This document shows, piece by piece, positions 1 through 64,000 of a stretch of 64,000 bases of DNA (its first letter is position 1; each line of letters starts with the position of its first letter). Source of the DNA: Methyloceanibacter sp. wino2 (GTDB lineage Bacteria > Pseudomonadota > Alphaproteobacteria > Rhizobiales > Methyloligellaceae); NCBI RefSeq assembly GCF_003071365.1, contig NZ_CP028960.1, positions 1,302,001-1,366,000 of the forward strand. The letters are read 5' to 3'. Made by a program: the position numbers and the translations under genes. The notes beneath the pieces are model-generated. The model was not told the origin of the DNA and searched no databases. It saw nothing but the letters and a program-made list of their open reading frames with translations.

Positions 1-623
1 GCGCTGTGGACGAGAACCGTGCCATCGCGGATCTCAAGCTCTTCGATGGCGAACGCTTGCGGAGCCGCCGGGTCATCGGCCTGTCCGACAGCCGTCAGGG
101 CCGACGACGCATCATCCGAGCTGCCATCCGCATGCAGCGAAAGCACGGGGCGATCGAGTACGACACGCTCGATCGAGGCGGGGGCCCCAAAGAGATCAAG
201 AAAGCCAAGATCGATTTCGAGCTTCGGGATCGACAGCGCTGCGGCGTCCGGCTGCGCGGTCGGTGCGCTGATGACGGCATCGGTGATCTCGATATGAGGG
301 GTCGGCAAAAACGAAAGCCGCGTGCCGCCGTTGATGGCGAGGTCGCGCCCGGTATGCGCGTTGAGCCAAGAGACGGCCCGCGCTTCGACCCAGCTAGACG
401 GAGCCAATAGGTTGGCGCCGGCGAGAGCCACGGCACACACGGCGGTGACGCCGCCGAAAATCTTCAGTCCGAGACCCCAAATGCGGCGCCGGGGTGCTTG
501 CGGGGGGAGCGCGCCTTCTAACTCGACGCCGCGAAGTCCCACAGATGCGGGCTGCAGCGATCGCGAAACAGGCACGAGTGCGCGCGAACGCTGTCGCGTC
601 TTGTCAGATGTGTGGCGCTGCAT
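1..623 (-). CDS. AsmA-family protein, N-terminal part (cut by window edge)
   Basis: Translating the minus strand from an ATG at 623 gives an open frame of about 207 codons that runs off the left edge. The first 45 or so residues are basic and polar. They are followed by one hydrophobic segment (about residues 48-75, IWGLGLKIFGGVTAV...), and then by the region GRDLAINGGTRLSFLPTPHIEITDAV (given here only as a description of its order: GRDLAI, then LSFLPTP, then IEITDA). That order is typical of the AsmA N-terminus, which anchors in the inner membrane and extends into the periplasm. AsmA-like proteins are linked to outer-membrane biogenesis and lipid transport. A GGGGGA Shine-Dalgarno-like run ends four bases before the ATG. 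It lies 118 bases downstream of the DUF1513 gene on the same strand. Its C-terminus is outside the window, so the subfamily is unknown. Confidence 0.75.
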   Translation of the reverse strand, partial: MQRHTSDKTRQRSRALVPVSRSLQPASVGLRGVELEGALPPQAPRRRIWGLGLKIFGGVTAVCAVALAGANLLAPSSWVEARAVSWLNAHTGRDLAINGGTRLSFLPTPHIEITDAVISAPTAQPDAAALSIPKLEIDLGFLDLFGAPASIERVVLDRPVLSLHADGSSDDASSALTAVGQADDPAAPQAFAIEELEIRDGTVLVHS

Positions 624-631
624 TGATCCCC

Positions 632-721
632 CGGACGAACTGTCCGAATTAGCCCGACAAATGCGGTGAGAATTGGAACGAAACGCAAGACCGCGCGCTT
701 CGTCCACGGACAAACTATCCG
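632..721. promoter_or_regulatory. Pair of near-identical 15-bp semi-palindromes before the AsmA-like gene
   Basis: CGGACGAACTGTCCG (632-646) and CGGACAAACTATCCG (707-721) differ at only two positions. Each has CGGA...TCCG dyad symmetry around a five- to seven-base centre. Their centres are 75 bases apart. The proximal copy ends nine bases before the AsmA start and abuts its Shine-Dalgarno sequence. This looks like a duplicated operator, but no known regulator consensus was recognised. Confidence 0.35.
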
Positions 722-740
722 GTATGCCGAGTTGCGCCGC

Positions 741-1838
741 TCAGCGCACGAGAATTGCGTGATTATCCCAGTGAAAACGCGTGGAATGGCGCGGGCCGAG
801 GCCGTCCGCACTGCCCGACAGGAGCCAGCCCTCGCCGCTGGTGAGCAAGAATGTCGCACCCTTGTGGGTCGGCGCCAGTCCGCAGCCGTCGCGCAGACTG
901 CACGATCCGAGAAAGCGTCGTGCTTTCGGGTCCCAATAGGTCACGACCCCACCCTTCGGCGCGGACGCCGCCACAACCGAGCCATCCGAATCGGCCGTCA
1001 CCGACCCGATGTAGTTCTTCAGGGTGAGTTGAGTCTCTTCCGGCGCCGGAATGACGGTCAGCGTTTCACCGCGCCGGTGGAATCCCATCAGCGGCGGCAG
1101 GTCGTCGGCATCGCCGCGATACTGGCAGCCGAACGCCACAATATCATCGCCCGCGACCGTCAGATGGCGAATGGACAGACGGCGAAGTTCCTCGGGGTGA
1201 CCGTGCCGCTCCAGCAGGTCCCCCGTCTCGAGATCCACATAGGTGAGCGACGGCTCCATGACGGCGAGGTTCAGTTCCTCGCGCCTGCGGTCCGGATGGG
1301 TCTGAATGCCGCCATTGGCCACGACCAGCGTGCGCTTGTCGGAGAGCAGCGCCAGATCGTGCGGGCCGATGCCGTGGCTCGGAATCTCTCCGATCTGACG
1401 ATAGCCGGCTCCCGCGTCGCGGACGCCGATCACGCCGCGCCCGCCGTCGTAATCGTTCTCGGTCGTGTACAGCAGCCTGCCGTCGGCGGAGAACACACCA
1501 TGCCCATAGAAGTGCCGGCCGGGACGGGCCGAGAACCAAACCGGCTTACGCGCATCCATGGGGACGGCGACGCCGAAACGGCCGGGGCGTCGCGCGAATG
1601 CCACCCATTCCGAGCCGCCCGGACGCAGCGCGACATCGTGGCCGCGGGCCGGCAGCAGGACTTCGCGAATGTCGCCGCGTTCGAGGTCGAACAGCGCCGC
1701 AGAATAGTTGCCTTGGTCGTCCTTGCGCGCGGCGGCGAAGCGCTCCGGCAACGACGCGGCGGCAAGCTCTGCGGGAACGGTCAGCGCCAGCGAGGATCCG
1801 GCCAGCGCCGTGAGAAACGTGCGGCGGTTGAGCGTCAT
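741..1838 (-). CDS. DUF1513 family exported protein
   Basis: The 365-residue product starts MTLNRRTFLTALAGSSLAL, a twin-arginine-type signal (NRRTFL plus a hydrophobic stretch), so export to the periplasm is likely. The rest is a DUF1513 beta-propeller-like protein. It has repeated blocks such as GRHFYGHGVFSADGR, IPSHGIGPHDL and VANGGIQTHP that recur in this family. No catalytic function is established. DUF1513 genes commonly sit next to imelysin and DUF1111 genes, and here the start follows the imelysin stop by two bases, which indicates translational coupling. The family is usually discussed with iron-regulated envelope clusters. Its role in metal handling is inferred from context only. Confidence 0.85.
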   Translation of the reverse strand: MTLNRRTFLTALAGSSLALTVPAELAAASLPERFAAARKDDQGNYSAALFDLERGDIREVLLPARGHDVALRPGGSEWVAFARRPGRFGVAVPMDARKPVWFSARPGRHFYGHGVFSADGRLLYTTENDYDGGRGVIGVRDAGAGYRQIGEIPSHGIGPHDLALLSDKRTLVVANGGIQTHPDRRREELNLAVMEPSLTYVDLETGDLLERHGHPEELRRLSIRHLTVAGDDIVAFGCQYRGDADDLPPLMGFHRRGETLTVIPAPEETQLTLKNYIGSVTADSDGSVVAASAPKGGVVTYWDPKARRFLGSCSLRDGCGLAPTHKGATFLLTSGEGWLLSGSADGLGPRHSTRFHWDNHAILVR

Positions 1839-1840
1839 GG

Positions 1841-2944
1841 CTAGTCTCCATCACCTGCGTTGAAACCGAAGCTGAGCCCCGCACCCTCGGCAATCAATAC
1901 GGATGCGGTGGTGTTCGCGCTCTTCAAACCGACGCGCAGGGCCTCGAGCTTACCGCGCTGTTCGGGGTCGGTGACCACCTCGGCTACCGGCTCGGTTTCG
2001 GCGCCAAGAACGTCGATACTGCGCTTGAGGTCGAACACGACCGAGTCTTCGACGCCCGGCGACTGGTCGGCAACGATCCCCGCAAAGCCGCCCTCGACGA
2101 ACAGGGCCTGCACGAACTGAAGATTGACGGTCATGTTCGGAAAGGTCTGCCCGCTCCGCCAGAACGCTGCGAGGCGCGGGCGTGCGCGCTCGGCGGACTC
2201 GCTCAGCACCCGGCCGAGCTTTTGATCGCGCACCCGTTCGATGCCGCTGCTGAAGGCCTTGAAGAGTTCGAGCGTGACGTCTTTCGGCGCGCGGTAGAGC
2301 ACGCCGTCGGGCTCGGGTTCCAGGAAGCTCTTGGTGAACGGCGCATCGGGCGCCCACGCCTCGACAAGGTCTTTGGAGAGTTGCGCAATATTGTCAGTCA
2401 CTGCCGCGGCGAAGCGGCAGCGAAACACCGCATCGTCTCCGGGGCTCGCAAGGGCGTCGGATCCCTTGCCGTAAAGAAGAATTTCGAGGGCCGGCAAGCC
2501 CTGCAGTGCGACACTCTTCTTGGCGAGCGTCCCCACACTCGTGACACTCTCGTCCTTATCCAAGAGGACCCGCTGGACCTGCCGGTAGCCGAGGCCCTTC
2601 CGGTCCGGCCAAAAGAACAGCCGCTCGTAGCGATGCTCGTGATTGACCGGTCCGAACTGAAAGATCTCGACCGCGCTCCAACCCTCGACGGCCGCAACGA
2701 ACGCCGCGCGGGCATCTGCCAAAGCCTTGTCGGAGGGATCCCTACAGAGCATGGCGGTCACGGCCGCCAAGGTCGCGGCATCGTCCGCGAATGCCTCGTA
2801 ACCCGGCCGTATGACTTTCGTCAGCGCGGCCTCGGCAACGGCGCCATGATCCGCCTCCGCCCGCGCCGCGGGCCCGGCCGAACCAAGAGCAAGAAACAGA
2901 ATCCCGAGGGACAGGGCCGAATGGAGGAAACGGGTCATTGGCAT
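1841..2944 (-). CDS. Imelysin-family periplasmic protein (variant lacking the GxHxxE histidine)
   Basis: The 367-residue product has a signal peptide (MPMTRFLHSALSLGILFLAL...AARA) and an imelysin (peptidase M75/EfeO-like) fold. Family signs are the N-terminal GYEAFADDAATLAAV helix, FGPVNHEHRYERLFFWPDRKG and the PALEILLYGKG segment. In canonical imelysins the latter reads GxHxxE. Here it is GLPALE, so the histidine is replaced by proline. The related gene at 6525-7802 keeps GYHAVE. The loss suggests altered metal binding. The gene sits between the di-heme DUF1111 gene and DUF1513 and is probably cotranscribed with the riboswitch-controlled porin. The ATG two codons downstream (2938) is an equally possible start, as neither has a strong ribosome-binding site. 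Confidence 0.85.
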   Translation of the reverse strand: MPMTRFLHSALSLGILFLALGSAGPAARAEADHGAVAEAALTKVIRPGYEAFADDAATLAAVTAMLCRDPSDKALADARAAFVAAVEGWSAVEIFQFGPVNHEHRYERLFFWPDRKGLGYRQVQRVLLDKDESVTSVGTLAKKSVALQGLPALEILLYGKGSDALASPGDDAVFRCRFAAAVTDNIAQLSKDLVEAWAPDAPFTKSFLEPEPDGVLYRAPKDVTLELFKAFSSGIERVRDQKLGRVLSESAERARPRLAAFWRSGQTFPNMTVNLQFVQALFVEGGFAGIVADQSPGVEDSVVFDLKRSIDVLGAETEPVAEVVTDPEQRGKLEALRVGLKSANTTASVLIAEGAGLSFGFNAGDGD

Positions 2945-2992
2945 ATGTCTAACATCTGATGCGCAGCTTGGCGTGGGGCCCGGTTGTCGCGA

Positions 2993-4563
2993 CTAGAGCG
3001 AGTTCAAAAACGCCAGGAGGCGTTCCCGATCCTCCTTGTCCAGCGAGGCAAAACGGTCGCGGGCCGCTTGGCCCTCGCCGCCGTGCCACAGGATGGCCTC
3101 CGTGAGATTACGGGCCCTGCCGTCATGAAGGAACTGGGTGTGGCCGCTCACCGTCTCGGTCAGACCGATACCCCAGAGCGGCGGCGTACGCCATTCGCTC
3201 CCAGTTGCCTTGCCGTCCGGCCGATCGTCCGCCAGCCCCTCGCCCATGTCGTGGAGCAGCATGTCCGTGTACGGCCAGATGAGCTGGTTCGACAGGTGGG
3301 TCTGCTCAGGCATATCGCCGGTCGTGAAGTTGGGCTGGTGACATTGAGCGCAGCCGACCTTGTAGAAAAGCTCTTTGCCCTTCAGCACCTCGGGCGCATC
3401 CACGTTCCGGCGCGGCGGAACCGCCAGGTTCTGCGTGTAGAACGTCATCAGATCGAACAGCTCGTCGCCCACTTCCACGTTCTGGTACTTGGGCGAGTTG
3501 CCCGACGGCGCGTCGATGCACGACGTCTGCCTCTCGGTGCATTCGCCGGCGCCGCTCGGATGCAGCGTCGTCGAGATGCCGATGTCACCGGAAAACGCAT
3601 CGGCGTTCTGTTCGACGATGGTCGGCACATTCGCCTTCCAGCCGAAACGGCCCAGCATCTCCTTGTCATGCAGCTTGGACCACATCCGGTTCGGACGGCC
3701 TGAAATACCGTCCCCGTTCGCATCGTCCGGGTCGGCGTTGGCCATGATTTGCTCTTCCGGAACCGCCTCGAGCAGTCCGAGCCCGATCATTGGCGGGGCG
3801 ATGCGCGGGCCCACCATCACGTCCGGGCTGATGGGACCGTAGTTGAGTCCGGTCAGTTCGTAGTGCGGCGCGCGCAACGAGACTGTCTCGCCGTCCCCGA
3901 GCGAAACTTCTTTCTCCTCGTAGGACACTTTGACGGCGCCCTCGGCGTCGTGGCCCTGGATCGACATGTCCTGCAATTGCCCGCCGTAGACAGGCTCAGG
4001 CAGCACCGTCACCTTGCCGGAGGCGAGGAGAGCCTTCTCGTCATCGGTCTTGGGGGGCACGGAAAGACGGAACAGGAGCGAGGCCGTCGGTCCCGGCGTG
4101 TTCGAGGCGAGCGGAGGATGGCCGCGTCCGTCCTTGAGGTGGCAGTCCTGGCAGCCACGCACATTGAAGAGCGGCCCCAGGCCGTCCGAGGCATCGGTCG
4201 AGGCGGGCGCCGAAACCCAATGCCGCCGGAAAATGCTGTTCCCGATTTTGAAGTCGAGTTCCTTGCGGAACCCCATATTGCCGGATGATTGCGAGAACGC
4301 GTTGGCGGTGTCGGTCGCGGCACGGGATGTGGCGCCGCCGCCCGGCCGGTCTTCGCCCGGCTCGGCTTTCGTGAAATCGATCGCCGGCACCGGCACGTCG
4401 GGCGCGCCCGCTCCGCCGGCGGAGCGCGCGTACAATACGAGACCCGCCAGCAGAGGTACGCAGGCCCCAACAAGAAGGACACCGCCAAGCCATGCTTTCG
4501 CGTGACTTGACGGTGCTGTCGGGTCGACTGACTCTGAGAAGGCGTGAACCGTACTGTGTTCAC
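2993..4563 (-). CDS. DUF1111 di-heme c-type protein (thiol oxidoreductase-like), 5' end problematic
   Basis: The frame ending at 2993 encodes an exported protein with a hydrophobic N-terminal segment (AWLGGVLLVGACVPLLAGLV) and two c-type heme sites: CQDCH (bases 4139-4153) and CAQCH (3338-3352). Blocks such as VRGCQDCHLKDGRGHPP and DGRARNLTEAILWHGGEG identify the DUF1111 family, which is related to MauG-type di-heme enzymes and has unknown substrates. It lies 14 bases after the porin stop. Oddity: the frame has no ATG, GTG or TTG between the porin and the middle of the membrane segment. A GTG at 4563 with an upstream AAAGGTGG is well placed but is in another frame, so one missing base in the sequence, a true frameshift or a non-standard start must be invoked. 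I used 4563 as the provisional 5' end. Confidence 0.75.
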
Positions 4564-4575
4564 GCGCCCACCTTT

Positions 4576-5976
4576 CTAGAACGCGAACGTGCTGCGAGCG
4601 CCAATGACCGTTGCATTGTCGGCTTCTACGCCGCCATCCGGGTTCATGATGTACTGGAAGTCCGGCTGCAACGTCCAGCCGTCGATGACCTCCATGGTGT
4701 AAGCGATCTCGATCAAGGCCTCGTAGCCCTCGCCGGCCGGATCGCCGTTGGTAACATTGAACGCCTGCGCCTGATCGGAAATGCTCGAATAGGCATAACC
4801 GATGGCCAGTGCGTCGTTCGGACGGCCCGGGATCATGCCCGTCATGGTCACACCCACGTCGAAGTAGAAATCGACATAGTTTCGATCGTCCGGCGCTCCG
4901 GCGAAGCGGGTGAAGAAGCCGAGGCCCTGCCCCTCTTCCGTACCCGGCGCGTGCCACAGAAGCTGATCCAAGATCACATAGAGAGCGTAATCGTTGTCCA
5001 GCGGCTTGCCGTCCTTGCCGGAGATCGCGATGGGGTTGCCGCCTACATCGGTATAGATGTGGTTGAAGTCCCCGAAGTGGTTCCAACCACCGATCTTGAT
5101 CGAACCCGGCAGTTCACCGCCCGCCAGCGAATAGCTGTAGGCGCCTTCCGCCATCAAGAGCGTCCGATCGCGCAGACCGAAATCCAGTCCGTCGTTGTTG
5201 CACACTTGCGGATCGTCCGCGGCGCAGTCCGGAGCCGGATTACCGTTGTAGACACCGACCATCAGGCTGGTTTGCTCCGTCGGCGTGACGGCGACACGAA
5301 CGCCGGGCGTGGCCAGCGGGTAGGCCGGACCGCCGCCGGGGTTGTTTTCGGCCGCGATCGGCGCCCACCCCCACGTGCCGTTGATGAAGTAGCCACCGCC
5401 TTCAGCGAAGAAGAACTCGGCGTCCGCCGCGAGCTGACCGACCTTGACCGACACCGTGTCGTTGAACAGGAACTGCTCGAACCAGATCTCGAACAGGCGC
5501 GTCGCGTCGTTCGCCTCGAAGCTGGTGACCGGCATCAGGGACCCGATATTGGAGCCCGTGATGGAGTTGCCGTGGATCTGGTAGCCATTGGCGTGGAAGC
5601 AAAGACCGTCCCACAGACCGAGCTTCTTCATGTCGGCGTTGACGTAGAGCTCGAGCACACCTTGATACTCGCCGCCCTCGTCGGTGCCGCCCCAATTGTA
5701 GAACGGCTCGGCGACATAGGCGCCGCCGATGTCGATGCCCGTGTTGTTCAGCGACCCGGTCATGCCGCCCTTCGCGCCGTCGATGAAGTCGAGCTTTCCG
5801 TTGGCCCCTGAGGCAAACCGATCGTACGGATCTTCCGGGATCTCGCAGGCGGCGTTGGCCGCGGCCGGTGCAAGGACGAGTGCGAGCGCACCGAACGCCG
5901 CAGCGCGCAGCCCCTTGCCGATTTGAAAGCCTGTAGGAACGCGCAACGCGCGTGGAGAATTCTGTGTGTCGGACAT
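4576..5976 (-). CDS. OprB-like (carbohydrate-selective type) outer-membrane porin
   Basis: The 466-residue product starts at the ATG at 5976, which is preceded by GGAGGGA. It has a signal peptide (GLRAAAFGALALVLAPAAANA). The mature part has OprB family traits: long beta-strand-like alternation, FFTRFAGAPDDRNYVDFYFDVG, DALAIGYAYSSIS, and near the C-terminus LQPDFQYIMNPDGG, ending in phenylalanine as outer-membrane barrels do. The same frame stays open further upstream, but that extension runs through the cobalamin riboswitch and is not coding. OprB porins usually pass sugars. Control by a B12 riboswitch suggests that this one serves uptake of cobalamin-related or cobalt-related solutes, but that is inference. 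It is the first gene of a four-gene run with the DUF1111, imelysin and DUF1513 genes. Confidence 0.9.
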   Translation of the reverse strand: MSDTQNSPRALRVPTGFQIGKGLRAAAFGALALVLAPAAANAACEIPEDPYDRFASGANGKLDFIDGAKGGMTGSLNNTGIDIGGAYVAEPFYNWGGTDEGGEYQGVLELYVNADMKKLGLWDGLCFHANGYQIHGNSITGSNIGSLMPVTSFEANDATRLFEIWFEQFLFNDTVSVKVGQLAADAEFFFAEGGGYFINGTWGWAPIAAENNPGGGPAYPLATPGVRVAVTPTEQTSLMVGVYNGNPAPDCAADDPQVCNNDGLDFGLRDRTLLMAEGAYSYSLAGGELPGSIKIGGWNHFGDFNHIYTDVGGNPIAISGKDGKPLDNDYALYVILDQLLWHAPGTEEGQGLGFFTRFAGAPDDRNYVDFYFDVGVTMTGMIPGRPNDALAIGYAYSSISDQAQAFNVTNGDPAGEGYEALIEIAYTMEVIDGWTLQPDFQYIMNPDGGVEADNATVIGARSTFAF

Positions 5977-6088
5977 TCTTCCCTCCGAAGCCGAGTGACT
6001 AAAAAATCGCGTCAGCGCTTTCGGAGAATTCCGGCGGAAGATCCCGACAATGTGCGAACACCCCCGTTCGCCCATCAGCCCTGTCACG

Positions 6089-6276
6089 GTTGAAGGCAGG
6101 TCTCCTGGCTCACGGTTCATCGCTTTCTGCCCGACCTTCCCGGTTGCCCAGTGGTCACATTTGGCAGCGAGCTCACCGCTCACAGTTGCGGGGGCAGCCA
6201 CGGCTTCGGCGCCATAGAGGCACACACCGTGTTCCCTTTTCATCCTCTCGGAACGAGTCTTCGAGGAACCTTCAAC
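6089..6276 (-). promoter_or_regulatory. Cobalamin (adenosylcobalamin) riboswitch
   Basis: Read on the minus strand, the segment shows the class signatures in the right order: AAAAGGGAACACGGTG, then GGCTGCCCCCGCAACTGTGA, then CCACTGGGCAACCGGGAAGG, then the B12 box AGCCAGGAGACCTGCC. The ends pair as helix P1: GTTGAAGG (6276-6269) with CCTTCAAC (6096-6089), eight perfect pairs. The leader continues 112 bases to the porin start. It contains a 6-bp hairpin (6054-6071) and a TCTTCC (6036-6041) complementary to GGAAGA of the Shine-Dalgarno region, so control of translation initiation is plausible. A T run at 6001-6006 on the transcript strand leaves termination possible too. Cobalamin is expected to repress the porin and its downstream genes. 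Confidence 0.95.
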
Positions 6277-6282
6277 AGCCAC

Positions 6283-6311
6283 AAGCTGTCCTCTGGCGCT
6301 CATACTGTCAA
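6283..6311 (-). promoter_or_regulatory. Possible promoter of the riboswitch-porin transcript
   Basis: On the minus strand a consensus TTGACA (6311-6306) is followed after 17 bases by CAGCTT, a poor -10. The implied start of transcription falls at about 6276, exactly where helix P1 of the riboswitch begins. The position is convincing and the -10 is not. Confidence 0.35.
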
Positions 6312-6418
6312 TGGGTCGAGCACCCGACCCTCTGCGATCTTTTGTCATTCTTTCAGCCCCCCAACGGCTTCAGGTTCTATTCTGCTAATCGTCTTCGGCT
6401 GTTTTTCGCCGTTGATCC

Positions 6419-6452
6419 GACTCGGAATGCGTAAAATACAACATTCCGAGTC
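6419..6452. repeat. Perfect 11-bp inverted repeat downstream of the imelysin gene
   Basis: GACTCGGAATG (6419-6429) and CATTCCGAGTC (6442-6452) are exact reverse complements around a 12-base, A/T-rich centre. It lies 72 bases after the imelysin stop and upstream of the porin leader. In the direction of the minus-strand genes no T run follows. On the plus strand ATCTTTTCTC follows, but no plus-strand gene ends here. It may be a U-poor terminator or a regulator site. Confidence 0.5.
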
Positions 6453-6524
6453 ATCTTTTCTCAAGGTCGATTGTCGTCGCAGTAGCTGATTTCTCTTCAA
6501 CTATTGCCGACCGTACTGTTTGGT

Positions 6525-7802
6525 CTATTCAGCTCCCACCTTCTCGGGCGCATCGAGACTGTCCGATCCCTCGAACTCGATGGCTTTCAGATCCAGCGTT
6601 GCCACGGCCCGCTCGATCGCCTTGGTCTGAACGAGCAGAGCGTCGACCACGTCCTGGACGACCTTGTTGCCCTCGTCGTTCCCCTCACCAATCATCTGGT
6701 CGTAGTTCTCGGTGGTCAGAGCACGCAGATAGAGCGTGTTCATCGCGTCCATGGTGGCATCGAGCGCGGCGATGACTTCGGCGTCTACTTTCGGATCCTT
6801 GGCCTTGACCACATCCGAGACACTCGGGCCCGAAACGACGGAGCCGTCGGCGCGGCGATAGCGGCCCGTGTAGACATTGTGGATGCCGAGCGCGTCGAAG
6901 AAGTGTGCGGCATGGGTGTTGTCGGAGAAGCAGTCATGCTCCTCTTCCGGGTCGTGCACCATCAGGCCGAGTTTGATGCGCTCGCCGGCCAGCTCGCCAT
7001 AAGACAGGCTGCCGAGACCGGTCATGATGACGGTCAGGCCGCCTTCATCGCCCGCGTCCATGACGGCCTTGCGCGCATCGCCGCCTTCTTTCCACTGATC
7101 GGCCATCCACTGCAGATCGTCGATCAGGAGTTGGGTGACGGTGCTCAGGTACTCGGCGCGCCGTTGGCAATTGCCGTTGGAGCAGTTCTTCAGATCGTAG
7201 TCGGACGCGGGACGCTCGCCGGCGCCGGGCTCCGTGCCGTTCAGGTCTTGTCCCCAAAGTAGGAACTCGACCGCGTGATACCCCGTCGCCACGTTCGCCT
7301 CGACACCGCCCGCTTCCTGCAGCGTGTCGGCAAGCAGCGCTTTCGTGATCTTCGAGGTATCGATCTTCTTGCCGCCGAGCGACAGGGAGACGTTCTTGAT
7401 CACGTCGGCCACGTAGAGTTCGTTCTCGGGCGACTCGTCACCATAGACCTCGGCGACGTAGTCGATCAGACCTTCGTCCAGCGGCCAGGCATTCACCTTG
7501 CCTTCCCAATCATCGACGATCGGATTGCCGAAACGGTAGGCCTCGGTCTGCATGTAGGAGGGGCGCGCGGCGATCCAGGCGGCGCGGGCGGCGCGCAGGT
7601 TCGACTCCGTCGGGCTCTCCAGGAACTCGTCGATCGCGAGCTGCATGGTCTTGGCAGTCTCAAGCGAATCTTCGTATCCGGCCTGCGCGATGTCGGCGTA
7701 ATTCTTCAAAACGTCCTTAGGGCTATCGGCCAGCGCGGGCGAGACGTAACAGCCAAACGCCAGGACAGCCGCCGGCACCATCGTCTTTAGTCCTCGAAAC
7801 AT
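6525..7802 (-). CDS. Imelysin-family periplasmic protein (IrpA-like, M75)
   Basis: The 425-residue product starts at the ATG at 7802, which has a strong GAGAGGGAG ribosome-binding site. The signal peptide (MVPAAVLAFGCYVSPALA) is followed by an imelysin domain. The family motif GxHxxE is present as GYHAVEFLLWGQDL, and YGDESPENELYV and HDCFSDNTHAAHFFDALGI are further conserved blocks. Imelysins of this class are periplasmic or outer-membrane-associated, bind iron in characterised relatives, and are induced by iron limitation in some bacteria. An earlier peptidase label (insulin-cleaving) comes from one member only. The gene is separated from the porin by 548 bases that hold the cobalamin riboswitch, so it probably has its own promoter. 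A LysR gene is divergent. Confidence 0.9.
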   Translation of the reverse strand: MFRGLKTMVPAAVLAFGCYVSPALADSPKDVLKNYADIAQAGYEDSLETAKTMQLAIDEFLESPTESNLRAARAAWIAARPSYMQTEAYRFGNPIVDDWEGKVNAWPLDEGLIDYVAEVYGDESPENELYVADVIKNVSLSLGGKKIDTSKITKALLADTLQEAGGVEANVATGYHAVEFLLWGQDLNGTEPGAGERPASDYDLKNCSNGNCQRRAEYLSTVTQLLIDDLQWMADQWKEGGDARKAVMDAGDEGGLTVIMTGLGSLSYGELAGERIKLGLMVHDPEEEHDCFSDNTHAAHFFDALGIHNVYTGRYRRADGSVVSGPSVSDVVKAKDPKVDAEVIAALDATMDAMNTLYLRALTTENYDQMIGEGNDEGNKVVQDVVDALLVQTKAIERAVATLDLKAIEFEGSDSLDAPEKVGAE

Positions 7803-7871
7803 CGAACTCCCTCTCAAGTTGCTACGACTCGCCGGTCGTTTTCTATCTAAAATCACCAATTTCGATCGCTT

Positions 7872-7884
7872 TTGTCTATGACAA
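7872..7884. promoter_or_regulatory. Small palindrome upstream of the imelysin gene
   Basis: TTGTC-TAT-GACAA is a perfect 5-bp dyad with a three-base centre, 70 bases before the imelysin start. The segment between it and the gene is A/T-rich (TTTTAGATAGAAAA on the minus strand) and probably contains the promoter. No Fur, RirA or Irr consensus is matched with confidence. Confidence 0.25.
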
Positions 7885-8026
7885 GGGCGAAAGATGCGAC
7901 GGCCCAGCGGCCAGGGACCGTGGGCCGCCGCAAGGCTGAGATGAGGAAGCGTTTCGGCTCGGGCTGAAACACTTCAGACACTCGGGCTGGGCGGCCGAAT
8001 GTCTTGCCAGAACCCTACGGGGGCCC

Positions 8027-8058
8027 TATCATGAATGAAGTGAACAGTTTTCATGATA
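8027..8058. promoter_or_regulatory. 9-bp inverted repeat before the LysR gene, likely autoregulatory operator
   Basis: TATCATGAA (8027-8035) and TTCATGATA (8050-8058) are exact reverse complements separated by 14 bases, and the repeat ends 13 bases before the LysR-family start codon. Regulators of this family usually bind such interrupted dyads near their own promoters. The 269-base space to the divergent imelysin gene holds no gene. Besides this repeat and the palindrome at 7872-7884 I see nothing definite in it. Confidence 0.5.
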
Positions 8059-8071
8059 ATAGTTGAATGAT

Positions 8072-9001
8072 ATGCATCTTAAGGAAGTCGACGCCAATCT
8101 GCTCGTGACGCTCGATGCACTGCTGGTCGACGCCAGCGTCACACGTGCCGCCGAACGGCTCGGGCGCAGCGCCTCCGCCATCAGCCATGCCTTGGCTAAG
8201 TTGCGGGAATTGTTTGACGATGAGCTTTTCGTGCGCGCCGGGCAGAGGCTTGTTCCAACCGCCCGGGCTCAGGAACTAGCGCCGACGGTCCACGTGATCC
8301 TCGCGGGCATGGAGAGCCTGCTTCGTCCCAACAAGCCGTTCGACCCGTCGCTGACGATGCGCGCGTTTGCCGCAGCCTCCAGCGAGGCCGGCGAATTGAT
8401 CCTCATCGAGCCACTGCGCAAGCGGTTGCAGGAGGGCGCGCCGAGCGTCCGGGTCGATTGGACGTCGTCCAATATGGAGTCGATTATCGACGAGTTGCGC
8501 AACGCGCGCTGCCACTTCGTCATCGACATCATGGGCGAGAGCGCCCAGGCGCCGGACGTACGCGCCGCCAAGCTTTTCGACGACGAACTCGCAACCCTGG
8601 CGCGGCCGGGGCACCCGTTCTCCAAGCGGCGCCCGAACGGCGAAGCCTTCGCCGGTGCGGAGCACGTGGCCGTTCACTCCCTCCCAGGGTTCCAAGGTCT
8701 CGCCGACCGGCTGGCGCAGGCGGGGCACGACATCCGGCGAACGTCGCAGGTCTCCTCCGCGCTTGTGGGCGTCATGGCCACGCTCAACAGCGATGCCCTG
8801 CTTACGCTCCCGGCCTCACTCGCAAGCTTGCTGGAACGGCAGTTCGGCCTCTCGCGGATCAAGCAACCCGTCGAGCCCGTGACGTTTCCCGTGCGCCTCC
8901 TGTGGCACACGAGCTACGACCGCGACGAGTGCCATCAATGGCTGCGCGGCGAGTTCTCGCTTCTAGCCCAAGAGCTCCTGGCTCAGGACGTGGCGGGCTA
9001 G
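8072..9001 (+). CDS. LysR-family transcriptional regulator
   Basis: The 309-residue product begins MHLKEVDANLLVTLDALLVD, the classical LysR winged-helix N-terminus. The recognition region VTRAAERLGRSASAISHALAKLRELF covers about residues 25-50. A substrate-binding domain of the periplasmic-binding-protein type follows from about residue 90, and is most similar in layout to the NodD/LeuO-like group. A TTG three codons upstream (8063) is an alternative start. Neither has a clear Shine-Dalgarno sequence. It is divergent from the imelysin gene, so that gene is the obvious candidate target, but the effector is unknown. The alpha-2-macroglobulin gene follows after 159 bases and appears unrelated. 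Confidence 0.9.
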   Translation: MHLKEVDANLLVTLDALLVDASVTRAAERLGRSASAISHALAKLRELFDDELFVRAGQRLVPTARAQELAPTVHVILAGMESLLRPNKPFDPSLTMRAFAAASSEAGELILIEPLRKRLQEGAPSVRVDWTSSNMESIIDELRNARCHFVIDIMGESAQAPDVRAAKLFDDELATLARPGHPFSKRRPNGEAFAGAEHVAVHSLPGFQGLADRLAQAGHDIRRTSQVSSALVGVMATLNSDALLTLPASLASLLERQFGLSRIKQPVEPVTFPVRLLWHTSYDRDECHQWLRGEFSLLAQELLAQDVAG

Positions 9002-9160
9002 CGTCAAATCATTGGCAATGGCCCGTCCGTCGGGCGTTTGCGGCGCGGTCACGTTGCGGCCGACCGGCCCACAACCGCTCAATTGTTTCCGTCATGATGC
9101 TCCGCTACCATGGCCTCCTCGCCCGCTCGCCGCCGAGGGCCGGGCGTCTGGAGGACACCC

Positions 9161-12100
9161 ATGGTTGTGTGGTTTCGCACCGGCTTTGCCGCTGTGCTTT
9201 TCGCCTGCGTCTCCCTATCCGCTTTCGCCGCCGACAAGACCTATCAAGACGACGCGCTGGACGAAGCGGCCATCACGCTCAAAGTCGACCTCAAGAACGA
9301 GTCCGGCACCATCGAGCGGCCCGTGCCGATGCTGAAGGAGCAGGCCGCCGTGCAGCTGCGGAAGCAGTCTCTCGGGAACGCCGCCTTTATCTATGGGCAG
9401 ATCGTTACCGCCGCGCCGAACGACTCCGAGGCTTGGCGGCGCCTTGCCGACATCTGGCTGGCCATCCCGCCGGACGAAGACGACGATGGCAGCGAGCGCT
9501 ACCGCGAAGCCAGAACTGCCGCCTATATCGCCTACACACAGGCGAAGACACCGAAGGGCCAAGCCGCCGCACTCGGGTCTCTCGCCAACGCGTTCGCCAA
9601 GGGCAGCGAGTGGCGTCCGGCGCTGAACGCGCTGCGGCTTGCCACCACGCTCGACGACGATCCGGGCCTGGCGGCCACCTACGCTCAGCTTCGCGAGAAA
9701 TACGGATTCCGGGTCGCCGATTTCAGCGTGGATTCCGACGCGACCTCACCCCGGGCATGTTTCCAGTTCACCGAGCCTCTGCTTGCGCGCGCGGACTACG
9801 CTCCATTCGTCGCCGTCGCCGGCGAGGACAAACCGGCCCTGTCGCTCGATGACAAGCAGCTTTGCGTGGAGGGCCTGAAGCACGGCGAGTCCTATAATGT
9901 GACCTTGCGTGCGGGGCTGCCCTCGTCCGTCCACGAGGATCTCATCAAGAACGCCCCGTTCACGATCTATGTGCGCGATCGCACGCCGTCGGTACGGCCC
10001 GTGGGCAAGGCGTACGTACTGCCCAGCACCGGGCAGCAGGGCATTCCGCTCCAGTCGGTCAATACCGGCGCACTCGACGTCACGCTGTATCGCATCGGCG
10101 ACCGCAATCTGCTGGGGACCGTGCTCGGCTACGACTTTCAGCGCAATCTCTACGGTTACAGCCTCGAAAACATCGCGGATGAAAGCGGCGAGGAAGTTTG
10201 GAGCGGTTCGCTCAAGGTCAAGAAGGACCTGAACAAGGACGTGACGACGGCCTTCCCGATCAGCGAGGCCGTGCCCCACTTGGCGCCCGGCATCTATATC
10301 CTCGCCGCGCGGCCCTCCGACGTTCCGGGCGACGACTACGGCGAGCGCGCGACCCAATGGTTCGTTGTCTCGGACTACGGGCTGACGGCCTATTCCGGCT
10401 CGGACGGTATTCATGCCTTCGTCAACTCGCTCGCCACGACGGAGCCGATCTCCGGCATCGAACTGCGGCTGATCGCCCGCAACAACGAGGTTCTCGGCAC
10501 AGCAACGACCGATGCGGACGGCGCAGTGACGTTCGCGCCGGGTCTCGCGCGCGGTAAGGGCGGCCTTGCGCCTGCGCTGCTGGTGACGGGCGCCACGGAA
10601 GGCGATTACGCCTTCCTCAACCTGAAGACACCGGGCTTTGATCTGACCGACCGGGGCGTGGCGGGGCGGGATGCGCCGAAGGGCCTCGACTCCTTCGTCT
10701 TCACCGAGCGTGGCGTCTACCGCACCGGCGAGACCGTGCACATCACGGCTCTGCTCCGGAACGCTGCGGGGATCGCCGTGCCGGACCTAAACGCGACACT
10801 CGTTGTCGACCGGCCGGACGGCATCGAGTATCGCCGCATAGTCGCGCAGGACGCAGGGGTCGGCGGCCTGTCCGTCGATCTGCCGCTCATCGCCGCCGCC
10901 CAGACCGGCACGTACCGGGTCAAGGTCTATTCGGATCCGAAGGCGGCGCCGATCGGCGAGACGAGCTTCCTCGTCGAAGACTATGTGCCAGAGCGGCTCG
11001 AATTCGACATCTCCACCGATGCGAAAAGCCTGTCGCAAGCTGCCCCCGCCAAGATCGCCCTCGACGGCCGCTTCCTGTACGGGGCGCCGGCATCGGGACT
11101 TCCGGTCGACGGCGAATTGAAGGTCACGGCCACCAGCGCCCGGCCCGGATACGACGGCTTTGTGTTCGGCACCAAGGACGCCGACAGCGGCGAGAATTTC
11201 ACCGTCGAGACGCTGCCGCTCGCGGATCTCCCTGAAACGGACGCCAATGGCCAAGCTACGTTCGACGTGGCGCTCGGCGCCTTGCCCGCCGCATCGCGCC
11301 CGCTTCAAGCCAAGATCGTGGTGCGCCTCGCGGAGCCCGGCGGCCGCGCGGTCGAGCACGATCTGACGCTGCCGATCGAGCCGAAGGCGGACATGATCGG
11401 CGTGAAGCCTCTCTTTAAGGGCACGGCCCTGAGCGACAACGACATCGCCAAGTTCGACGTGGTGATGGTCGCGCCCGACGGCACGCAACTGGCGAGCAAA
11501 GGCCTGAAATGGCAGCTGCTGCGCATTGAGCGGAAGTACCAGTGGTACCGCCAATACGGCAGCTGGAACTACGAGCCCATCAAGGTCACGCGCCGTGTCG
11601 CGAACGGCGTGATCGACGCAGGCGCGGACGCGCCCGCATCGATCGAGATGCCTGCTTCCTGGGGCCGCTACCGGCTCGAGGTCGAAAGCCCCGACCCGCT
11701 CGGTCCCGTCACGACCTACGGCTTCGACTCCGGCTGGTACGCTGAGGCCAGCGCCGATACGCCCGACCGCCTCGAGATCGCGCTGGATAAGTCCGGCTAT
11801 GCGGAAGGCGACACGATGAACGTCGCCGTGACCGCGCGCGCCGCCGGCACCGTCACGCTTTCTGTGATCGGCGACAGGCTCCTCACCCAGAGCACGGCCG
11901 ATGTCGAACCCGGCCTCACGACGATCCCGCTCACCGTCGGTTCGGACTGGGGGACGGGCGCCTATGTGCTGGCGACGCTCCGCCGTCCGCTCGATGCGGC
12001 GGCCAAGCGCATGCCGGGCCGGGCCATCGGCACGCAATGGTTCAGCATCGACAAGGCGCAGAACACGATCGGCGTCGCGATGGACCTGCCCGATCTCATC

Positions 12101-14377
12101 CGCCCCAACTCGAAGCTGCTCGTGCCGGTTAAGCTCACGAACCTCGTGCCGGGCGAGCAGGCGCACATCGTCGTTTCGGCGGTCGACGTGGGCATCCTCA
12201 ATCTCACCGGCTACGAGCCGCCGAACCCGGACGAATACTATCTCGGCCAACGCAAGCTTTCTTCCGAGGTCCGCGACCTCTACGGGCAGTTGATCGACGG
12301 CATGCAAGGAACGCGCGGCCAGATCAGGACCGGCGGCGATGGCGGCGCCGGAACGCTCCAGGGCAGCCCCCCGTCCGGGCCGCCGCTTGCGCTCTACTCG
12401 GGCATCGTCACTGTCGGCGACGACGGCACCGCGGAGATCGAATTCGACATTCCCGCCTTCACGGGAACGGCGCGGGTCATGGCCGTCGCCTGGAACAAGA
12501 CCCAAGTTGGACACGGGTCGGGCGACGTGATCGTGCGCGACCCCGTGGTGGTGACGACCACGCTTCCGCGCTTCCTGCTCATGGGCGACCGCTCGACGCT
12601 GCGCCTTGACCTCGACAATGTCGAAGGCGCGAGCGGCGACTACACAATCGCGCTGGCCGCGACAGGTCCCATTGCGCTGCCCAAGACGGAGAGCGTGCTC
12701 GGCATTGACGCCAAGACGCGCAAGGCCGCGTCCTTCGAGCTTGCGGCACTCGGCGTCGGCGAAGGCAGCGTCGACATCACCGTGAGCGGCCCCGAGAGCT
12801 TCGAGGTCGCGCGGCGCTACACGATCGAGGTGCAACCGGCCACGCAGATCTTTGCGCGCCGTACGGTGACACCGCTTGCACCCGGCAAGAGCATCACGCT
12901 CTCCAATGATGTGTTCGCCAATCTCGTGCCGGGAACGGGCAGCCTCGCACTCTCCGTGACGCCGACCGCGGCGCTCGACGTCACCGGCCGGCTGGCGGCG
13001 CTCGACCGCTACCCGCTGGGGTGCACCGAGCAGATCGTGAGCCGCGCGCTCCCGCTCCTTTACTTGAGCGAGCTGGAGACGGAACAAACGCCAGACCCGG
13101 ATACGGCCAAGCGCATCGATACCGCCATCGAGACCGTGCTGGCCCGTCAGGGCTACGAAGGCGGCTTCGGCCTGTGGTCGCCCGGCGGCGGCGATGCTTG
13201 GCTCGATGCCTATGTCGCCGACTTCCTGACGCGCGCGCGGGCCCAAGGCCACGCCATCCCCGACGAGCGCTTCAAGCTCGCGATCAACCGCTTGCGCAAT
13301 TATGTGAGCACCGCGCCGGACGTCTCCAATGACGGCGGTCTAGCCCTGTCTTACGCGCTCTATGTGTTGGCGCGGAACGGGGCGGCGCCGGTGGGCGATC
13401 TGCGTTACGTGGCCGACGTGAAGATGAGCCAGCTGGGTTCGCCTGCGGCGCAGGCCGAAATCGGCGCGGCGCTCGCCATGCTCGGCGACCGCGTGCGTGC
13501 CGAGAAAGCGTTCCGCGTCGCCGCAAGTGCGCTTCCCGATGAGATCGTGACGACGAACGGCCGTGTCGACTTCGGATCGCGGCTGCGGGACGCGGCCACG
13601 GTGGTGACCCTCGCCGCCGAAGGCAAAGCGGCGGAGCCGATCCTCGTCAGTGCCACGAAAGAGATCGGCGTTGCCCGCAAGGCCGTGACCCGCACATCGA
13701 CGCAGGAAGACGCCTGGCTCATCCTGGCCGCGCGCGCTCTCGGGAACCAGGGCGTCGAGCTCGACGTCGCATCGGGCGCGGCCGAGCCTATCCCGCAGAG
13801 CGGCCCGCTCTATCGGGACTACAGCGAAGAGGACCTCGGCATCAGTCCGGTCGCGGTGACCAATCGCGGCAGCGCGCCCGTCGACGTGGTGTTCTCTGTT
13901 TCCGGCGCACCGACATCGCCCGAGCCCGCAACCGACAGCGGCTTTGCGCTCGAGCGCACCTTCCACACGCTGGACGGCCAGGAGGTCGACATCGCCGAGG
14001 CCAAGCAGAACGAACGCTATGTGGTTCTGCTCTCCGTGACGGAAGCCAAGCCGCAATTCGCGCGGGTCGCCCTGACCGACCACGTGCCCGCGGGCTTCGA
14101 GATCGACAATCCGAAGCTGGTCTCGTCGGCGGACACGGGCGGACTGCCCTGGATCACCCATGCGGCACGTCCGGTGCACACGGCGTTCCGTGACGACCGC
14201 TTCGTGGCGGCGTTCGACCGCACCGCGAAGAGCCCGGTCGTCTACCGCGTCGCCTATATCGTGCGCGCCGTCTCGCCGGGCACTTATGTGCTGCCGCAGG
14301 CAAGTGTCGAAGATATGTATCAGCCCGACCGCTTCGGCCGGACGGCGACGGGCACGGTGAAGGTAACGGCGCGCTGA
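9161..14377 (+). CDS. Bacterial alpha-2-macroglobulin (thioester type)
   Basis: The 1738-residue product starts at the ATG at 9161 (GGAGG six bases upstream), which leaves out an in-frame ATG at 9110. The N-terminus MVVWFRTGFAAVLFACVSLSAFA is a signal peptide. LFAC resembles a weak lipobox, so either secretion or lipid anchoring is possible. Macroglobulin-like domains fill most of the protein. The thioester motif is GCTEQ with Cys1288, inside the conserved DRYPLGCTEQ block, and is followed by the alpha-helical thioester domain (EGGFGLWSPGGGDAWLDAYV). Such proteins trap attacking proteases in the periplasm. The stop codon overlaps the pbpC start by one base. This pairing is widespread and couples protease defence with peptidoglycan repair. 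Confidence 0.95.
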   Translation: MVVWFRTGFAAVLFACVSLSAFAADKTYQDDALDEAAITLKVDLKNESGTIERPVPMLKEQAAVQLRKQSLGNAAFIYGQIVTAAPNDSEAWRRLADIWLAIPPDEDDDGSERYREARTAAYIAYTQAKTPKGQAAALGSLANAFAKGSEWRPALNALRLATTLDDDPGLAATYAQLREKYGFRVADFSVDSDATSPRACFQFTEPLLARADYAPFVAVAGEDKPALSLDDKQLCVEGLKHGESYNVTLRAGLPSSVHEDLIKNAPFTIYVRDRTPSVRPVGKAYVLPSTGQQGIPLQSVNTGALDVTLYRIGDRNLLGTVLGYDFQRNLYGYSLENIADESGEEVWSGSLKVKKDLNKDVTTAFPISEAVPHLAPGIYILAARPSDVPGDDYGERATQWFVVSDYGLTAYSGSDGIHAFVNSLATTEPISGIELRLIARNNEVLGTATTDADGAVTFAPGLARGKGGLAPALLVTGATEGDYAFLNLKTPGFDLTDRGVAGRDAPKGLDSFVFTERGVYRTGETVHITALLRNAAGIAVPDLNATLVVDRPDGIEYRRIVAQDAGVGGLSVDLPLIAAAQTGTYRVKVYSDPKAAPIGETSFLVEDYVPERLEFDISTDAKSLSQAAPAKIALDGRFLYGAPASGLPVDGELKVTATSARPGYDGFVFGTKDADSGENFTVETLPLADLPETDANGQATFDVALGALPAASRPLQAKIVVRLAEPGGRAVEHDLTLPIEPKADMIGVKPLFKGTALSDNDIAKFDVVMVAPDGTQLASKGLKWQLLRIERKYQWYRQYGSWNYEPIKVTRRVANGVIDAGADAPASIEMPASWGRYRLEVESPDPLGPVTTYGFDSGWYAEASADTPDRLEIALDKSGYAEGDTMNVAVTARAAGTVTLSVIGDRLLTQSTADVEPGLTTIPLTVGSDWGTGAYVLATLRRPLDAAAKRMPGRAIGTQWFSIDKAQNTIGVAMDLPDLIRPNSKLLVPVKLTNLVPGEQAHIVVSAVDVGILNLTGYEPPNPDEYYLGQRKLSSEVRDLYGQLIDGMQGTRGQIRTGGDGGAGTLQGSPPSGPPLALYSGIVTVGDDGTAEIEFDIPAFTGTARVMAVAWNKTQVGHGSGDVIVRDPVVVTTTLPRFLLMGDRSTLRLDLDNVEGASGDYTIALAATGPIALPKTESVLGIDAKTRKAASFELAALGVGEGSVDITVSGPESFEVARRYTIEVQPATQIFARRTVTPLAPGKSITLSNDVFANLVPGTGSLALSVTPTAALDVTGRLAALDRYPLGCTEQIVSRALPLLYLSELETEQTPDPDTAKRIDTAIETVLARQGYEGGFGLWSPGGGDAWLDAYVADFLTRARAQGHAIPDERFKLAINRLRNYVSTAPDVSNDGGLALSYALYVLARNGAAPVGDLRYVADVKMSQLGSPAAQAEIGAALAMLGDRVRAEKAFRVAASALPDEIVTTNGRVDFGSRLRDAATVVTLAAEGKAAEPILVSATKEIGVARKAVTRTSTQEDAWLILAARALGNQGVELDVASGAAEPIPQSGPLYRDYSEEDLGISPVAVTNRGSAPVDVVFSVSGAPTSPEPATDSGFALERTFHTLDGQEVDIAEAKQNERYVVLLSVTEAKPQFARVALTDHVPAGFEIDNPKLVSSADTGGLPWITHAARPVHTAFRDDRFVAAFDRTAKSPVVYRVAYIVRAVSPGTYVLPQASVEDMYQPDRFGRTATGTVKVTAR

Positions 14378-16467
14378 TGGGGACTCCGCAGAGACGCAAC
14401 TGGCGCCGCCGCCTCGCTTACGCGGCGGTCGGCGCGTTGTGGTGCACCGCCATCGTCGCGGGCGCGCTTGTCGGCCTTGCCGACACGTTCGGGCCGCCGC
14501 CGCTCGGCAAGAACCTCACCTATTCCAAGACCGTGCTCGGCAGCGACGGCGACCTGTTGCGCGCTTATCTCGCGCCCGACGGCCGCTGGCGTCTCCCTGC
14601 TTCACGAACGGATGTGGACCCGCGCTTCCTGGATGCGCTTCTCGCCTATGAGGACAAACGCTTCTACGACCATCACGGCGTCGATCCGCTTTCCATGACG
14701 CGCGCTTTCTTCCAGTTCGCGACGCGTGGAGAGATCGTCTCCGGCGGGTCGACGATCACGATGCAGGTCGCCCGCCTCTTGGAGCCGCGGCGCAAGCGCT
14801 CGCTCTATGCGAAGTACCGCCAGATGGTGCGGGCGCTGCAACTCGAGCAGGCCTACAGCAAGAACGAGATCCTCGCGCTCTATCTCACGCTCGCGCCCTA
14901 TGGCGGCAACCTCGAAGGAATTCGCGCCGCGTCGTTCGCCTATTTCGGGAAGGAACCGCGGCGCCTGACGCTCGGCGAGACGGCGCTGCTGGTCGCTTTA
15001 CCGCAATCGCCGGAATATCGCCGCCCCGATCGCCACCCGGATCACGCGCGCGCCGCCCGGAATCGCGTTCTCGATCGCATCTCGGACAGCGGCATCTTCA
15101 GCCCTGCGGAACTGGAAGCCGCGAAAGCCGAGCCGGTGCCGGACGCGCGCCGGCCCATGCCGCTCGGCGCGCCCCACGCCGCGGACGACGCCAAGGCCGC
15201 GTCCTCCGGGCAATCGATCATACGGCTGACGATCCGCGCACGGCTGCAACGGCGCCTGGAGCGGCTGGCCCGCGACCGCGCCATCGCTCTTGGCGATGCC
15301 ATGTCCGTGGCCATCGTGGTCGTTGAGAACGACACGGGCCGCGTCCTCGCCCGTGTCGGCACACCCGACTATTTCGATCTCGACCGCGCCGGTCAGGTGG
15401 ACCTCACCCGCGCGGTGCGCTCGCCGGGCTCCACGCTGAAGCCCTTCATCTATGGGCTCGGTTTCGAGGATGGCCTGATCCATCCGGAGTCGCTGATCGA
15501 GGACCGGCCCATTCGATTTGGCGACTACGCGCCGGAGAATTTCGACCAGACCTTCCAGGGCACCGTCACGGTGCGCCGGGCGCTGCAACAGTCCCTCAAC
15601 GTGCCGGCAGTGTCGCTGCTCGATGCGGTCGGCCCCAGCCGCCTTCTGGCGCGTCTCGACGAGGCGGGCGCGCGGCTGAAACTGCCTGAGCACGAAACGG
15701 CCGGACTTGCTTTGGGCCTCGGCGGTATCGGCATTCGGCTTGTCGATCTTACCGCGCTCTATGCGGGCCTGGCGCGTCAGGGGACGGTCCTGCCGCTCTA
15801 CGAACGGGAGGCAGAGCCGCGCTGGCCTGAACGGCGGCTGATGGAGCCGGTGGCGGCCTGGTATGTGGGCGACGTCTTGCGCGACGCCCCGCCGCCGCCG
15901 AACGCGCTCGGCGGACGAATCGCCTTCAAGACGGGCACGAGCTACGGCTATCGCGACGCTTGGGCCGTCGGCTTCGACGGGCGCTACACGGTCGGGGTCT
16001 GGACGGGACGTCCCGACGGGGCCCCGGTGCCCGGTCTTTTGGGGCGCACCGCGGCGGCGCCGATCCTGTTCGACGTGTTCGCGCGTCTCATCAAGCAGCC
16101 GCGTCCGTTGCGCCCCGCGCCCAATGGGGTCCTGCTTGCCCGCACCGCGCACTTGCCGCCGCCGCTCCGGCGCTTCGGCGCGAACACACTTGCCGGCACG
16201 ACGCGCGCACCGGACGTGCGCATCCTGTTCCCACCGGACGGCGCCTCATTGGCGCTCGAGGCCGACGGCGACGCCATCGATCCCGTCGCCATCAAGTTCA
16301 CCGGCGGCACGGCCCCGCTGAACATCCTGGTGGACGGGCTGCCGCTGCAATCGGCGCGTGGCGCCGGCACCGTGTTCTTCTCACCCCAAGGCCCAGGCTT
16401 CGTGCGGCTAACCGTGACCGACGCGCTCGGCGCGGCCGACAGCGTGCTCGTGCGCCTGCAGCAATAG
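14377..16467 (+). CDS. pbpC: Penicillin-binding protein 1C
   Basis: The 696-residue bifunctional cell-wall enzyme has one N-terminal membrane anchor (about residues 10-32). The glycosyltransferase 51 domain has its catalytic block EDKRFYDHHGVDP near residue 90. The transpeptidase domain has SxxK as STLK (Ser352) and KTGTS at Lys518, and the C-terminal domain, about residues 600-695, is of the PBP1C type. It sits in the inner membrane facing the periplasm. The start overlaps the alpha-2-macroglobulin stop (TGATG), which indicates translational coupling. No anomalies were seen. Confidence 0.95.
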   Translation: MGTPQRRNWRRRLAYAAVGALWCTAIVAGALVGLADTFGPPPLGKNLTYSKTVLGSDGDLLRAYLAPDGRWRLPASRTDVDPRFLDALLAYEDKRFYDHHGVDPLSMTRAFFQFATRGEIVSGGSTITMQVARLLEPRRKRSLYAKYRQMVRALQLEQAYSKNEILALYLTLAPYGGNLEGIRAASFAYFGKEPRRLTLGETALLVALPQSPEYRRPDRHPDHARAARNRVLDRISDSGIFSPAELEAAKAEPVPDARRPMPLGAPHAADDAKAASSGQSIIRLTIRARLQRRLERLARDRAIALGDAMSVAIVVVENDTGRVLARVGTPDYFDLDRAGQVDLTRAVRSPGSTLKPFIYGLGFEDGLIHPESLIEDRPIRFGDYAPENFDQTFQGTVTVRRALQQSLNVPAVSLLDAVGPSRLLARLDEAGARLKLPEHETAGLALGLGGIGIRLVDLTALYAGLARQGTVLPLYEREAEPRWPERRLMEPVAAWYVGDVLRDAPPPPNALGGRIAFKTGTSYGYRDAWAVGFDGRYTVGVWTGRPDGAPVPGLLGRTAAAPILFDVFARLIKQPRPLRPAPNGVLLARTAHLPPPLRRFGANTLAGTTRAPDVRILFPPDGASLALEADGDAIDPVAIKFTGGTAPLNILVDGLPLQSARGAGTVFFSPQGPGFVRLTVTDALGAADSVLVRLQQ

Positions 16468-16517
16468 GGCTCGCGCGCGCCTCTTGACGAATGTCAGGGG
16501 CTTGCTCACAACAGCGC

Positions 16518-17897
16518 ATGACCCAGAGCCGCAAAAAGCTCCATATCAAGACCTTCGGCTGCCAGATGAATGCGTACGATTCAGAGCGCATGGCCGAAGC
16601 GCTGGCGCCTGCCGGTTACGACGTGACCGAGGCCATGGACGATGCGGATCTCGTGATCCTCAACACGTGCCATATCCGTGAGAAGGCCGCCGAGAAGGTT
16701 TACTCGGAACTCGGCCGCGTGCGGGTCAACAAGGAAGCGCGCAAAGGCCAAGGGCGCAACACCATGGTCGCCGTGGCCGGATGCGTGGCGCAGGCCGAAG
16801 GCGAGGAGATCATCGCCCGCGCGTCCGTGGTCGATATCGTGGTCGGACCGCAAAGCCTGCACAGGCTCGCCGACCTCGTGGCCAAGGCCGAGACCGGCGA
16901 ACGCTCGGTCGAGACCGAATTCCCGGCCGACGACAAATTCACCGCGCTTCCCACACGTGCCGGCGGCAAACGCCAGGTTTCCGCTTTCGTGACGGTGCAG
17001 GAGGGCTGCGACAAGTTCTGTACGTTCTGCGTCGTGCCCTATACGCGCGGCGCCGAATACTCGCGGCCCGTGACGGACATCGTCGCCGAGGTGGAACGGC
17101 TCGCCGCCGCCGGGGTGCGCGAGGTGACGCTGCTCGGCCAGAACGTCAACGCCTATCACGGCGACGGCGAGGACGGTTCGGCTTGGTCCCTGGCGCGACT
17201 GCTGCGGCGGCTCGCGGAGATCCCGGACATCGCCCGCATGCGCTTCACCACCAGCCATCCGCGCGACATGGACGAGGACCTCATCGCCCTGTTCGGGGAC
17301 GAAGAGAAGCTGATGCCGTATCTGCACCTGCCCTATCAGGCGGGATCGGACCGGATCCTGGCGGCCATGAACCGCAAACATACGGCCGAGGAGTACGAGC
17401 GCCTCATCGAGCGCATCCGGGCCGCGCGGCCCGACCTTGCCCTGTCAACGGACATCATCGTCGGCTTTCCCGGCGAAACGGATGAAGACTTCCAGGCCAC
17501 GCTCGACGTGGCCAAGCGCGTGGGCTTCGCCCAAGCCTTTTCGTTCAAATACAGCGCCCGTCCGGGCACGCCCGGCGCCTCGCTCGAGGGACAAGTTCCG
17601 GACATGGTTAAGAAGGAACGGCTCGCCATCCTCCAGGCGCAGATCGAAGAAAGCCGCCGCGCCTTCGACCGTGCGACAGTCGGCCGCCGGATTCCGGTGC
17701 TCTTCGAGGGCAAGGGCAGGAAACCCGGACAGATCGCCGGGCGTTCTCCTTACCTTCAGGCCGTGTATGTGGACGGTCCGGAACGGTTGATAGGTCGCAT
17801 CGCCAAGGTTGACATCTCGGCCGCGGGGCCGAACAGTCTTACCGGTGTCATGAACGCGGGATTTGAATGGCGCGAGCCGATTCGAACAGCCGTTTGA
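16518..17897 (+). CDS. miaB: tRNA-2-methylthio-N6-dimethylallyladenosine synthase MiaB
   Basis: The 459-residue radical-SAM methylthiotransferase adds the 2-methylthio group to i6A37 of tRNAs. The N-terminal domain carries the three auxiliary cluster cysteines (FGCQMN, NTCHIR, AGCVAQ). The radical SAM cluster motif CDKFCTFC is near residue 164, followed by VVPYTRG, and the C-terminal TRAM domain ends the protein. I chose the ATG at 16518 because family members begin just before [13 protein letters not shown]. An ATG at 16491 is in frame but adds nine unconserved residues, and neither has a good ribosome-binding site. It begins the block that continues with phoH, ybeY, corC and lnt. Confidence 0.95.
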
Positions 17898-17925
17898 GCT
17901 GCAAGGCAGTTTTCGGAAAGCACTT

Positions 17926-19014
17926 TTGACGCGCGGGCGAGTAGCAACGGCAAAGCGCCTAGATACGGCGCAGGCAAATGGGGTCCAAGAGCCCCTGGTC
18001 GTCTATTTTGACGATATGGCCCTTGTGCGCGACCTTCTTGGCCATTTCGACGCAAACTTAGCGGTTCTCGAAGAACGGCTCGGCATCGAGGCCGTGGTCA
18101 ACGGCACGGCGATCGCCCTGCGCGGCCCGGTTGAGGCCTGCGCCGCCGCAAAGGTCATCCTCGAGCACCTCTACAATCGCCTCGCCGCGGGAGAGACCAT
18201 CGGCGTCGGAGACGTGGCCGGTGCAGTCCGTCACGCCACCGCAGCCGACGTGGCCGAGAGCGGCGTTCGCCCCAAGGCACAGCAGATCAAGACCCGCAAG
18301 CGCGTCATCACCGCAAGGACGCCCGCGCAGAGCGCCTATCTCGAATGCCTGCAGAACAACGACCTCGTGTTCGCCACGGGACCGGCCGGCACGGGCAAGA
18401 CGTATCTCGCCGTGGCGTTCGCCGCAGCCGCCTTGGAGAGCGGTCTTTGCGACCGGCTGATCCTGTCGCGCCCGGCCGTGGAGGCCGGCGAGCGCCTGGG
18501 CTTCCTGCCCGGCGACATGCGCGAGAAGGTCGATCCATATTTGCGCCCGCTTTATGATGCCCTTTACGACACGCTGGGCTCCGAGCGGGTGGAACGCGGG
18601 CTCGAGACCGGCATGATCGAAATCGCCCCACTCGCGTTCATGCGCGGGCGCACGCTTTCCAATGCCATGGTCATTCTCGACGAGGCGCAAAACTGCACGG
18701 CGGTTCAACTGAAGATGTTTCTCACGCGCCTCGGTGAAGGCAGCAAGATGATCGTGACCGGCGATCCGACCCAGGTCGACCTGCCCAAGGGGCAGGATTC
18801 GGGCCTGTTCCAGGCCATCGAGATCCTGCGCGGGATCGATGAGATCGGCCACATCGCGTTCGCCAATGCGGACGTGGTCCGGCGCGAACTGGTCGGGCGC
18901 ATCGTCGCGGCTTACGATGCCGCCAGCCAGTCCGAGCGTCCGGACGCAAAGCCCCTCGTGGAGCCCTCGCCTGCGGAGCGGACGACCGATGCTCCCGGCG
19001 CCGGGGAAGACTGA
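17926..19014 (+). CDS. PhoH-family ATPase (PhoH-like, YbeZ type)
   Basis: The product, about 362 residues, belongs to the PhoH/YbeZ NTPase family, which partners with the rRNA-processing nuclease YbeY. An N-terminal KH-like part (LVVYFDDMALVRDLLGHFDANLAVLEERLGI) precedes the P-loop ATGPAGTGKT near residue 150, and the Walker B block is VILDEAQNCT. No in-frame ATG lies near the expected start. A TTG at 17926 with GGAAAG five bases upstream fits best. An ATG at 17863 inside miaB and one at 18016, which is too short, are alternatives. The stop overlaps the ybeY start (TGATG). Confidence 0.9.
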   Translation: MTRGRVATAKRLDTAQANGVQEPLVVYFDDMALVRDLLGHFDANLAVLEERLGIEAVVNGTAIALRGPVEACAAAKVILEHLYNRLAAGETIGVGDVAGAVRHATAADVAESGVRPKAQQIKTRKRVITARTPAQSAYLECLQNNDLVFATGPAGTGKTYLAVAFAAAALESGLCDRLILSRPAVEAGERLGFLPGDMREKVDPYLRPLYDALYDTLGSERVERGLETGMIEIAPLAFMRGRTLSNAMVILDEAQNCTAVQLKMFLTRLGEGSKMIVTGDPTQVDLPKGQDSGLFQAIEILRGIDEIGHIAFANADVVRRELVGRIVAAYDAASQSERPDAKPLVEPSPAERTTDAPGAGED

Positions 19015-19610
19015 TGAGCGACGACGGCCCTAGACCGAGTACCAGGCAGACATCGGCCGCGTGCGCGCTGGACGTCGATGTCGTGCGCCACGACGGCGCG
19101 TGGACCGAACGCGGTATCAGCGACGCCATGGTGGAGCTTGCAGCCCACGCCGCACTTGCCTGCGCACCGCCTACGAAGACTGCGCATTGCGAAGTGACCG
19201 TCGTGCTGACGGACGACGCCGAGATCCGCGATCTCAATCGAACCTGGCGCGGCAAGGACGAGCCGACAAACGTGCTTTCATTTCCGTCGGGAGACATGCC
19301 CGACGCGGCCGGCGCGATCGAGGACGACGCCCCGGATGGCGTCCCTGTGCTCCTCGGCGATATCGTCATCGCACTCGAGACCACGACCGCTGAAGCGGTG
19401 GACAAAGGCATTCCCCTGCCCGACCACGTGTCGCATCTGGTGGTGCACGGCGCCCTGCACTTGCTGGGCTTCGACCATCTTTACGACAAAGAAGCCGAAC
19501 AGATGGAAGACTTGGAACGACAGGCCCTGGCATCGTTGGGCATTGCCGACCCTTACGCGGACGATGTTCCCGCCCGGGACAGCAATGCGGGCCTAGCGGA
19601 GATCGCATAG
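19014..19610 (+). CDS. ybeY: Endoribonuclease YbeY
   Basis: The 198-residue metal-dependent endoribonuclease is needed for 16S rRNA 3'-end maturation and ribosome quality control. The signature HLVVHGALHLLGFDH supplies the three zinc-binding histidines (HxxxHxxxxxH), and NRTWRGKDEPTNVLSFP is the other conserved block. The N-terminus (about 20 residues, polar) is longer than in E. coli. The start overlaps the end of the phoH gene and the stop is immediately followed by the corC start, so the three are translationally coupled. Confidence 0.95.
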   Translation: MSDDGPRPSTRQTSAACALDVDVVRHDGAWTERGISDAMVELAAHAALACAPPTKTAHCEVTVVLTDDAEIRDLNRTWRGKDEPTNVLSFPSGDMPDAAGAIEDDAPDGVPVLLGDIVIALETTTAEAVDKGIPLPDHVSHLVVHGALHLLGFDHLYDKEAEQMEDLERQALASLGIADPYADDVPARDSNAGLAEIA

Positions 19611-20591
19611 ATGAGTACCCCCGCGCCAGAGCGCGATCGTGAAATAGAGTCGGCCCGCACGGCCGACGACGAGTCCTCCTGGTTCGAACGGCTGCTGCAG
19701 ACGTTCGGGCTCAACGACGAACGAGACCTGCGCACCCTCATCGAGAGCGCCCTCGTCAAGAGCACCAGCGATGCGCTGAGCCCGCAGGAACGCAGCATGA
19801 TGCTGCGTATACTGCGTTTCGGCACGCTGACCGTGGAGGACGTCATGGTCCCGCGCGCGGACATCGTCTCCGTGGACGACAGCGTGAGCATCGAGGATCT
19901 GTTGCGGGTGTTCCGGAAGTCCGAGCACAGCCGCGTTCCGGTCTATCGTGAGACCTTGGATGACCCGCGCGGCATGATTCATATCCGCGACCTGATGTCG
20001 TGGATCACCGAGGAAGCGAACGGCAACGATGACGGCCGCATCGACCTCGGCAAGGTCGACCTAACGCGCACCGTCGGCTCGATCGAAATCGCACGCGAGT
20101 TGATCTACGTGCCGCCGTCCATGTCCGTGCTCGACCTCCTGCTCAAGATGCAGACGGCGCAGCTTCATCTCGCGCTTGTCGTCGACGAGTACGGCGGCAC
20201 GGACGGCCTCGTCTCGATCGAGGACCTGGTGGAAGAGGTCGTGGGCGACATCGCCGATGAGCACGACGTCGAAGACGAACCCATGCTGGAGAACGATCCG
20301 GTGCTTGGGCTTGTCGCGGACGCCCGGTTGCCAATCGAAGAGCTGGACGAGTATCTGGGCGTCGACCTCGTCACCGACGAACAGGAAGAGGATATCGACA
20401 CGCTGGGCGGCGTGGTGTTTGCGCTCGCCGGCCGGATCCCCGCTCGCGGCGAGGTGGTGAGCCATCCGTGCGGCGTCGAGTTTGAGGTTCTGGACGCCGA
20501 CCCGCGACGGATCAAACGCGTGCGCATCCATCTGCCCAAGGGGCATGTCATCCCCGTCGAGAAGAGCGGCGCAACGCCAAGCGAGTCTTGA
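19611..20591 (+). CDS. corC: HlyC/CorC-family CBS-domain protein
   Basis: The 326-residue cytosolic protein lacks the membrane DUF21 domain of the larger CorB-like relatives. A short N-terminal segment is followed by two CBS domains (about residues 75-200; VMVPRADIVSVDD and LALVVDEYGGTDGLVSIEDLVEEVVG) and a C-terminal CorC_HlyC transporter-associated domain. CorC is associated with magnesium/cobalt efflux and, in rhizobia-like genomes, sits between ybeY and lnt as here. The biochemical role of the cytosolic form is unsettled. The start directly abuts the ybeY stop. Confidence 0.92.
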   Translation: MSTPAPERDREIESARTADDESSWFERLLQTFGLNDERDLRTLIESALVKSTSDALSPQERSMMLRILRFGTLTVEDVMVPRADIVSVDDSVSIEDLLRVFRKSEHSRVPVYRETLDDPRGMIHIRDLMSWITEEANGNDDGRIDLGKVDLTRTVGSIEIARELIYVPPSMSVLDLLLKMQTAQLHLALVVDEYGGTDGLVSIEDLVEEVVGDIADEHDVEDEPMLENDPVLGLVADARLPIEELDEYLGVDLVTDEQEEDIDTLGGVVFALAGRIPARGEVVSHPCGVEFEVLDADPRRIKRVRIHLPKGHVIPVEKSGATPSES

Positions 20592-22234
20592 GCGGCGCCG
20601 TGGCAGGGCCCGCGCGCATCGCGGCCTGGACGGCGGGGTTGACCGGCCTGAAACGCGCCGCCACGGGCATCGCGCTCGGGGCAATTTCAGTTCTCGCCTT
20701 CGCGCCGTTTCATCTGTGGCCCATCCTGTTCGTGAGCCTTGGCGGGCTCGTTTGGCTGCTCGACGGCAGCTACCGCAGCGGAGAAACGCGCACCGCACGC
20801 GTGCTTGCCGCCGGCCTGACGGGCGTCTGGTTCGGCTTCGGGTTCTTCCTCACGGGGCTCTATTGGATCGCCGAAGCTTTCCTGGTCGAGCCCTGGCGCC
20901 ACGGCTGGTTGATCCCCTTCGTCATGACGGCATTCCCGGCCGGCATGGCCTTGTTCTTCGCGGGCGGCTGCGCGTTCGCCATGGTGCTGTGGCGCGAAGG
21001 CCCGGCTCGGATCTTCGCCCTGGGACTGGGGCTCGGACTTTCGGAACTCGCGCGCGGATACGTGCTGACGGGTCTTCCCTGGAACCTGATCGGTTACGGG
21101 CTCCTCGCTGACCCCTCTCTGATGCAGCTCGCCGCTCTCTTCGGCGTCTACGCCGCGACCGTGTTCGCGGTTCTGGTGTTCGCGTCCCCTGCGGCCATTT
21201 GGAGCGGTGGCGGCAAACCCAGCCGCGGGTCGGCCGCTCTGGCCACCCTCCTCCTGGCACTGGTCGCTGCATCCTATGTCTGGGGCGCATTGCGCCTCGC
21301 AGACGCGACCGACACGCCTACGAACTTTCGCGTCCGCCTCGTACAGGCCAATATCGACCAAGCCGAGAAATGGCGGCCCGAGAACGCCACCCGGATCTTC
21401 GAGACCTATCTCGAAATGACCGACCGGCCGGGACTCGAGGACGTCGACGTCGTGGTCTGGCCGGAAACGGCCCTGCCTTTCGCGCTCGACAAATCTCCAG
21501 ACGCACTCGCCGCGATCGGAGACATGCTGCCCGACGGGACGGTCCTGCTGGTTGGAAGCGCACGCTGGACGGAACGGCGCAACGACAACGGAATTCTTCT
21601 CGCCCGCCACGCCTACAACAGCCTCATGGCCGTGGACGATGAGGGGCAGGTCGTCGCCGTTTACGACAAGATCCACCTGGTCCCCTTCGGCGAATATCTG
21701 CCTTACCAGGACTTCCTGGAGAGCCTCGGCGTCATGCAAATGACCGGTGTGCGCGGGGGCTTCAGCGTGGGAACAGGTCCCCGCCTAATGACGGTCCCCG
21801 GCGCGCCGCCGGCACTGCCGTTGATCTGCTATGAGATCATTTTTCCGAACGAGGTCCGTGCCGAAGCTTCCCCTCCTGGCGGCGCCGAACGTCCGGGCTG
21901 GATGCTCAACGTCACCAACGATGCGTGGTTCGGGTCGAGCGCGGGACCTTATCAGCACTTCTATCAGGCGCGCGTGCGCGCGGTGGAACTCGGGCTGCCT
22001 TTGGTGCGTGTCGCCAATACGGGCGTGTCGGCGGTCGTGGATCCTCACGGCCGCGTTCTTGCGAAGATCGATCTGGATAAGAGGGCCATCCGCGACGTCG
22101 ACGTGCCCACTTTGGGCCTCATCACGCCCTATGCCGTATGGGGGTTGTGGGCGGAGTTTCTTGCCCTCGGAATCGCCTTATTGGGATGGCTTGTATGCCG
22201 CATCTGGACCGGGCCGCCGCGCTTGACGGGCTGA
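20588..22234 (+). CDS. lnt: Apolipoprotein N-acyltransferase
   Basis: The inner-membrane enzyme, about 548 residues, adds the third acyl chain to the N-terminal cysteine of lipoproteins. Several membrane segments fill residues 20-230, and the periplasmic nitrilase-type domain follows. The catalytic triad is visible: Glu293 in WPETALPF, Lys361 in YDKIHLVPFGEYLP and Cys414 in ICYEIIFPN. A last membrane helix is at the C-terminus ([18 protein letters not shown]). The start is uncertain: TTG at 20588 overlaps the corC stop by four bases, and GTG at 20600 is the alternative. No anomalies. Confidence 0.93.
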   Translation: MSGAVAGPARIAAWTAGLTGLKRAATGIALGAISVLAFAPFHLWPILFVSLGGLVWLLDGSYRSGETRTARVLAAGLTGVWFGFGFFLTGLYWIAEAFLVEPWRHGWLIPFVMTAFPAGMALFFAGGCAFAMVLWREGPARIFALGLGLGLSELARGYVLTGLPWNLIGYGLLADPSLMQLAALFGVYAATVFAVLVFASPAAIWSGGGKPSRGSAALATLLLALVAASYVWGALRLADATDTPTNFRVRLVQANIDQAEKWRPENATRIFETYLEMTDRPGLEDVDVVVWPETALPFALDKSPDALAAIGDMLPDGTVLLVGSARWTERRNDNGILLARHAYNSLMAVDDEGQVVAVYDKIHLVPFGEYLPYQDFLESLGVMQMTGVRGGFSVGTGPRLMTVPGAPPALPLICYEIIFPNEVRAEASPPGGAERPGWMLNVTNDAWFGSSAGPYQHFYQARVRAVELGLPLVRVANTGVSAVVDPHGRVLAKIDLDKRAIRDVDVPTLGLITPYAVWGLWAEFLALGIALLGWLVCRIWTGPPRLTG

Positions 22235-22327
22235 CCTGGGCCAACCTATGTACTTGCCTAACCTAGAAACTTTGGCGGGAGAGCCCGGCGGCCTCTTTCG
22301 CAATCAGCCCCAAACGAGAACGATTCA

Positions 22328-22744
22328 ATGGCAGGGAAAAAACCCAATCCCATCGACGCCCATGTTGGCAGCCGAGTCCGGTTAAGGCGCATGCTTCTCG
22401 GCATGAGCCAGGAGCGCCTCGGCGATAGCATGGGGCTGACCTTTCAGCAGGTGCAAAAGTACGAGAAGGGCGCAAACCGTATCGGGGCGAGCCGCCTTTA
22501 CCACATCTCGAAAATACTCGGCGTGCCCGTGGGGTTCTTCTTCGAGGAAGCTCCCAACATCGAAGAGAACGCGGCTACGCCCGGCATGGCGGAACCGGAA
22601 TCCGAGGCCTTCATCCTCGACTTTCTGAATACGCGCGAAGGACTTGAGCTCAATCGCGCCTTCACCAAGATTCCCGATCCAAAGGTTCGCAAGAGCATCG
22701 TCGACCTCGTCCGGGCCCTGATCGAGCCGAAGGATCAGAAGTAG
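22328..22744 (+). CDS. XRE-family helix-turn-helix regulator
   Basis: The 138-residue protein has an N-terminal Cro/CI-type DNA-binding domain (VGSRVRLRRMLLGMSQERLGDSMGLTFQQVQKYEKG, shown as the order GSRVRLRR, MSQERLGD, TFQQVQKYE; about residues 13-67). The C-terminal half is shorter and acidic to mixed, with the LNRAFTKIPDPKVRKSIVDLVRAL region at the end. Single copies of this type sit directly upstream of metK in many Hyphomicrobiales, but no target is established from this sequence. A link to SAM synthesis is suggested by position only. The gap to lnt (93 bases) shows no clear promoter. Confidence 0.9.
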   Translation: MAGKKPNPIDAHVGSRVRLRRMLLGMSQERLGDSMGLTFQQVQKYEKGANRIGASRLYHISKILGVPVGFFFEEAPNIEENAATPGMAEPESEAFILDFLNTREGLELNRAFTKIPDPKVRKSIVDLVRALIEPKDQK

Positions 22745-22813
22745 GGTCCGCAGCACTCTCTCAACGTAAGGGGCTTGACCTCGGGTCGCGCCGTTGCCAG
22801 AACCGGCCCCGCA

Positions 22814-22831
22814 CGTCGGCCTGTGCCGACG
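22814..22831 (+). promoter_or_regulatory. Hairpin in the metK leader
   Basis: CGTCGGC-CTGT-GCCGACG is a perfect 7-bp stem with a tetraloop, ending nine bases before the GAAGGGA ribosome-binding site of metK. I could not match it to any SAM riboswitch class known to me. It could affect translation initiation or be incidental. Confidence 0.35.
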
Positions 22832-22853
22832 ATCTCACACGAAGGGAAGCCCA

Positions 22854-24029
<1,176 letters not shown>

Positions 24030-24057
24030 GCCGCAAGGACACGCAACGAACTCGCTT

Positions 24058-24091
24058 GATGGCCGGGCATCGCCCCGGCCATCGGCTTTTT
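24058..24091 (+). terminator. Rho-independent terminator after metK
   Basis: GATGGCCGGG-CATCGC-CCCGGCCATC forms a perfect 10-bp GC-rich stem and is followed by GGCTTTTT. It begins 28 bases after the metK stop. The downstream trmB start (24112) is close, so some readthrough or a promoter inside this short gap must serve trmB. Confidence 0.9.
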
Positions 24092-24111
24092 GGGGGTAGA
24101 CAGGCGACCCC

Positions 24112-24840
24112 ATGCTTGGCACGCAGCGTGAGATGACGACGGAGACACGAGACGGCGGCGACGCGCGCCCGCTCCGCTCCTATGGACGGCGCAAGGGCAA
24201 ACGGCTGACCGCCCGCAAGGCAACGCTCGTCGCCGATCTTCTGCCGCAGCTGCGTCCTGACCTCTCACACCCGGCCCCCAACGATGTGCGGACGTTGTTC
24301 GATCGCCCGTTGCGCGAGGCCTGGCTCGAAATAGGCTTTGGCGGCGGGGAGCACCTCCTCTGGCAGGCGCGCGCGAACCCGGACATCGGCCTTATCGGCT
24401 GCGAGCCCTTCCTCAACGGCGTTGCCAGCCTACTCGGGGGCATCGACGATCACGGCATCAACACGATCCGCATCCATGACGGCGACGCGCGCGACCTCAT
24501 CGCCTGGCTGCCCGACGCGTCGATCTCCCGCGCCTTCATTCTGTTCCCGGACCCCTGGCCGAAGAAACGCCAGGCCAAACGGCGGCTGCTGACGCCGCCA
24601 CTCGTCCGGTCCCTCGCCCGCATCCTCCGTGCCGGGGGAGAGCTGCGGTTTGCCAGCGACGATATGAACTATGTGCGCGCGGCGCTGGCCACGATCGGCC
24701 GCGATGGGGATTTTGCTTGGACCGCGCGCCGCGCCAACGACTGGCGGGAGCGGCCCGCGGACTGGCCGGAAACCCGCTACGAGCGCAAGGCATTGAGCGA
24801 GGGCCGGAAGCCGTCCTATCTTTGCTTTCGCCGTCGCTGA
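24112..24840 (+). CDS. trmB: tRNA (guanine-N7)-methyltransferase
   Basis: The 242-residue SAM-dependent enzyme methylates G46 of tRNA. The conserved elements are LEIGFGGGEHLLWQA (SAM-binding loop, about residues 77-90), the acidic end of strand 2 in IGCEPFLNG, and the catalytic block LFPDPWPKKRQAKRRLLTP. The C-terminus has TRYERKALSEGRKPSYLCF, where the family has T-x-F/Y-E...G. An in-frame ATG at 24133 would shorten the unconserved N-terminus by seven residues. It sits after the metK terminator, in the usual order metK-trmB-rimP. Confidence 0.94.
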   Translation: MLGTQREMTTETRDGGDARPLRSYGRRKGKRLTARKATLVADLLPQLRPDLSHPAPNDVRTLFDRPLREAWLEIGFGGGEHLLWQARANPDIGLIGCEPFLNGVASLLGGIDDHGINTIRIHDGDARDLIAWLPDASISRAFILFPDPWPKKRQAKRRLLTPPLVRSLARILRAGGELRFASDDMNYVRAALATIGRDGDFAWTARRANDWRERPADWPETRYERKALSEGRKPSYLCFRRR

Positions 24841-24867
24841 CCTTGGAACAACCCCTTGGAGCACGCC

Positions 24868-25308
24868 ATGCGGACCGTCCTTCTCATCGTGCTGGCACTC
24901 GTGCTGCCGAGCCTTGCCGCGGCATTGCCCGCGCACGCGGCCGACATCGAATCCACCTGCTACACGGACTGCGAATCCCAGACGACCTCGAACCCGGAAT
25001 ACAAGGCGTGCCTGTCCCGCAAAGCCGATGCTTCGGATACTGCTCTCAACGAGGCCTACGGCACGCTCAAATCGGCCATTCGGCGGCACGCGGATGTCAT
25101 GGGGCAGAAACCCGACCTCCAACTAGAGGCGCTCACGGCGGCCCAGATGAAGTGGATGGCCTATCGCGACTCCAACTGCACCTTCGAGGACGAACTCGCG
25201 TTCGGTGCCACGTCGATCGGGGGAAACTACTCGGCCTGCCTGTGCTCCTTGAGTCTGGCGCGCGCGGCCGATTTTGCCCGCATCAAGCGCCAGCTCCTGT
25301 CCGAATAA
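24868..25308 (+). CDS. LprI-family (DUF1311) small secreted protein
   Basis: The 146-residue product has a signal peptide (TVLLIVLALVLPSLAAALPAHA), then a DUF1311/LprI-like domain. The domain shows C-x3-C (CYTDC), KACLSRKADASDTALNEAYG and MKWMAYRDSNCTFE, ending with a C-x-C (CLCSL). Known LprI proteins inhibit lysozymes of the host, but most environmental members are uncharacterised. The start is the ATG at 24868 with GGAG upstream; a TTG at 24856 is in frame. It is an insert between trmB and rimP, transcribed in the same direction, with no obvious functional link to either. Confidence 0.85.
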   Translation: MRTVLLIVLALVLPSLAAALPAHAADIESTCYTDCESQTTSNPEYKACLSRKADASDTALNEAYGTLKSAIRRHADVMGQKPDLQLEALTAAQMKWMAYRDSNCTFEDELAFGATSIGGNYSACLCSLSLARAADFARIKRQLLSE

Positions 25309-25352
25309 TCGGAACCGACTGAAAAATATCGAATTTCCGCAGCGTGGCGCGC

Positions 25353-25380
25353 TTGAATCGTTCGAAAAAGACCGTATATT
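25353..25380 (+). promoter_or_regulatory. Promoter of the rimP-nusA-infB operon
   Basis: TTGAAT (25353-25358) and TATATT (25375-25380) are spaced by 16 bases. The predicted transcript begins near 25387, leaving an approximately 140-base leader before rimP. No tRNA gene lies here, unlike the metY-rimP order of enterobacteria. Confidence 0.7.
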
Positions 25381-25410
25381 AGCGCCAGAAACTCATGATT
25401 GATTTGATCA

Positions 25411-25440
25411 GGGGTGGGCCTTGGCCCGCTCCTTTTTGTT
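25411..25440 (+). terminator. Terminator-like hairpin in the rimP leader (possible attenuator)
   Basis: GGGGTGGG-CCTTGG-CCCGCTCC forms an 8-bp stem containing G-U pairs and is followed at once by TTTTTGTT. It lies about 25 bases into the predicted transcript and 86 bases before the rimP start. Its position suggests premature termination controlled by a factor such as NusA, or an independent short RNA. No alternative antiterminator helix was worked out. Confidence 0.6.
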
Positions 25441-25525
25441 ATGGGCTTCGGCCGCACGCGGTGCGCATAGCCGTTTCTCGCTATCGCAGACCCTGATCGA
25501 TCGAAACCCTTGAGTGCGGACATCA

Positions 25526-26083
25526 ATGTCGAGCGTTGCTGCAGACGAGGATCGCCGCTTTGTCCGGGAGACCGGGCAGGAGCGCGCTGTTGCGGACCTC
25601 GCCGAACCTGTCCTGGACGAACTTGGTTTCCGTCTTGTGCGGATCAAGATTTCGGGGCGTGACGGCGGCACGGTGCAGATTATGGCCGAGCGGCCGGACG
25701 GACAGATGAGTGTGGACGATTGCGCGACGATCAGCCGGCGCCTGTCTCCCGTACTCGATGCCTACGACCCGATGCCTGAGACATACCACCTGGAGGTTTC
25801 CTCGCCCGGTATCGATCGGCCTCTGGTCCGCCCGAGCGATTTCGCCACCTGGGTGGGGCATGACGCGAAGGTCGAGCTGAAAGAGGCCGTCGACGGCCGC
25901 AAACGGTTCAAAGGCCGGATCGAGGATGTGGTCGACGACGAAGTGCATTTGAAGGTCGAGCTGGAAGGCAATCCGGAGCCGATGATCATCGGCCTGCCCT
26001 TCTCGCTCATCGGCGAAGCGAAGCTGACCATCGACGCGGACACGCTTCGTGCAGATCTTTCGGGTGGCGACGCCGCCCATTGA
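25526..26083 (+). CDS. rimP: Ribosome maturation factor RimP
   Basis: The 185-residue protein is needed for 30S subunit assembly. The N-terminal domain carries LGFRLVRIKISGRDGGTVQIMAE and the conserved DCATISRRLSPVLDAYDP and LEVSSPGIDRPL (about residues 60-95), and the C-terminal Sm-like domain follows. I chose the ATG at 25526. An in-frame GTG at 25514 would add four residues, and the ribosome-binding site is weak for both. It is the first gene of the operon with nusA, ylxR and infB, and the gap to nusA is 62 bases. Confidence 0.94.
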   Translation: MSSVAADEDRRFVRETGQERAVADLAEPVLDELGFRLVRIKISGRDGGTVQIMAERPDGQMSVDDCATISRRLSPVLDAYDPMPETYHLEVSSPGIDRPLVRPSDFATWVGHDAKVELKEAVDGRKRFKGRIEDVVDDEVHLKVELEGNPEPMIIGLPFSLIGEAKLTIDADTLRADLSGGDAAH

Positions 26084-26145
26084 ATTTTGCGGCAATCCGT
26101 TGGGGCTTGCCGGATACGAACGTAACTTTGTTTGGAGGCTAAGGA

Positions 26146-27810
26146 ATGTCTCAGGCAGGTGTGAGCGCCAACAGGTTGGAGCTCCTGCAAATCGCCGATG
26201 CGGTCGCGCGTGAGAAGTCGATCGACCGCGAAGTCGTCATCACCGCCATGGAAGACGCGATCCAGAAGGCGGCTAAGTCGCGCTACGGTAGCGAGAACGA
26301 AATCAAGGCGGAAGTCGACCCGAAGACCGGCGAGATCTCGCTGGCCCGTTTGCTGGAAGTGGTCGAGGACGTCACGCTCGAGGCCACGCAGATTGCGCTG
26401 GCCGAGGCCCGGCGCAAGAACCCCGCAGCCCAGGTCGGCGACTTCATCGCTGAGCCTCTGCCGCCGCTCGATTTCGGGCGCGTGGCCGCGCAGAACGCCA
26501 AGCAGGTGATCGTGCAGAAGGTGCGCGAGGCCGAGCGCGAGCGTCAGTACGACGAGTACAAGGACCGCGTGGGCGAGATCGTCAACGGCATCGTCAAGCG
26601 TGTCGAATACGGCAATGTGATCGTGGATCTCGGCCGCGCCGAAGCGGTCGTGCGCCGCGACGAGACCCTGCCTCGCGAAAACTTCCGCTATGGCGACCGC
26701 ATACGCGCCTATGTCTACGACGTGCGGCGCGAACAGCGCGGACCGCAGATCTTCCTGTCGCGGACTCACCCGGAATTCATGGCCAAGCTCTTCGCGCAGG
26801 AAGTACCCGAAGTCTACGAAGGCATCGTCACCATTCAATCCGTCGCCCGCGACCCAGGCAGCCGCGCCAAGATCGCCGTCATCTCCCGCGACAGTTCGAT
26901 CGATCCCGTGGGCGCGTGCGTGGGTATGCGCGGCTCCCGCGTGCAGGCTGTCGTCAACGAGCTTCAGGGCGAGAAGATCGACATCATTCAATGGTCGCCG
27001 GACGCCGCGACCTTCATCGTGAACGCACTGGCTCCAGCAGAAGTCGTCAAGGTCGTGCTCGATGAAGATGCCGAGCGCATCGAGGTGGTGGTACCGGACC
27101 AGCAATTGTCGCTCGCCATCGGCCGCAAGGGCCAGAATGTGCGCCTCGCCTCCCAGCTCACCGGTTGGGATATCGACATCATGACCGAGGCGTCCGAATC
27201 CGAGCGCCGTCAGGCGGAGTTCGCCGAGCGTTCGGCACGGTTCATGGAAGCCCTCGACGTGGACGAGGTCATCGCCCAGCTGCTGGCTTCGGAAGGCTTC
27301 TCCTCGGTGGAGGAAGTGGCCTTTGTGGACACGGACGAAATTTCCTCCATCGAAGGCTTCGACGAGGAAACCGCAGGCGAGATTCAGGCGCGTGCGCGCG
27401 AGCATCTCGAGAAGCTCGAGGCCGAACTCGATGCCAAGCGCAAGGAACTCGGCGTTGCGGACGATCTGCTGCAGCTCGAGGGCCTGAACACCGCGATGCT
27501 GGTGGCACTTGGCGAGAACGAGGTTAAGTCGGTCGAAGATCTGGCCGACTGCGCCACCGACGATCTCGCGGGCTGGACCGAGCGGCAGGACAAGGAGACG
27601 ACCCGTCATTCCGGGTTCCTCGACGGTTTCGGCATGACCCGGGCCCAATGCGAGGACCTGATCCTGGCCGCCCGCGTGAAGGCGGGCTGGATCGACGAGG
27701 CGGATTTGATCCCTGACGAGCCCGAGGAGACCGAAGAAGACGGTTCCGAGGACACCGAGGGCGCCGCGGACAAGGACGAAACTTCCGGCGAAGACGCAAC
27801 AGCGTCATGA
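26146..27810 (+). CDS. nusA: Transcription termination/antitermination factor NusA
   Basis: The 554-residue RNA polymerase-associated factor starts after a good GGAGG at 26131-26140. The N-terminal polymerase-binding domain begins with [22 protein letters not shown]1 is around residues 140-200 ([21 protein letters not shown]), and then come two KH domains ([17 protein letters not shown] and [19 protein letters not shown]). Two C-terminal helix-hairpin-helix acidic repeats follow. The last 30 residues are strongly acidic. It lies in the operon order rimP-nusA-ylxR-infB and may feed back on the leader hairpin upstream of rimP. Confidence 0.97.
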
Positions 27811-27831
27811 GGCGGCTAGAACACAAGGCGA

Positions 27832-28518
27832 TTGCAGTTGGAAACGGCAGTGCATGGCAAGACGCGGCGGTCCCCGTCGCGACAGGCCTCTGGGGATACC
27901 CAGCGGCGCTGTGCGCTGACGCGTGCCCACCGGGCCAAATCTGACCTTATCCGCTTTGTGCTGGGGCCAGACGGCACCGTCGTCCCGGACCTCAAGGAGC
28001 GCCTCCCCGGCCGGGGGGTTTGGCTCACCGCCGCATATGATACGATAGCGGAGGCTGCGAAGCGTCGCGCCTTCGGCCGCGCGCTCAAGACCGATGCTCG
28101 CGCGCCGGACGGCTTGGCCGAGCAGGTTGACGGCCTCCTGGCGGAGTCTGCTCTCGGAGCGCTGGCCTTGGCCAACAAGGCTGGCGAACTGGTTTTCGGC
28201 CATACCAAGGTTGAAGAGGCCCTGCGATCAGGCCGGACCATCGCCTTGGTTCACGCCGCCGATGCGGCGGCGGACGGCGTCCGGAAACTGGACGGCAAGG
28301 CCCGCGCCGTCACCAGCGGCCAAGGCCTTCCGGCGATCTGCGTCTTTACCGCAGATGAATTGGGTTTGGCATCGGGCCGGACAAATGTGATACATGCTGC
28401 CCTCATCCAGGGCGGTGCGGCTCAAAAGTTTCTTGCGGCGGCCTTGCGTGTCGAGCGCTACCGCAAGGGAATTTCTGCATTCGCAGACACACACGGATTG
28501 GATACGGAACAAGAATGA
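27832..28518 (+). CDS. YlxR-family RNA-binding protein fused to an L7Ae-like domain
   Basis: The product is 228 residues from the first possible start. The N-terminal half is a YlxR (DUF448) domain with [23 protein letters not shown] and the signature [10 protein letters not shown]. The C-terminal half, from about residue 110, looks like an L7Ae/YlxQ-type domain ([22 protein letters not shown]). No ATG is available in frame. TTG at 27832, TTG at 27838 and GTG at 27850 are candidates, and the AAGG at 27825-27828 fits 27838 best. The last four bases overlap infB. YlxR in other bacteria modulates RNase P and is a nucleoid-associated regulator. The role in this group is untested. Confidence 0.88.
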
Positions 28519-31028
28519 GCGAGACCAACGAGACTGAAGGCAAGAGCGGCGGGCGCAAGATGACGCTTAATTTGCGCCGGACGGTGGAGTCGGGCCATGT
28601 GCGCCAGAGCTTCAGCCATGGGCGCTCCAAGTCCGTCCTGGTCGAGAAGAAAAAGCGCCGGTCCATCGGATCTGGCGGCGCGGCCGACGAGGCCAAAGAG
28701 AAGCCGCAGGCCAAGTCCGCCGCACAAGAGGCGCCTGCGAGAGAGCCTGCACCCAAGCCGGCAGCCAGCAAGCAGCGCCGTTCCGGCGTCGTTCTGAAAC
28801 AGCTCTCCGAAGAGGAGAAGGGCGCGCGCGCCAAGGCGCTTGCCGACGCCCGGGTCCGCGAGGCCGAAGAGCGCGAGCGGGCCAAGGAGGATGCTGCCAA
28901 AGAGGCCGCCCTCGCCGAGCAGCGCGCCAAGGAGGCCGCAGAGGCCGAGGCGCGGGAGCGCGAGGAAGCGGCCCAAAAGGCCGCCGAGGCGGAAGCCGAG
29001 GCCAAGGCGAAGCCCAAGGCTGCGCCGAAGGCCGCCGAGGCGCCGCGCCGGCCGATGGAGCCCGATCAGGAGGGCCCGAAGCGCCAGGCCGATGCCCGGC
29101 ATAAGAAAGCCACGCCGACACCGCGCCGTGGCGAAGAGCGCCGCGTTCGCGGACGCCTCACGATTACCAACGCGCTCGACGAAGAGCAGCGGCAGCGGAG
29201 CCTTGCCTCGCTGAAGCGCCATCGCGAACGGCAGAAGAAGCAGGGAACCGGGCCTCAGACGGGCCAGAAGATCGCCCGTGAGGTGACGATTCCCGATGTC
29301 ATCACGATCCAGGAACTGGCCAACCGCATGGCCGAGCGCGGCGTCGAAATCATCAAATACCTGATGAAGGACGGCGCGATGCACAAGATCACCGACGTGA
29401 TCGATTCCGATACCGCGCAGCTCATCGCCGAGGAGTTCGGCCATACCGTGCGCCGCGTGTCGGAAGCCGACGTGGAAGAAGGCTTCATCGGCGAAAAGGA
29501 CAACGAAGAGGATCTCGTCCCGCGCGCGCCCGTGGTGACCATCATGGGCCATGTGGACCACGGCAAGACCTCGCTTCTGGACGCCGTCCGGGCCGCCAAT
29601 GTGGTCAGTCAGGAAGCCGGCGGCATCACCCAGCACATCGGCGCCTATCAGGTCACCATTCCGTCGGGTCAGAAGATCACCTTCATCGACACGCCGGGTC
29701 ACGCGGCCTTCACCGCCATGCGTGCCCGCGGCGCCAAGGTCACGGACATCGTCATTCTGGTGGTGGCTGCCGATGACGGCGTGAAGCCTCAGACCATCGA
29801 GGCGATCAATCACGCCAAGGCGGCGGAAGTGCCGATCATCATCGCCATCAACAAGATCGACAAGCCGGGCGCCGACCCGCAGCGGGTCCGCACGGAACTG
29901 CTGAGCCACGAGATCGTGGTGGAGAGCATGGGCGGCGACACGCTCGAGATCGAGGTTTCGGCGCTCAAGAGAACCAATCTCGACGCGCTGCTGGAAGCGG
30001 TCGTGCTGCAGGCGGAAGTCCTGGAGCTCAAGGCCAATCCCGACCGCCCCGCCGATGGCGTCATCGTCGAAGCCAAGCTCGAGCGCGGGCGCGGTCCCGT
30101 CGGCACGGCCTTGGTTCAGCGCGGCACGCTCAAGCTCGGCGACATCATCGTCGCCGGTTCGGCCTGGGGCCGTGTCCGGGCCCTGATCAACGATCTTGGC
30201 GAGCACACGAAGGAGGCCGGTCCGTCGGTTCCGGTCGAGGTTCTGGGCTTCGACACGGCGCCGGAAGCCGGCGATCAGTTCGCCGTCGTCGAGAACGAGT
30301 CGCGGGCCCGCGAGATCACCGAATATCGCGAGCGCGAGCGGCGCAAGACGCTTGCCGTCGCCGGTCAGCGCGGCAGCCTCGAGCAGATGATGAATCAGCT
30401 CAAGGAAGATGGGATCAAGGAATTCCCGCTCGTCATCAAAGGCGACGTGCAGGGCTCGGTCGAAGCGATCAATGCGGCGCTCAGCCAGCTCGGCGACGAC
30501 GAGGTCCGGGCCCGTCTCGTCCATGTGGGCGTCGGTGGCATCACCGAGTCCGACATCTCCTTGGCGTCGACGTCCGGCGCCGTGGTGCTGGGCTTCAACG
30601 TGCGCGCCAATGCGCAGGCCCGCGCGGCAGCGGAGCGCGACGGCGTGGAAGTGCGCTACTACGCGGTGATCTACGACCTCGTCGACGATATGCGCCAGGC
30701 CATGTCGGGCCTTCTGGCCCCGACGCGGCGCGAAACCTTCCTCGGCAATGCCGAGATCCTGGAAGTGTTCAACATTTCCAAGGTCGGCAAGGTGGCGGGC
30801 TGCCGCGTGACCGAGGGCAAGGTCGAGCGCGGTGCTCATGTCCGCCTGATCCGCGACAACGTCGTCATTCACGAAGGCGAGCTCTCCACGCTCAAGCGCT
30901 TCAAGGACGAGGTCAAAGAAGTCGTGGCCGGCCAGGAATGCGGCATGGCGTTCGAGGGCTATCAGGACATGCGCGAGGGCGACGTGATCGAGTGCTTCCA
31001 GGTGGAGCACGTTCAGCGCACGCTTTAG
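28515..31028 (+). CDS. infB: Translation initiation factor IF-2
   Basis: The 837-residue protein starts at an ATG overlapping the ylxR-like stop (ATGA). The IF-2 N-terminal region is followed by a long alanine-, lysine- and glutamate-rich segment, predicted coiled coil (about residues 100-200), a second N-domain ([20 protein letters not shown]), and the GTPase domain with GHVDHGKT near residue 345, DTPGHAAF and NKIDKP. The C-terminal domains bind fMet-tRNA. The family length in alphaproteobacteria is 800-1000 residues. The usual next gene, rbfA, is displaced by a 148-residue membrane protein. Confidence 0.97.
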
Positions 31029-31083
31029 TGCAGCAGTTCTCGCGTGCGCGTGGAGTTCTAGTCAACGCAGACCAGGGACAGCC

Positions 31084-31530
31084 ATGGCATTGCTCCGACG
31101 ATGTTTGTTGGCAATCAGTCCGTTTCTTTCGCTGATAATCGGCACAATGCCTGCGTTCGCGGAAGTGTGCGACAAGGGAGTTGGAGAGTATTGGCGTCTA
31201 GCAGATGGTCCGGCGTGGCTCTTGAATCCTGCCGCCACGTCTTTCAACCCGATTGGCTTCCCAATTACTCTCTCGCTTCTAGCTATTGGTCTCGTTTGCG
31301 TGGCTTACTTCCGACTGTGGTGGCTCGCCTTTCCGATCTCAGCTTGGTGCATATTGGTCAGCCTGCTGCTGGTGGCCAACGCGGTCGAACCTGGTCCATT
31401 TTATGAAGATTCACTTCGGGAAGGTTGCCTGTCCCCCCTTACCAACGCTGCTGACATAGCTATTTGGGTAGCTTTTGCAGCGACTTACTTTTTGTTCGGA
31501 TACCGGGCAAGTCGCATCCGCACGACCTGA
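31084..31530 (+). CDS. Small membrane protein of unknown function inserted between infB and rbfA
   Basis: The 148-residue product has an N-terminal hydrophobic signal (LLAISPFLSLIIGTMPAFA), two further hydrophobic stretches in the middle (ITLSLLAIGLVCVAYF and LAFPISAWCILVSLLLVANA), and one near the C-terminus (DIAIWVAFAATYFLFGY). A CAGGGA lies five bases before the ATG. I do not recognise the family. The DNA of this gene is clearly poorer in GC, with codons such as TTG, TTT, ATA and AAT that are rare in its neighbours, which suggests acquisition by transfer. It interrupts the otherwise conserved infB-rbfA pair. No IS ends or duplications were seen at its borders. Confidence 0.7.
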   Translation: MALLRRCLLAISPFLSLIIGTMPAFAEVCDKGVGEYWRLADGPAWLLNPAATSFNPIGFPITLSLLAIGLVCVAYFRLWWLAFPISAWCILVSLLLVANAVEPGPFYEDSLREGCLSPLTNAADIAIWVAFAATYFLFGYRASRIRTT

Positions 31531-31562
31531 TATCCACTTCTCATTTGAATGGAACGTTCGAG

Positions 31563-31979
31563 ATGAACAGAAACCATGGTGGCCCCAAAGCGCCGAGCCA
31601 GCGCCAGTTGAAGGTGGGCGAACTCGTCCGCCACGCGCTTGCGGAGATTTTCGCACGCGGCGAGGTGCTGGACGACGTGATCGCGCGCCATTCCCTGACC
31701 GTTCCGGAAGTGCGCATGTCGCCCGATCTCAAGGTCGCGACCTGCTATGTCATGCCGCTGGGCGGCGGCGAAGCCGGCGATGTCGTCAAGCATCTGGAAC
31801 AGCACAAGCGCTTCCTGCGCGGCGAGGTCGCGAAACGGGTCGACCTCCGCTATATGCCGGAACTGCGGTTCCGGGTGGACACCTCGTTCGAGGCCTCTTC
31901 GCGGATCGACGAGCTTCTGGCCTCTCCCCAAGTGGCCCGCGACGTGGGGCGCGACGCGCCACGTGACCTCGACGACTAG
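31563..31979 (+). CDS. rbfA: Ribosome-binding factor A
   Basis: The 138-residue protein is needed for maturation of the 16S rRNA 5' end. The KH-type core has LKVGELVRHALAEIF, VRMSPDLKVATCYVMPLG and LRYMPELRFRVDTSFE. The start is the ATG at 31563. The upstream in-frame extension from 31464 lies within the end of the membrane-protein gene and is not conserved. The ribosome-binding site is weak. It leads truB by 24 bases. Confidence 0.95.
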   Translation: MNRNHGGPKAPSQRQLKVGELVRHALAEIFARGEVLDDVIARHSLTVPEVRMSPDLKVATCYVMPLGGGEAGDVVKHLEQHKRFLRGEVAKRVDLRYMPELRFRVDTSFEASSRIDELLASPQVARDVGRDAPRDLDD

Positions 31980-32003
31980 CAAGAACGCGTAGAGGGCTTC
32001 TCG

Positions 32004-32924
32004 ATGGCACGGCGGCGCAAGGGCCAAGCGGTCAGTGGCTGGCTTATTCTGGACAAGCCCGAGGGCCTGACCTCCACGAAAGCGGTGGGACGGACGCGCT
32101 GGCTCTTCGACGCACAAAAGGCCGGTCACGCCGGAACGCTCGATCCTTTGGCAACAGGCGTTTTGCCGATCGCTTTCGGTGAAGCCACAAAGACCGTCCC
32201 CTTTGCGGTGGACGGCGCCAAAACCTACCGCTTCACGGTCCGCTTCGGGGCCGAAACGGACACGGACGACACCGAAGGCTCAGTAACCGCGACCAACGAG
32301 ATGCGCGCGCCCCGTGGCGCCATCGAGGCCGCGCTGACCCAATTTATCGGCGATATCGAGCAGGTACCGCCCCGGTTCTCGGCTCTGAAGGTCGACGGCG
32401 CGCGCGCCTACGATCTGGCGCGCGACCAAGAGGAATTCGAGCTGGCGCCCCGGACGGTCACCATCGACCGTCTGACCTTGGTGGAGCAGCCGGACCCGGA
32501 TCATTGCGTCCTGGAGGCCGATTGCGGCAAGGGCACCTATGTCCGGGCGCTGGCACGGGACCTCGGCCGGGCCCTTGGGTGCCTGGGGCATATCTCGGCC
32601 CTGCGGCGGACGCGGGTCGGCGGCTTCACCGTCGACCAGGCAGTCACTCTCGAAGCGGTGGAGCAGGCCGCGGAGGAGGGCCGGGAGGCGCTCCTGGCCT
32701 TGCTGCAGCCCGTGGAGACGGCGCTTTCCGACCTGCCGGCGCTGCCCGTCAGCCCTGCGGATGCCGCCAATATCCGCCTGGGGCGCGCGGTTCTGCTGCG
32801 GGGGCGGGATGCGCCGATCATGGCCGGTGCCGCCTATGCGGTATCAAGGGGGGCTCCCGTCGCCATCGGCGAGGTTGCCCAAGGGGAATTCCACCCATCC
32901 AGGGTCTTTGTTCTGCCCGAATAG
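32004..32924 (+). CDS. truB: tRNA pseudouridine-55 synthase
   Basis: The 306-residue enzyme forms pseudouridine 55 in the T-loop of tRNA. The catalytic block [19 protein letters not shown] carries the aspartate near residue 48. Further blocks are [16 protein letters not shown] and the family's [20 protein letters not shown], and a C-terminal PUA-like part ends the protein. AGAGGG stands seven bases before the ATG. It follows rbfA and precedes rpsO, the usual order. Confidence 0.96.
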
Positions 32925-33087
32925 ACCCCCAAATAGCGCTGGCTTCGGGGACTTTTATCCCTATAGTGCAGCGGTTGCTTGGGGCCCCTCGCGATATTCG
33001 CAGCCTTGCCCCGCAATCAGATCCGACCGCGCTGGACGACATCCCGGCCCGGCCTTGTCAAACACCTCAAATTATAAGGAGAACCCG

Positions 33088-33357
33088 ATGTCGATTAGTG
33101 CTGAACGCAAGCAAGAGCTTATCAAGGAATACGCGACGAAGGCGGACGATACCGGATCCCCGGAAGTCCAGGTCGCCATTCTCACCGAGCGCATCAGCAA
33201 CCTCACCGAGCACTTCAAGACGCACGGTAAGGACAACCATTCGCGTCGCGGGCTGTTGAAAATGGTCAGCCAGCGCCGCCGCCTGCTCGACTACGTGAAA
33301 GCGTCAGACGAAGAACGGTACAAGAAGCTCATCGGCCGGCTCGGAATTCGCCGGTAG
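33088..33357 (+). CDS. rpsO: 30S ribosomal protein S15
   Basis: The 89-residue protein starts at 33088 after AAGGAGA. It has the S15 signature [16 protein letters not shown] and [21 protein letters not shown]. The 163 bases between truB and rpsO contain a likely -10 (TATAGT at about 32963) with an indifferent -35, and GC-rich complementary segments (GGGGCCCC, GCCTTGCCCCGC). An S15-binding autoregulatory leader is possible but was not resolved. Confidence 0.97.
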
Positions 33358-33473
33358 CATCCGCGCCGCATGCCGCGGCGTGCGTGGGAGCTTCCACACT
33401 TATGCACGGGCTCGTCCCATCGCCACCGGGCTTTGGGGCGGCCTAATCTTTCCCTACCGAATGGGACACACAC

Positions 33474-35594
<2,121 letters not shown>

Positions 35595-35636
35595 GCCAGA
35601 CGCACCGCCGGCATCACACCGGCATCCAAACGTACG

Positions 35637-35665
35637 AAAGGGGCGCTTCGGCGCCCCTTTTATTT
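35637..35665 (+). terminator. Rho-independent terminator after pnp
   Basis: AAAGGGGCGC-TTCG-GCGCCCCTTTT is a perfect stem with an extra-stable TTCG tetraloop, followed by ATTTTG. It ends the rpsO-pnp transcript and faces the convergent small gene at 35697. Confidence 0.95.
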
Positions 35666-35696
35666 TGCATCTCGTTCAGTGTGAGGCCCGGCCGCG

Positions 35697-35909
35697 CTAG
35701 TCCTTCGGCACGTCCGGGACTTTGGCATCCTTGGCGCAGCGCGTTCCGATGATGGTGTACTTCTCGTTCTCGCTTTGCCAATCGTAGGCCTTGCCATGGC
35801 TTTCGCGGATGCACGAAACCGCGTCCTCGAATTGCGTGTCGGGCATCTTGTACTCGCGGCAATCCTCGCCTGTGGCGGCAAGGCAAACCATCACGATGAT
35901 TTCGAACAT
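35697..35909 (-). CDS. Small cysteine-containing hypothetical protein
   Basis: The 70-residue product has four cysteines (MFEIIVMVCLAATGEDC..., AVSCIRE, GTRCAKD). The first 13 residues are hydrophobic and may form a short signal. A strong GGGAG seven bases before the ATG supports its reality. Proteins of this size and pattern are common as hypotheticals in Hyphomicrobiales. I do not recognise a function. It lies 47 bases after fabI on the same strand and could be the last gene of that operon. Confidence 0.7.
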   Translation of the reverse strand: MFEIIVMVCLAATGEDCREYKMPDTQFEDAVSCIRESHGKAYDWQSENEKYTIIGTRCAKDAKVPDVPKD

Positions 35910-35955
35910 GGCTACTCCCTAGCGATCCATCCGCAGCGGCAAAGCTGTCGATTGA

Positions 35956-36834
35956 TTATTGCGCGGCTTCCCGCGGCGCGGCCTTGGCCATCGCGTTGCC
36001 GATTTCCTCGGCCCGTTCGATCTCCTTCAGCGACTCGAGGTCGGGCATGAAGGTCGTTGCGTAACCGCAATCGACGAAATGCACCTCGCCCGTGACCGCG
36101 CCGGAAAGATCGGACAGGAGATACAGCGCGGAGCCGCCGACCTCGTCCAGCGTCGGCGAGCGGCGCATGGGCGCATGCTGCTGCTGGTAGTGGAGCAACG
36201 TCCGCGCATCGGAGATACCCGCACCCGCCAGCGTCCGCATGGGCCCGGCGGACAGCGCATTCACGCGGATGCCTTGCGGCCCGAGATCGGAGGCCAGATA
36301 GCGCACCGACGCTTCCAGGGCCGCCTTGGCGACGCCCATGACGTTGTAGCAGGGCACGACGCGGGTCGAGCCGCCATAGGTCAACGTCAGTAGCGAGCCG
36401 CCTTCGTTCATGATGTCGGAGGCGCGCTTGCAGATCTCCGTGAAGGAAAAGCAGGAGATGACCATCGTGTGCTCGAAGTTCTTCCGCGTCGTGTCGCAGT
36501 AGCGGCCTTTGAGCTCGGTCCGGTCAGAGAAGGCCAGCGCGTGGACCACGAAGTCCAGCTTGCCCCACTTTTTCCGGATCACGTCGAGCATGCGGTCGAC
36601 GCTATCCAAATCCTCGACGTCGACTTCTTCGATGATCTCCGCACCGATCGATTCGGCCAGGGGTACCGCGCGCCGGCCAAAGGCCCCGCCCTGATAGCTG
36701 AACGCCAGCTCGGCGCCCTGTCCGTGCAGGACGCGGGCAATGCCCCAAGCGATCGATCGATCGTTGGCGACGCCCATCACCAAGCCGCGCTTGCCCGCCA
36801 TCAGCGGTCCAGGTTCTGCAATATCTTTCGTCAT
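35956..36834 (-). CDS. fabI: Enoyl-[acyl-carrier-protein] reductase (NADH), FabI type
   Basis: The 292-residue short-chain dehydrogenase catalyses the last step of each fatty-acid elongation round. It has the FabI-type nucleotide loop GVANDRSIAWGIA near residue 22, the motif YNVMGVAKAAL with catalytic Tyr-x6-Lys, and GIRVNALSAGPMRTLAG. The ATG at 36834 is preferred over an in-frame TTG at 36852. It is the third gene of the fabA-fabB-fabI set and is convergent with nothing. Triclosan-type inhibitor sensitivity is a property of the family. Confidence 0.95.
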   Translation of the reverse strand: MTKDIAEPGPLMAGKRGLVMGVANDRSIAWGIARVLHGQGAELAFSYQGGAFGRRAVPLAESIGAEIIEEVDVEDLDSVDRMLDVIRKKWGKLDFVVHALAFSDRTELKGRYCDTTRKNFEHTMVISCFSFTEICKRASDIMNEGGSLLTLTYGGSTRVVPCYNVMGVAKAALEASVRYLASDLGPQGIRVNALSAGPMRTLAGAGISDARTLLHYQQQHAPMRRSPTLDEVGGSALYLLSDLSGAVTGEVHFVDCGYATTFMPDLESLKEIERAEEIGNAMAKAAPREAAQ

Positions 36835-36880
36835 CGTGCTTACTCTGCTCAAAGTTGCCTAAAGTCCCGTTCCGTCGGCC

Positions 36881-38100
36881 TCAGCCATCCAACCGGCGGA
36901 AAACGAGGGAGGCGTTCGTGCCCCCAAAACCAAAACTGTTGGACATTACCGTGTTCATCACAATGCCGTCCTGACGTTCACGGACAATTGGGACGTCCGC
37001 AACCTCCGGGTCAAGATTTTCGATATTCGCGGATTCGCAGATGAAGCCGTTCTTCATCATCAGCAACGAATAGATCGCCTCGTGCGCCCCGGCCGCGCCG
37101 AGCGAGTGGCCCGTCAGCGATTTGGTGGCGCTGATCGGCGGACAGTCCTTGCCGAACACGTCGCGAATGGCCTGGATCTCCAAGACGTCGCCCTGCGGCG
37201 TGGATGTCGCATGCGGATTGATATAGTCGATCTTGTCATCGCCGAGGCCCTGCATGGCCATCCGCATACAGCGCACCGCGCCCTCGCCCGACGGCAGCAC
37301 CATGTCGTGGCCGTCCGAAGTCGCGCCATAGCCGACAAGCTCCGCATAGATCTTCGCGCCTCGCGCCTTGGCATGCTCCAGCTCCTCGAGCACAAGCACG
37401 CCGGCGCCGCCGGCGATCACGAAACCGTCGCGCGCAGCGTCGTAGGCGCGGCTGGCTTTTTCCGGCTGGTCGTTGAAGTCGGACGACATCGCGTTCATCG
37501 CATCAAACAGTACCGAGAGCGTCCAATCGAGCTCCTCGCCCCGCCCGCGAAGACAACGTCCTGCTTGCCGAGCTGGATCAGCTCGGCTGCGTTGCCGATG
37601 CAGTGCGCGCTCGTGGAGCAGGCCGAGGAAATGGAATAGCTCACGCCCTTGATGTGATAGGGCGTCGACAGCGTGGCCGAATTTGTCGAGCTCATGGATT
37701 TGGGGACCTCGAAAGGTCCGACCTTTTTCGGCCCGCGCTCGCGCGTCGTGTCGGCGGCCTGGACGATGGCCCGGGTCGAGGGGCCGCCAGAGCCCATGAT
37801 CAGCCCGGTGCGCTCGTTGGAGATATCGCTCTCCTCGAGCCCCGCGTCCTGGATGGCCTGTTCCATGGCCACGTAGTTCCAGCCCGCACCCGCGCCCATG
37901 AAGCGGCGAACCTTCCGGTCGATCGCCTCCTCCCAATCGAGCGACGGAGCGCCGTGAACCTGGCAGCGGAATCCAAGCTCGGCATATTTGTCGGCCTTGA
38001 CGATGCCGGACTTGGCCTCCCGGAGAGAGGCCACGACTTCCTGAGCGTTGTTTCCGATCGAGGAAACGATGCCCATGCCGGTTACGACCACGCGTTTCAT
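36881..38100 (-). CDS. fabB: 3-oxoacyl-[acyl-carrier-protein] synthase I (FabB), frameshifted as given
   Basis: The gene encodes a condensing enzyme of unsaturated fatty acid synthesis in two frames. From 38100 the reading runs [16 protein letters not shown]... to DVVFAGG. The rest continues in another frame from [17 protein letters not shown] to [17 protein letters not shown] at 36881. The switch maps to the run of four C at 37539-37542 (four G on the coding strand). A fifth G restores GGGEELDW exactly as in intact FabB. The catalytic triad is otherwise complete: Cys in [10 protein letters not shown], His in [11 protein letters not shown], His in [12 protein letters not shown]. As the partner fabA and fabI are intact and FabB is normally essential with FabA, a sequencing slip in the homopolymer is the simplest reading. 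Confidence 0.9.
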
Positions 38101-38139
38101 TGGCTCAACGTCCTTGCGGCCTGTGCCGCGACATAGCGT

Positions 38140-38688
38140 CTATGCACCGGCGGGTGCGGCCTCTTCCGCCTGGAACAGCCCGACCCTGAGGTCCTTGGCC
38201 GTGTAAATCGTCTCGCCGTCGGCCTTGAGCAAGCCATTGCCGGTCCCAAGGGTGAACTTGCGGCTGATGACCCGCTGCACGTCGACGACATATTCCAGCT
38301 TTTTTACCGTCGGCACCACCATGCCAGAGAACTTCACCTCGCCAACCCCGAGCGCCCGCCCTTTACCGGGTGCGCCCGTGCAGCCGAGGAAGAACCCGAG
38401 CATCTGCCAGAGTGCGTCCAGACCAAGGCAGCCGGGCATGACCGGATCGCCCTGGAAGTGACAGGCGAAGAACCACAGATCGGGCTTCACGTCCAATTCC
38501 GCCACGATCCGGCCGCGGCCAAATTCGCCGCCGGCCGGCTCCAGCAGCGGAATCCGGTCGAACATCAACATGGGCGGCAGGGGCAACTGCGCATTGCCAG
38601 GGCCGAACAGTTCGCCCCGGCCGCAGGCGAGCAGATCCTCATAGTCGAAGCTGGACTGCCGTTCCGCCAGTGGTTCTTGCACGCTCAT
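38140..38688 (-). CDS. fabA: 3-hydroxydecanoyl-[acyl-carrier-protein] dehydratase/isomerase
   Basis: The 182-residue hot-dog-fold enzyme introduces the cis double bond used for unsaturated fatty acids. The catalytic histidine is in [21 protein letters not shown] (order: FACHF, GDPVMPG, LGLDALW), near residue 74, with the aspartate of LGLDA. GAAGGA precedes the ATG at 38688 by four to five bases. An in-frame start at 38715 is less likely. It precedes fabB by 39 bases and is divergent from irr, the conserved order in Hyphomicrobiales. Confidence 0.96.
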
Positions 38689-38846
38689 TTGTCCTTCGTT
38701 GGAAATGTGGTCCATTCGGTGGGCAGGTTTCCTAACACATGCCCGGGCCCACCAAAACCCCGCCCGGCCCCCCCCGGCCGAGGGAGTTTTTTCGGGCGGT
38801 TAGATGACCCAGGTCAAGGTACTAAAATGCCCACTGGGACATAGCA

Positions 38847-38875
38847 TTGCGGTTGCCGTGGGTTCCCACTATATT
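38847..38875 (+). promoter_or_regulatory. Promoter of irr
   Basis: TTGCGG (38847-38852) and TATATT (38870-38875) are spaced by 17 bases. The predicted start of transcription, about 38882, supports the downstream ATG at 38907 over the one at 38886. The rest of the 218-base fabA-irr space has C-rich runs and no other clear site. Confidence 0.6.
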
Positions 38876-38906
38876 CCCAGCTTCAATGACTTATTCGAAT
38901 GAGACG

Positions 38907-39353
38907 ATGACAGAGATCACGACCGCAGACGATCCCAAGATGGCTCCGGCCGGCGACGCAGCAAGGCTGCTGCGCGGTGCCGGACTTCGGCCCACGCGTC
39001 AGCGTCTCGCCCTCGCCCGTCTGCTCTTCGCCGAAGGCGACCGGCACGTGACGGCCGAACGCCTGCACGAGGAAGCCGTCGCTTCACAGGTCCCTGTCTC
39101 GCTGGCGACCGTCTACAACACGCTCCACCAGTTCACCGAGGCCGGCCTGTTGCGCGCCGTGGCCGTGGAAGGTGCGAAGACGTATTTCGACACCAACACG
39201 TCGAACCATTTCCACTTCTTCTGCGAGGACAGCTCGGACCTGCTCGATATCGACACGAGCGCGATCCGCATCGAAGGCCTGCCCGAAGCGCCGGACGGCA
39301 AGGTGATCAGCCGCGTGGACGTGCTGGTCCGTCTCGTCGACAAGGACGGCTAG
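38907..39353 (+). CDS. irr: Iron response regulator Irr (Fur family)
   Basis: The 148-residue Fur-superfamily regulator of alphaproteobacteria represses or activates iron and heme genes under iron limitation and is degraded or inactivated through heme. The winged helix is RLLRGAGLRPTRQRLALARLLF and VPVSLATVYNTLHQF. The metal/heme region has TSNHFHFFCEDSSDLLDID, where Irr typically has a histidine-rich triplet. The cysteine pairs of classical Fur are absent. The start choice follows the promoter position. It is divergent from the fabA operon. It is a candidate controller of the imelysin/DUF1111 cluster, but I found no convincing ICE box there. Confidence 0.92.
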   Translation: MTEITTADDPKMAPAGDAARLLRGAGLRPTRQRLALARLLFAEGDRHVTAERLHEEAVASQVPVSLATVYNTLHQFTEAGLLRAVAVEGAKTYFDTNTSNHFHFFCEDSSDLLDIDTSAIRIEGLPEAPDGKVISRVDVLVRLVDKDG

Positions 39354-39401
39354 ACGGTCCCTCGAACGCCTGCGGTCGTTTTGAACCAGGCGGACTTCCC
39401 G

Positions 39402-39983
39402 CTACTCGAACTTCTCATCCCGGTACACGCCCCACAGCTTCTCCTGTTGGACGTAGCCGGAGTAATTGCCGACCGACAGCTCACACCAGGAGCCGTCGCA
39501 TTCGACGAGGTCGCCCAAGACCCCCGGTTGAAGCTGCGCGACCACACCCGACCCGGCGGACCGGCTGCTGTGAAGCGGGATCGAAACCGGGGTCTGCTTC
39601 CCCTTGCTCCAGGGGCTGACGAGGACGGTACGCCGTCCACTGAGGAGGCTGTGGAAGACCCAGCCATCGGCACCTTCGCTGTCCCGGACCCGGCGCCAGT
39701 TCTCGAACTCGGCGATGACCTCCACCGGAAGACCGGCCCGCGAGAATACCCAGACGATCGACTGATCGGTGCTGGGACCGCGCCGGACATTGACCTTGTC
39801 GGATTTGAGGCTGACGAAGCGCGGCACGCGCAGGCCCGAGCTCTTGCCGTTCGCGGCGATGGGGACGACGACGTCCGCAGCCGCGACCGGCGCGGGAGAC
39901 CCGTGCAGAACCAGCCCCGCCAGAAGAGCGCCTCCGGCCAGTGCCAGCGCCGTTCCCAGCCGTGCAGTCCTGCGATTGCCCAT
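39402..39983 (-). CDS. SH3-domain (SH3b) exported protein
   Basis: The 193-residue product starts at 39983 with GAGGGGTGA upstream. A signal peptide (TALALAGGALLAGLVLHG...AAA) is followed by two bacterial SH3-type domains: KSDKVNVRRGPSTDQSIVWVF with WRRVRDSEGADGWVFHSLLSGRR (given as separate blocks), and a second ending CDGSWCELSVGNYSGYVQQEKLWGVY. Such proteins are envelope proteins thought to bind peptidoglycan or other polymers, and no enzyme domain is present. It converges with irr, and its promoter must lie in the 218-base gap to the hydroxyacid dehydrogenase. Confidence 0.9.
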   Translation of the reverse strand: MGNRRTARLGTALALAGGALLAGLVLHGSPAPVAAADVVVPIAANGKSSGLRVPRFVSLKSDKVNVRRGPSTDQSIVWVFSRAGLPVEVIAEFENWRRVRDSEGADGWVFHSLLSGRRTVLVSPWSKGKQTPVSIPLHSSRSAGSGVVAQLQPGVLGDLVECDGSWCELSVGNYSGYVQQEKLWGVYRDEKFE

Positions 39984-40201
39984 CAATTCACCCCTCAGAA
40001 ACCGAATCTTACCTTCTGAATGGCGGAGAAAAGTGAACGGATCGTGGCTCCGCGGGCCAGAGGGGCCATCTTGGGGGCCCGTGCGGCACAGTTGGGCCAA
40101 GTTGACGCTTTATCTCTCGGAGTCGCTTCTGTTAGACAGGGCGCAGAATTCTACGAAAACTAGGGCTCGGGACCGCCCAGCCTTCTGACGGGACATGACT
40201 T

Positions 40202-41194
40202 ATGGCTACTGAACGACCGCTCGTTATCGTCACGCGTAAGCTACCGGATGTCGTAGAGACACGGCTTCGGGAGTTGTTCGACGCGCGGCTCAACCTCGAG
40301 GACAGGCCCTTTACGCGGGACGAGCTGATCGCCGCCGTGAAGGAAGCCAACGTGCTCGTGCCGACCGTCACCGATCGCATCGACCGCACCGTGCTGAGCC
40401 AGGCCGGACCGGACCTCAAGCTCATCGCCCAGTTCGGAACCGGCGTCGACAATATCGATCTCGACACGGCGCGTAACCGCGCCATCATCGTGACGAACAC
40501 GCCGGGCGTCCTCACCGAGGACACGGCCGACATGACCATGGCCTTGATCCTCTCCGTCCCGCGGCGGCTGACCGAGGGCGCGGCACTGCTGAAATCCGGC
40601 AGCGACGAATGGCAAGGCTGGTCGCCCACCTGGATGCTGGGTCACCGCATCTACGGCAAGCGCCTCGGCATCGTGGGCATGGGCCGGATCGGTCAGGCCG
40701 TCGCGCGGCGCGCCAAGGCGTTCGGCCTTCAGATCCACTATCACAACCGTCGCCGGGTGCCTTCCGATGTCGAGAAGTCGCTCGAGGCCACGTATTGGGA
40801 CAGCCTCGATCAGATGCTGGCGCGGATGGACATCATCTCCATCAACTGCCCGCACACGCCGGCGACCTATCATCTGCTGTCGGCGCGCCGCCTCGCGCTG
40901 CTCAAGCCGTCGGCCTATATCGTCAACACGGCACGCGGCGAGGTCATCGACGAGAACGCCCTTGCCCGCATGATCGAAAACCATGAACTGGCCGGTGCCG
41001 GGCTCGACGTGTTCGAGCACGAGCCTGCGGTAAACCCCAAGCTTCTGCGGAACGAGAAAGTCGTGGTGCTCCCCCACATGGGATCGGCCACGCTCGAAGG
41101 CCGCGTCGATATGGGCGAGAAGGTCATCGTGAATATCAAGACGTTCCTCGACGGCCATGCGCCGCCGGATCGCGTCCACCCGGCTATGTTCTAG
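40202..41194 (+). CDS. D-2-hydroxyacid dehydrogenase (glyoxylate/hydroxypyruvate reductase-like)
   Basis: The 330-residue enzyme has the substrate-binding half interrupted by an NAD(P)-binding Rossmann domain (LGIVGMGRIGQAVARRAKAFG, about residues 155-175). The family's arginine is in VNTARGEVIDE, the glutamate in the following stretch and the catalytic histidine in LPHMGSATLEGR. The best match by pattern is the GyaR-type glyoxylate reductase found in methylotrophic and other Hyphomicrobiales. Substrate preference cannot be read from the sequence. It is convergent with the flavin monooxygenase gene and otherwise isolated. Confidence 0.88.
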   Translation: MATERPLVIVTRKLPDVVETRLRELFDARLNLEDRPFTRDELIAAVKEANVLVPTVTDRIDRTVLSQAGPDLKLIAQFGTGVDNIDLDTARNRAIIVTNTPGVLTEDTADMTMALILSVPRRLTEGAALLKSGSDEWQGWSPTWMLGHRIYGKRLGIVGMGRIGQAVARRAKAFGLQIHYHNRRRVPSDVEKSLEATYWDSLDQMLARMDIISINCPHTPATYHLLSARRLALLKPSAYIVNTARGEVIDENALARMIENHELAGAGLDVFEHEPAVNPKLLRNEKVVVLPHMGSATLEGRVDMGEKVIVNIKTFLDGHAPPDRVHPAMF

Positions 41195-41217
41195 GCGGGA
41201 TCAGGTTCTAGGCAGGA

Positions 41218-42468
41218 TCAGGCGCGGGTCATCCGCGCCACTTCCGGCAGGGCGACGTGCTCGGGCCGAAAGCCGAGGCCGATAATCCGGCCCGGAATGC
41301 GCCGGAGCAACGGAAAGTCATTCAAGATCCGCACCGGGAATGGGATGTCCGTAATCTCCTTCGCCGTCAGGACGCTGGTGACCACCCGGTCCTGCAGGAA
41401 GACCTGTAGCCGTTGCGTGAGCTTCATGGGCAAGGTTCGGCGCTTCTGGACCCGCGCGAGATCGGCCTCGGAGACATTCCGCTCGAGCAAGGGCAGCGCC
41501 AGGATATTGGCGGCCGCAACGGCGTCCTGGACGGCGAGATTGACACCGACACCGCCGATCGGGGACATGGCGTGGGCCGCATCGCCGATGCACAGAAGCC
41601 CCGGCCGGTACCATTTCTTCAGCCGATCGACGCGGACCGACAGCAGTTTCACGTCGTCCCAGGTTTCGAGTTCACGCACACGCGCGCCAAGAGACGGTTT
41701 CAGCCCCATGATAATCTGCCGGAAGGCTTCGAGGCCGTCGCGCCGCAACTGGTTGAACCCGCCTTTGGGAATGACATAGGCGCACTGCCAATAGTCGCCG
41801 CGGTTGATCATGATGAAGAACCGGCCCGGCTCGACCCGGCCGAAGGTTGCATCGCCATCCTCGGGCTTGCGCGACACACGCATCCACAGCACGTCCATCG
41901 GCGCGCCGATATCCTCGACCTCCATGCGGGCAAGCGACCGCACCGTCGAGTGACGGCCGTCCGCGCCGACGACGAGATCAGCCCTCACCTCCAGATCGCC
42001 TTCATGGGTTGCCGCTTTCAGGCCGACGACCTTGCCGTTGTCGGTCAGGAGTTCGTCTACGTCGGCGCCGAGGCGCAGATCGAAGTTCGGATACCCCTTC
42101 CCCCGCGCGGCGAGAAAATCGAGAAAGTCCCATTGCGGCATCATCGCAATGAATTTCGCCGCCGTCGGAAGGTGCGAGAAGTCGGCAACCTTCAGCGTCC
42201 GATCGCCGATCTCGACGCTGAGCTCGTCCACGTTCTGATGCGGCAGTTCGAGAAAGGCATCGAGCAGGCCGAGCTCGTCCATCACTTCGAGTGTGGAGGG
42301 ATGGATCGTGTCGCCGCGAAAATCGCGAAAGAAATCGGCGTGCTTCTCGAGGACGACCACTTTCACGCCGGCGCGTGCAAGCAGGAACCCCATCATCACG
42401 CCCGCCGGCCCACCGCCGGCAATGGCGCACTGGGCGGTGATCGTCTGTTGCCTTGGCTCGTCGGACAT
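41218..42468 (-). CDS. FAD-dependent monooxygenase (UbiH/PHBH type)
   Basis: The 416-residue flavoprotein has the dinucleotide motif AIAGGGPAGVMMGFLLARAGVKVVVLEK at residues 12-40 (shown as GGGPAG and VVVLEK), DG motif LVVGADGRHSTVRSLA, and GD motif LLCIGDAAHAMSPIGGVGVN. This is the aromatic-ring hydroxylase class that includes 4-hydroxybenzoate and ubiquinone hydroxylases. The ATG at 42468 is preferred to the one at 42519. The neighbours do not define the substrate. The 183-base gap before the ThiF-like gene shows only A/T-rich promoter-like sequence near 42530. Confidence 0.88.
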   Translation of the reverse strand: MSDEPRQQTITAQCAIAGGGPAGVMMGFLLARAGVKVVVLEKHADFFRDFRGDTIHPSTLEVMDELGLLDAFLELPHQNVDELSVEIGDRTLKVADFSHLPTAAKFIAMMPQWDFLDFLAARGKGYPNFDLRLGADVDELLTDNGKVVGLKAATHEGDLEVRADLVVGADGRHSTVRSLARMEVEDIGAPMDVLWMRVSRKPEDGDATFGRVEPGRFFIMINRGDYWQCAYVIPKGGFNQLRRDGLEAFRQIIMGLKPSLGARVRELETWDDVKLLSVRVDRLKKWYRPGLLCIGDAAHAMSPIGGVGVNLAVQDAVAAANILALPLLERNVSEADLARVQKRRTLPMKLTQRLQVFLQDRVVTSVLTAKEITDIPFPVRILNDFPLLRRIPGRIIGLGFRPEHVALPEVARMTRA

Positions 42469-42651
42469 CGCACAGCCCCATTCGCGGGGCCCCGGCATGA
42501 CAGCCAGGCGATCCCACAATTGATATTCACACGATCAATTTAGAGTTTCACGGGGAAATCGTGCCGTCAAAAGGTTGAGAAATCCTGTTCCGGAGGGTGA
42601 CGCCAGGGCTCCAGCAGGCCACGTCGAGGCTCCAGCAGCCGCGCCTGGGCC

Positions 42652-43455
42652 TCAGCCGATATGGTGCGACAGGTCTTTGAGGCTGGGGTTTCTGCCATTC
42701 AGGGGGTTCTCGGGATCCCAGGCATAGCCCACTTGCGAGAAACGGGCCTGGAGGGCGTCATAGAGCATGAGCCGGCCCACGAGCCCCTCGCCGATACCGA
42801 GAAGTTCCTTGACGACCTCCACGGCCTGAAGGCAGCCCAGCACGCCCGCCACAGCCCCCAGGATGCCGGCTTCCGAACAGGCAGGCACCGTCCCGTCCGG
42901 CGGCGGGGCCGGAAACAGGCAACGATAGTTGGGATTGGGCTGGCCGTCCGCATTGGTCTCGAAGGCGCGGAAGGTGGTCAGTTGTCCGTCGAACGGTCCG
43001 AGCGCGGCGGCGACCAGAGGCCGCTTGGCGAGATAGCAGGCATCGTTGACGAGATAGCGCGTGGCGAAATTGTCGGAGCCGTCGGCGACGATGTCGAAGG
43101 CGCCGACAATGCTCAGCGCGTTCTCCGCCACGAGCCGTGTGGTGAAGAGCTTCACGTCCACATGAGGGTTGAGGCTCCAGACGGTGTTGGCGGCACTGCG
43201 CGTCTTCGGCATGCCGACGGACTCGGTGCCATGCAGAACCTGGCGCTGGAGATTGTCCAGACTGACGCGGTCGTCGTCGATGATCCCGATCTGGCCGACA
43301 CCCGCCGCCGCCAGATAGAGGATCAGCGGCGACCCGAGACCACCCGCGCCCACCACGAGTACCCGGGCCGCCTTCAAGCGCTGCTGGCCCTCGCCGCCGA
43401 TCTCCTTCAGCACGAGATGGCGGCGGTAGCGGGCGATTTCCTGGTCTGTCAGCAT
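42652..43455 (-). CDS. ThiF/MoeB-family adenylyltransferase (E1-like)
   Basis: The 267-residue protein activates the C-terminal glycine of a sulfur-carrier protein, as MoeB does for MoaD or ThiF for ThiS. The ATP-binding motif VVGAGGLGSPLILYLAAAGVG is near residue 40, with DDDRVSLDNLQRQ and TRYLVNDACYL. Both zinc-binding CxxC pairs of E. coli MoeB are missing here: NYRCLFPAP keeps only one cysteine, and the C-terminus (RNPSLKDLSHHIG) has none. This is usual for the alphaproteobacterial variant. The start at 43455 is uncertain, since a longer frame opens at 43488 with GGAGA nearby. It lies 71 bases after dut. Confidence 0.87.
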   Translation of the reverse strand: MLTDQEIARYRRHLVLKEIGGEGQQRLKAARVLVVGAGGLGSPLILYLAAAGVGQIGIIDDDRVSLDNLQRQVLHGTESVGMPKTRSAANTVWSLNPHVDVKLFTTRLVAENALSIVGAFDIVADGSDNFATRYLVNDACYLAKRPLVAAALGPFDGQLTTFRAFETNADGQPNPNYRCLFPAPPPDGTVPACSEAGILGAVAGVLGCLQAVEVVKELLGIGEGLVGRLMLYDALQARFSQVGYAWDPENPLNGRNPSLKDLSHHIG

Positions 43456-43526
43456 GGTATTGATCGAAGCATCTCCTTGGCCGAACAACGTCGGCGGCGC
43501 TGAAGTGCGCCCGTTGTCGGCAACGC

Positions 43527-43976
43527 TCAGCCGGTCGAGCCGAAGCCGCCCGCGCCGCGCGCTGTATCACCCACATCCGAGACCTCGGCGATCTCCACGC
43601 ATGTGACCGGCGCGATGACGACTTGGGCGATGCGATCGCCGCGCGCGATGCGGAACGGCTCATCGCTGTGATTGATCAGCACGACCTGCACCTCGCCGCG
43701 ATAATCCGCATCGATCGTGCCGGGGCTGTTGAGCACCGTCACGCCGTGCTTCAACGCAAGCCCAGAGCGCGGCCGCACCTGCGCCTCATAGCCTTCCGGC
43801 AATTCGAACACGAGCCCCGTGGGCACGGCCCCACGCGCACCGGCACTCAAGACGACGGGCTCGTTTTCGCCGATCGCCGCGACAAGGTCGAACCCGGCCG
43901 CGTGCTCGGTCTGATAGGCCGGCAGCGGCAGACCTTCTCCATGCGGGAGCCGCAGGACGCGCAGGCGAGGCTTCAT
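43527..43976 (-). CDS. dut: dUTP diphosphatase
   Basis: The 149-residue homotrimeric dUTPase converts dUTP to dUMP. All five motifs are visible: [40 protein letters not shown] and the C-terminal [10 protein letters not shown]. The start is nine bases after the coaBC stop on the minus strand, which suggests a common transcript. The coaBC-dut order is typical for the group. Confidence 0.97.
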
Positions 43977-43985
43977 GCCGCCCCC

Positions 43986-45212
43986 TTATTCCGCCGCGAG
44001 CTGCATGGCATGCAGCGCTTCGGCGGCGCGGCCGAGAAGCTTCACGGCCATCTCGTCCTTGCCCATGGCCGGCCAATCCTCGACGCCCGAGGCCGAGACG
44101 AGATGGACCTCGGTACGGTCGCCGCCCATGATGCCGGTATCCGGCGACACGTCGTTGGCGACGATCCAATCAGCGCCCTTCCGGCTCAGTTTCTCCTGGG
44201 CATGGGTGATGATGGTTTCGGTCTCGGCCGCGAAGCCGATAACGAGCGTCGGCCGCCGCGCGCCCGGCGCCGCGAGGGTCGCGAGAATGTCCGGGTTGCG
44301 GGCGAGCGCGAGACTGAGCGCGGTCTGGCCCTCTTCCTTCTTCAGCTTCTCCAACGCTTGGGTGGCCGCGCGCCAATCGGCGACGGCAGCGGCGCAGATC
44401 GCGACATCGGCGGGAAGCGCGCCAAGCGCCGCGTCGAGCATGTCCGCGGCGGTTTCGACCTTGACCGTGGTCACGCCCGGAATATCGGGCAGATGCGTCG
44501 GGCCCGAGATCAGCGTGACGCGCGCGCCCATGTCCTTGGCGGCCCGCGCCAACGCATGGCCCTGTTTCCCCGAGGAGCGGTTCGCGATGTAGCGCACGGG
44601 ATCGATCGGCTCGTAAGTCGGCCCGGACGTAATCAGGACATGGCGGCCCACAAGCGATGCGCCGCGCGCGCCCGGAAGCACGCGCTCGATCGCATCGGCA
44701 ATGTCCTCGGGCTCGGCCATGCGGCCGGGACCGAACTCGCCGCACGCCATGTCGCCAGCCTCGGGGCCGACGAAGCGCACGCCGTCGGCGCGCAATGTCG
44801 CGACGTTGCGCATGGTCGCGGGATGCTCCCACATGCGCACGTTCATGGCCGGCGCCACGAGCACCGTCTTGTCGGTCGCCATGAGCACGGTGGAGGCGAG
44901 ATCGTTGGCAAGCCCGTTCGCCATCTTGGCGAGGAGGTCCGCGGTCGCCGGCGCCACCACGACGAGATCGGCCTCGCGGCTGAGTTGGATGTGGCCGATC
45001 TCCGCCTCGTCCTTGAGGTCGAAAAGATCGGTGAAGGCCTCCTCGCCCGACAGGACGGCAAAAGAGAGCGGCGTCACGAACTGCGCCCCGCCTTCTGTCA
45101 GCACGACCCGCACGGAGGCGCCCCGCTCGCGCAGACGGCGGACGAGTTCAAGAGCCTTGTAGGCGGCGATGCCGCCGCCGACGATCAGGAGGATGCGCTT
45201 GCCGCTCAGCAT
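43986..45212 (-). CDS. coaBC: Bifunctional phosphopantothenoylcysteine decarboxylase/synthetase
   Basis: The 408-residue enzyme catalyses two steps of coenzyme A synthesis. The N-terminal decarboxylase (CoaC) has the FMN-binding fold with LLIVGGGIAAYKALELVRRL, the catalytic histidine in GHIQLSREADL, APAMNVRMW and the catalytic cysteine in ACGEFGPGRMAEP. The synthetase (CoaB) has the segment ISGPTYEPIDPVRYIANRSSGKQG and the pattern of CTP binding in DWIVANDVSPD. It is downstream of ubiB by 60 bases and upstream of dut by nine. Confidence 0.97.
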   Translation of the reverse strand: MLSGKRILLIVGGGIAAYKALELVRRLRERGASVRVVLTEGGAQFVTPLSFAVLSGEEAFTDLFDLKDEAEIGHIQLSREADLVVVAPATADLLAKMANGLANDLASTVLMATDKTVLVAPAMNVRMWEHPATMRNVATLRADGVRFVGPEAGDMACGEFGPGRMAEPEDIADAIERVLPGARGASLVGRHVLITSGPTYEPIDPVRYIANRSSGKQGHALARAAKDMGARVTLISGPTHLPDIPGVTTVKVETAADMLDAALGALPADVAICAAAVADWRAATQALEKLKKEEGQTALSLALARNPDILATLAAPGARRPTLVIGFAAETETIITHAQEKLSRKGADWIVANDVSPDTGIMGGDRTEVHLVSASGVEDWPAMGKDEMAVKLLGRAAEALHAMQLAAE

Positions 45213-45272
45213 CGGATCAGTCCTTGGGTTCTTGAGCGATAGTCTATCACAGCCAAGCCCTTCGGTTGGGCT

Positions 45273-46847
45273 TCAGAAGATCTGCGAGACGGCGATGGCG
45301 AGGAGCGCGAGCGCGCCCACCCAGATGCCTAGCCGCGTCCAGCGGTCTTGGGATTTCTGCGCTTGGGCCAGCCGCGCCACGCTCTCATCGTCCAGGCGCA
45401 ACCCGTCTTCGGCCATGGCCCCGAACGAATCCGCCGTCCGCTCGGCCTGGCGCAGGAGCTTCGGCAGATCGCCGACGAAGCGGCCGACGGACGCGGCCCC
45501 TTCGGCGGCCTGCTCGATCCGCGCGCCCGCGCCGAGCTGGCTCTCGAGCCACTCCTTCACGATCGGCTCGGACACGACCCACATATTCAGCTCGGGATCG
45601 AGCGTCCGGCCCACGCCTTCGACCACGACCATGGTCTTTTGCAGCATGATCAGCTCGGGCCGGGTCTGCATGTCGAACACTTCCGTGTACTGCAAAAGCT
45701 GGCCCAAGAGTTGCGCCATGGAAATCTCGTTGGCGGGACGGTCCATGATGGGTTCGCCGATCGCGCGCAGCGCCTGGGCGAACTGCGCCACCGAATGTTT
45801 GCGCGGCACGTAACCCGCGTCGAAATGCACCTCGGCGACACGGCGATAGTCGCGCGTGATGAAGCCGTAGAGGATCTCGGCAAGGAAGCGGCGCTCCTTC
45901 ATGCCGAGGCGTCCCATGATGCCGAAATCGACCGCAACGATCCGGCCTTCGGCATCGACGAAGAGATTGCCTTGGTGCATGTCGGCGTGGAAGAAGCCGT
46001 CCCGCAGCGCATGGCGCAGGAAGGTCTGCATCAGCGTCGCGCCCAGCGCCTTGAGGTCATGGCCCTTGGCCTTCAGCGTCTCAAGGTCCCCCATGGGCGT
46101 GCCCTCGATCCACTCGAGCGTGAGCACGCGGCGGGCGCTGCGCTTCCAATCAACGGTGGGGACGCGGAAACCTTCGTCGCCGGCGATATTGTCGGCCATC
46201 TCCGAAATGGCCGCCGCCTCCATGCGCAAATCCATCTCGATCGCGACCGACTTCGCCAGCGTGTCCACGACGGCGATGGGGCGGAGGCGCCGCGAGGGCG
46301 CATGGAACCGTTCGATCATGCGCGCGGCAAAGAAATACGAATCGAGATCCTTCTTGAAGCGCTGCTCGATACCGGGGCGCAGCACCTTCACGGCCATGTC
46401 CTTGAGACTACCGTCGGGGTCTTTGACCTTGGCCTTGTGCACCTGGGCGATGGACGCCGCGGCCACCGGCGGGCCGAACTCGACGAAGAGTTCGGTAATC
46501 GGCGCATCGAGCTCGGATTCGACCAGCTTGACCGCTTGTCCTTGCGAGAACGGCGGCAGGCGGTCCTGCAGGGTCGACAGATCCCGCGCGAGCTCCCGGC
46601 CGACAATGTCGTCCCGCGTGGCGAGGAACTGGCCGAGCTTGATGTAGGACGGACCAAGCGACGTGAGCGCCGACGAGAGACGCGCCTCGTTCTCCGTGGC
46701 GCCCTTTTTGCGCAAGGGTGCGGTGACCCGGCCGAACACGGCCAGCGGGCCGGACACGCGCGCATCGTCGGGCAGAACCCGCGCGCCGCTCCAGGCGAGC
46801 GTCGCGCCTGCCTTCGTCAGCCGCGCCATATTCGCAATGGCGTTCAC
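45273..46847 (-). CDS. ubiB: Ubiquinone biosynthesis regulatory protein kinase UbiB
   Basis: The 524-residue UbiB/ABC1 family atypical kinase/ATPase is required for ubiquinone synthesis. The KxGQ-type motif is in LGPSYIKLGQFLATRDD near residue 65, VAAASIAQVHKA is the alanine-rich loop, and HADMHQGNLFVDAEGRIVAVDFG holds the ATP-binding residues. A C-terminal transmembrane helix (WVGALALLAIAVSQI) anchors it. The start is a GTG at 46847 with GAGGCG upstream; ATG at 46829 is the next option. It is separated from ubiE by a 120-base palindromic repeat. Confidence 0.95.
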   Translation of the reverse strand: MNAIANMARLTKAGATLAWSGARVLPDDARVSGPLAVFGRVTAPLRKKGATENEARLSSALTSLGPSYIKLGQFLATRDDIVGRELARDLSTLQDRLPPFSQGQAVKLVESELDAPITELFVEFGPPVAAASIAQVHKAKVKDPDGSLKDMAVKVLRPGIEQRFKKDLDSYFFAARMIERFHAPSRRLRPIAVVDTLAKSVAIEMDLRMEAAAISEMADNIAGDEGFRVPTVDWKRSARRVLTLEWIEGTPMGDLETLKAKGHDLKALGATLMQTFLRHALRDGFFHADMHQGNLFVDAEGRIVAVDFGIMGRLGMKERRFLAEILYGFITRDYRRVAEVHFDAGYVPRKHSVAQFAQALRAIGEPIMDRPANEISMAQLLGQLLQYTEVFDMQTRPELIMLQKTMVVVEGVGRTLDPELNMWVVSEPIVKEWLESQLGAGARIEQAAEGAASVGRFVGDLPKLLRQAERTADSFGAMAEDGLRLDDESVARLAQAQKSQDRWTRLGIWVGALALLAIAVSQIF

Positions 46848-46865
46848 GTCTATCGCCTCACTTCA

Positions 46866-46966
46866 GGCTCAATGGGTTCCGATGGAACCAGAACGTATTG
46901 AGCCCTGTTTTTTTGGTGCCGCATCGTTTCTCGCGAAAAACCGGTATCCACTTTTTCGCACGATGC
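46866..46966. repeat. Composite palindromic element between ubiE and ubiB
   Basis: The first half has GGCTCAAT (46866-46873) and ATTGAGCC (46897-46904) as outer arms and GGTTCC-GAT-GGAACC inside, and is followed on the plus strand by a run of seven T. The second half (46921-46966) pairs GCATCGT with ACGATGC and CGAAAAA with TTTTTCG around CCGGTATCCA. Sequences with GAGCATCGTGCG...AAGTGGATACCGGTT resemble dispersed palindromes common in Rhizobiales genomes. It begins right after the ubiE stop codon (46968-46970) on the transcript. Confidence 0.75.
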
Positions 46967-46967
46967 T

Positions 46968-47741
46968 CTAAAGCCGCCAGCCCGAGTGGATGGCGGCGAT
47001 GCCGCCAGTCAGGTTCCGGTAGCGCACACGCTCGAACCCGGCATCTTGTATCATCTCGGCGAAGCGTTCCTGAGTGGGAAAGCGTCTTATGCTTTCCACG
47101 AGATAGCGATAGGACTCCGCGTCCCCGGCGACAAGGCGGCCGAGCGCGGGAATCGCGTTGAACGAATAGGCGTCGTAGACCCGGTCCAGCAGCGGCATCT
47201 CGACGCTCGAAAACTCCAAACACAGAAACCGGCTGCCCGGCTTCAGAACGCGATAGGCTTCCGCGAGCGCCGTGTCGATATGGGTGACGTTGCGAATCCC
47301 GAAGGCAATCGTATAGGCGTCGAAACGGCGGTCCTCGAAGGGCAGACTTTCGGCGTTGCCCTGAACGAAGGAGAGCCGCTCCCGCCCCTTCGCGCGCCGC
47401 TTGCCCTCCTCCATCATCTCCTTGGAGATGTCGCAGATCGTGGCCGAGCTGCCTTTGCCTGCCGCATCGAGGAAACGCGAGGCCACGTCGCCCGTCCCGC
47501 CCGCCACGTCGATCAGCGCGAAGGGCACGTCCGACTTCGGCGGGGCGAGCGCGGTCACGAGGTCCGCCTTCCACAGGCGGTGCAGCCCGCCCGACATCAG
47601 ATCGTTCATCAGGTCGTAGCGGCTGGCGACCTTGGAGAAGACCTCGTTGACGAGGCCCTGGCGAGCGGTCTCCGAAACGCGGGCGAAGCCGAAGCTCGTC
47701 TCGGTCCCGGAATCGTCTGGATTTTTCACGTCATCTGGCAT
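46968..47741 (-). CDS. ubiE: Demethylmenaquinone/2-polyprenyl-6-methoxy-1,4-benzoquinol methyltransferase
   Basis: The 257-residue SAM-dependent C-methyltransferase of ubiquinone synthesis. It has SAM-binding [14 protein letters not shown] near residue 85 and the UbiE signatures [17 protein letters not shown] and [24 protein letters not shown]. The start is the ATG at 47741. A longer open frame upstream (to 48221) overlaps mutM and is not real. It is divergent from mutM and precedes ubiB, the usual arrangement. Confidence 0.96.
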
Positions 47742-47883
47742 GGCAGCGGACAATAGCCTAAGCCCTGAGTTCACGCTATTGTTGCGGTGCAATGATGGTG
47801 ACCTTGCACTGCAGCGTACCGGCGCAGCCTTGGAAACTGTCATTTTCCGACACTCGTTCTGCCCCTGAGGACTTTCGAGGCCC

Positions 47884-48783
47884 ATGCCAGAACTGCCTGA
47901 AGTCGAGACCGTGCGCCGGGGATTGGAGCCCGTGCTTGTAGGCAACGCGTTCGCGCGCGTGGAGCAGCGCCGGCCGGACTTGCGCTTTCCCCTGCCCCAG
48001 CGGTTCAGCGAGCGGCTGACCGGCCGCGCCATCGAGGGGCTGGACCGCCGCGCGAAATATCTCCTGGCGCGCTTGGACGACGGCCAGGTGCTAATCATGC
48101 ATTTGGGCATGACCGGCCGCTTCGCCATCGAGAAGGCGGGCGCCAAAAGAACCGCGCTGGGCGACTTCGCACACGACCCCAGCCCATCGGCCGCGTTCGG
48201 TTTTCCCAAGCACGAGCACATCGTCTTCCATTTGGGCGACGGATCGACCGTCCGTTATTCCGACGTGCGCCGCTTCGGGATCATGGATCTCGCGGATGCC
48301 GGCGAACTTGAGTCCCATGCACTCTTCAAAGACCTCGGCATCGAACCGCTCGGTGACGAACTGACGCCCGCCTGGCTCGCCGGCCGGCTGAAGGGCAAGA
48401 CCACGCCGATCAAATCGGCGCTTCTGGACCAGCGGCTCATCGCCGGTCTCGGCAACATCTATGTTTGCGAAGCGCTCCACCGCGCGGGGCTCTCGCCGAC
48501 CCGGGCAGCCGGCACGCTCGCCACGAAGACAGGCCGCCCGACCGCCAAGACGAGCGCGCTGGTCGAGGCCATCACCTCCGTCCTGCACGACGCTATTCGC
48601 GCGGGCGGCTCCTCTTTGCGCGACTACCGCCATACGGACGGGCGGCTGGGCCGGTTCCAGCACCGCTTCCGCACCTATGGCCGGGAGGATGCGCGCTGTA
48701 TGCGAGAGGCCTGCAACGGCACGATCCACCGGATCGCGCAAGCCGGGCGCTCGACCTTCTACTGTCCAATCTGCCAGAGATAA
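47884..48783 (+). CDS. mutM: Formamidopyrimidine-DNA glycosylase
   Basis: The 299-residue base-excision enzyme removes 8-oxoguanine and formamidopyrimidines. It begins [15 protein letters not shown], with the catalytic proline right after the initiator methionine and Glu at the third residue. Lys in [12 protein letters not shown], the helix-two-turn-helix with [16 protein letters not shown], and the C-terminal zinc finger ([11 protein letters not shown] and FYCPICQR) complete the picture. Its start is divergent from ubiE over 142 bases. RBS: GAGGACTTTCGAGG upstream. Confidence 0.97.
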
Positions 48784-48797
48784 GGGAACTGACACAC

Positions 48798-49613
48798 ATG
48801 TATATGGATCAGACCACGGTCGGCGGAGAACCAGCCACCAAGGAATACGCAACGCTGATCGTGACGCGCGAGGGCAAAGTCGGGGTCATCACCCTCAACC
48901 GCCCGAAGGCGCTCAACGCGCTCAACTCCCAGCTCGTCGGCGAGCTGTGCGAAGTGCTCAACATCTTCGACAAGGATCCCGAGATCGGCTGCATCGTCAT
49001 TACCGGCGGCGAGAAGTCCTTCGCGGCCGGCGCCGATATCAAGGAGATGCAGAGCAAGACGTCCGTGGAGGCGTACAGCACCGCGTTCCTCGCGCCCTAC
49101 GACACGATCGCCGCGACCCGTAAGCCGATCATCGCCGCGGTTGCCGGCTACGCGCTCGGCGGCGGCTGCGAACTGGCGATGTCGTGCGACATCATCCTGG
49201 CCGCGGAGAATGCGGTGTTCGGTCAGCCGGAGATCAATCTCGGGATCATGCCGGGCGCCGGCGGCACCCAGCGCCTGACCCGCGCCGTGGGCAAGGCCAA
49301 GGCCATGGAGTTGTGCCTGACCGGCCGGCAGATGCGCGCCGACGAGGCCGAGCGCTCAAACCTCGTGAGCCGCGTCGTCCCGGTGGAGTCGCTCCACGAC
49401 GAGGCGATGAAGGCGGCCACCAAGATCGCCGACTTCCCGATCCACGTCGTCATGATGATCAAGGAGTCGATCAACCGGGGCTTCGTCACGACCCTGTCGG
49501 AGGGCGTTCGCTTCGAGCGGAACCAGTTCTACTCGCTGTTCGCCACCGAAGATCAGAAAGAGGGAATGGCCGCCTTCATCGAAAAGCGGAAACCCCAGTT
49601 CAAGAACCGCTAA
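48798..49613 (+). CDS. Enoyl-CoA hydratase/isomerase
   Basis: The 271-residue crotonase-family enzyme has the oxyanion loops [14 protein letters not shown] (about residues 75-88) and [17 protein letters not shown]. The two catalytic glutamates lie in GGGCELAMS and in the [17 protein letters not shown] region, as in mitochondrial-type short-chain hydratases. A start at 48798 is preceded by AAGGGA; ATG at 48804 is in frame. It follows mutM by 14 bases, as in many Hyphomicrobiales. Role: beta-oxidation or polyhydroxybutyrate-related CoA chemistry, substrate not readable. Confidence 0.93.
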
Positions 49614-49625
49614 CTCCAGCCCTGG

Positions 49626-49654
49626 TTGACGCCTCGGAGGGCGCTCTGTATAGA
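49626..49654 (+). promoter_or_regulatory. Promoter of rpsT
   Basis: TTGACG (49626-49631) and TATAGA (49649-49654) with a 17-base spacer are the best match to a sigma70-type promoter in this part. Transcription would start near 49661, leaving a leader of about 69 bases before rpsT. Confidence 0.8.
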
Positions 49655-49729
49655 GCATGCCAAATTCGTATTTACGGCGCTTCCTGAGAGCCGCCCCAGG
49701 CGGACCGGAAGCCCTCAAGGATCCTGAAC

Positions 49730-49996
49730 ATGGCCAATACCAAGTCGGCGAAGAAAGCCGTTCGCCAGATTACCCGTCGTACCGCCGTCAATAAGACCCG
49801 GCGGAGCAACATGCGCAGCTACCTCCGCAAGGTCGAGGAGGCGATCGCCTCCGGCGACAAAGACGCAGCCCAGGCAGCCCTGCGCAGCGCTGAGCCGGTT
49901 GTCGCCCGCACGGCCCAGCTTGGCATCCTCCACCGCCGCGCGGCGTCGCGGAAGGTTTCGCGTCTTGCCAAGCGCGTCGGCGCCATGGGTGCGTAG
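49730..49996 (+). CDS. rpsT: 30S ribosomal protein S20
   Basis: The 88-residue basic helical protein begins [21 protein letters not shown] after the methionine and has [20 protein letters not shown] and [19 protein letters not shown], standard S20 blocks. An A/G-rich segment CAAGGATCC precedes the ATG. It stands alone between its own promoter and terminator, upstream of the dnaA control region. Confidence 0.97.
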
Positions 49997-50035
49997 CAGG
50001 CGCGTTTCGTCGCCTCTTTATCTGATGACATGACG

Positions 50036-50078
50036 GACCGGCCGGTTCCGCTTTCACGCGGCGCCGGGCGGTCTTTTT
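50036..50078 (+). terminator. Rho-independent terminator after rpsT
   Basis: The arms GACCG...CCGG...CCGC and GCGG...CCGG...CGGTC pair with two small internal loops around TTTCAC, and TTTTT follows directly. It begins 40 bases after the rpsT stop and closes that transcription unit before the non-coding region. Confidence 0.85.
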
Positions 50079-50268
50079 GCGTCTTGGCCTAGGGGCCGCA
50101 ATGCGCGCCATCGGCGGTGTGCCGGCCATGGGGATCGAGGCTTTCCGGCTGCGCCTGCGCGCGGCTCCAATTCGCTTCCGACGGACGTTTGGAACGGCGC
50201 TTCCTCCCGCACATTTGTGCTTGCATCGGGCGACGCTGACACTGCACCCGACGTGCTGCCCGTTTGTC

Positions 50269-50303
50269 TCAATTGCTTGACACTGAGATATCAATTGCTT
50301 GAC
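50269..50303. repeat. 13-bp direct repeat, 22-bp period
   Basis: TCAATTGCTTGAC occurs exactly at 50269-50281 and again at 50291-50303. A related TTTGCTTGATC lies at 50528-50538, so TTGCTTGA appears three times. The 22-bp period equals two helical turns, which suits cooperative protein binding on one face. Confidence 0.7.
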
Positions 50304-50352
50304 GGCTCTGTCATGGAATTGCCGCCTGCCAGTTGTGGCCCTGGCGCCTCAC

Positions 50353-50385
50353 TTTTCCACCGAATGTCCCTGGAAAAAAAATTTT
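50353..50385. promoter_or_regulatory. Inverted TTTTCCA pair with A/T tract, DnaA-box-like
   Basis: TTTTCCA (50353-50359) and TGGAAAA (50371-50377) are exact inverted copies, and the first reads TTTTCCACC, one base from a TTTTCCACA-type DnaA box. The second merges into A8T4 (50374-50385), a likely bent or easily melted tract. Confidence 0.4.
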
Positions 50386-50434
50386 CGCCCCTCGGAGGCG
50401 CAAAAAAGCTTTGGCGCGTAAGGCCGGTCTCGGT

Positions 50435-50524
50435 GACTCAGCCGATTCAGGCTTTTTGCACAGAGGCTTGAGGGGCGCCGATCAACAGTGAGTCTACTGA
50501 CGAATACTGACCTGAGCCAGAATC
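50435..50524. promoter_or_regulatory. Cluster of four GANTC methylation sites
   Basis: GACTC (50435), GATTC (50444), GAGTC (50490) and GAATC (50520) lie within 90 bases, where about one site per 256 bases is expected by chance. GANTC is the target of CcrM, whose methylation state regulates dnaA transcription and marks origins in alphaproteobacteria such as Caulobacter. Confidence 0.6.
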
Positions 50525-50532
50525 TCGTTTGC

Positions 50533-50561
50533 TTGATCGGTGGGAAGGGCGTGTGTATAGT
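50533..50561 (+). promoter_or_regulatory. Promoter upstream of the rhodanese-dnaA pair
   Basis: TTGATC (50533-50538) and TATAGT (50556-50561) with a 17-base spacer. Transcription would start near 50568, giving a leader of about 225 bases that begins with TTATCC and a GGGGA/TCCCC hairpin. The GANTC site at 50520 lies just upstream of the -35. Confidence 0.65.
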
Positions 50562-50794
50562 CTAGTTATCCGAACGGGGAAGTCCCCTCCTTACAATCGA
50601 GTACCTTGATCTTGGCCGTTGCCGAGACAGGATTTCTTTGTCTTGAGCGTGGGGCTTCATGAACATCTTGTGGAATGCTTATGCGTAAGTTGTGAATATT
50701 ACGTGCGTAAACCGCACAAGATCACCACGGATAGTGGGTGGCACGAATTCTGTACTTGTACCGTGCTCATGAATTTGGGGAGGAGGCTCGATAA

Positions 50795-51241
50795 TTGGGC
50801 GCGCGCATGGACAATTACACGGTCGATGAGGTTGATGTGGCGTCGACCTGGAGCGCTCTCCAGGGGAATCCTCGATCGCAGTTAGTCGATGTGCGTACAC
50901 GCGCGGAGTGGACTTATGTGGGCATCCCGGATCTGGGGGCCCTCGGCAAACGGGCTGTCCTTGTTGAGTGGCAGACCTTTCCCGACCAGTCCGTCGACCC
51001 GCGCTTTGCCGATCGCCTTGCACACGAGTTGCAGGCTCTCGGTGTCCAAGTAGACGACGATCTTTTCTTCATTTGCCGTTCTGGTAGCCGGAGCTTGGCC
51101 GCGGCCAACGCGATGGCGTCGGCGGGGTATCGCGCTTGTCACAACGTCTCGGAGGGGTTCGAAGGACCGCTCGACGACGATAGGCATCGGGGCATCCTGT
51201 CTGGTTGGAAAGCGACTGGGCTCCCCTGGCTACAGGGCTAG
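50795..51241 (+). CDS. Rhodanese-domain sulfurtransferase
   Basis: The 148-residue single rhodanese domain has the active-site loop FFICRSGSRSLAAA with Cys94, and the N-terminal SQLVDVRTRAEWTYVGIPDL. A TTG at 50795 is preferred because AGGAGG lies eight bases upstream; ATG at 50807 would be 20 bases from it. The family transfers sulfane sulfur, but the acceptor is unknown. It sits between rpsT and dnaA, probably cotranscribed with dnaA (gap 115 bases), which is not the usual neighbour in model species. Confidence 0.88.
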   Translation: MGARMDNYTVDEVDVASTWSALQGNPRSQLVDVRTRAEWTYVGIPDLGALGKRAVLVEWQTFPDQSVDPRFADRLAHELQALGVQVDDDLFFICRSGSRSLAAANAMASAGYRACHNVSEGFEGPLDDDRHRGILSGWKATGLPWLQG

Positions 51242-51356
51242 GAAGCCAGTCATTGGAACTGTCGGGATGGTCTGCGTCCAAGATTGTTGGCCGCTTCAGT
51301 AGCTGCGTACGGTGCGTGTTGGCGCGACAAAAAATGATTAGGGAAAGAACAATATC

Positions 51357-52817
51357 GTGGCAGAGGCACAAGCACGGGCTCACGACCATGGAGTCCATCA
51401 AGAGCAACAATGCGGCCCAGGCGAAGCTTGGACGCGCGTCAAATCCCGGCTGCGCGGCGAGGTGGGAGAGGACGTTTACGCAAGCTGGTTTCGGGGCGTC
51501 GAAGTCGACGACATCGCCGGCGGCGTCATCCATCTGACGGTCGCGACGCGCTTCCTGCGCAACTGGCTCAGAACCCATTATTACGACACCGTGCTGCGGC
51601 AGGTTCAGGGCGAGTGGCCCGATGCGGAACGCTTGGAGTTCTCCGTGCGGACACCGCATTTCACGGCCGAACCGCCGAAGGATGCGTGCATCCCGCGCCC
51701 GGTGTCGCCGCAGGTCTTGTCGGAACGCTCGGCCCTGCCGATGCCCTTGCGCACGGGCTATGACGGCTTCGAGGGGTCGCCGTTGGACCCGCGCCTGAGC
51801 TTCGGCAGCTTTGTCGTCGGCAACACCAACAAGCTCGCTCACGCGGCGGCCCATCAGGTGGCGCTGTCGTCGTCGAGCCCGCAGTCTCCATTCAACCCGT
51901 TGTTTCTTCACGGCAACGTTGGGCTGGGCAAGACCCACCTCCTGCATGCCATCGCCTGGGAGGTGAAGCGGCAGAAGCCGGAGGCCGAGGTTCTCTATCT
52001 CACCGCCGAGCGCTTCATGTCAGGCTTCGTACAGGCCTTGCGGGCACGCGACGCCCTCGCCTTCAAGGAGAAGCTCCGCAATATCGATATTCTCCTGATT
52101 GACGACATGGAGTTCCTGCAGGGCCCGACCATCCAGCAGGAGTTTTGCCACACGCTGAATTCGCTGATCGATGGCGGACGGCAGGTGGTCGTGGCCGCGG
52201 ACCGGGCGCCGACCCATCTCGACAAGCTCGATATGCGGATGCGCTCCCGCCTCGGCGGCGGTCTCGTGGCCGAAATGAAGGCCATGGACTACGACCTGCG
52301 CCACAAGATTCTCGAGAAGCGGGCGCTGGAAGCGTGCGCGGAGACGAATGGCCTCGAAGTGTCGGACACGGTCCTCGCCTTCCTGGCGGAGCGGTTGACC
52401 GAGAGCGGGCGCGAGCTTGAAGGCGCCGTCCACCGTCTGCGGGCGAGCTACCAGCTCACCGACGAGCCGGTCACCATCGCCGTGGCGGAACAGATCGTGC
52501 GCGATCTCATGCGCGGCGCCGAACCCCGCCGGGTGCGCATCGACGACATCCTGCGGACGGTGTCCAAGCACTACGGCGTCAATCGCAGCGACCTTCTTTC
52601 CGGGCGCCGGAACCGCTCCATCGTGCGGCCCCGGCAGATCGGAATGTATCTGGCCAAGCTGCTGACGTCCCGGTCGCTGCCCGAGATCGGACGCCGCTTC
52701 GGCAACCGCGACCACACGACGGTGCTGCATGCGATCCGCAAGATCGAGCAGTTGATGGGTGACGACACGCAGCTCCGCGAGGAGATTGAGCTGCTGAAAC
52801 GGCTCCTGCGCGACTAG
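51357..52817 (+). CDS. dnaA: Chromosomal replication initiator protein DnaA
   Basis: The 486-residue AAA+ protein opens oriC and loads the helicase. Domain I begins AWTRVKSRLRGEVGEDVYASWF. The Walker A is GNVGLGKTHLLHA near residue 186, Walker B LLIDDMEFL, and the C-terminal DNA-binding domain has the DnaA signature RRFGNRDHTTVLHAIRKIE. The start is a GTG at 51357 with AGGGAAAG upstream. An ATG-started frame in this segment is in the wrong register. The cluster dnaA-dnaN-recF-gyrB follows on the same strand. Confidence 0.97.
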   Translation: MAEAQARAHDHGVHQEQQCGPGEAWTRVKSRLRGEVGEDVYASWFRGVEVDDIAGGVIHLTVATRFLRNWLRTHYYDTVLRQVQGEWPDAERLEFSVRTPHFTAEPPKDACIPRPVSPQVLSERSALPMPLRTGYDGFEGSPLDPRLSFGSFVVGNTNKLAHAAAHQVALSSSSPQSPFNPLFLHGNVGLGKTHLLHAIAWEVKRQKPEAEVLYLTAERFMSGFVQALRARDALAFKEKLRNIDILLIDDMEFLQGPTIQQEFCHTLNSLIDGGRQVVVAADRAPTHLDKLDMRMRSRLGGGLVAEMKAMDYDLRHKILEKRALEACAETNGLEVSDTVLAFLAERLTESGRELEGAVHRLRASYQLTDEPVTIAVAEQIVRDLMRGAEPRRVRIDDILRTVSKHYGVNRSDLLSGRRNRSIVRPRQIGMYLAKLLTSRSLPEIGRRFGNRDHTTVLHAIRKIEQLMGDDTQLREEIELLKRLLRD

Positions 52818-52832
52818 GGCTTGAGGCTCGCG

Positions 52833-52861
52833 GGGCCCGGAGTTCGCTGCTCCGGGCCCCG
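52833..52861 (+). terminator. Perfect 11-bp hairpin after dnaA
   Basis: GGGGCCCGGAG-TTCGCTG-CTCCGGGCCCC is a perfect stem 15 bases after the dnaA stop. No T run follows, so it is either a weak or factor-dependent terminator or an mRNA 3' stabiliser. The rest of the 300-base gap to dnaN contains a GC-rich stretch of GGGAGCC/GGCTCC repeats and no recognised gene. Confidence 0.55.
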
Positions 52862-53117
52862 CCGCCTATTGTAGCCGCCATCGCGCCGCGCCAAGGCCCC
52901 TATCCACGTGGCCCTTGAACGCGTGGCGCACTTGCAAATTCCGCCGCATCACTGCAAGTTCACTGGGGTTTTTTGACGCGGGTTTTTCGCCCGCCTCCCC
53001 AAGGCTCCATCGGGAGCGCGGTGGCTCCAAGGGGAGCCCTGGCTCAGCCGGAATGCGGGTCTTGGACGGGGGACCGTTCAGCGGAAAAGACGCTAGATTT
53101 CGGGATACTCTCCAACC

Positions 53118-54233
53118 ATGCGCCTTACTATCGAGAAGCCGAAACTCGCCCGAGCCCTCGCCCATATGGCGAGCGTGGTCGAGCGCCGGAACACGATACC
53201 GATCCTGTCCAATGTGTTGCTCACGGCCGGCGACAATGCCTTGAAGCTGACCGCCACCGATCTCGACATGGAAGTGGTCGAGACGGTGGACTGCACCATC
53301 GCCGCCGACGGCGCCGTCACGGTGCCCGCGCATATGTTCAACGACATCGTGCGCAAACTCCCGGACGGAGACATCGCGATCGATCGCGACGCGGAGCAGG
53401 AACGCCTCACCATCACGTCCGGCCCCGCGCAATTCTCGCTGCAGACGCTGCCTGCCGACGATTTCCCGACCCTGTCGGTCGAGGATCTCGACCATGCCTT
53501 CACGGTGCCGGCGGCCGATCTCAAGCGCCTCATCGAAAAGACCCGCTTTGCGATCTCGACCGAAGAGACCCGGTACTATCTGAACGGCATCTATCTGCAT
53601 GCCGCCGAGACCGACGGCAAAGAGACGTTGCGGGCGGTCGCCACGGACGGCCACCGGCTGGCGCAGGTGGAGATCGCTCTGCCGGCCGGCGCCAAGGGCA
53701 TGCCGGGCGTGATCGTGCCGCGCAAAACGGTGGCGGACCTGCTGCGTCTGACGGAAGCGGGCGACGAGGATATCCGCATCGAGCTGTCGCCCTCCAAGAT
53801 CCGCGTGTCCGCCGGTCAGATCGTTCTGACCTCGAAGCTGATCGACGGCACGTTCCCGGACTATGAGCGCGTGATCCCGCAAGGCAACGACAAGCGCCTC
53901 GAACTGGACAACGTGACCTTCGAGCAGGCTGTGGACCGGGTCTCGACCCTCTCGAACGACAAGGGCCGGGCGGTGAAACTTGCCCTCGCCGGCGACACGC
54001 TCACCCTCACGGTCAATAATCCGGAGTCCGGCAGCGCCACGGAGGAGTTGCCGGTCAGCTATGACGCCGATCCGCTGGAGATCGGCTTCAACGCCCGCTA
54101 CCTGCTCGACATCGCGCAGCAGCTGGAAAGCGAGACGGCCGAGTTCCTTTTCGCCGATCCCGGCTCGCCGACGATGGTCCGCGACGTGAAAGATACATCG
54201 ACCCTCTACGTGCTGATGCCGATGCGGGTATGA
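53118..54233 (+). CDS. dnaN: DNA polymerase III subunit beta (sliding clamp)
   Basis: The 371-residue clamp ring subunit has three repeating clamp domains. Its family blocks are VVERRNTIPILSNVLL near the start, LRAVATDGHRLAQVE in the second domain and the C-terminal LYVLMPMRV, which contributes to partner binding. It overlaps recF by four bases (ATGA), which indicates coupled translation. The start is the ATG at 53118. Confidence 0.97.
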   Translation: MRLTIEKPKLARALAHMASVVERRNTIPILSNVLLTAGDNALKLTATDLDMEVVETVDCTIAADGAVTVPAHMFNDIVRKLPDGDIAIDRDAEQERLTITSGPAQFSLQTLPADDFPTLSVEDLDHAFTVPAADLKRLIEKTRFAISTEETRYYLNGIYLHAAETDGKETLRAVATDGHRLAQVEIALPAGAKGMPGVIVPRKTVADLLRLTEAGDEDIRIELSPSKIRVSAGQIVLTSKLIDGTFPDYERVIPQGNDKRLELDNVTFEQAVDRVSTLSNDKGRAVKLALAGDTLTLTVNNPESGSATEELPVSYDADPLEIGFNARYLLDIAQQLESETAEFLFADPGSPTMVRDVKDTSTLYVLMPMRV

Positions 54234-55429
54234 CCGCGAGCCCAAACGAACACACGATAAAGATCGACCAGACCGACCCGGCCGAGACCGGCACAACGAC
54301 CCTTTCCGTCCGCACCCTGAAGCTTTCGGACTTTCGCAACTACGCGTCCGCCCGGCTGGACCTCGACGCGCGCCCGGTGGTCCTTGTCGGCGAGAACGGA
54401 TCGGGCAAGACCAATCTCCTCGAAGCGGTGTCACTGCTCGGGCCCGGCCACGGCTTGCGCGGACGTCCCTATGCCGAGCTCGCGCGCAAGGACGGCCAGG
54501 GCGGCTTTGCGATCGCCGCCACCATTCGGACGTGCCACGGCGAACTCGATATCGGAACGGGCTACACGCCGCGTCCGGGCGAGGACGGCACGGGGCGCAC
54601 CGTCCGCATCGCGGGCAAGGACGCGAGCGCCGGCGCACTCGGCGACTACGTGAAACAGGTTTTCCTCATCCCGGCCATGGATGGGCTCTTCACCGGCGGC
54701 GGGTCGGACCGGCGGCGCTTCCTCGACCGTCTCGTTGTCGCGATCGCGCCCGGCCTTCGAACATCGCTCAGCCGCTATGAGCGGGCCATGCGCCAGCGCA
54801 ATCGGCTGTTCCAGATGCGCGAGTACGGGAGGAGCCTATTCGAGGGGCTGGAAGAGCAGATGGCCGAAGCCGGCGTCGCCATCGCCGCGGCGCGGCTCGA
54901 CGCGGTGGAACGGCTCTCCGCCCTCATCGACGAGCGGCGCGAAGCCCAAGACCAAACGCCTTTCCCCCATGCGGTGCTGGCGCTGCACGGCACGGTGGAG
55001 GCCGACCTCGCGGAACGGTCGGCAACCGAGGCCGAAGATGCCTTTCGGATCCTGTTGGAGGAAGGCCGGGAGCGGGACCGGGCCGCGTCCCGCACCCTCG
55101 AAGGCCCGCATCGGAGCGATCTCCTGGTGGTGCATGGGCCCAAAAACGCCCCTGCCGCCATCTGCTCCTCGGGCGAGCAAAAGGCCCTGTTGCTGGGGCT
55201 CGTCCTGGCCAAAGCCGAGCTCATCAAGACCATGGAAGGGATCGCCCCGCTCGTGCTCCTAGACGAGGTCGCGGCCCACCTGGACGGCGTCCGCCGCGAG
55301 GCCCTTTTTGCCGAGATTCTAAGGCTAAAAGTCCAGGCCTGGATGACCGGAACGGACAAGGAACTTTTTTCACCTTTGGCACAAAGTGCTCAGATTCTGG
55401 ACGTGAATCGGGGTATAATATCTCCATGA
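54230..55429 (+). CDS. recF: DNA replication and repair protein RecF
   Basis: The 399-residue SMC-like ATPase supports recombinational repair of gaps. Its Walker A is GENGSGKTNLLEAVSLL near residue 55, the signature motif is SSGEQKALLLGLVLAKAEL, and Walker B is LVLLDEVAAHLD. FRNYASARLDLD is the N-terminal lobe block. The start overlaps the dnaN stop. A gyrB promoter appears inside its last codons. Confidence 0.95.
   Translation: MTASPNEHTIKIDQTDPAETGTTTLSVRTLKLSDFRNYASARLDLDARPVVLVGENGSGKTNLLEAVSLLGPGHGLRGRPYAELARKDGQGGFAIAATIRTCHGELDIGTGYTPRPGEDGTGRTVRIAGKDASAGALGDYVKQVFLIPAMDGLFTGGGSDRRRFLDRLVVAIAPGLRTSLSRYERAMRQRNRLFQMREYGRSLFEGLEEQMAEAGVAIAAARLDAVERLSALIDERREAQDQTPFPHAVLALHGTVEADLAERSATEAEDAFRILLEEGRERDRAASRTLEGPHRSDLLVVHGPKNAPAAICSSGEQKALLLGLVLAKAELIKTMEGIAPLVLLDEVAAHLDGVRREALFAEILRLKVQAWMTGTDKELFSPLAQSAQILDVNRGIISP
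55414..55419 (+). promoter_or_regulatory. Probable -10 of a gyrB promoter inside the end of recF
   Basis: A perfect TATAAT stands at 55414-55419, preceded by GGGG and with no TTGACA-like -35. The leader to the gyrB start would be about 90 bases. A single hexamer in a GC-rich region is notable but not decisive. Confidence 0.4.
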
Positions 55430-55515
55430 TTCACACGTTCGCCGGCACCCCCGCTTGGGACCCTTGCCTGGCCCTCGAACGACCCTCGAAACCGTTTCCA
55501 AAAGTACATTCGTAG

Positions 55516-57951
<2,436 letters not shown>

Positions 57952-58103
57952 CCGCGCTGTCAGGCCACATTCCTTAACGGGATGGCAACATGGCTGTCCT
58001 AGGGTGCTTGCAGTGGAAGACCCCCAAGGTCTTGACGTGGCCAAGGTTCTGCCGCGGCGGCGGCAAGGCCCATCTCCATCGTTTGCACGGAGTGTAGTTG
58101 CGT

Positions 58104-60218
58104 ATGAGCGGCGCGAAGCGCAGGCCCAAACCTCAAGGCACAGGCCAAGGACGCGCGCGATCCCGTTCGTCCACGCCGAAGTCACCCGGGACAAAGACGT
58201 CGCGTACGAGTTCGACCGCGCGCCGTAAGCCGTCCACCCGCCGGACGCGCGGCAAGCGCGGCGGTCTTTGGAGCCGCTACAAGCGCTTCTCCCAACGCCA
58301 TCCCTTTCTGATGGGCACCGCCAAGCTCGGCCTCGTCGCCTCGCTGTTCGGCACGCTCATTCTCGCGGGCGCTGTCCTGTTCTTCATTTCGCGCGTGCCC
58401 GACCCGCTGCTCGCGACGCTGGACGACCGGCCGCCGAACGTGACCGTGCTCGCCGCCGACGGCTCGGTGCTCGCCGAACGGGGCCTGCGCCGCGGCCATA
58501 TCCGCGTCGATGTGCTGCCCGACCATCTCATCAAGGCGGTTCTCGCGACCGAAGACCGCCGCTTCTACGATCATTGGGGCGTCGATGTCGGCGGCCTGAT
58601 CCGGGCGAGCTATCGGAACTTCCGGGCCGGCAGCGTGGTGCAAGGCGGCTCGACCATCACGCAGCAGCTTGCAAAGAACCTGTTCTTGAAGCCCGAGCGC
58701 ACCGTGATGCGGAAGCTCGAGGAGCTGGTCTACACGGCCTGGCTCGAGCAGCGCTTCACCAAGGACGAAATCCTCGAGCTCTATCTCAACCGCGTTTATC
58801 TCGGCGGCGGGACCTATGGCGTCGAAGCGGCCGCGCGGCACTATTTCGGCCGCTCGGCCCGCGATGTGACGCTCGCGCAGTCCGCGGTGATCGCCGGGTT
58901 ACTCAAAGCCCCGTCGCGTTATGCACCAACCCGCAGCATCAAGGCGGCGAGCGCCCGCGCCCAGGTCGTGCTCGACAACATGGTCGAGGCCGGCTTCATC
59001 ACGGCGGCGGAAGCGCAGAAGGCGGGACAACAGCCGCTGCGCCTGCAAGCCAAAGGCGACGCCACGGGCTTTCCCTATGCCGTCGATTGGGTCGCGGAAT
59101 TGCTGCCGGAATACGTAGGCCATCACGACGACGCCCTGGTCGTACAAACGACGATCGATGCAAGACTGCAGCGGCTATCGCAAGAAGGCCTGCGCAAGCT
59201 GCTCGACGGGAAGGGCCGCAAGCTCCGCGCAGGTGAAGGCGCGGTGGTCGTGCTCGATCCGAACACCGGGGCCGTGCGGGCGCTGGTCGGTGGGCGCTCC
59301 TACAAGAACAGCCCCTACGACCGCGCGCTCAACGCGCGCCGGCAGCCGGGTTCCGCCTTCAAGCCGTTTGTCTATCTCGCGGCGCTGGAAGCTGGTTACG
59401 GGCCGGGCTCCGTTGCGATCGACGGGCCGGTCAACATTCGCGGCTGGACGCCCTCGAACTACACCAACAAATATAAGGGCCGGGTCTCGCTGCGCTACGC
59501 GCTGGCCCATTCCATCAACACCGTGGCCGTGAAACTGACCGCCGATGTCGGGCCGGCCCGCGTCGCGCAGACCGCTCAACGTCTCGGCGTCAGTTCGAAG
59601 CTCAACGCGCAGCCCTCGCTCGCGCTTGGCACATCCGAAGTGACACTGGTCGAATTGACGGGCGCCTACGCGCCGTTCGCGAACGGGGGGGCGCGCGTGC
59701 TTCCCCATGTCGTCACGCACATCCGCACCGAGGACGGCGAAACGCTCTATACGCGCCAGCGCTCGGCCGTCGGGCGCGTCGTGGCGCCGGCCCATGTCGC
59801 GGCCATGAACGAGATGATGAGCGCGGTGGTCCGTGACGGCACGGGCAGGCGCGCGGCCATTCCGCGCCACCCGGCGGGTGGCAAGACCGGCACGACGCAG
59901 AACTCGCGCGATGCCTGGTTCGTCGGGTACACGGCGCACTACGTCGCCGGAATCTGGATCGGCAACGACGACAATTCTCCGATGCAGAAGGTTACCGGCG
60001 GCTCGCTCCCCGCCGAACTGTGGCACGACATCATGCTTGCCGCTCACAAGGACAAGCGCCCCACGGCGCTTCCGAGCCAGCGTGGCCCCGGCATGCCGTG
60101 GCAGGGCAGCGGCGCTGTCGCCTCGCGCTTTCCCTTCCTCGGTAACGGGCCCAACGGCGCCGCCCAGAGGGCACGTCCCCTGTTTCAACGTGTCATGGGA
60201 TTCTTCGGCGGCGGTTGA
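58104..60218 (+). CDS. Penicillin-binding protein 1A-type transglycosylase/transpeptidase
   Basis: The 704-residue bifunctional enzyme polymerises and crosslinks peptidoglycan. A basic, Ser/Thr-rich, disordered cytoplasmic tail (residues 1-55) is followed by one membrane helix (LGLVASLFGTLILAGAVLFFIS). The glycosyltransferase 51 domain has ATEDRRFYDHWGVD and GGSTITQQLAKNLFL. The transpeptidase has SxxK as SAFK (Ser417), a SIN motif in AHSINTVAVKL, and KTGTT at Lys594. The ATG at 58104 is chosen; a TTG at 58098 is in frame. The gap after gyrB (152 bases) shows no clear terminator. Confidence 0.94.
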   Translation: MSGAKRRPKPQGTGQGRARSRSSTPKSPGTKTSRTSSTARRKPSTRRTRGKRGGLWSRYKRFSQRHPFLMGTAKLGLVASLFGTLILAGAVLFFISRVPDPLLATLDDRPPNVTVLAADGSVLAERGLRRGHIRVDVLPDHLIKAVLATEDRRFYDHWGVDVGGLIRASYRNFRAGSVVQGGSTITQQLAKNLFLKPERTVMRKLEELVYTAWLEQRFTKDEILELYLNRVYLGGGTYGVEAAARHYFGRSARDVTLAQSAVIAGLLKAPSRYAPTRSIKAASARAQVVLDNMVEAGFITAAEAQKAGQQPLRLQAKGDATGFPYAVDWVAELLPEYVGHHDDALVVQTTIDARLQRLSQEGLRKLLDGKGRKLRAGEGAVVVLDPNTGAVRALVGGRSYKNSPYDRALNARRQPGSAFKPFVYLAALEAGYGPGSVAIDGPVNIRGWTPSNYTNKYKGRVSLRYALAHSINTVAVKLTADVGPARVAQTAQRLGVSSKLNAQPSLALGTSEVTLVELTGAYAPFANGGARVLPHVVTHIRTEDGETLYTRQRSAVGRVVAPAHVAAMNEMMSAVVRDGTGRRAAIPRHPAGGKTGTTQNSRDAWFVGYTAHYVAGIWIGNDDNSPMQKVTGGSLPAELWHDIMLAAHKDKRPTALPSQRGPGMPWQGSGAVASRFPFLGNGPNGAAQRARPLFQRVMGFFGGG

Positions 60219-60244
60219 GCGGCCGCAACTACGCTTCGTTCGAG

Positions 60245-61066
60245 TCAGTCTTCTTGGTCAAGCGGCGGCGCACCGTCTGCGCCGAACGCGTGCAGATGCG
60301 ATCCGTGCTCGTGAAGCCAATCACGGGCTTCGCCCTGGCGCGGCATCGTGCGCGCGACCAGAGCCCAGAACTGCGGCCCGTGGTTCATCTCTTCGAGATG
60401 GGCAACCTCATGCGCGGCGAGATAGTCCAACACGAAGGGTGGCGCGAGGATAAGGCGCCAGGAGAACGACAGCGTCCCCGTCGAGGAACACGATCCCCAA
60501 CGGGTGTTTTGATCCCGCACGCTGATCCGCTTCGGAGACAGGCCAAGCCGCTTCGCGTGGATATCGACACGGAGTTTGAGATCGTCATGCGCCTGACGCT
60601 TCAGCCAATCGAGCAGGCGCCGCGGGGCGTGCTCCCCTTCCCCCGCCACGTTGAGGAGCGGAAGGACATCATCCGCATCGGTGAGGCCGTCCGGCCATAC
60701 GGGCGCGATCCGCGCCTCGTCGGAATCTTCGATCCAAACCACGCCGCGGCGCCGGACGGGGCCGACGAAATTCAGCCGGTGAGCGAGGCCGCGCAAAGGG
60801 ATGACAGCACCGTCCGCGAACGGCACGGGATCGCATAGCCCGTCGAGCCGTTCCCTGAGCCAGTCCATGTGGCGCGACAGGAACTGCTGCGCATCGGCAA
60901 GGCTCGAATAGGCCGGCACGGTCAGCACGGCACTCCGGCGCGCTTCGCTGACCTGCAGGCTGAATCGCCGCGCGCGCGCGTTGCGGCGCAGGACCAACGG
61001 CACGTCCAGTCCGTTGATCGCGATCTCCGTCGTCCCGGCCCGTCCGAGTTTGAGTCGCTTCAGCAT
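60245..61066 (-). CDS. YgjP-like (DUF45) metal-dependent hydrolase
   Basis: The 273-residue protein belongs to the M48-like YgjP/DUF45 family with the zinc motif HEVAHLEEMNHGPQFW (HExxH plus a later histidine) near residue 215. RWGSCSSTGTLSFSWRLILAPP is the other family block. Function is not established; a role as a peptidase is inferred from the metal site. Start at 61066 (MLKRLKLG) or 61087 (MHALGRRM); both have weak upstream purines. It converges with the PBP1A gene over 26 bases. Confidence 0.88.
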   Translation of the reverse strand: MLKRLKLGRAGTTEIAINGLDVPLVLRRNARARRFSLQVSEARRSAVLTVPAYSSLADAQQFLSRHMDWLRERLDGLCDPVPFADGAVIPLRGLAHRLNFVGPVRRRGVVWIEDSDEARIAPVWPDGLTDADDVLPLLNVAGEGEHAPRRLLDWLKRQAHDDLKLRVDIHAKRLGLSPKRISVRDQNTRWGSCSSTGTLSFSWRLILAPPFVLDYLAAHEVAHLEEMNHGPQFWALVARTMPRQGEARDWLHEHGSHLHAFGADGAPPLDQED

Positions 61067-61189
61067 GCGGCGTCCCAAGGCATGCACGATCCCATGGCTG
61101 CAGGATCCCCTGGCTGCAGGCCGAATCGGCCTTCCGAATCCGAAGATGTCAGCCTAGCACGGAGCGTGGCGGAAACATGCGCGCTTGCC

Positions 61190-62461
61190 TCACGCCACGC
61201 GCTGCAGAACCCGCTTGAGCAAGTTGCCCTGCCCCTGATGGGACCGCATGAACTTGCGGACCTTCGGCAGGATCTCATTGCGGAAGCGCGATCCGTTGAA
61301 GACGCCGTAGTGTCCGACGCCTTCTTGGAGATGATGCGCCTTCATCGAGTCGGGCAGGTTCGTGCACAATTCAAGCGCTGCTTCCGTCTGGCCGATCCCG
61401 GTAATGTCGTCCTTGTACCCTTCGACGGTCATCAACGGCACGTGCTTGATCTTCGAGGGATCCACGAGTTCCCCGTGATGGCGCATCTCGCCCTTGGGCA
61501 GCTTGTGTTCCATGAACACGCTCTCGATGGTCTGGAGATAATACTCGGCGGACAAATCCATCACGGCGAGAAACTCGTCGTAGAACTCCCGGTGCTTGTC
61601 GGCGGAGTCGCCGTCGCCCTGGATCAGATTGTGAAACAGATCGCGGTGCGCGGTCACATGCCGCTCCAGGTTCATGCCCATGAAACCCGAGAGCTGCAAA
61701 AAGCCGGGATAGACCAGCCGCATATGGCCGGGATAGGGCCACGGCACCTGGGTGATCACGTTCTGCCGGAACCAGCTCAGGGGCTTGCCCGTCGCGTATT
61801 TGTTGACTGCGGTCGGGCTCTTGCGGGCATCGATGGGACCGGCCATGAGCACCATGGACCGGGGCACGTTGGGGTCGCGCCGGGCCTCCATCAGCGAGAC
61901 GGCCGCGAACACCGGCACAGTCGGCTGACAGACGGCCATGACATGGACGTTGCCGCCAAAGCCTTGAAGAAACTCGATGATGTAGTCGATGTACGTGTCG
62001 AGATCGAAAGGCCCCGTCGCGCGCGGCACGAAGCGGGCATCGATCCACTCGGTCACATACACATCGTGGTCCGGCAGGAGGTCCCGCACGGTTCCGCGCA
62101 GAAGCGTCGCGAAGTGGCCCGCCATGGGCGCCACCAGCAGCACTTTCGGGTCCTTCTTCTGGACGGCATTCGGCAGTTCGCGCTGAAAATGCACCAGATT
62201 GCAGAAAGGCTTGGAGAGGATCGTGACCGGCTTCACCGGCACCGTCATGCCGTGCGCCGTGACCGTATCGATCTCCCACTCGGGCTTGCGGTACCGGCGT
62301 GTCGAACGTTCGAAGAGCTCGAGCGCAGCCGCAGCACCTCGCCCAACGACCGTGTGGGAGGCCGGGTTCAGCGGATTTCGCCACATCATCCGGTAGGCTT
62401 CCGCCGCCGCCCGGGCCGGATGCAGCGCGGCCTGGTTTAGCTCATAGAGGTGGTACAGCAT
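61190..62461 (-). CDS. phaZ: Intracellular polyhydroxyalkanoate (PHB) depolymerase
   Basis: The 423-residue alpha/beta-hydrolase-type PHB depolymerase lacks a signal peptide and thus acts on cytoplasmic granules. The nucleophile block VMAVCQPTVPVFAA has cysteine in place of serine, as in the intracellular PhaZ class. The catalytic His is likely in EGVGHYGVFNGSRFR and the N-terminal family block is MLYHLYELNQAALHPARA. GGAGAC precedes the ATG at 62461. The finding implies that the organism makes PHB. The promoter region has a PhaR-like site at 62491. Confidence 0.93.
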   Translation of the reverse strand: MLYHLYELNQAALHPARAAAEAYRMMWRNPLNPASHTVVGRGAAAALELFERSTRRYRKPEWEIDTVTAHGMTVPVKPVTILSKPFCNLVHFQRELPNAVQKKDPKVLLVAPMAGHFATLLRGTVRDLLPDHDVYVTEWIDARFVPRATGPFDLDTYIDYIIEFLQGFGGNVHVMAVCQPTVPVFAAVSLMEARRDPNVPRSMVLMAGPIDARKSPTAVNKYATGKPLSWFRQNVITQVPWPYPGHMRLVYPGFLQLSGFMGMNLERHVTAHRDLFHNLIQGDGDSADKHREFYDEFLAVMDLSAEYYLQTIESVFMEHKLPKGEMRHHGELVDPSKIKHVPLMTVEGYKDDITGIGQTEAALELCTNLPDSMKAHHLQEGVGHYGVFNGSRFRNEILPKVRKFMRSHQGQGNLLKRVLQRVA

Positions 62462-62490
62462 TTGAGTCTCCGACTCATTTCATCTTAATG

Positions 62491-62501
62491 CTGCATCGCA
62501 A
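62491..62501. promoter_or_regulatory. Possible PhaR-type site upstream of phaZ
   Basis: CTGCATCGCAA differs by one base from CTGC-N3-GCAG, the dyad bound by the PHB-granule regulator PhaR in Paracoccus. It lies 30 bases before the phaZ start. The match could be chance. Confidence 0.3.
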
Positions 62502-62565
62502 AATGGGATGGTGATATTGTGCTGCTGTACAATGACAGATGGCCGCAGGGCCGACTGTCGCGCGA

Positions 62566-63174
62566 TCACAAATAGCGGCGCAATGTTTCAGCCATTTTTT
62601 CCGGGGACGTTCCGTACGGGAAATGCGTCACAAACTTGCCGTCCGGCCCCATGAGATAGAGGAGCGCCGAATGGTCGACGCTGTAGTTGTTGTCGCCCGC
62701 ACCTTCTTCCTGGAACTTCTGATAGGTCACGCGGTACGCTTTCGCCGCTTCTGCGATCGCCTGCGGCGAACCTGTTAGACCGACAAAGTTCGGTCCGAAA
62801 TTCTCAACATACGCGGTCACCAGTTCCGGCGTGTCGCGCTCCGGATCGACGGTGATGAAAATCGGGACGACCTTGTCCGCCTTGTCGCCAAGTTCGTCCA
62901 GCGCGGCAGACATGACCTGCAACTCCGCGGGACAAATATCCGGGCAGTGTGTGAAGCCGAAAAACACAAGCATGTAGCGCCCGCGAAAATCCTCGTCCGT
63001 GACGGTCTTACCGTCCTTGCCGACGAGTTCGAACGGGCCGCCGATCAGTGCCTGCCCGCTCGTGATCACGCGGTTCTTGTTCGGGGATGCCTGATTGAGC
63101 ATGAGCGCGCCGACGCCGATCAGGGACCCAAGCAGAAAACTGCCGACAATCACGAGAAGCAAACGACGTTTCAT
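62566..63174 (-). CDS. SCO1/SenC-family copper chaperone
   Basis: The 202-residue membrane-anchored periplasmic protein has an N-terminal helix (LLLVIVGSFLLGSLIGVGALML) and a thioredoxin fold. The copper site is THCPDICPAE (C-x3-C) plus the histidine of VDHSALLYL. It is used in copper delivery to cytochrome c oxidase or thiol redox in the periplasm. The ATG at 63174 is chosen; the longer frame starts at 63213. It lies four bases after the ABC permease stop, so the two are cotranscribed. Confidence 0.94.
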   Translation of the reverse strand: MKRRLLLVIVGSFLLGSLIGVGALMLNQASPNKNRVITSGQALIGGPFELVGKDGKTVTDEDFRGRYMLVFFGFTHCPDICPAELQVMSAALDELGDKADKVVPIFITVDPERDTPELVTAYVENFGPNFVGLTGSPQAIAEAAKAYRVTYQKFQEEGAGDNNYSVDHSALLYLMGPDGKFVTHFPYGTSPEKMAETLRRYL

Positions 63175-63178
63175 TGTC

Positions 63179-64000
63179 TCACTCACCAAGCTGCAGCAAT
63201 GAGCCGTTGTCACGGGCGCGGCTCAACAACCAACGGAACACGCCGTACCCCACGGCGAGATAGAACACGTTCAATCCGAACGCCCACCACAGATCGCCGG
63301 GATCGAAACGGTGTTCCAACAGAATCGCGCGCATGCCTTCGAAGACATGGGTCGGCGGAAGCGCAAGCGCGACGTATTGGAGCCAGCCCGGGAGTGCGGA
63401 TAGCGGGTAGTACACACAAGTCAGCGGCAACAGCAAGAAGGCAAGCGACCAGGCCAGTTCCTCCGCGCCGAGGCCGTAGCGCAACATGACGCCCGCCGCG
63501 ATCAGTCCCAAGGACCAGCTCGTCAGGACAAGCATGGCGAAGAACACCACGAGCCACAGACCGAGGTTGAGCAGGTTGAACTCGAAGATGAGGAACGCGG
63601 CCAGCGCCACGGGGATCATACCGACCGAAAGCCGCATGACGCTCCAGATGCAAAGCGCCATGACGAGCTCATGCGGGCGCAAGGGGCTGATCAGCAAATT
63701 GCCCAGATTGCGCGACCACATCTCTTCGATGAACGTCGTGAAGAAGCCGAGATTGGACCGGAACAGAATGTCCCAGAGCAGCACCGCCCCGATCAGGACG
63801 CCGGCGCCCTTCGCATACGGATTGTTCGTGCTCGCCAGGAACTTCTGCAGGAAGCCCCAGGTCAGCATCTGCAGGAACGGCCAATAGATCAGCTCAACGA
63901 GCCGCACGCTCGAACTGCGCAAGAGATAGATGTAGCGCCGCAGCAGCGCGCCGATGCGGCGCACCGACGATCGCACGCCGGTCGGCGCAAGAAGGATGGG
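63179..64000 (-). CDS. ABC-2 type transporter permease (5' end at window edge)
   Basis: The frame runs from the right edge to 63179. A GTG at 63976 is a possible start, giving 265 residues, but the frame is open to the edge (PILLAPTG upstream), so the protein may be longer. Six hydrophobic segments are seen, with the ABC-2 block LPLTCVYYPLSALPGWLQYVALALPPTHVFEGMRAIL (order: TCVYYPLSALP, LPPTHVFEGMR). It resembles the NodJ/YadH-type permeases. The ATPase partner would be to the right, outside the window. The SCO gene follows directly. Confidence 0.88.
   Translation of the reverse strand, partial: PILLAPTGVRSSVRRIGALLRRYIYLLRSSSVRLVELIYWPFLQMLTWGFLQKFLASTNNPYAKGAGVLIGAVLLWDILFRSNLGFFTTFIEEMWSRNLGNLLISPLRPHELVMALCIWSVMRLSVGMIPVALAAFLIFEFNLLNLGLWLVVFFAMLVLTSWSLGLIAAGVMLRYGLGAEELAWSLAFLLLPLTCVYYPLSALPGWLQYVALALPPTHVFEGMRAILLEHRFDPGDLWWAFGLNVFYLAVGYGVFRWLLSRARDNGSLLQLGE

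Follow-up and report, generated by a model that had tools for sequence, protein, structure and literature searches.

Why should a cobalamin riboswitch, of the kind that governs btuB and cob operons, stand in the leader of an OprB-type porin gene, and what would such a porin admit? The question arises from a 64-kb stretch of DNA of Methyloceanibacter sp. wino2 (the window, 64,000 nucleotides; all positions below refer to it unless another locus is named). We lean, by a little, toward the view that a class-I riboswitch, spliced in as a cassette, represses a metal-linked porin, and that this porin likely admits cobalt. Genomes and loci are given by our handles (G and L), the genome of the window being G000, in which the window spans C1:1302001-1366000.

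The riboswitch and the operon behind it

The only match over gathering score in an Rfam scan of the whole window is the cobalamin riboswitch RF00174 at 6288-6078 on the minus strand (124.4 bits, E = 8.6e-31, model positions 1-189 of 189; gathering score 31.5 bits). The covariance-model check proposed by the first-pass annotation thus gave a full-length match far over gathering score, and the 8-bp P1 helix and B12 box that it had claimed are present. The conserved core, GGCTGCCCCCGCAACTG, lies at 6199-6183 on the same strand. The features of the locus, in the direction of porin transcription, are as follows.

8063-9001, plus strand: divergent LysR-type regulator gene, part of the conserved neighborhood (Pfam)
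6525-7859, minus strand: imelysin-family gene 1 (PF09375), upstream of the riboswitch (Pfam)
6419-6452, minus strand: strong palindrome lying after imelysin 1 and ahead of the porin leader, near the position of the Zur-like site of some relatives
6346-6364, minus strand: surviving old ribosome-binding site and ATG of the porin (TTGGGGGGCTGAAAGAATG), resembling the starts of riboswitch-less orthologs
6306-6311, minus strand: TTGACA, a −35-like hexamer just upstream of the riboswitch (putative promoter)
6078-6288, minus strand: cobalamin riboswitch aptamer (RF00174; covariance model, full length)
6089-6276, minus strand: span of the P1 helix, 6276-6269 paired with 6096-6089 (8 bp)
6099-6109, minus strand: B12 box, GCCAGGAGACC (covariance model and sequence)
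6054-6071, minus strand: P13-like hairpin, GCGAAC-GGGGGT-GTTCGC (covariation, six-sequence alignment)
5983-6026, minus strand: Shine-Dalgarno-sequestering hairpin, 6026-6017 (CTCCGAAAGC) with 5991-5983 (GCTTCGGAG)
5981-5986, minus strand: Shine-Dalgarno sequence GGAGGG of the porin (sequence)
4576-5976, minus strand: OprB-family porin gene, 466 aa (PF04966, PDB profile search, fold match)
2993-4563, minus strand: di-haem oxidoreductase gene, DHOR (PF06537; Pfam)
1841-2944, minus strand: imelysin-family gene 2 (PF09375; Pfam)
741-1838, minus strand: DUF1513 gene (PF07433; Pfam)

The gene behind the riboswitch is indeed an OprB-like porin. It scores 268.8 bits against PF04966 (cut-off 22.9), and a profile of 14 porin relatives matches two PDB sequences, P. 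putida OprB 4gf4 (E = 2.2e-37) and 4gey (4.7e-37). The best fold match of the porin model is likewise 4gey (TM 0.69/0.76, E = 5.3e-24), from a model of modest confidence (mean pLDDT 64, pTM 0.65). The porin starts at the ATG at 5976, 101 bases downstream of the riboswitch end and preceded by GGAGGG (5986-5981); the extent first given for it, 4576-6276, runs into the riboswitch, and a 590-aa open reading frame (4576-6348) passes through it.

The porin heads an operon in the order porin, DHOR, imelysin 2 and DUF1513, with imelysin 1 upstream. Gene content and order are those of the imelysin-DHOR-imelysin-DUF1513 operon, which we take to be COG3487-3490; here an OprB porin and a B12 riboswitch are added. 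Of the earlier proposal that the next three genes share the riboswitch's control, the common direction is plain from the map, and DHOR, imelysin 2 and DUF1513 are probably controlled along with the porin. Imelysin 1 scores 132.7 bits against the LruB model, below its cut-off of 850. At about 4523, close to the start of DHOR, a difference of one base breaks the frame of its GTG-started ORF, which is intact in all five aligned relatives; the break may be a real mutation or a sequencing error. Downstream of the LysR gene lies a gene for a bacterial alpha-2-macroglobulin-like protein (9110-14377, plus strand, 1755 aa). Among imelysin-DHOR loci elsewhere, that of G033 gave no OprB match, and that of G030, from another family, holds an unrelated gene (L149 2244-3563) in the porin slot between imelysin 1 and DHOR. 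By eye its product looks like a secreted or outer-membrane protein, and it has no Pfam, NCBIfam or PDB match at the thresholds used.

Upstream of the aptamer, TTGACA is kept in all five aligned carriers, and the contig of G009 ends short of it; both leaders of a second porin family have TTGACG at this position. No good −10 is visible for the hexamer and the promoter scan did not list it either, and we take TTGACA to be the probable promoter of the riboswitch transcript. Downstream of the aptamer, the G-rich loop of the P13-like hairpin could kiss loop L5, which falls within 6154-6135, in the manner of class-I switches; the complementarity was read by eye. In a six-sequence alignment, 94.4% of the cells of a two-helix platform pair, compared with 29-46% in slid controls, and 8 of 500 shuffles were equally good. 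All three both-side changes fall in P13 (three of its six pairs); when the alignment is widened to seven sequences, this covariation is equaled by 63 of 500 shuffles and is not convincing.

The second hairpin, which would hide the Shine-Dalgarno sequence, is paired in 96.3% of cells over the six sequences, with no pair changed on both sides. In platform-only folding, GGAGG is buried in G000 (unpaired probability 0.13 or less), G004 and G003, mostly so in G014, partly hidden in G007 and exposed in G009. RNAalifold favors a fold of longer range, in which the Shine-Dalgarno region pairs with the 3′ strand of P1; such a fold would be in competition with the P1 helix. A transcription terminator in the platform was considered and rejected, as the minus strand has no terminator-like site between riboswitch and porin; a run of U residues near 6000 has interruptions in G003 and has not been conserved in G007 or G009.

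Given the Shine-Dalgarno-hiding hairpin, the P13-like hairpin and the competing P1/Shine-Dalgarno pairing, we infer translational control, switched off by AdoCbl by analogy with btuB. Thus, when AdoCbl is plentiful the riboswitch would repress porin translation, and when B12 is short the porin would be made. The element resembles the class-I riboswitches of btuB and cob operons in aptamer, B12 box, P1, P13-like hairpin and Shine-Dalgarno-hiding platform, but differs from them in governing an OprB porin operon and in being a cassette that lies downstream of an older start, which survives.

Recurrence, patchy distribution and an exchanged leader

The pairing of riboswitch and porin is not confined to this locus. 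A search of other genomes, which had been suggested at the outset, gave 10 riboswitch-OprB pairs in nine of 61 genomes, all of one family (two in G000 and one each in G003, G004, G005, G007, G008, G014, G020 and G021). The pairs were read by eye from the RF00174 and PF04966 tables of the same 61 genomes, the former made with stricter filters by which weak riboswitches may be lost; 20 of these genomes have any OprB match. The pair of G020 lies beside cobW, DBI_PRT (CobT-type) and CobS genes. The 3.21-Mb genome G000 has six RF00174 matches, one of them weak (C1:2495095, 37.5 bits), and four OprB loci, two of which are riboswitch pairs, where about 0.008 would be expected (3000 genes assumed). 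The adjacency of riboswitch and porin is not chance.

The second pair of G000 lies outside the window (L007 3659-5367; C1 about 887,658-889,366), and its porin is frameshifted. The next gene encodes a TonB-dependent receptor of siderophore type (TIGR01783), not of B12 type; a CusB/HlyD-type gene also lies near this locus. Around this porin, 10,829 bp are 100% identical in G005, although the window porin operons of the two genomes differ by about 10%, and a recent transfer of the stretch is therefore likely.

Beyond the family the picture changes. A class-wide survey found porin profile matches in 12 of 115 genomes including G000, that is, in 11 of 114 outside the family. Seventeen loci were scanned for RNA families (one from each of the 11 other genomes, four more from G086, and two of the other OprB genes of G000); none has a sense riboswitch upstream of the porin and one has a divergent riboswitch, with the leaders of L124 and L125 little covered because these match the porin's C-terminal end only. 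In G103, a distant porin homolog and a riboswitch-led gene for a NicO nickel/cobalt transporter are divergently oriented. At L064 (G059), a riboswitch heads an apparent metE gene (by eye) about 3 kb from the porin, and was left out of the pair count. No riboswitch was found at the imelysin-DHOR loci of G001, G030 and G033.

Within the family, 13 porin orthologs lie in the conserved neighborhood. RF00174 stands upstream of the porin in five (G000, G004, G003, G014 and G007; 113.7-124.4 bits) and is absent in seven (G005, G010, G013, G011, G008, G015 and G018). The remaining leader, in G009, keeps only the 3′ half, with B12 box and platform, no Rfam match and no recognizable 5′ half; it lies near a contig end. 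This count omits G016 (a porin fragment) and more distant copies such as L057 and L058; some of the 13 neighborhoods are cut by contig ends, and G007 and G018 are without imelysin 1 beside the porin. Orthologs regularly without the riboswitch had been counted in advance against the first-pass reading, and with seven of 13 lacking it, B12 control is best read as a local, recombined-in layer and not as the porin's defining control. The riboswitch is scattered over the trees built from DHOR, from LysR and from the body of the porin: G000 and G004, for example, have it, and their close relative G005 is without.

Traces of how this layer arrived are visible in the leaders. Those without the riboswitch start the porin with a G-rich ribosome-binding site (GGGGGGCTGA-N-ATG in G005, G010 and G013). 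G000, G004, G003 and G014 retain this old site and ATG, then have the riboswitch, and then the new start. Between G000 and G005, identity is 0.89-0.91 in imelysin 1 and 0.89-0.94 in the rest of the porin; nothing aligns over 6290-6078, and identity is 0.47 over 5977-5750, so that the collapse spans about 6349 to 5750. Because identity is near 0.9 on both sides of this collapse, promoter, riboswitch, platform, signal peptide and first codons appear to have been exchanged together; and because the old ribosome-binding site and ATG survive ahead of the riboswitch in four carriers, the insertion was probably made behind the old start. The proposed cassette, made up of a promoter of its own, the riboswitch, the Shine-Dalgarno-hiding platform, the start codon, the signal peptide and the first 75 or so codons, would have been placed by recombination after the original start codon; several relatives have a Zur-like operator at this porin operon. 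The riboswitch seems to have travelled together with promoter and signal peptide as a single cassette, and the case looks a clear one.

In G007, the upstream place of imelysin 1 is taken by what remains of a TonB receptor gene, whose 98 residues are 54% identical to the second-locus receptor; this hints at a recombination route. The old ATG lies 372, 408, 408 and 408 bases upstream of the present ATG in G000, G004, G003 and G014, in frame and with no stops between, and the other two frames hold three to eight stops. A translated override through the riboswitch was considered, but substitutions among three equal-length sequences do not clearly favor any codon position, and this frame would stay open by chance with a probability of about 0.1-0.4 per pair; we treat it as coincidence. 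Inverted repeats of the type GCGTTGC-N5-GCAACGC occur after the old ATG and upstream of TTGACA in L046, L048 (imperfect) and L056; the repeat is absent in G000, whose stretch is 36 bases shorter.

Zur-like sites and the metal link

What controlled the porin before the riboswitch may be read from its relatives. In many proteobacteria, Zur sites are reported to share the conserved pattern GTTA-5N-TAAC (PMC4176598). With at most one mismatch, a putative GTTA-N5-TAAC site is present in six of the 12 porin leaders scanned (all but G009), exact in G013 and G008 and with one mismatch in G005, G015, G003 and G014; the last two carry site and riboswitch together. Among the seven riboswitch-less leaders, two sites are exact (0.004 expected) and four have at most one mismatch (0.22 expected). 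At the same threshold the leaders of G000, G004, G010, G011, G018 and G007 have no site, and neither do nine LysR-imelysin intergenic regions. At the imelysin-DHOR loci of G001 and G033 there is none near the operon genes, and that of G030 lies inside a gene. The palindrome at 6419-6452 of G000 misfits the pattern (three mismatches by eye); a counterpart occurs in L046 and a similar one in L050.

Elsewhere in G000, a search with the related pattern GTTATAAYATAACA (up to two mismatches) gave 10 rows at four places, against 4 for the reversed control. These near-matches adjoin a Zur-like regulator gene (59.8 bits, equivalog cut-off 167; PF01475 24.0 against 23.1), ZnuA/AztC-type and ZigA genes (ZigA 603.1 bits, over its cut-off of 600), a DUF1826 gene and a ZnuD-like receptor gene (152 bits, below cut-off). 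DUF1826 is listed among Zur-regulated COG0523 clusters (PMC2770081).

The six putative Zur-like sites lend themselves to another explanation, namely that the porin serves zinc, general divalent-metal or small-solute traffic, and that B12 control merely balances metal supply without a special role for cobalt. An imelysin-type gene, irpA, also appears in a riboflavin/iron transcriptome table of V. cholerae, where its function is given as unknown (PMC5816637). We regard this explanation as unlikely, as it would not account for the repeated presence of cobalamin riboswitches before OprB genes, at several loci and in one case among cob genes. A special form of it, in which B12 shortage makes the cell need zinc for MetE, was considered and rejected for G000, which gave no MetE match.

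Related species hold the same porin operon with a Zur-like site, with a riboswitch, with both or with neither, and such mixed leaders allow direct tests of which solute the porin takes and of how a metal-linked operon changes once a B12 riboswitch is added. If the proposal is true, one and the same porin would in G003 and G014 respond to zinc at the level of DNA and to B12 at the level of RNA.

Cobalt, B12 supply and the solute of the porin

Three further riboswitches of G000 point toward cobalt and B12 supply. One heads a DUF4198-CbiM set, in which CbiM is over its model cut-off and CbiQ- and CbiO-like genes were recognized by eye. The other two, divergently oriented, stand before a HupE/UreJ-type gene and before genes that look by eye like cob genes. 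G000 thus seems to make B12 from cobalt, given its cob-type genes and CbiM. It has MetH, gave no MetE match and has no BtuB-type (TonB-B12) receptor above cut-off, with seven weaker matches; this cut-off is strict, as only E. coli passes it among three control genomes. On this combination (MetH without MetE, CbiM-type import, cob-type genes and no BtuB above cut-off), the best fit would be a cobalt step in the outer membrane that is induced by B12 shortage. The porin would open the outer membrane to cobalt, as Co2+ or a small cobalt chelate, and would feed the separate, likewise riboswitch-led CbiM-type cobalt importer.

The first-pass annotation had suggested a link to cobalt or to B12 supply, and the family-wide pairs, the cob neighbors in G020 and the NicO neighbor in G103 make such a link likely. 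It is tempting to go further and to see here a dedicated outer-membrane cobalt porin, that is, a Zur-type metal porin turned into a B12-demand-controlled gate by a mobile riboswitch cassette; this we offer tentatively, as possible rather than probable. The nearest solved relative, P. putida OprB, is a carbohydrate porin by family name and speaks against the cobalt reading, and no cobalt site was identified in the porin.

Known systems offer partial parallels. In Novosphingobium, a cobalamin-riboswitch-led TonB-dependent receptor gene is followed by NiCoT permease and CobW genes (PMC7689651); both loci place an outer-membrane gene under B12 control with a link to cobalt genes, but the receptor described there is TonB-dependent whereas the window encodes a passive-type OprB porin. 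The same 2021 review states that a cobalt-specific receptor of the outer membrane had yet to be confirmed (PMC7689651). Geobacter sulfurreducens has an OprB-family gene with a Fur box by feoAB (PMC545781). In both cases metal-type regulation has led to the proposal that an OprB-family porin admits a metal ion, there with iron and Fur, and no riboswitch in the account cited, and here with B12. Anabaena porins with OprB domains show copper, zinc and manganese phenotypes (PMC9705863). A full-text literature search for B12 or cobalamin riboswitches with OprB returned only OprB with Fur; it did not cover the early comparative genomics of B12 regulons, and an earlier mention is possible.

Perhaps, instead, the porin admits cobalamin or other corrinoids and so replaces BtuB. 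B12 control and the lack of a BtuB-type receptor above the strict cut-off would suit such a role, as would the TonB-dependent receptor gene at the second riboswitch-porin locus. Yet cobalamin, at about 1.35 kDa, greatly exceeds in size what OprB-type channels usually pass, G000 seems to make its own B12, and by its score the receptor at the second locus is one for siderophores. We consider corrinoid uptake quite unlikely. We find it hardly probable that this is an ordinary porin for sugars or other organic solutes, as the family name and the P. putida OprB structures would have it, because Pfam finds no sugar gene in the operon and its immediate neighbors, the imelysin and DHOR neighbors are conserved and regulation in relatives is of metal type.

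Equally doubtful is the idea that the riboswitch is a recombination passenger without a present role, or that the operon is decaying, an idea that draws on the patchy distribution, the DHOR frame break, the lack of a Zur-like site in G000, the broken second porin in its 10.8-kb stretch identical between G000 and G005, and an aptamer identity (0.76 with G003, 0.85 with G014) no better than that of flanking genes. Against it, the aptamer keeps its high score in all five carriers, the TTGACA hexamer is retained in five of five, and platform identity is 0.89 with both G003 and G014, compared with 0.77-0.87 for imelysin 1 and 0.73-0.82 for DHOR.
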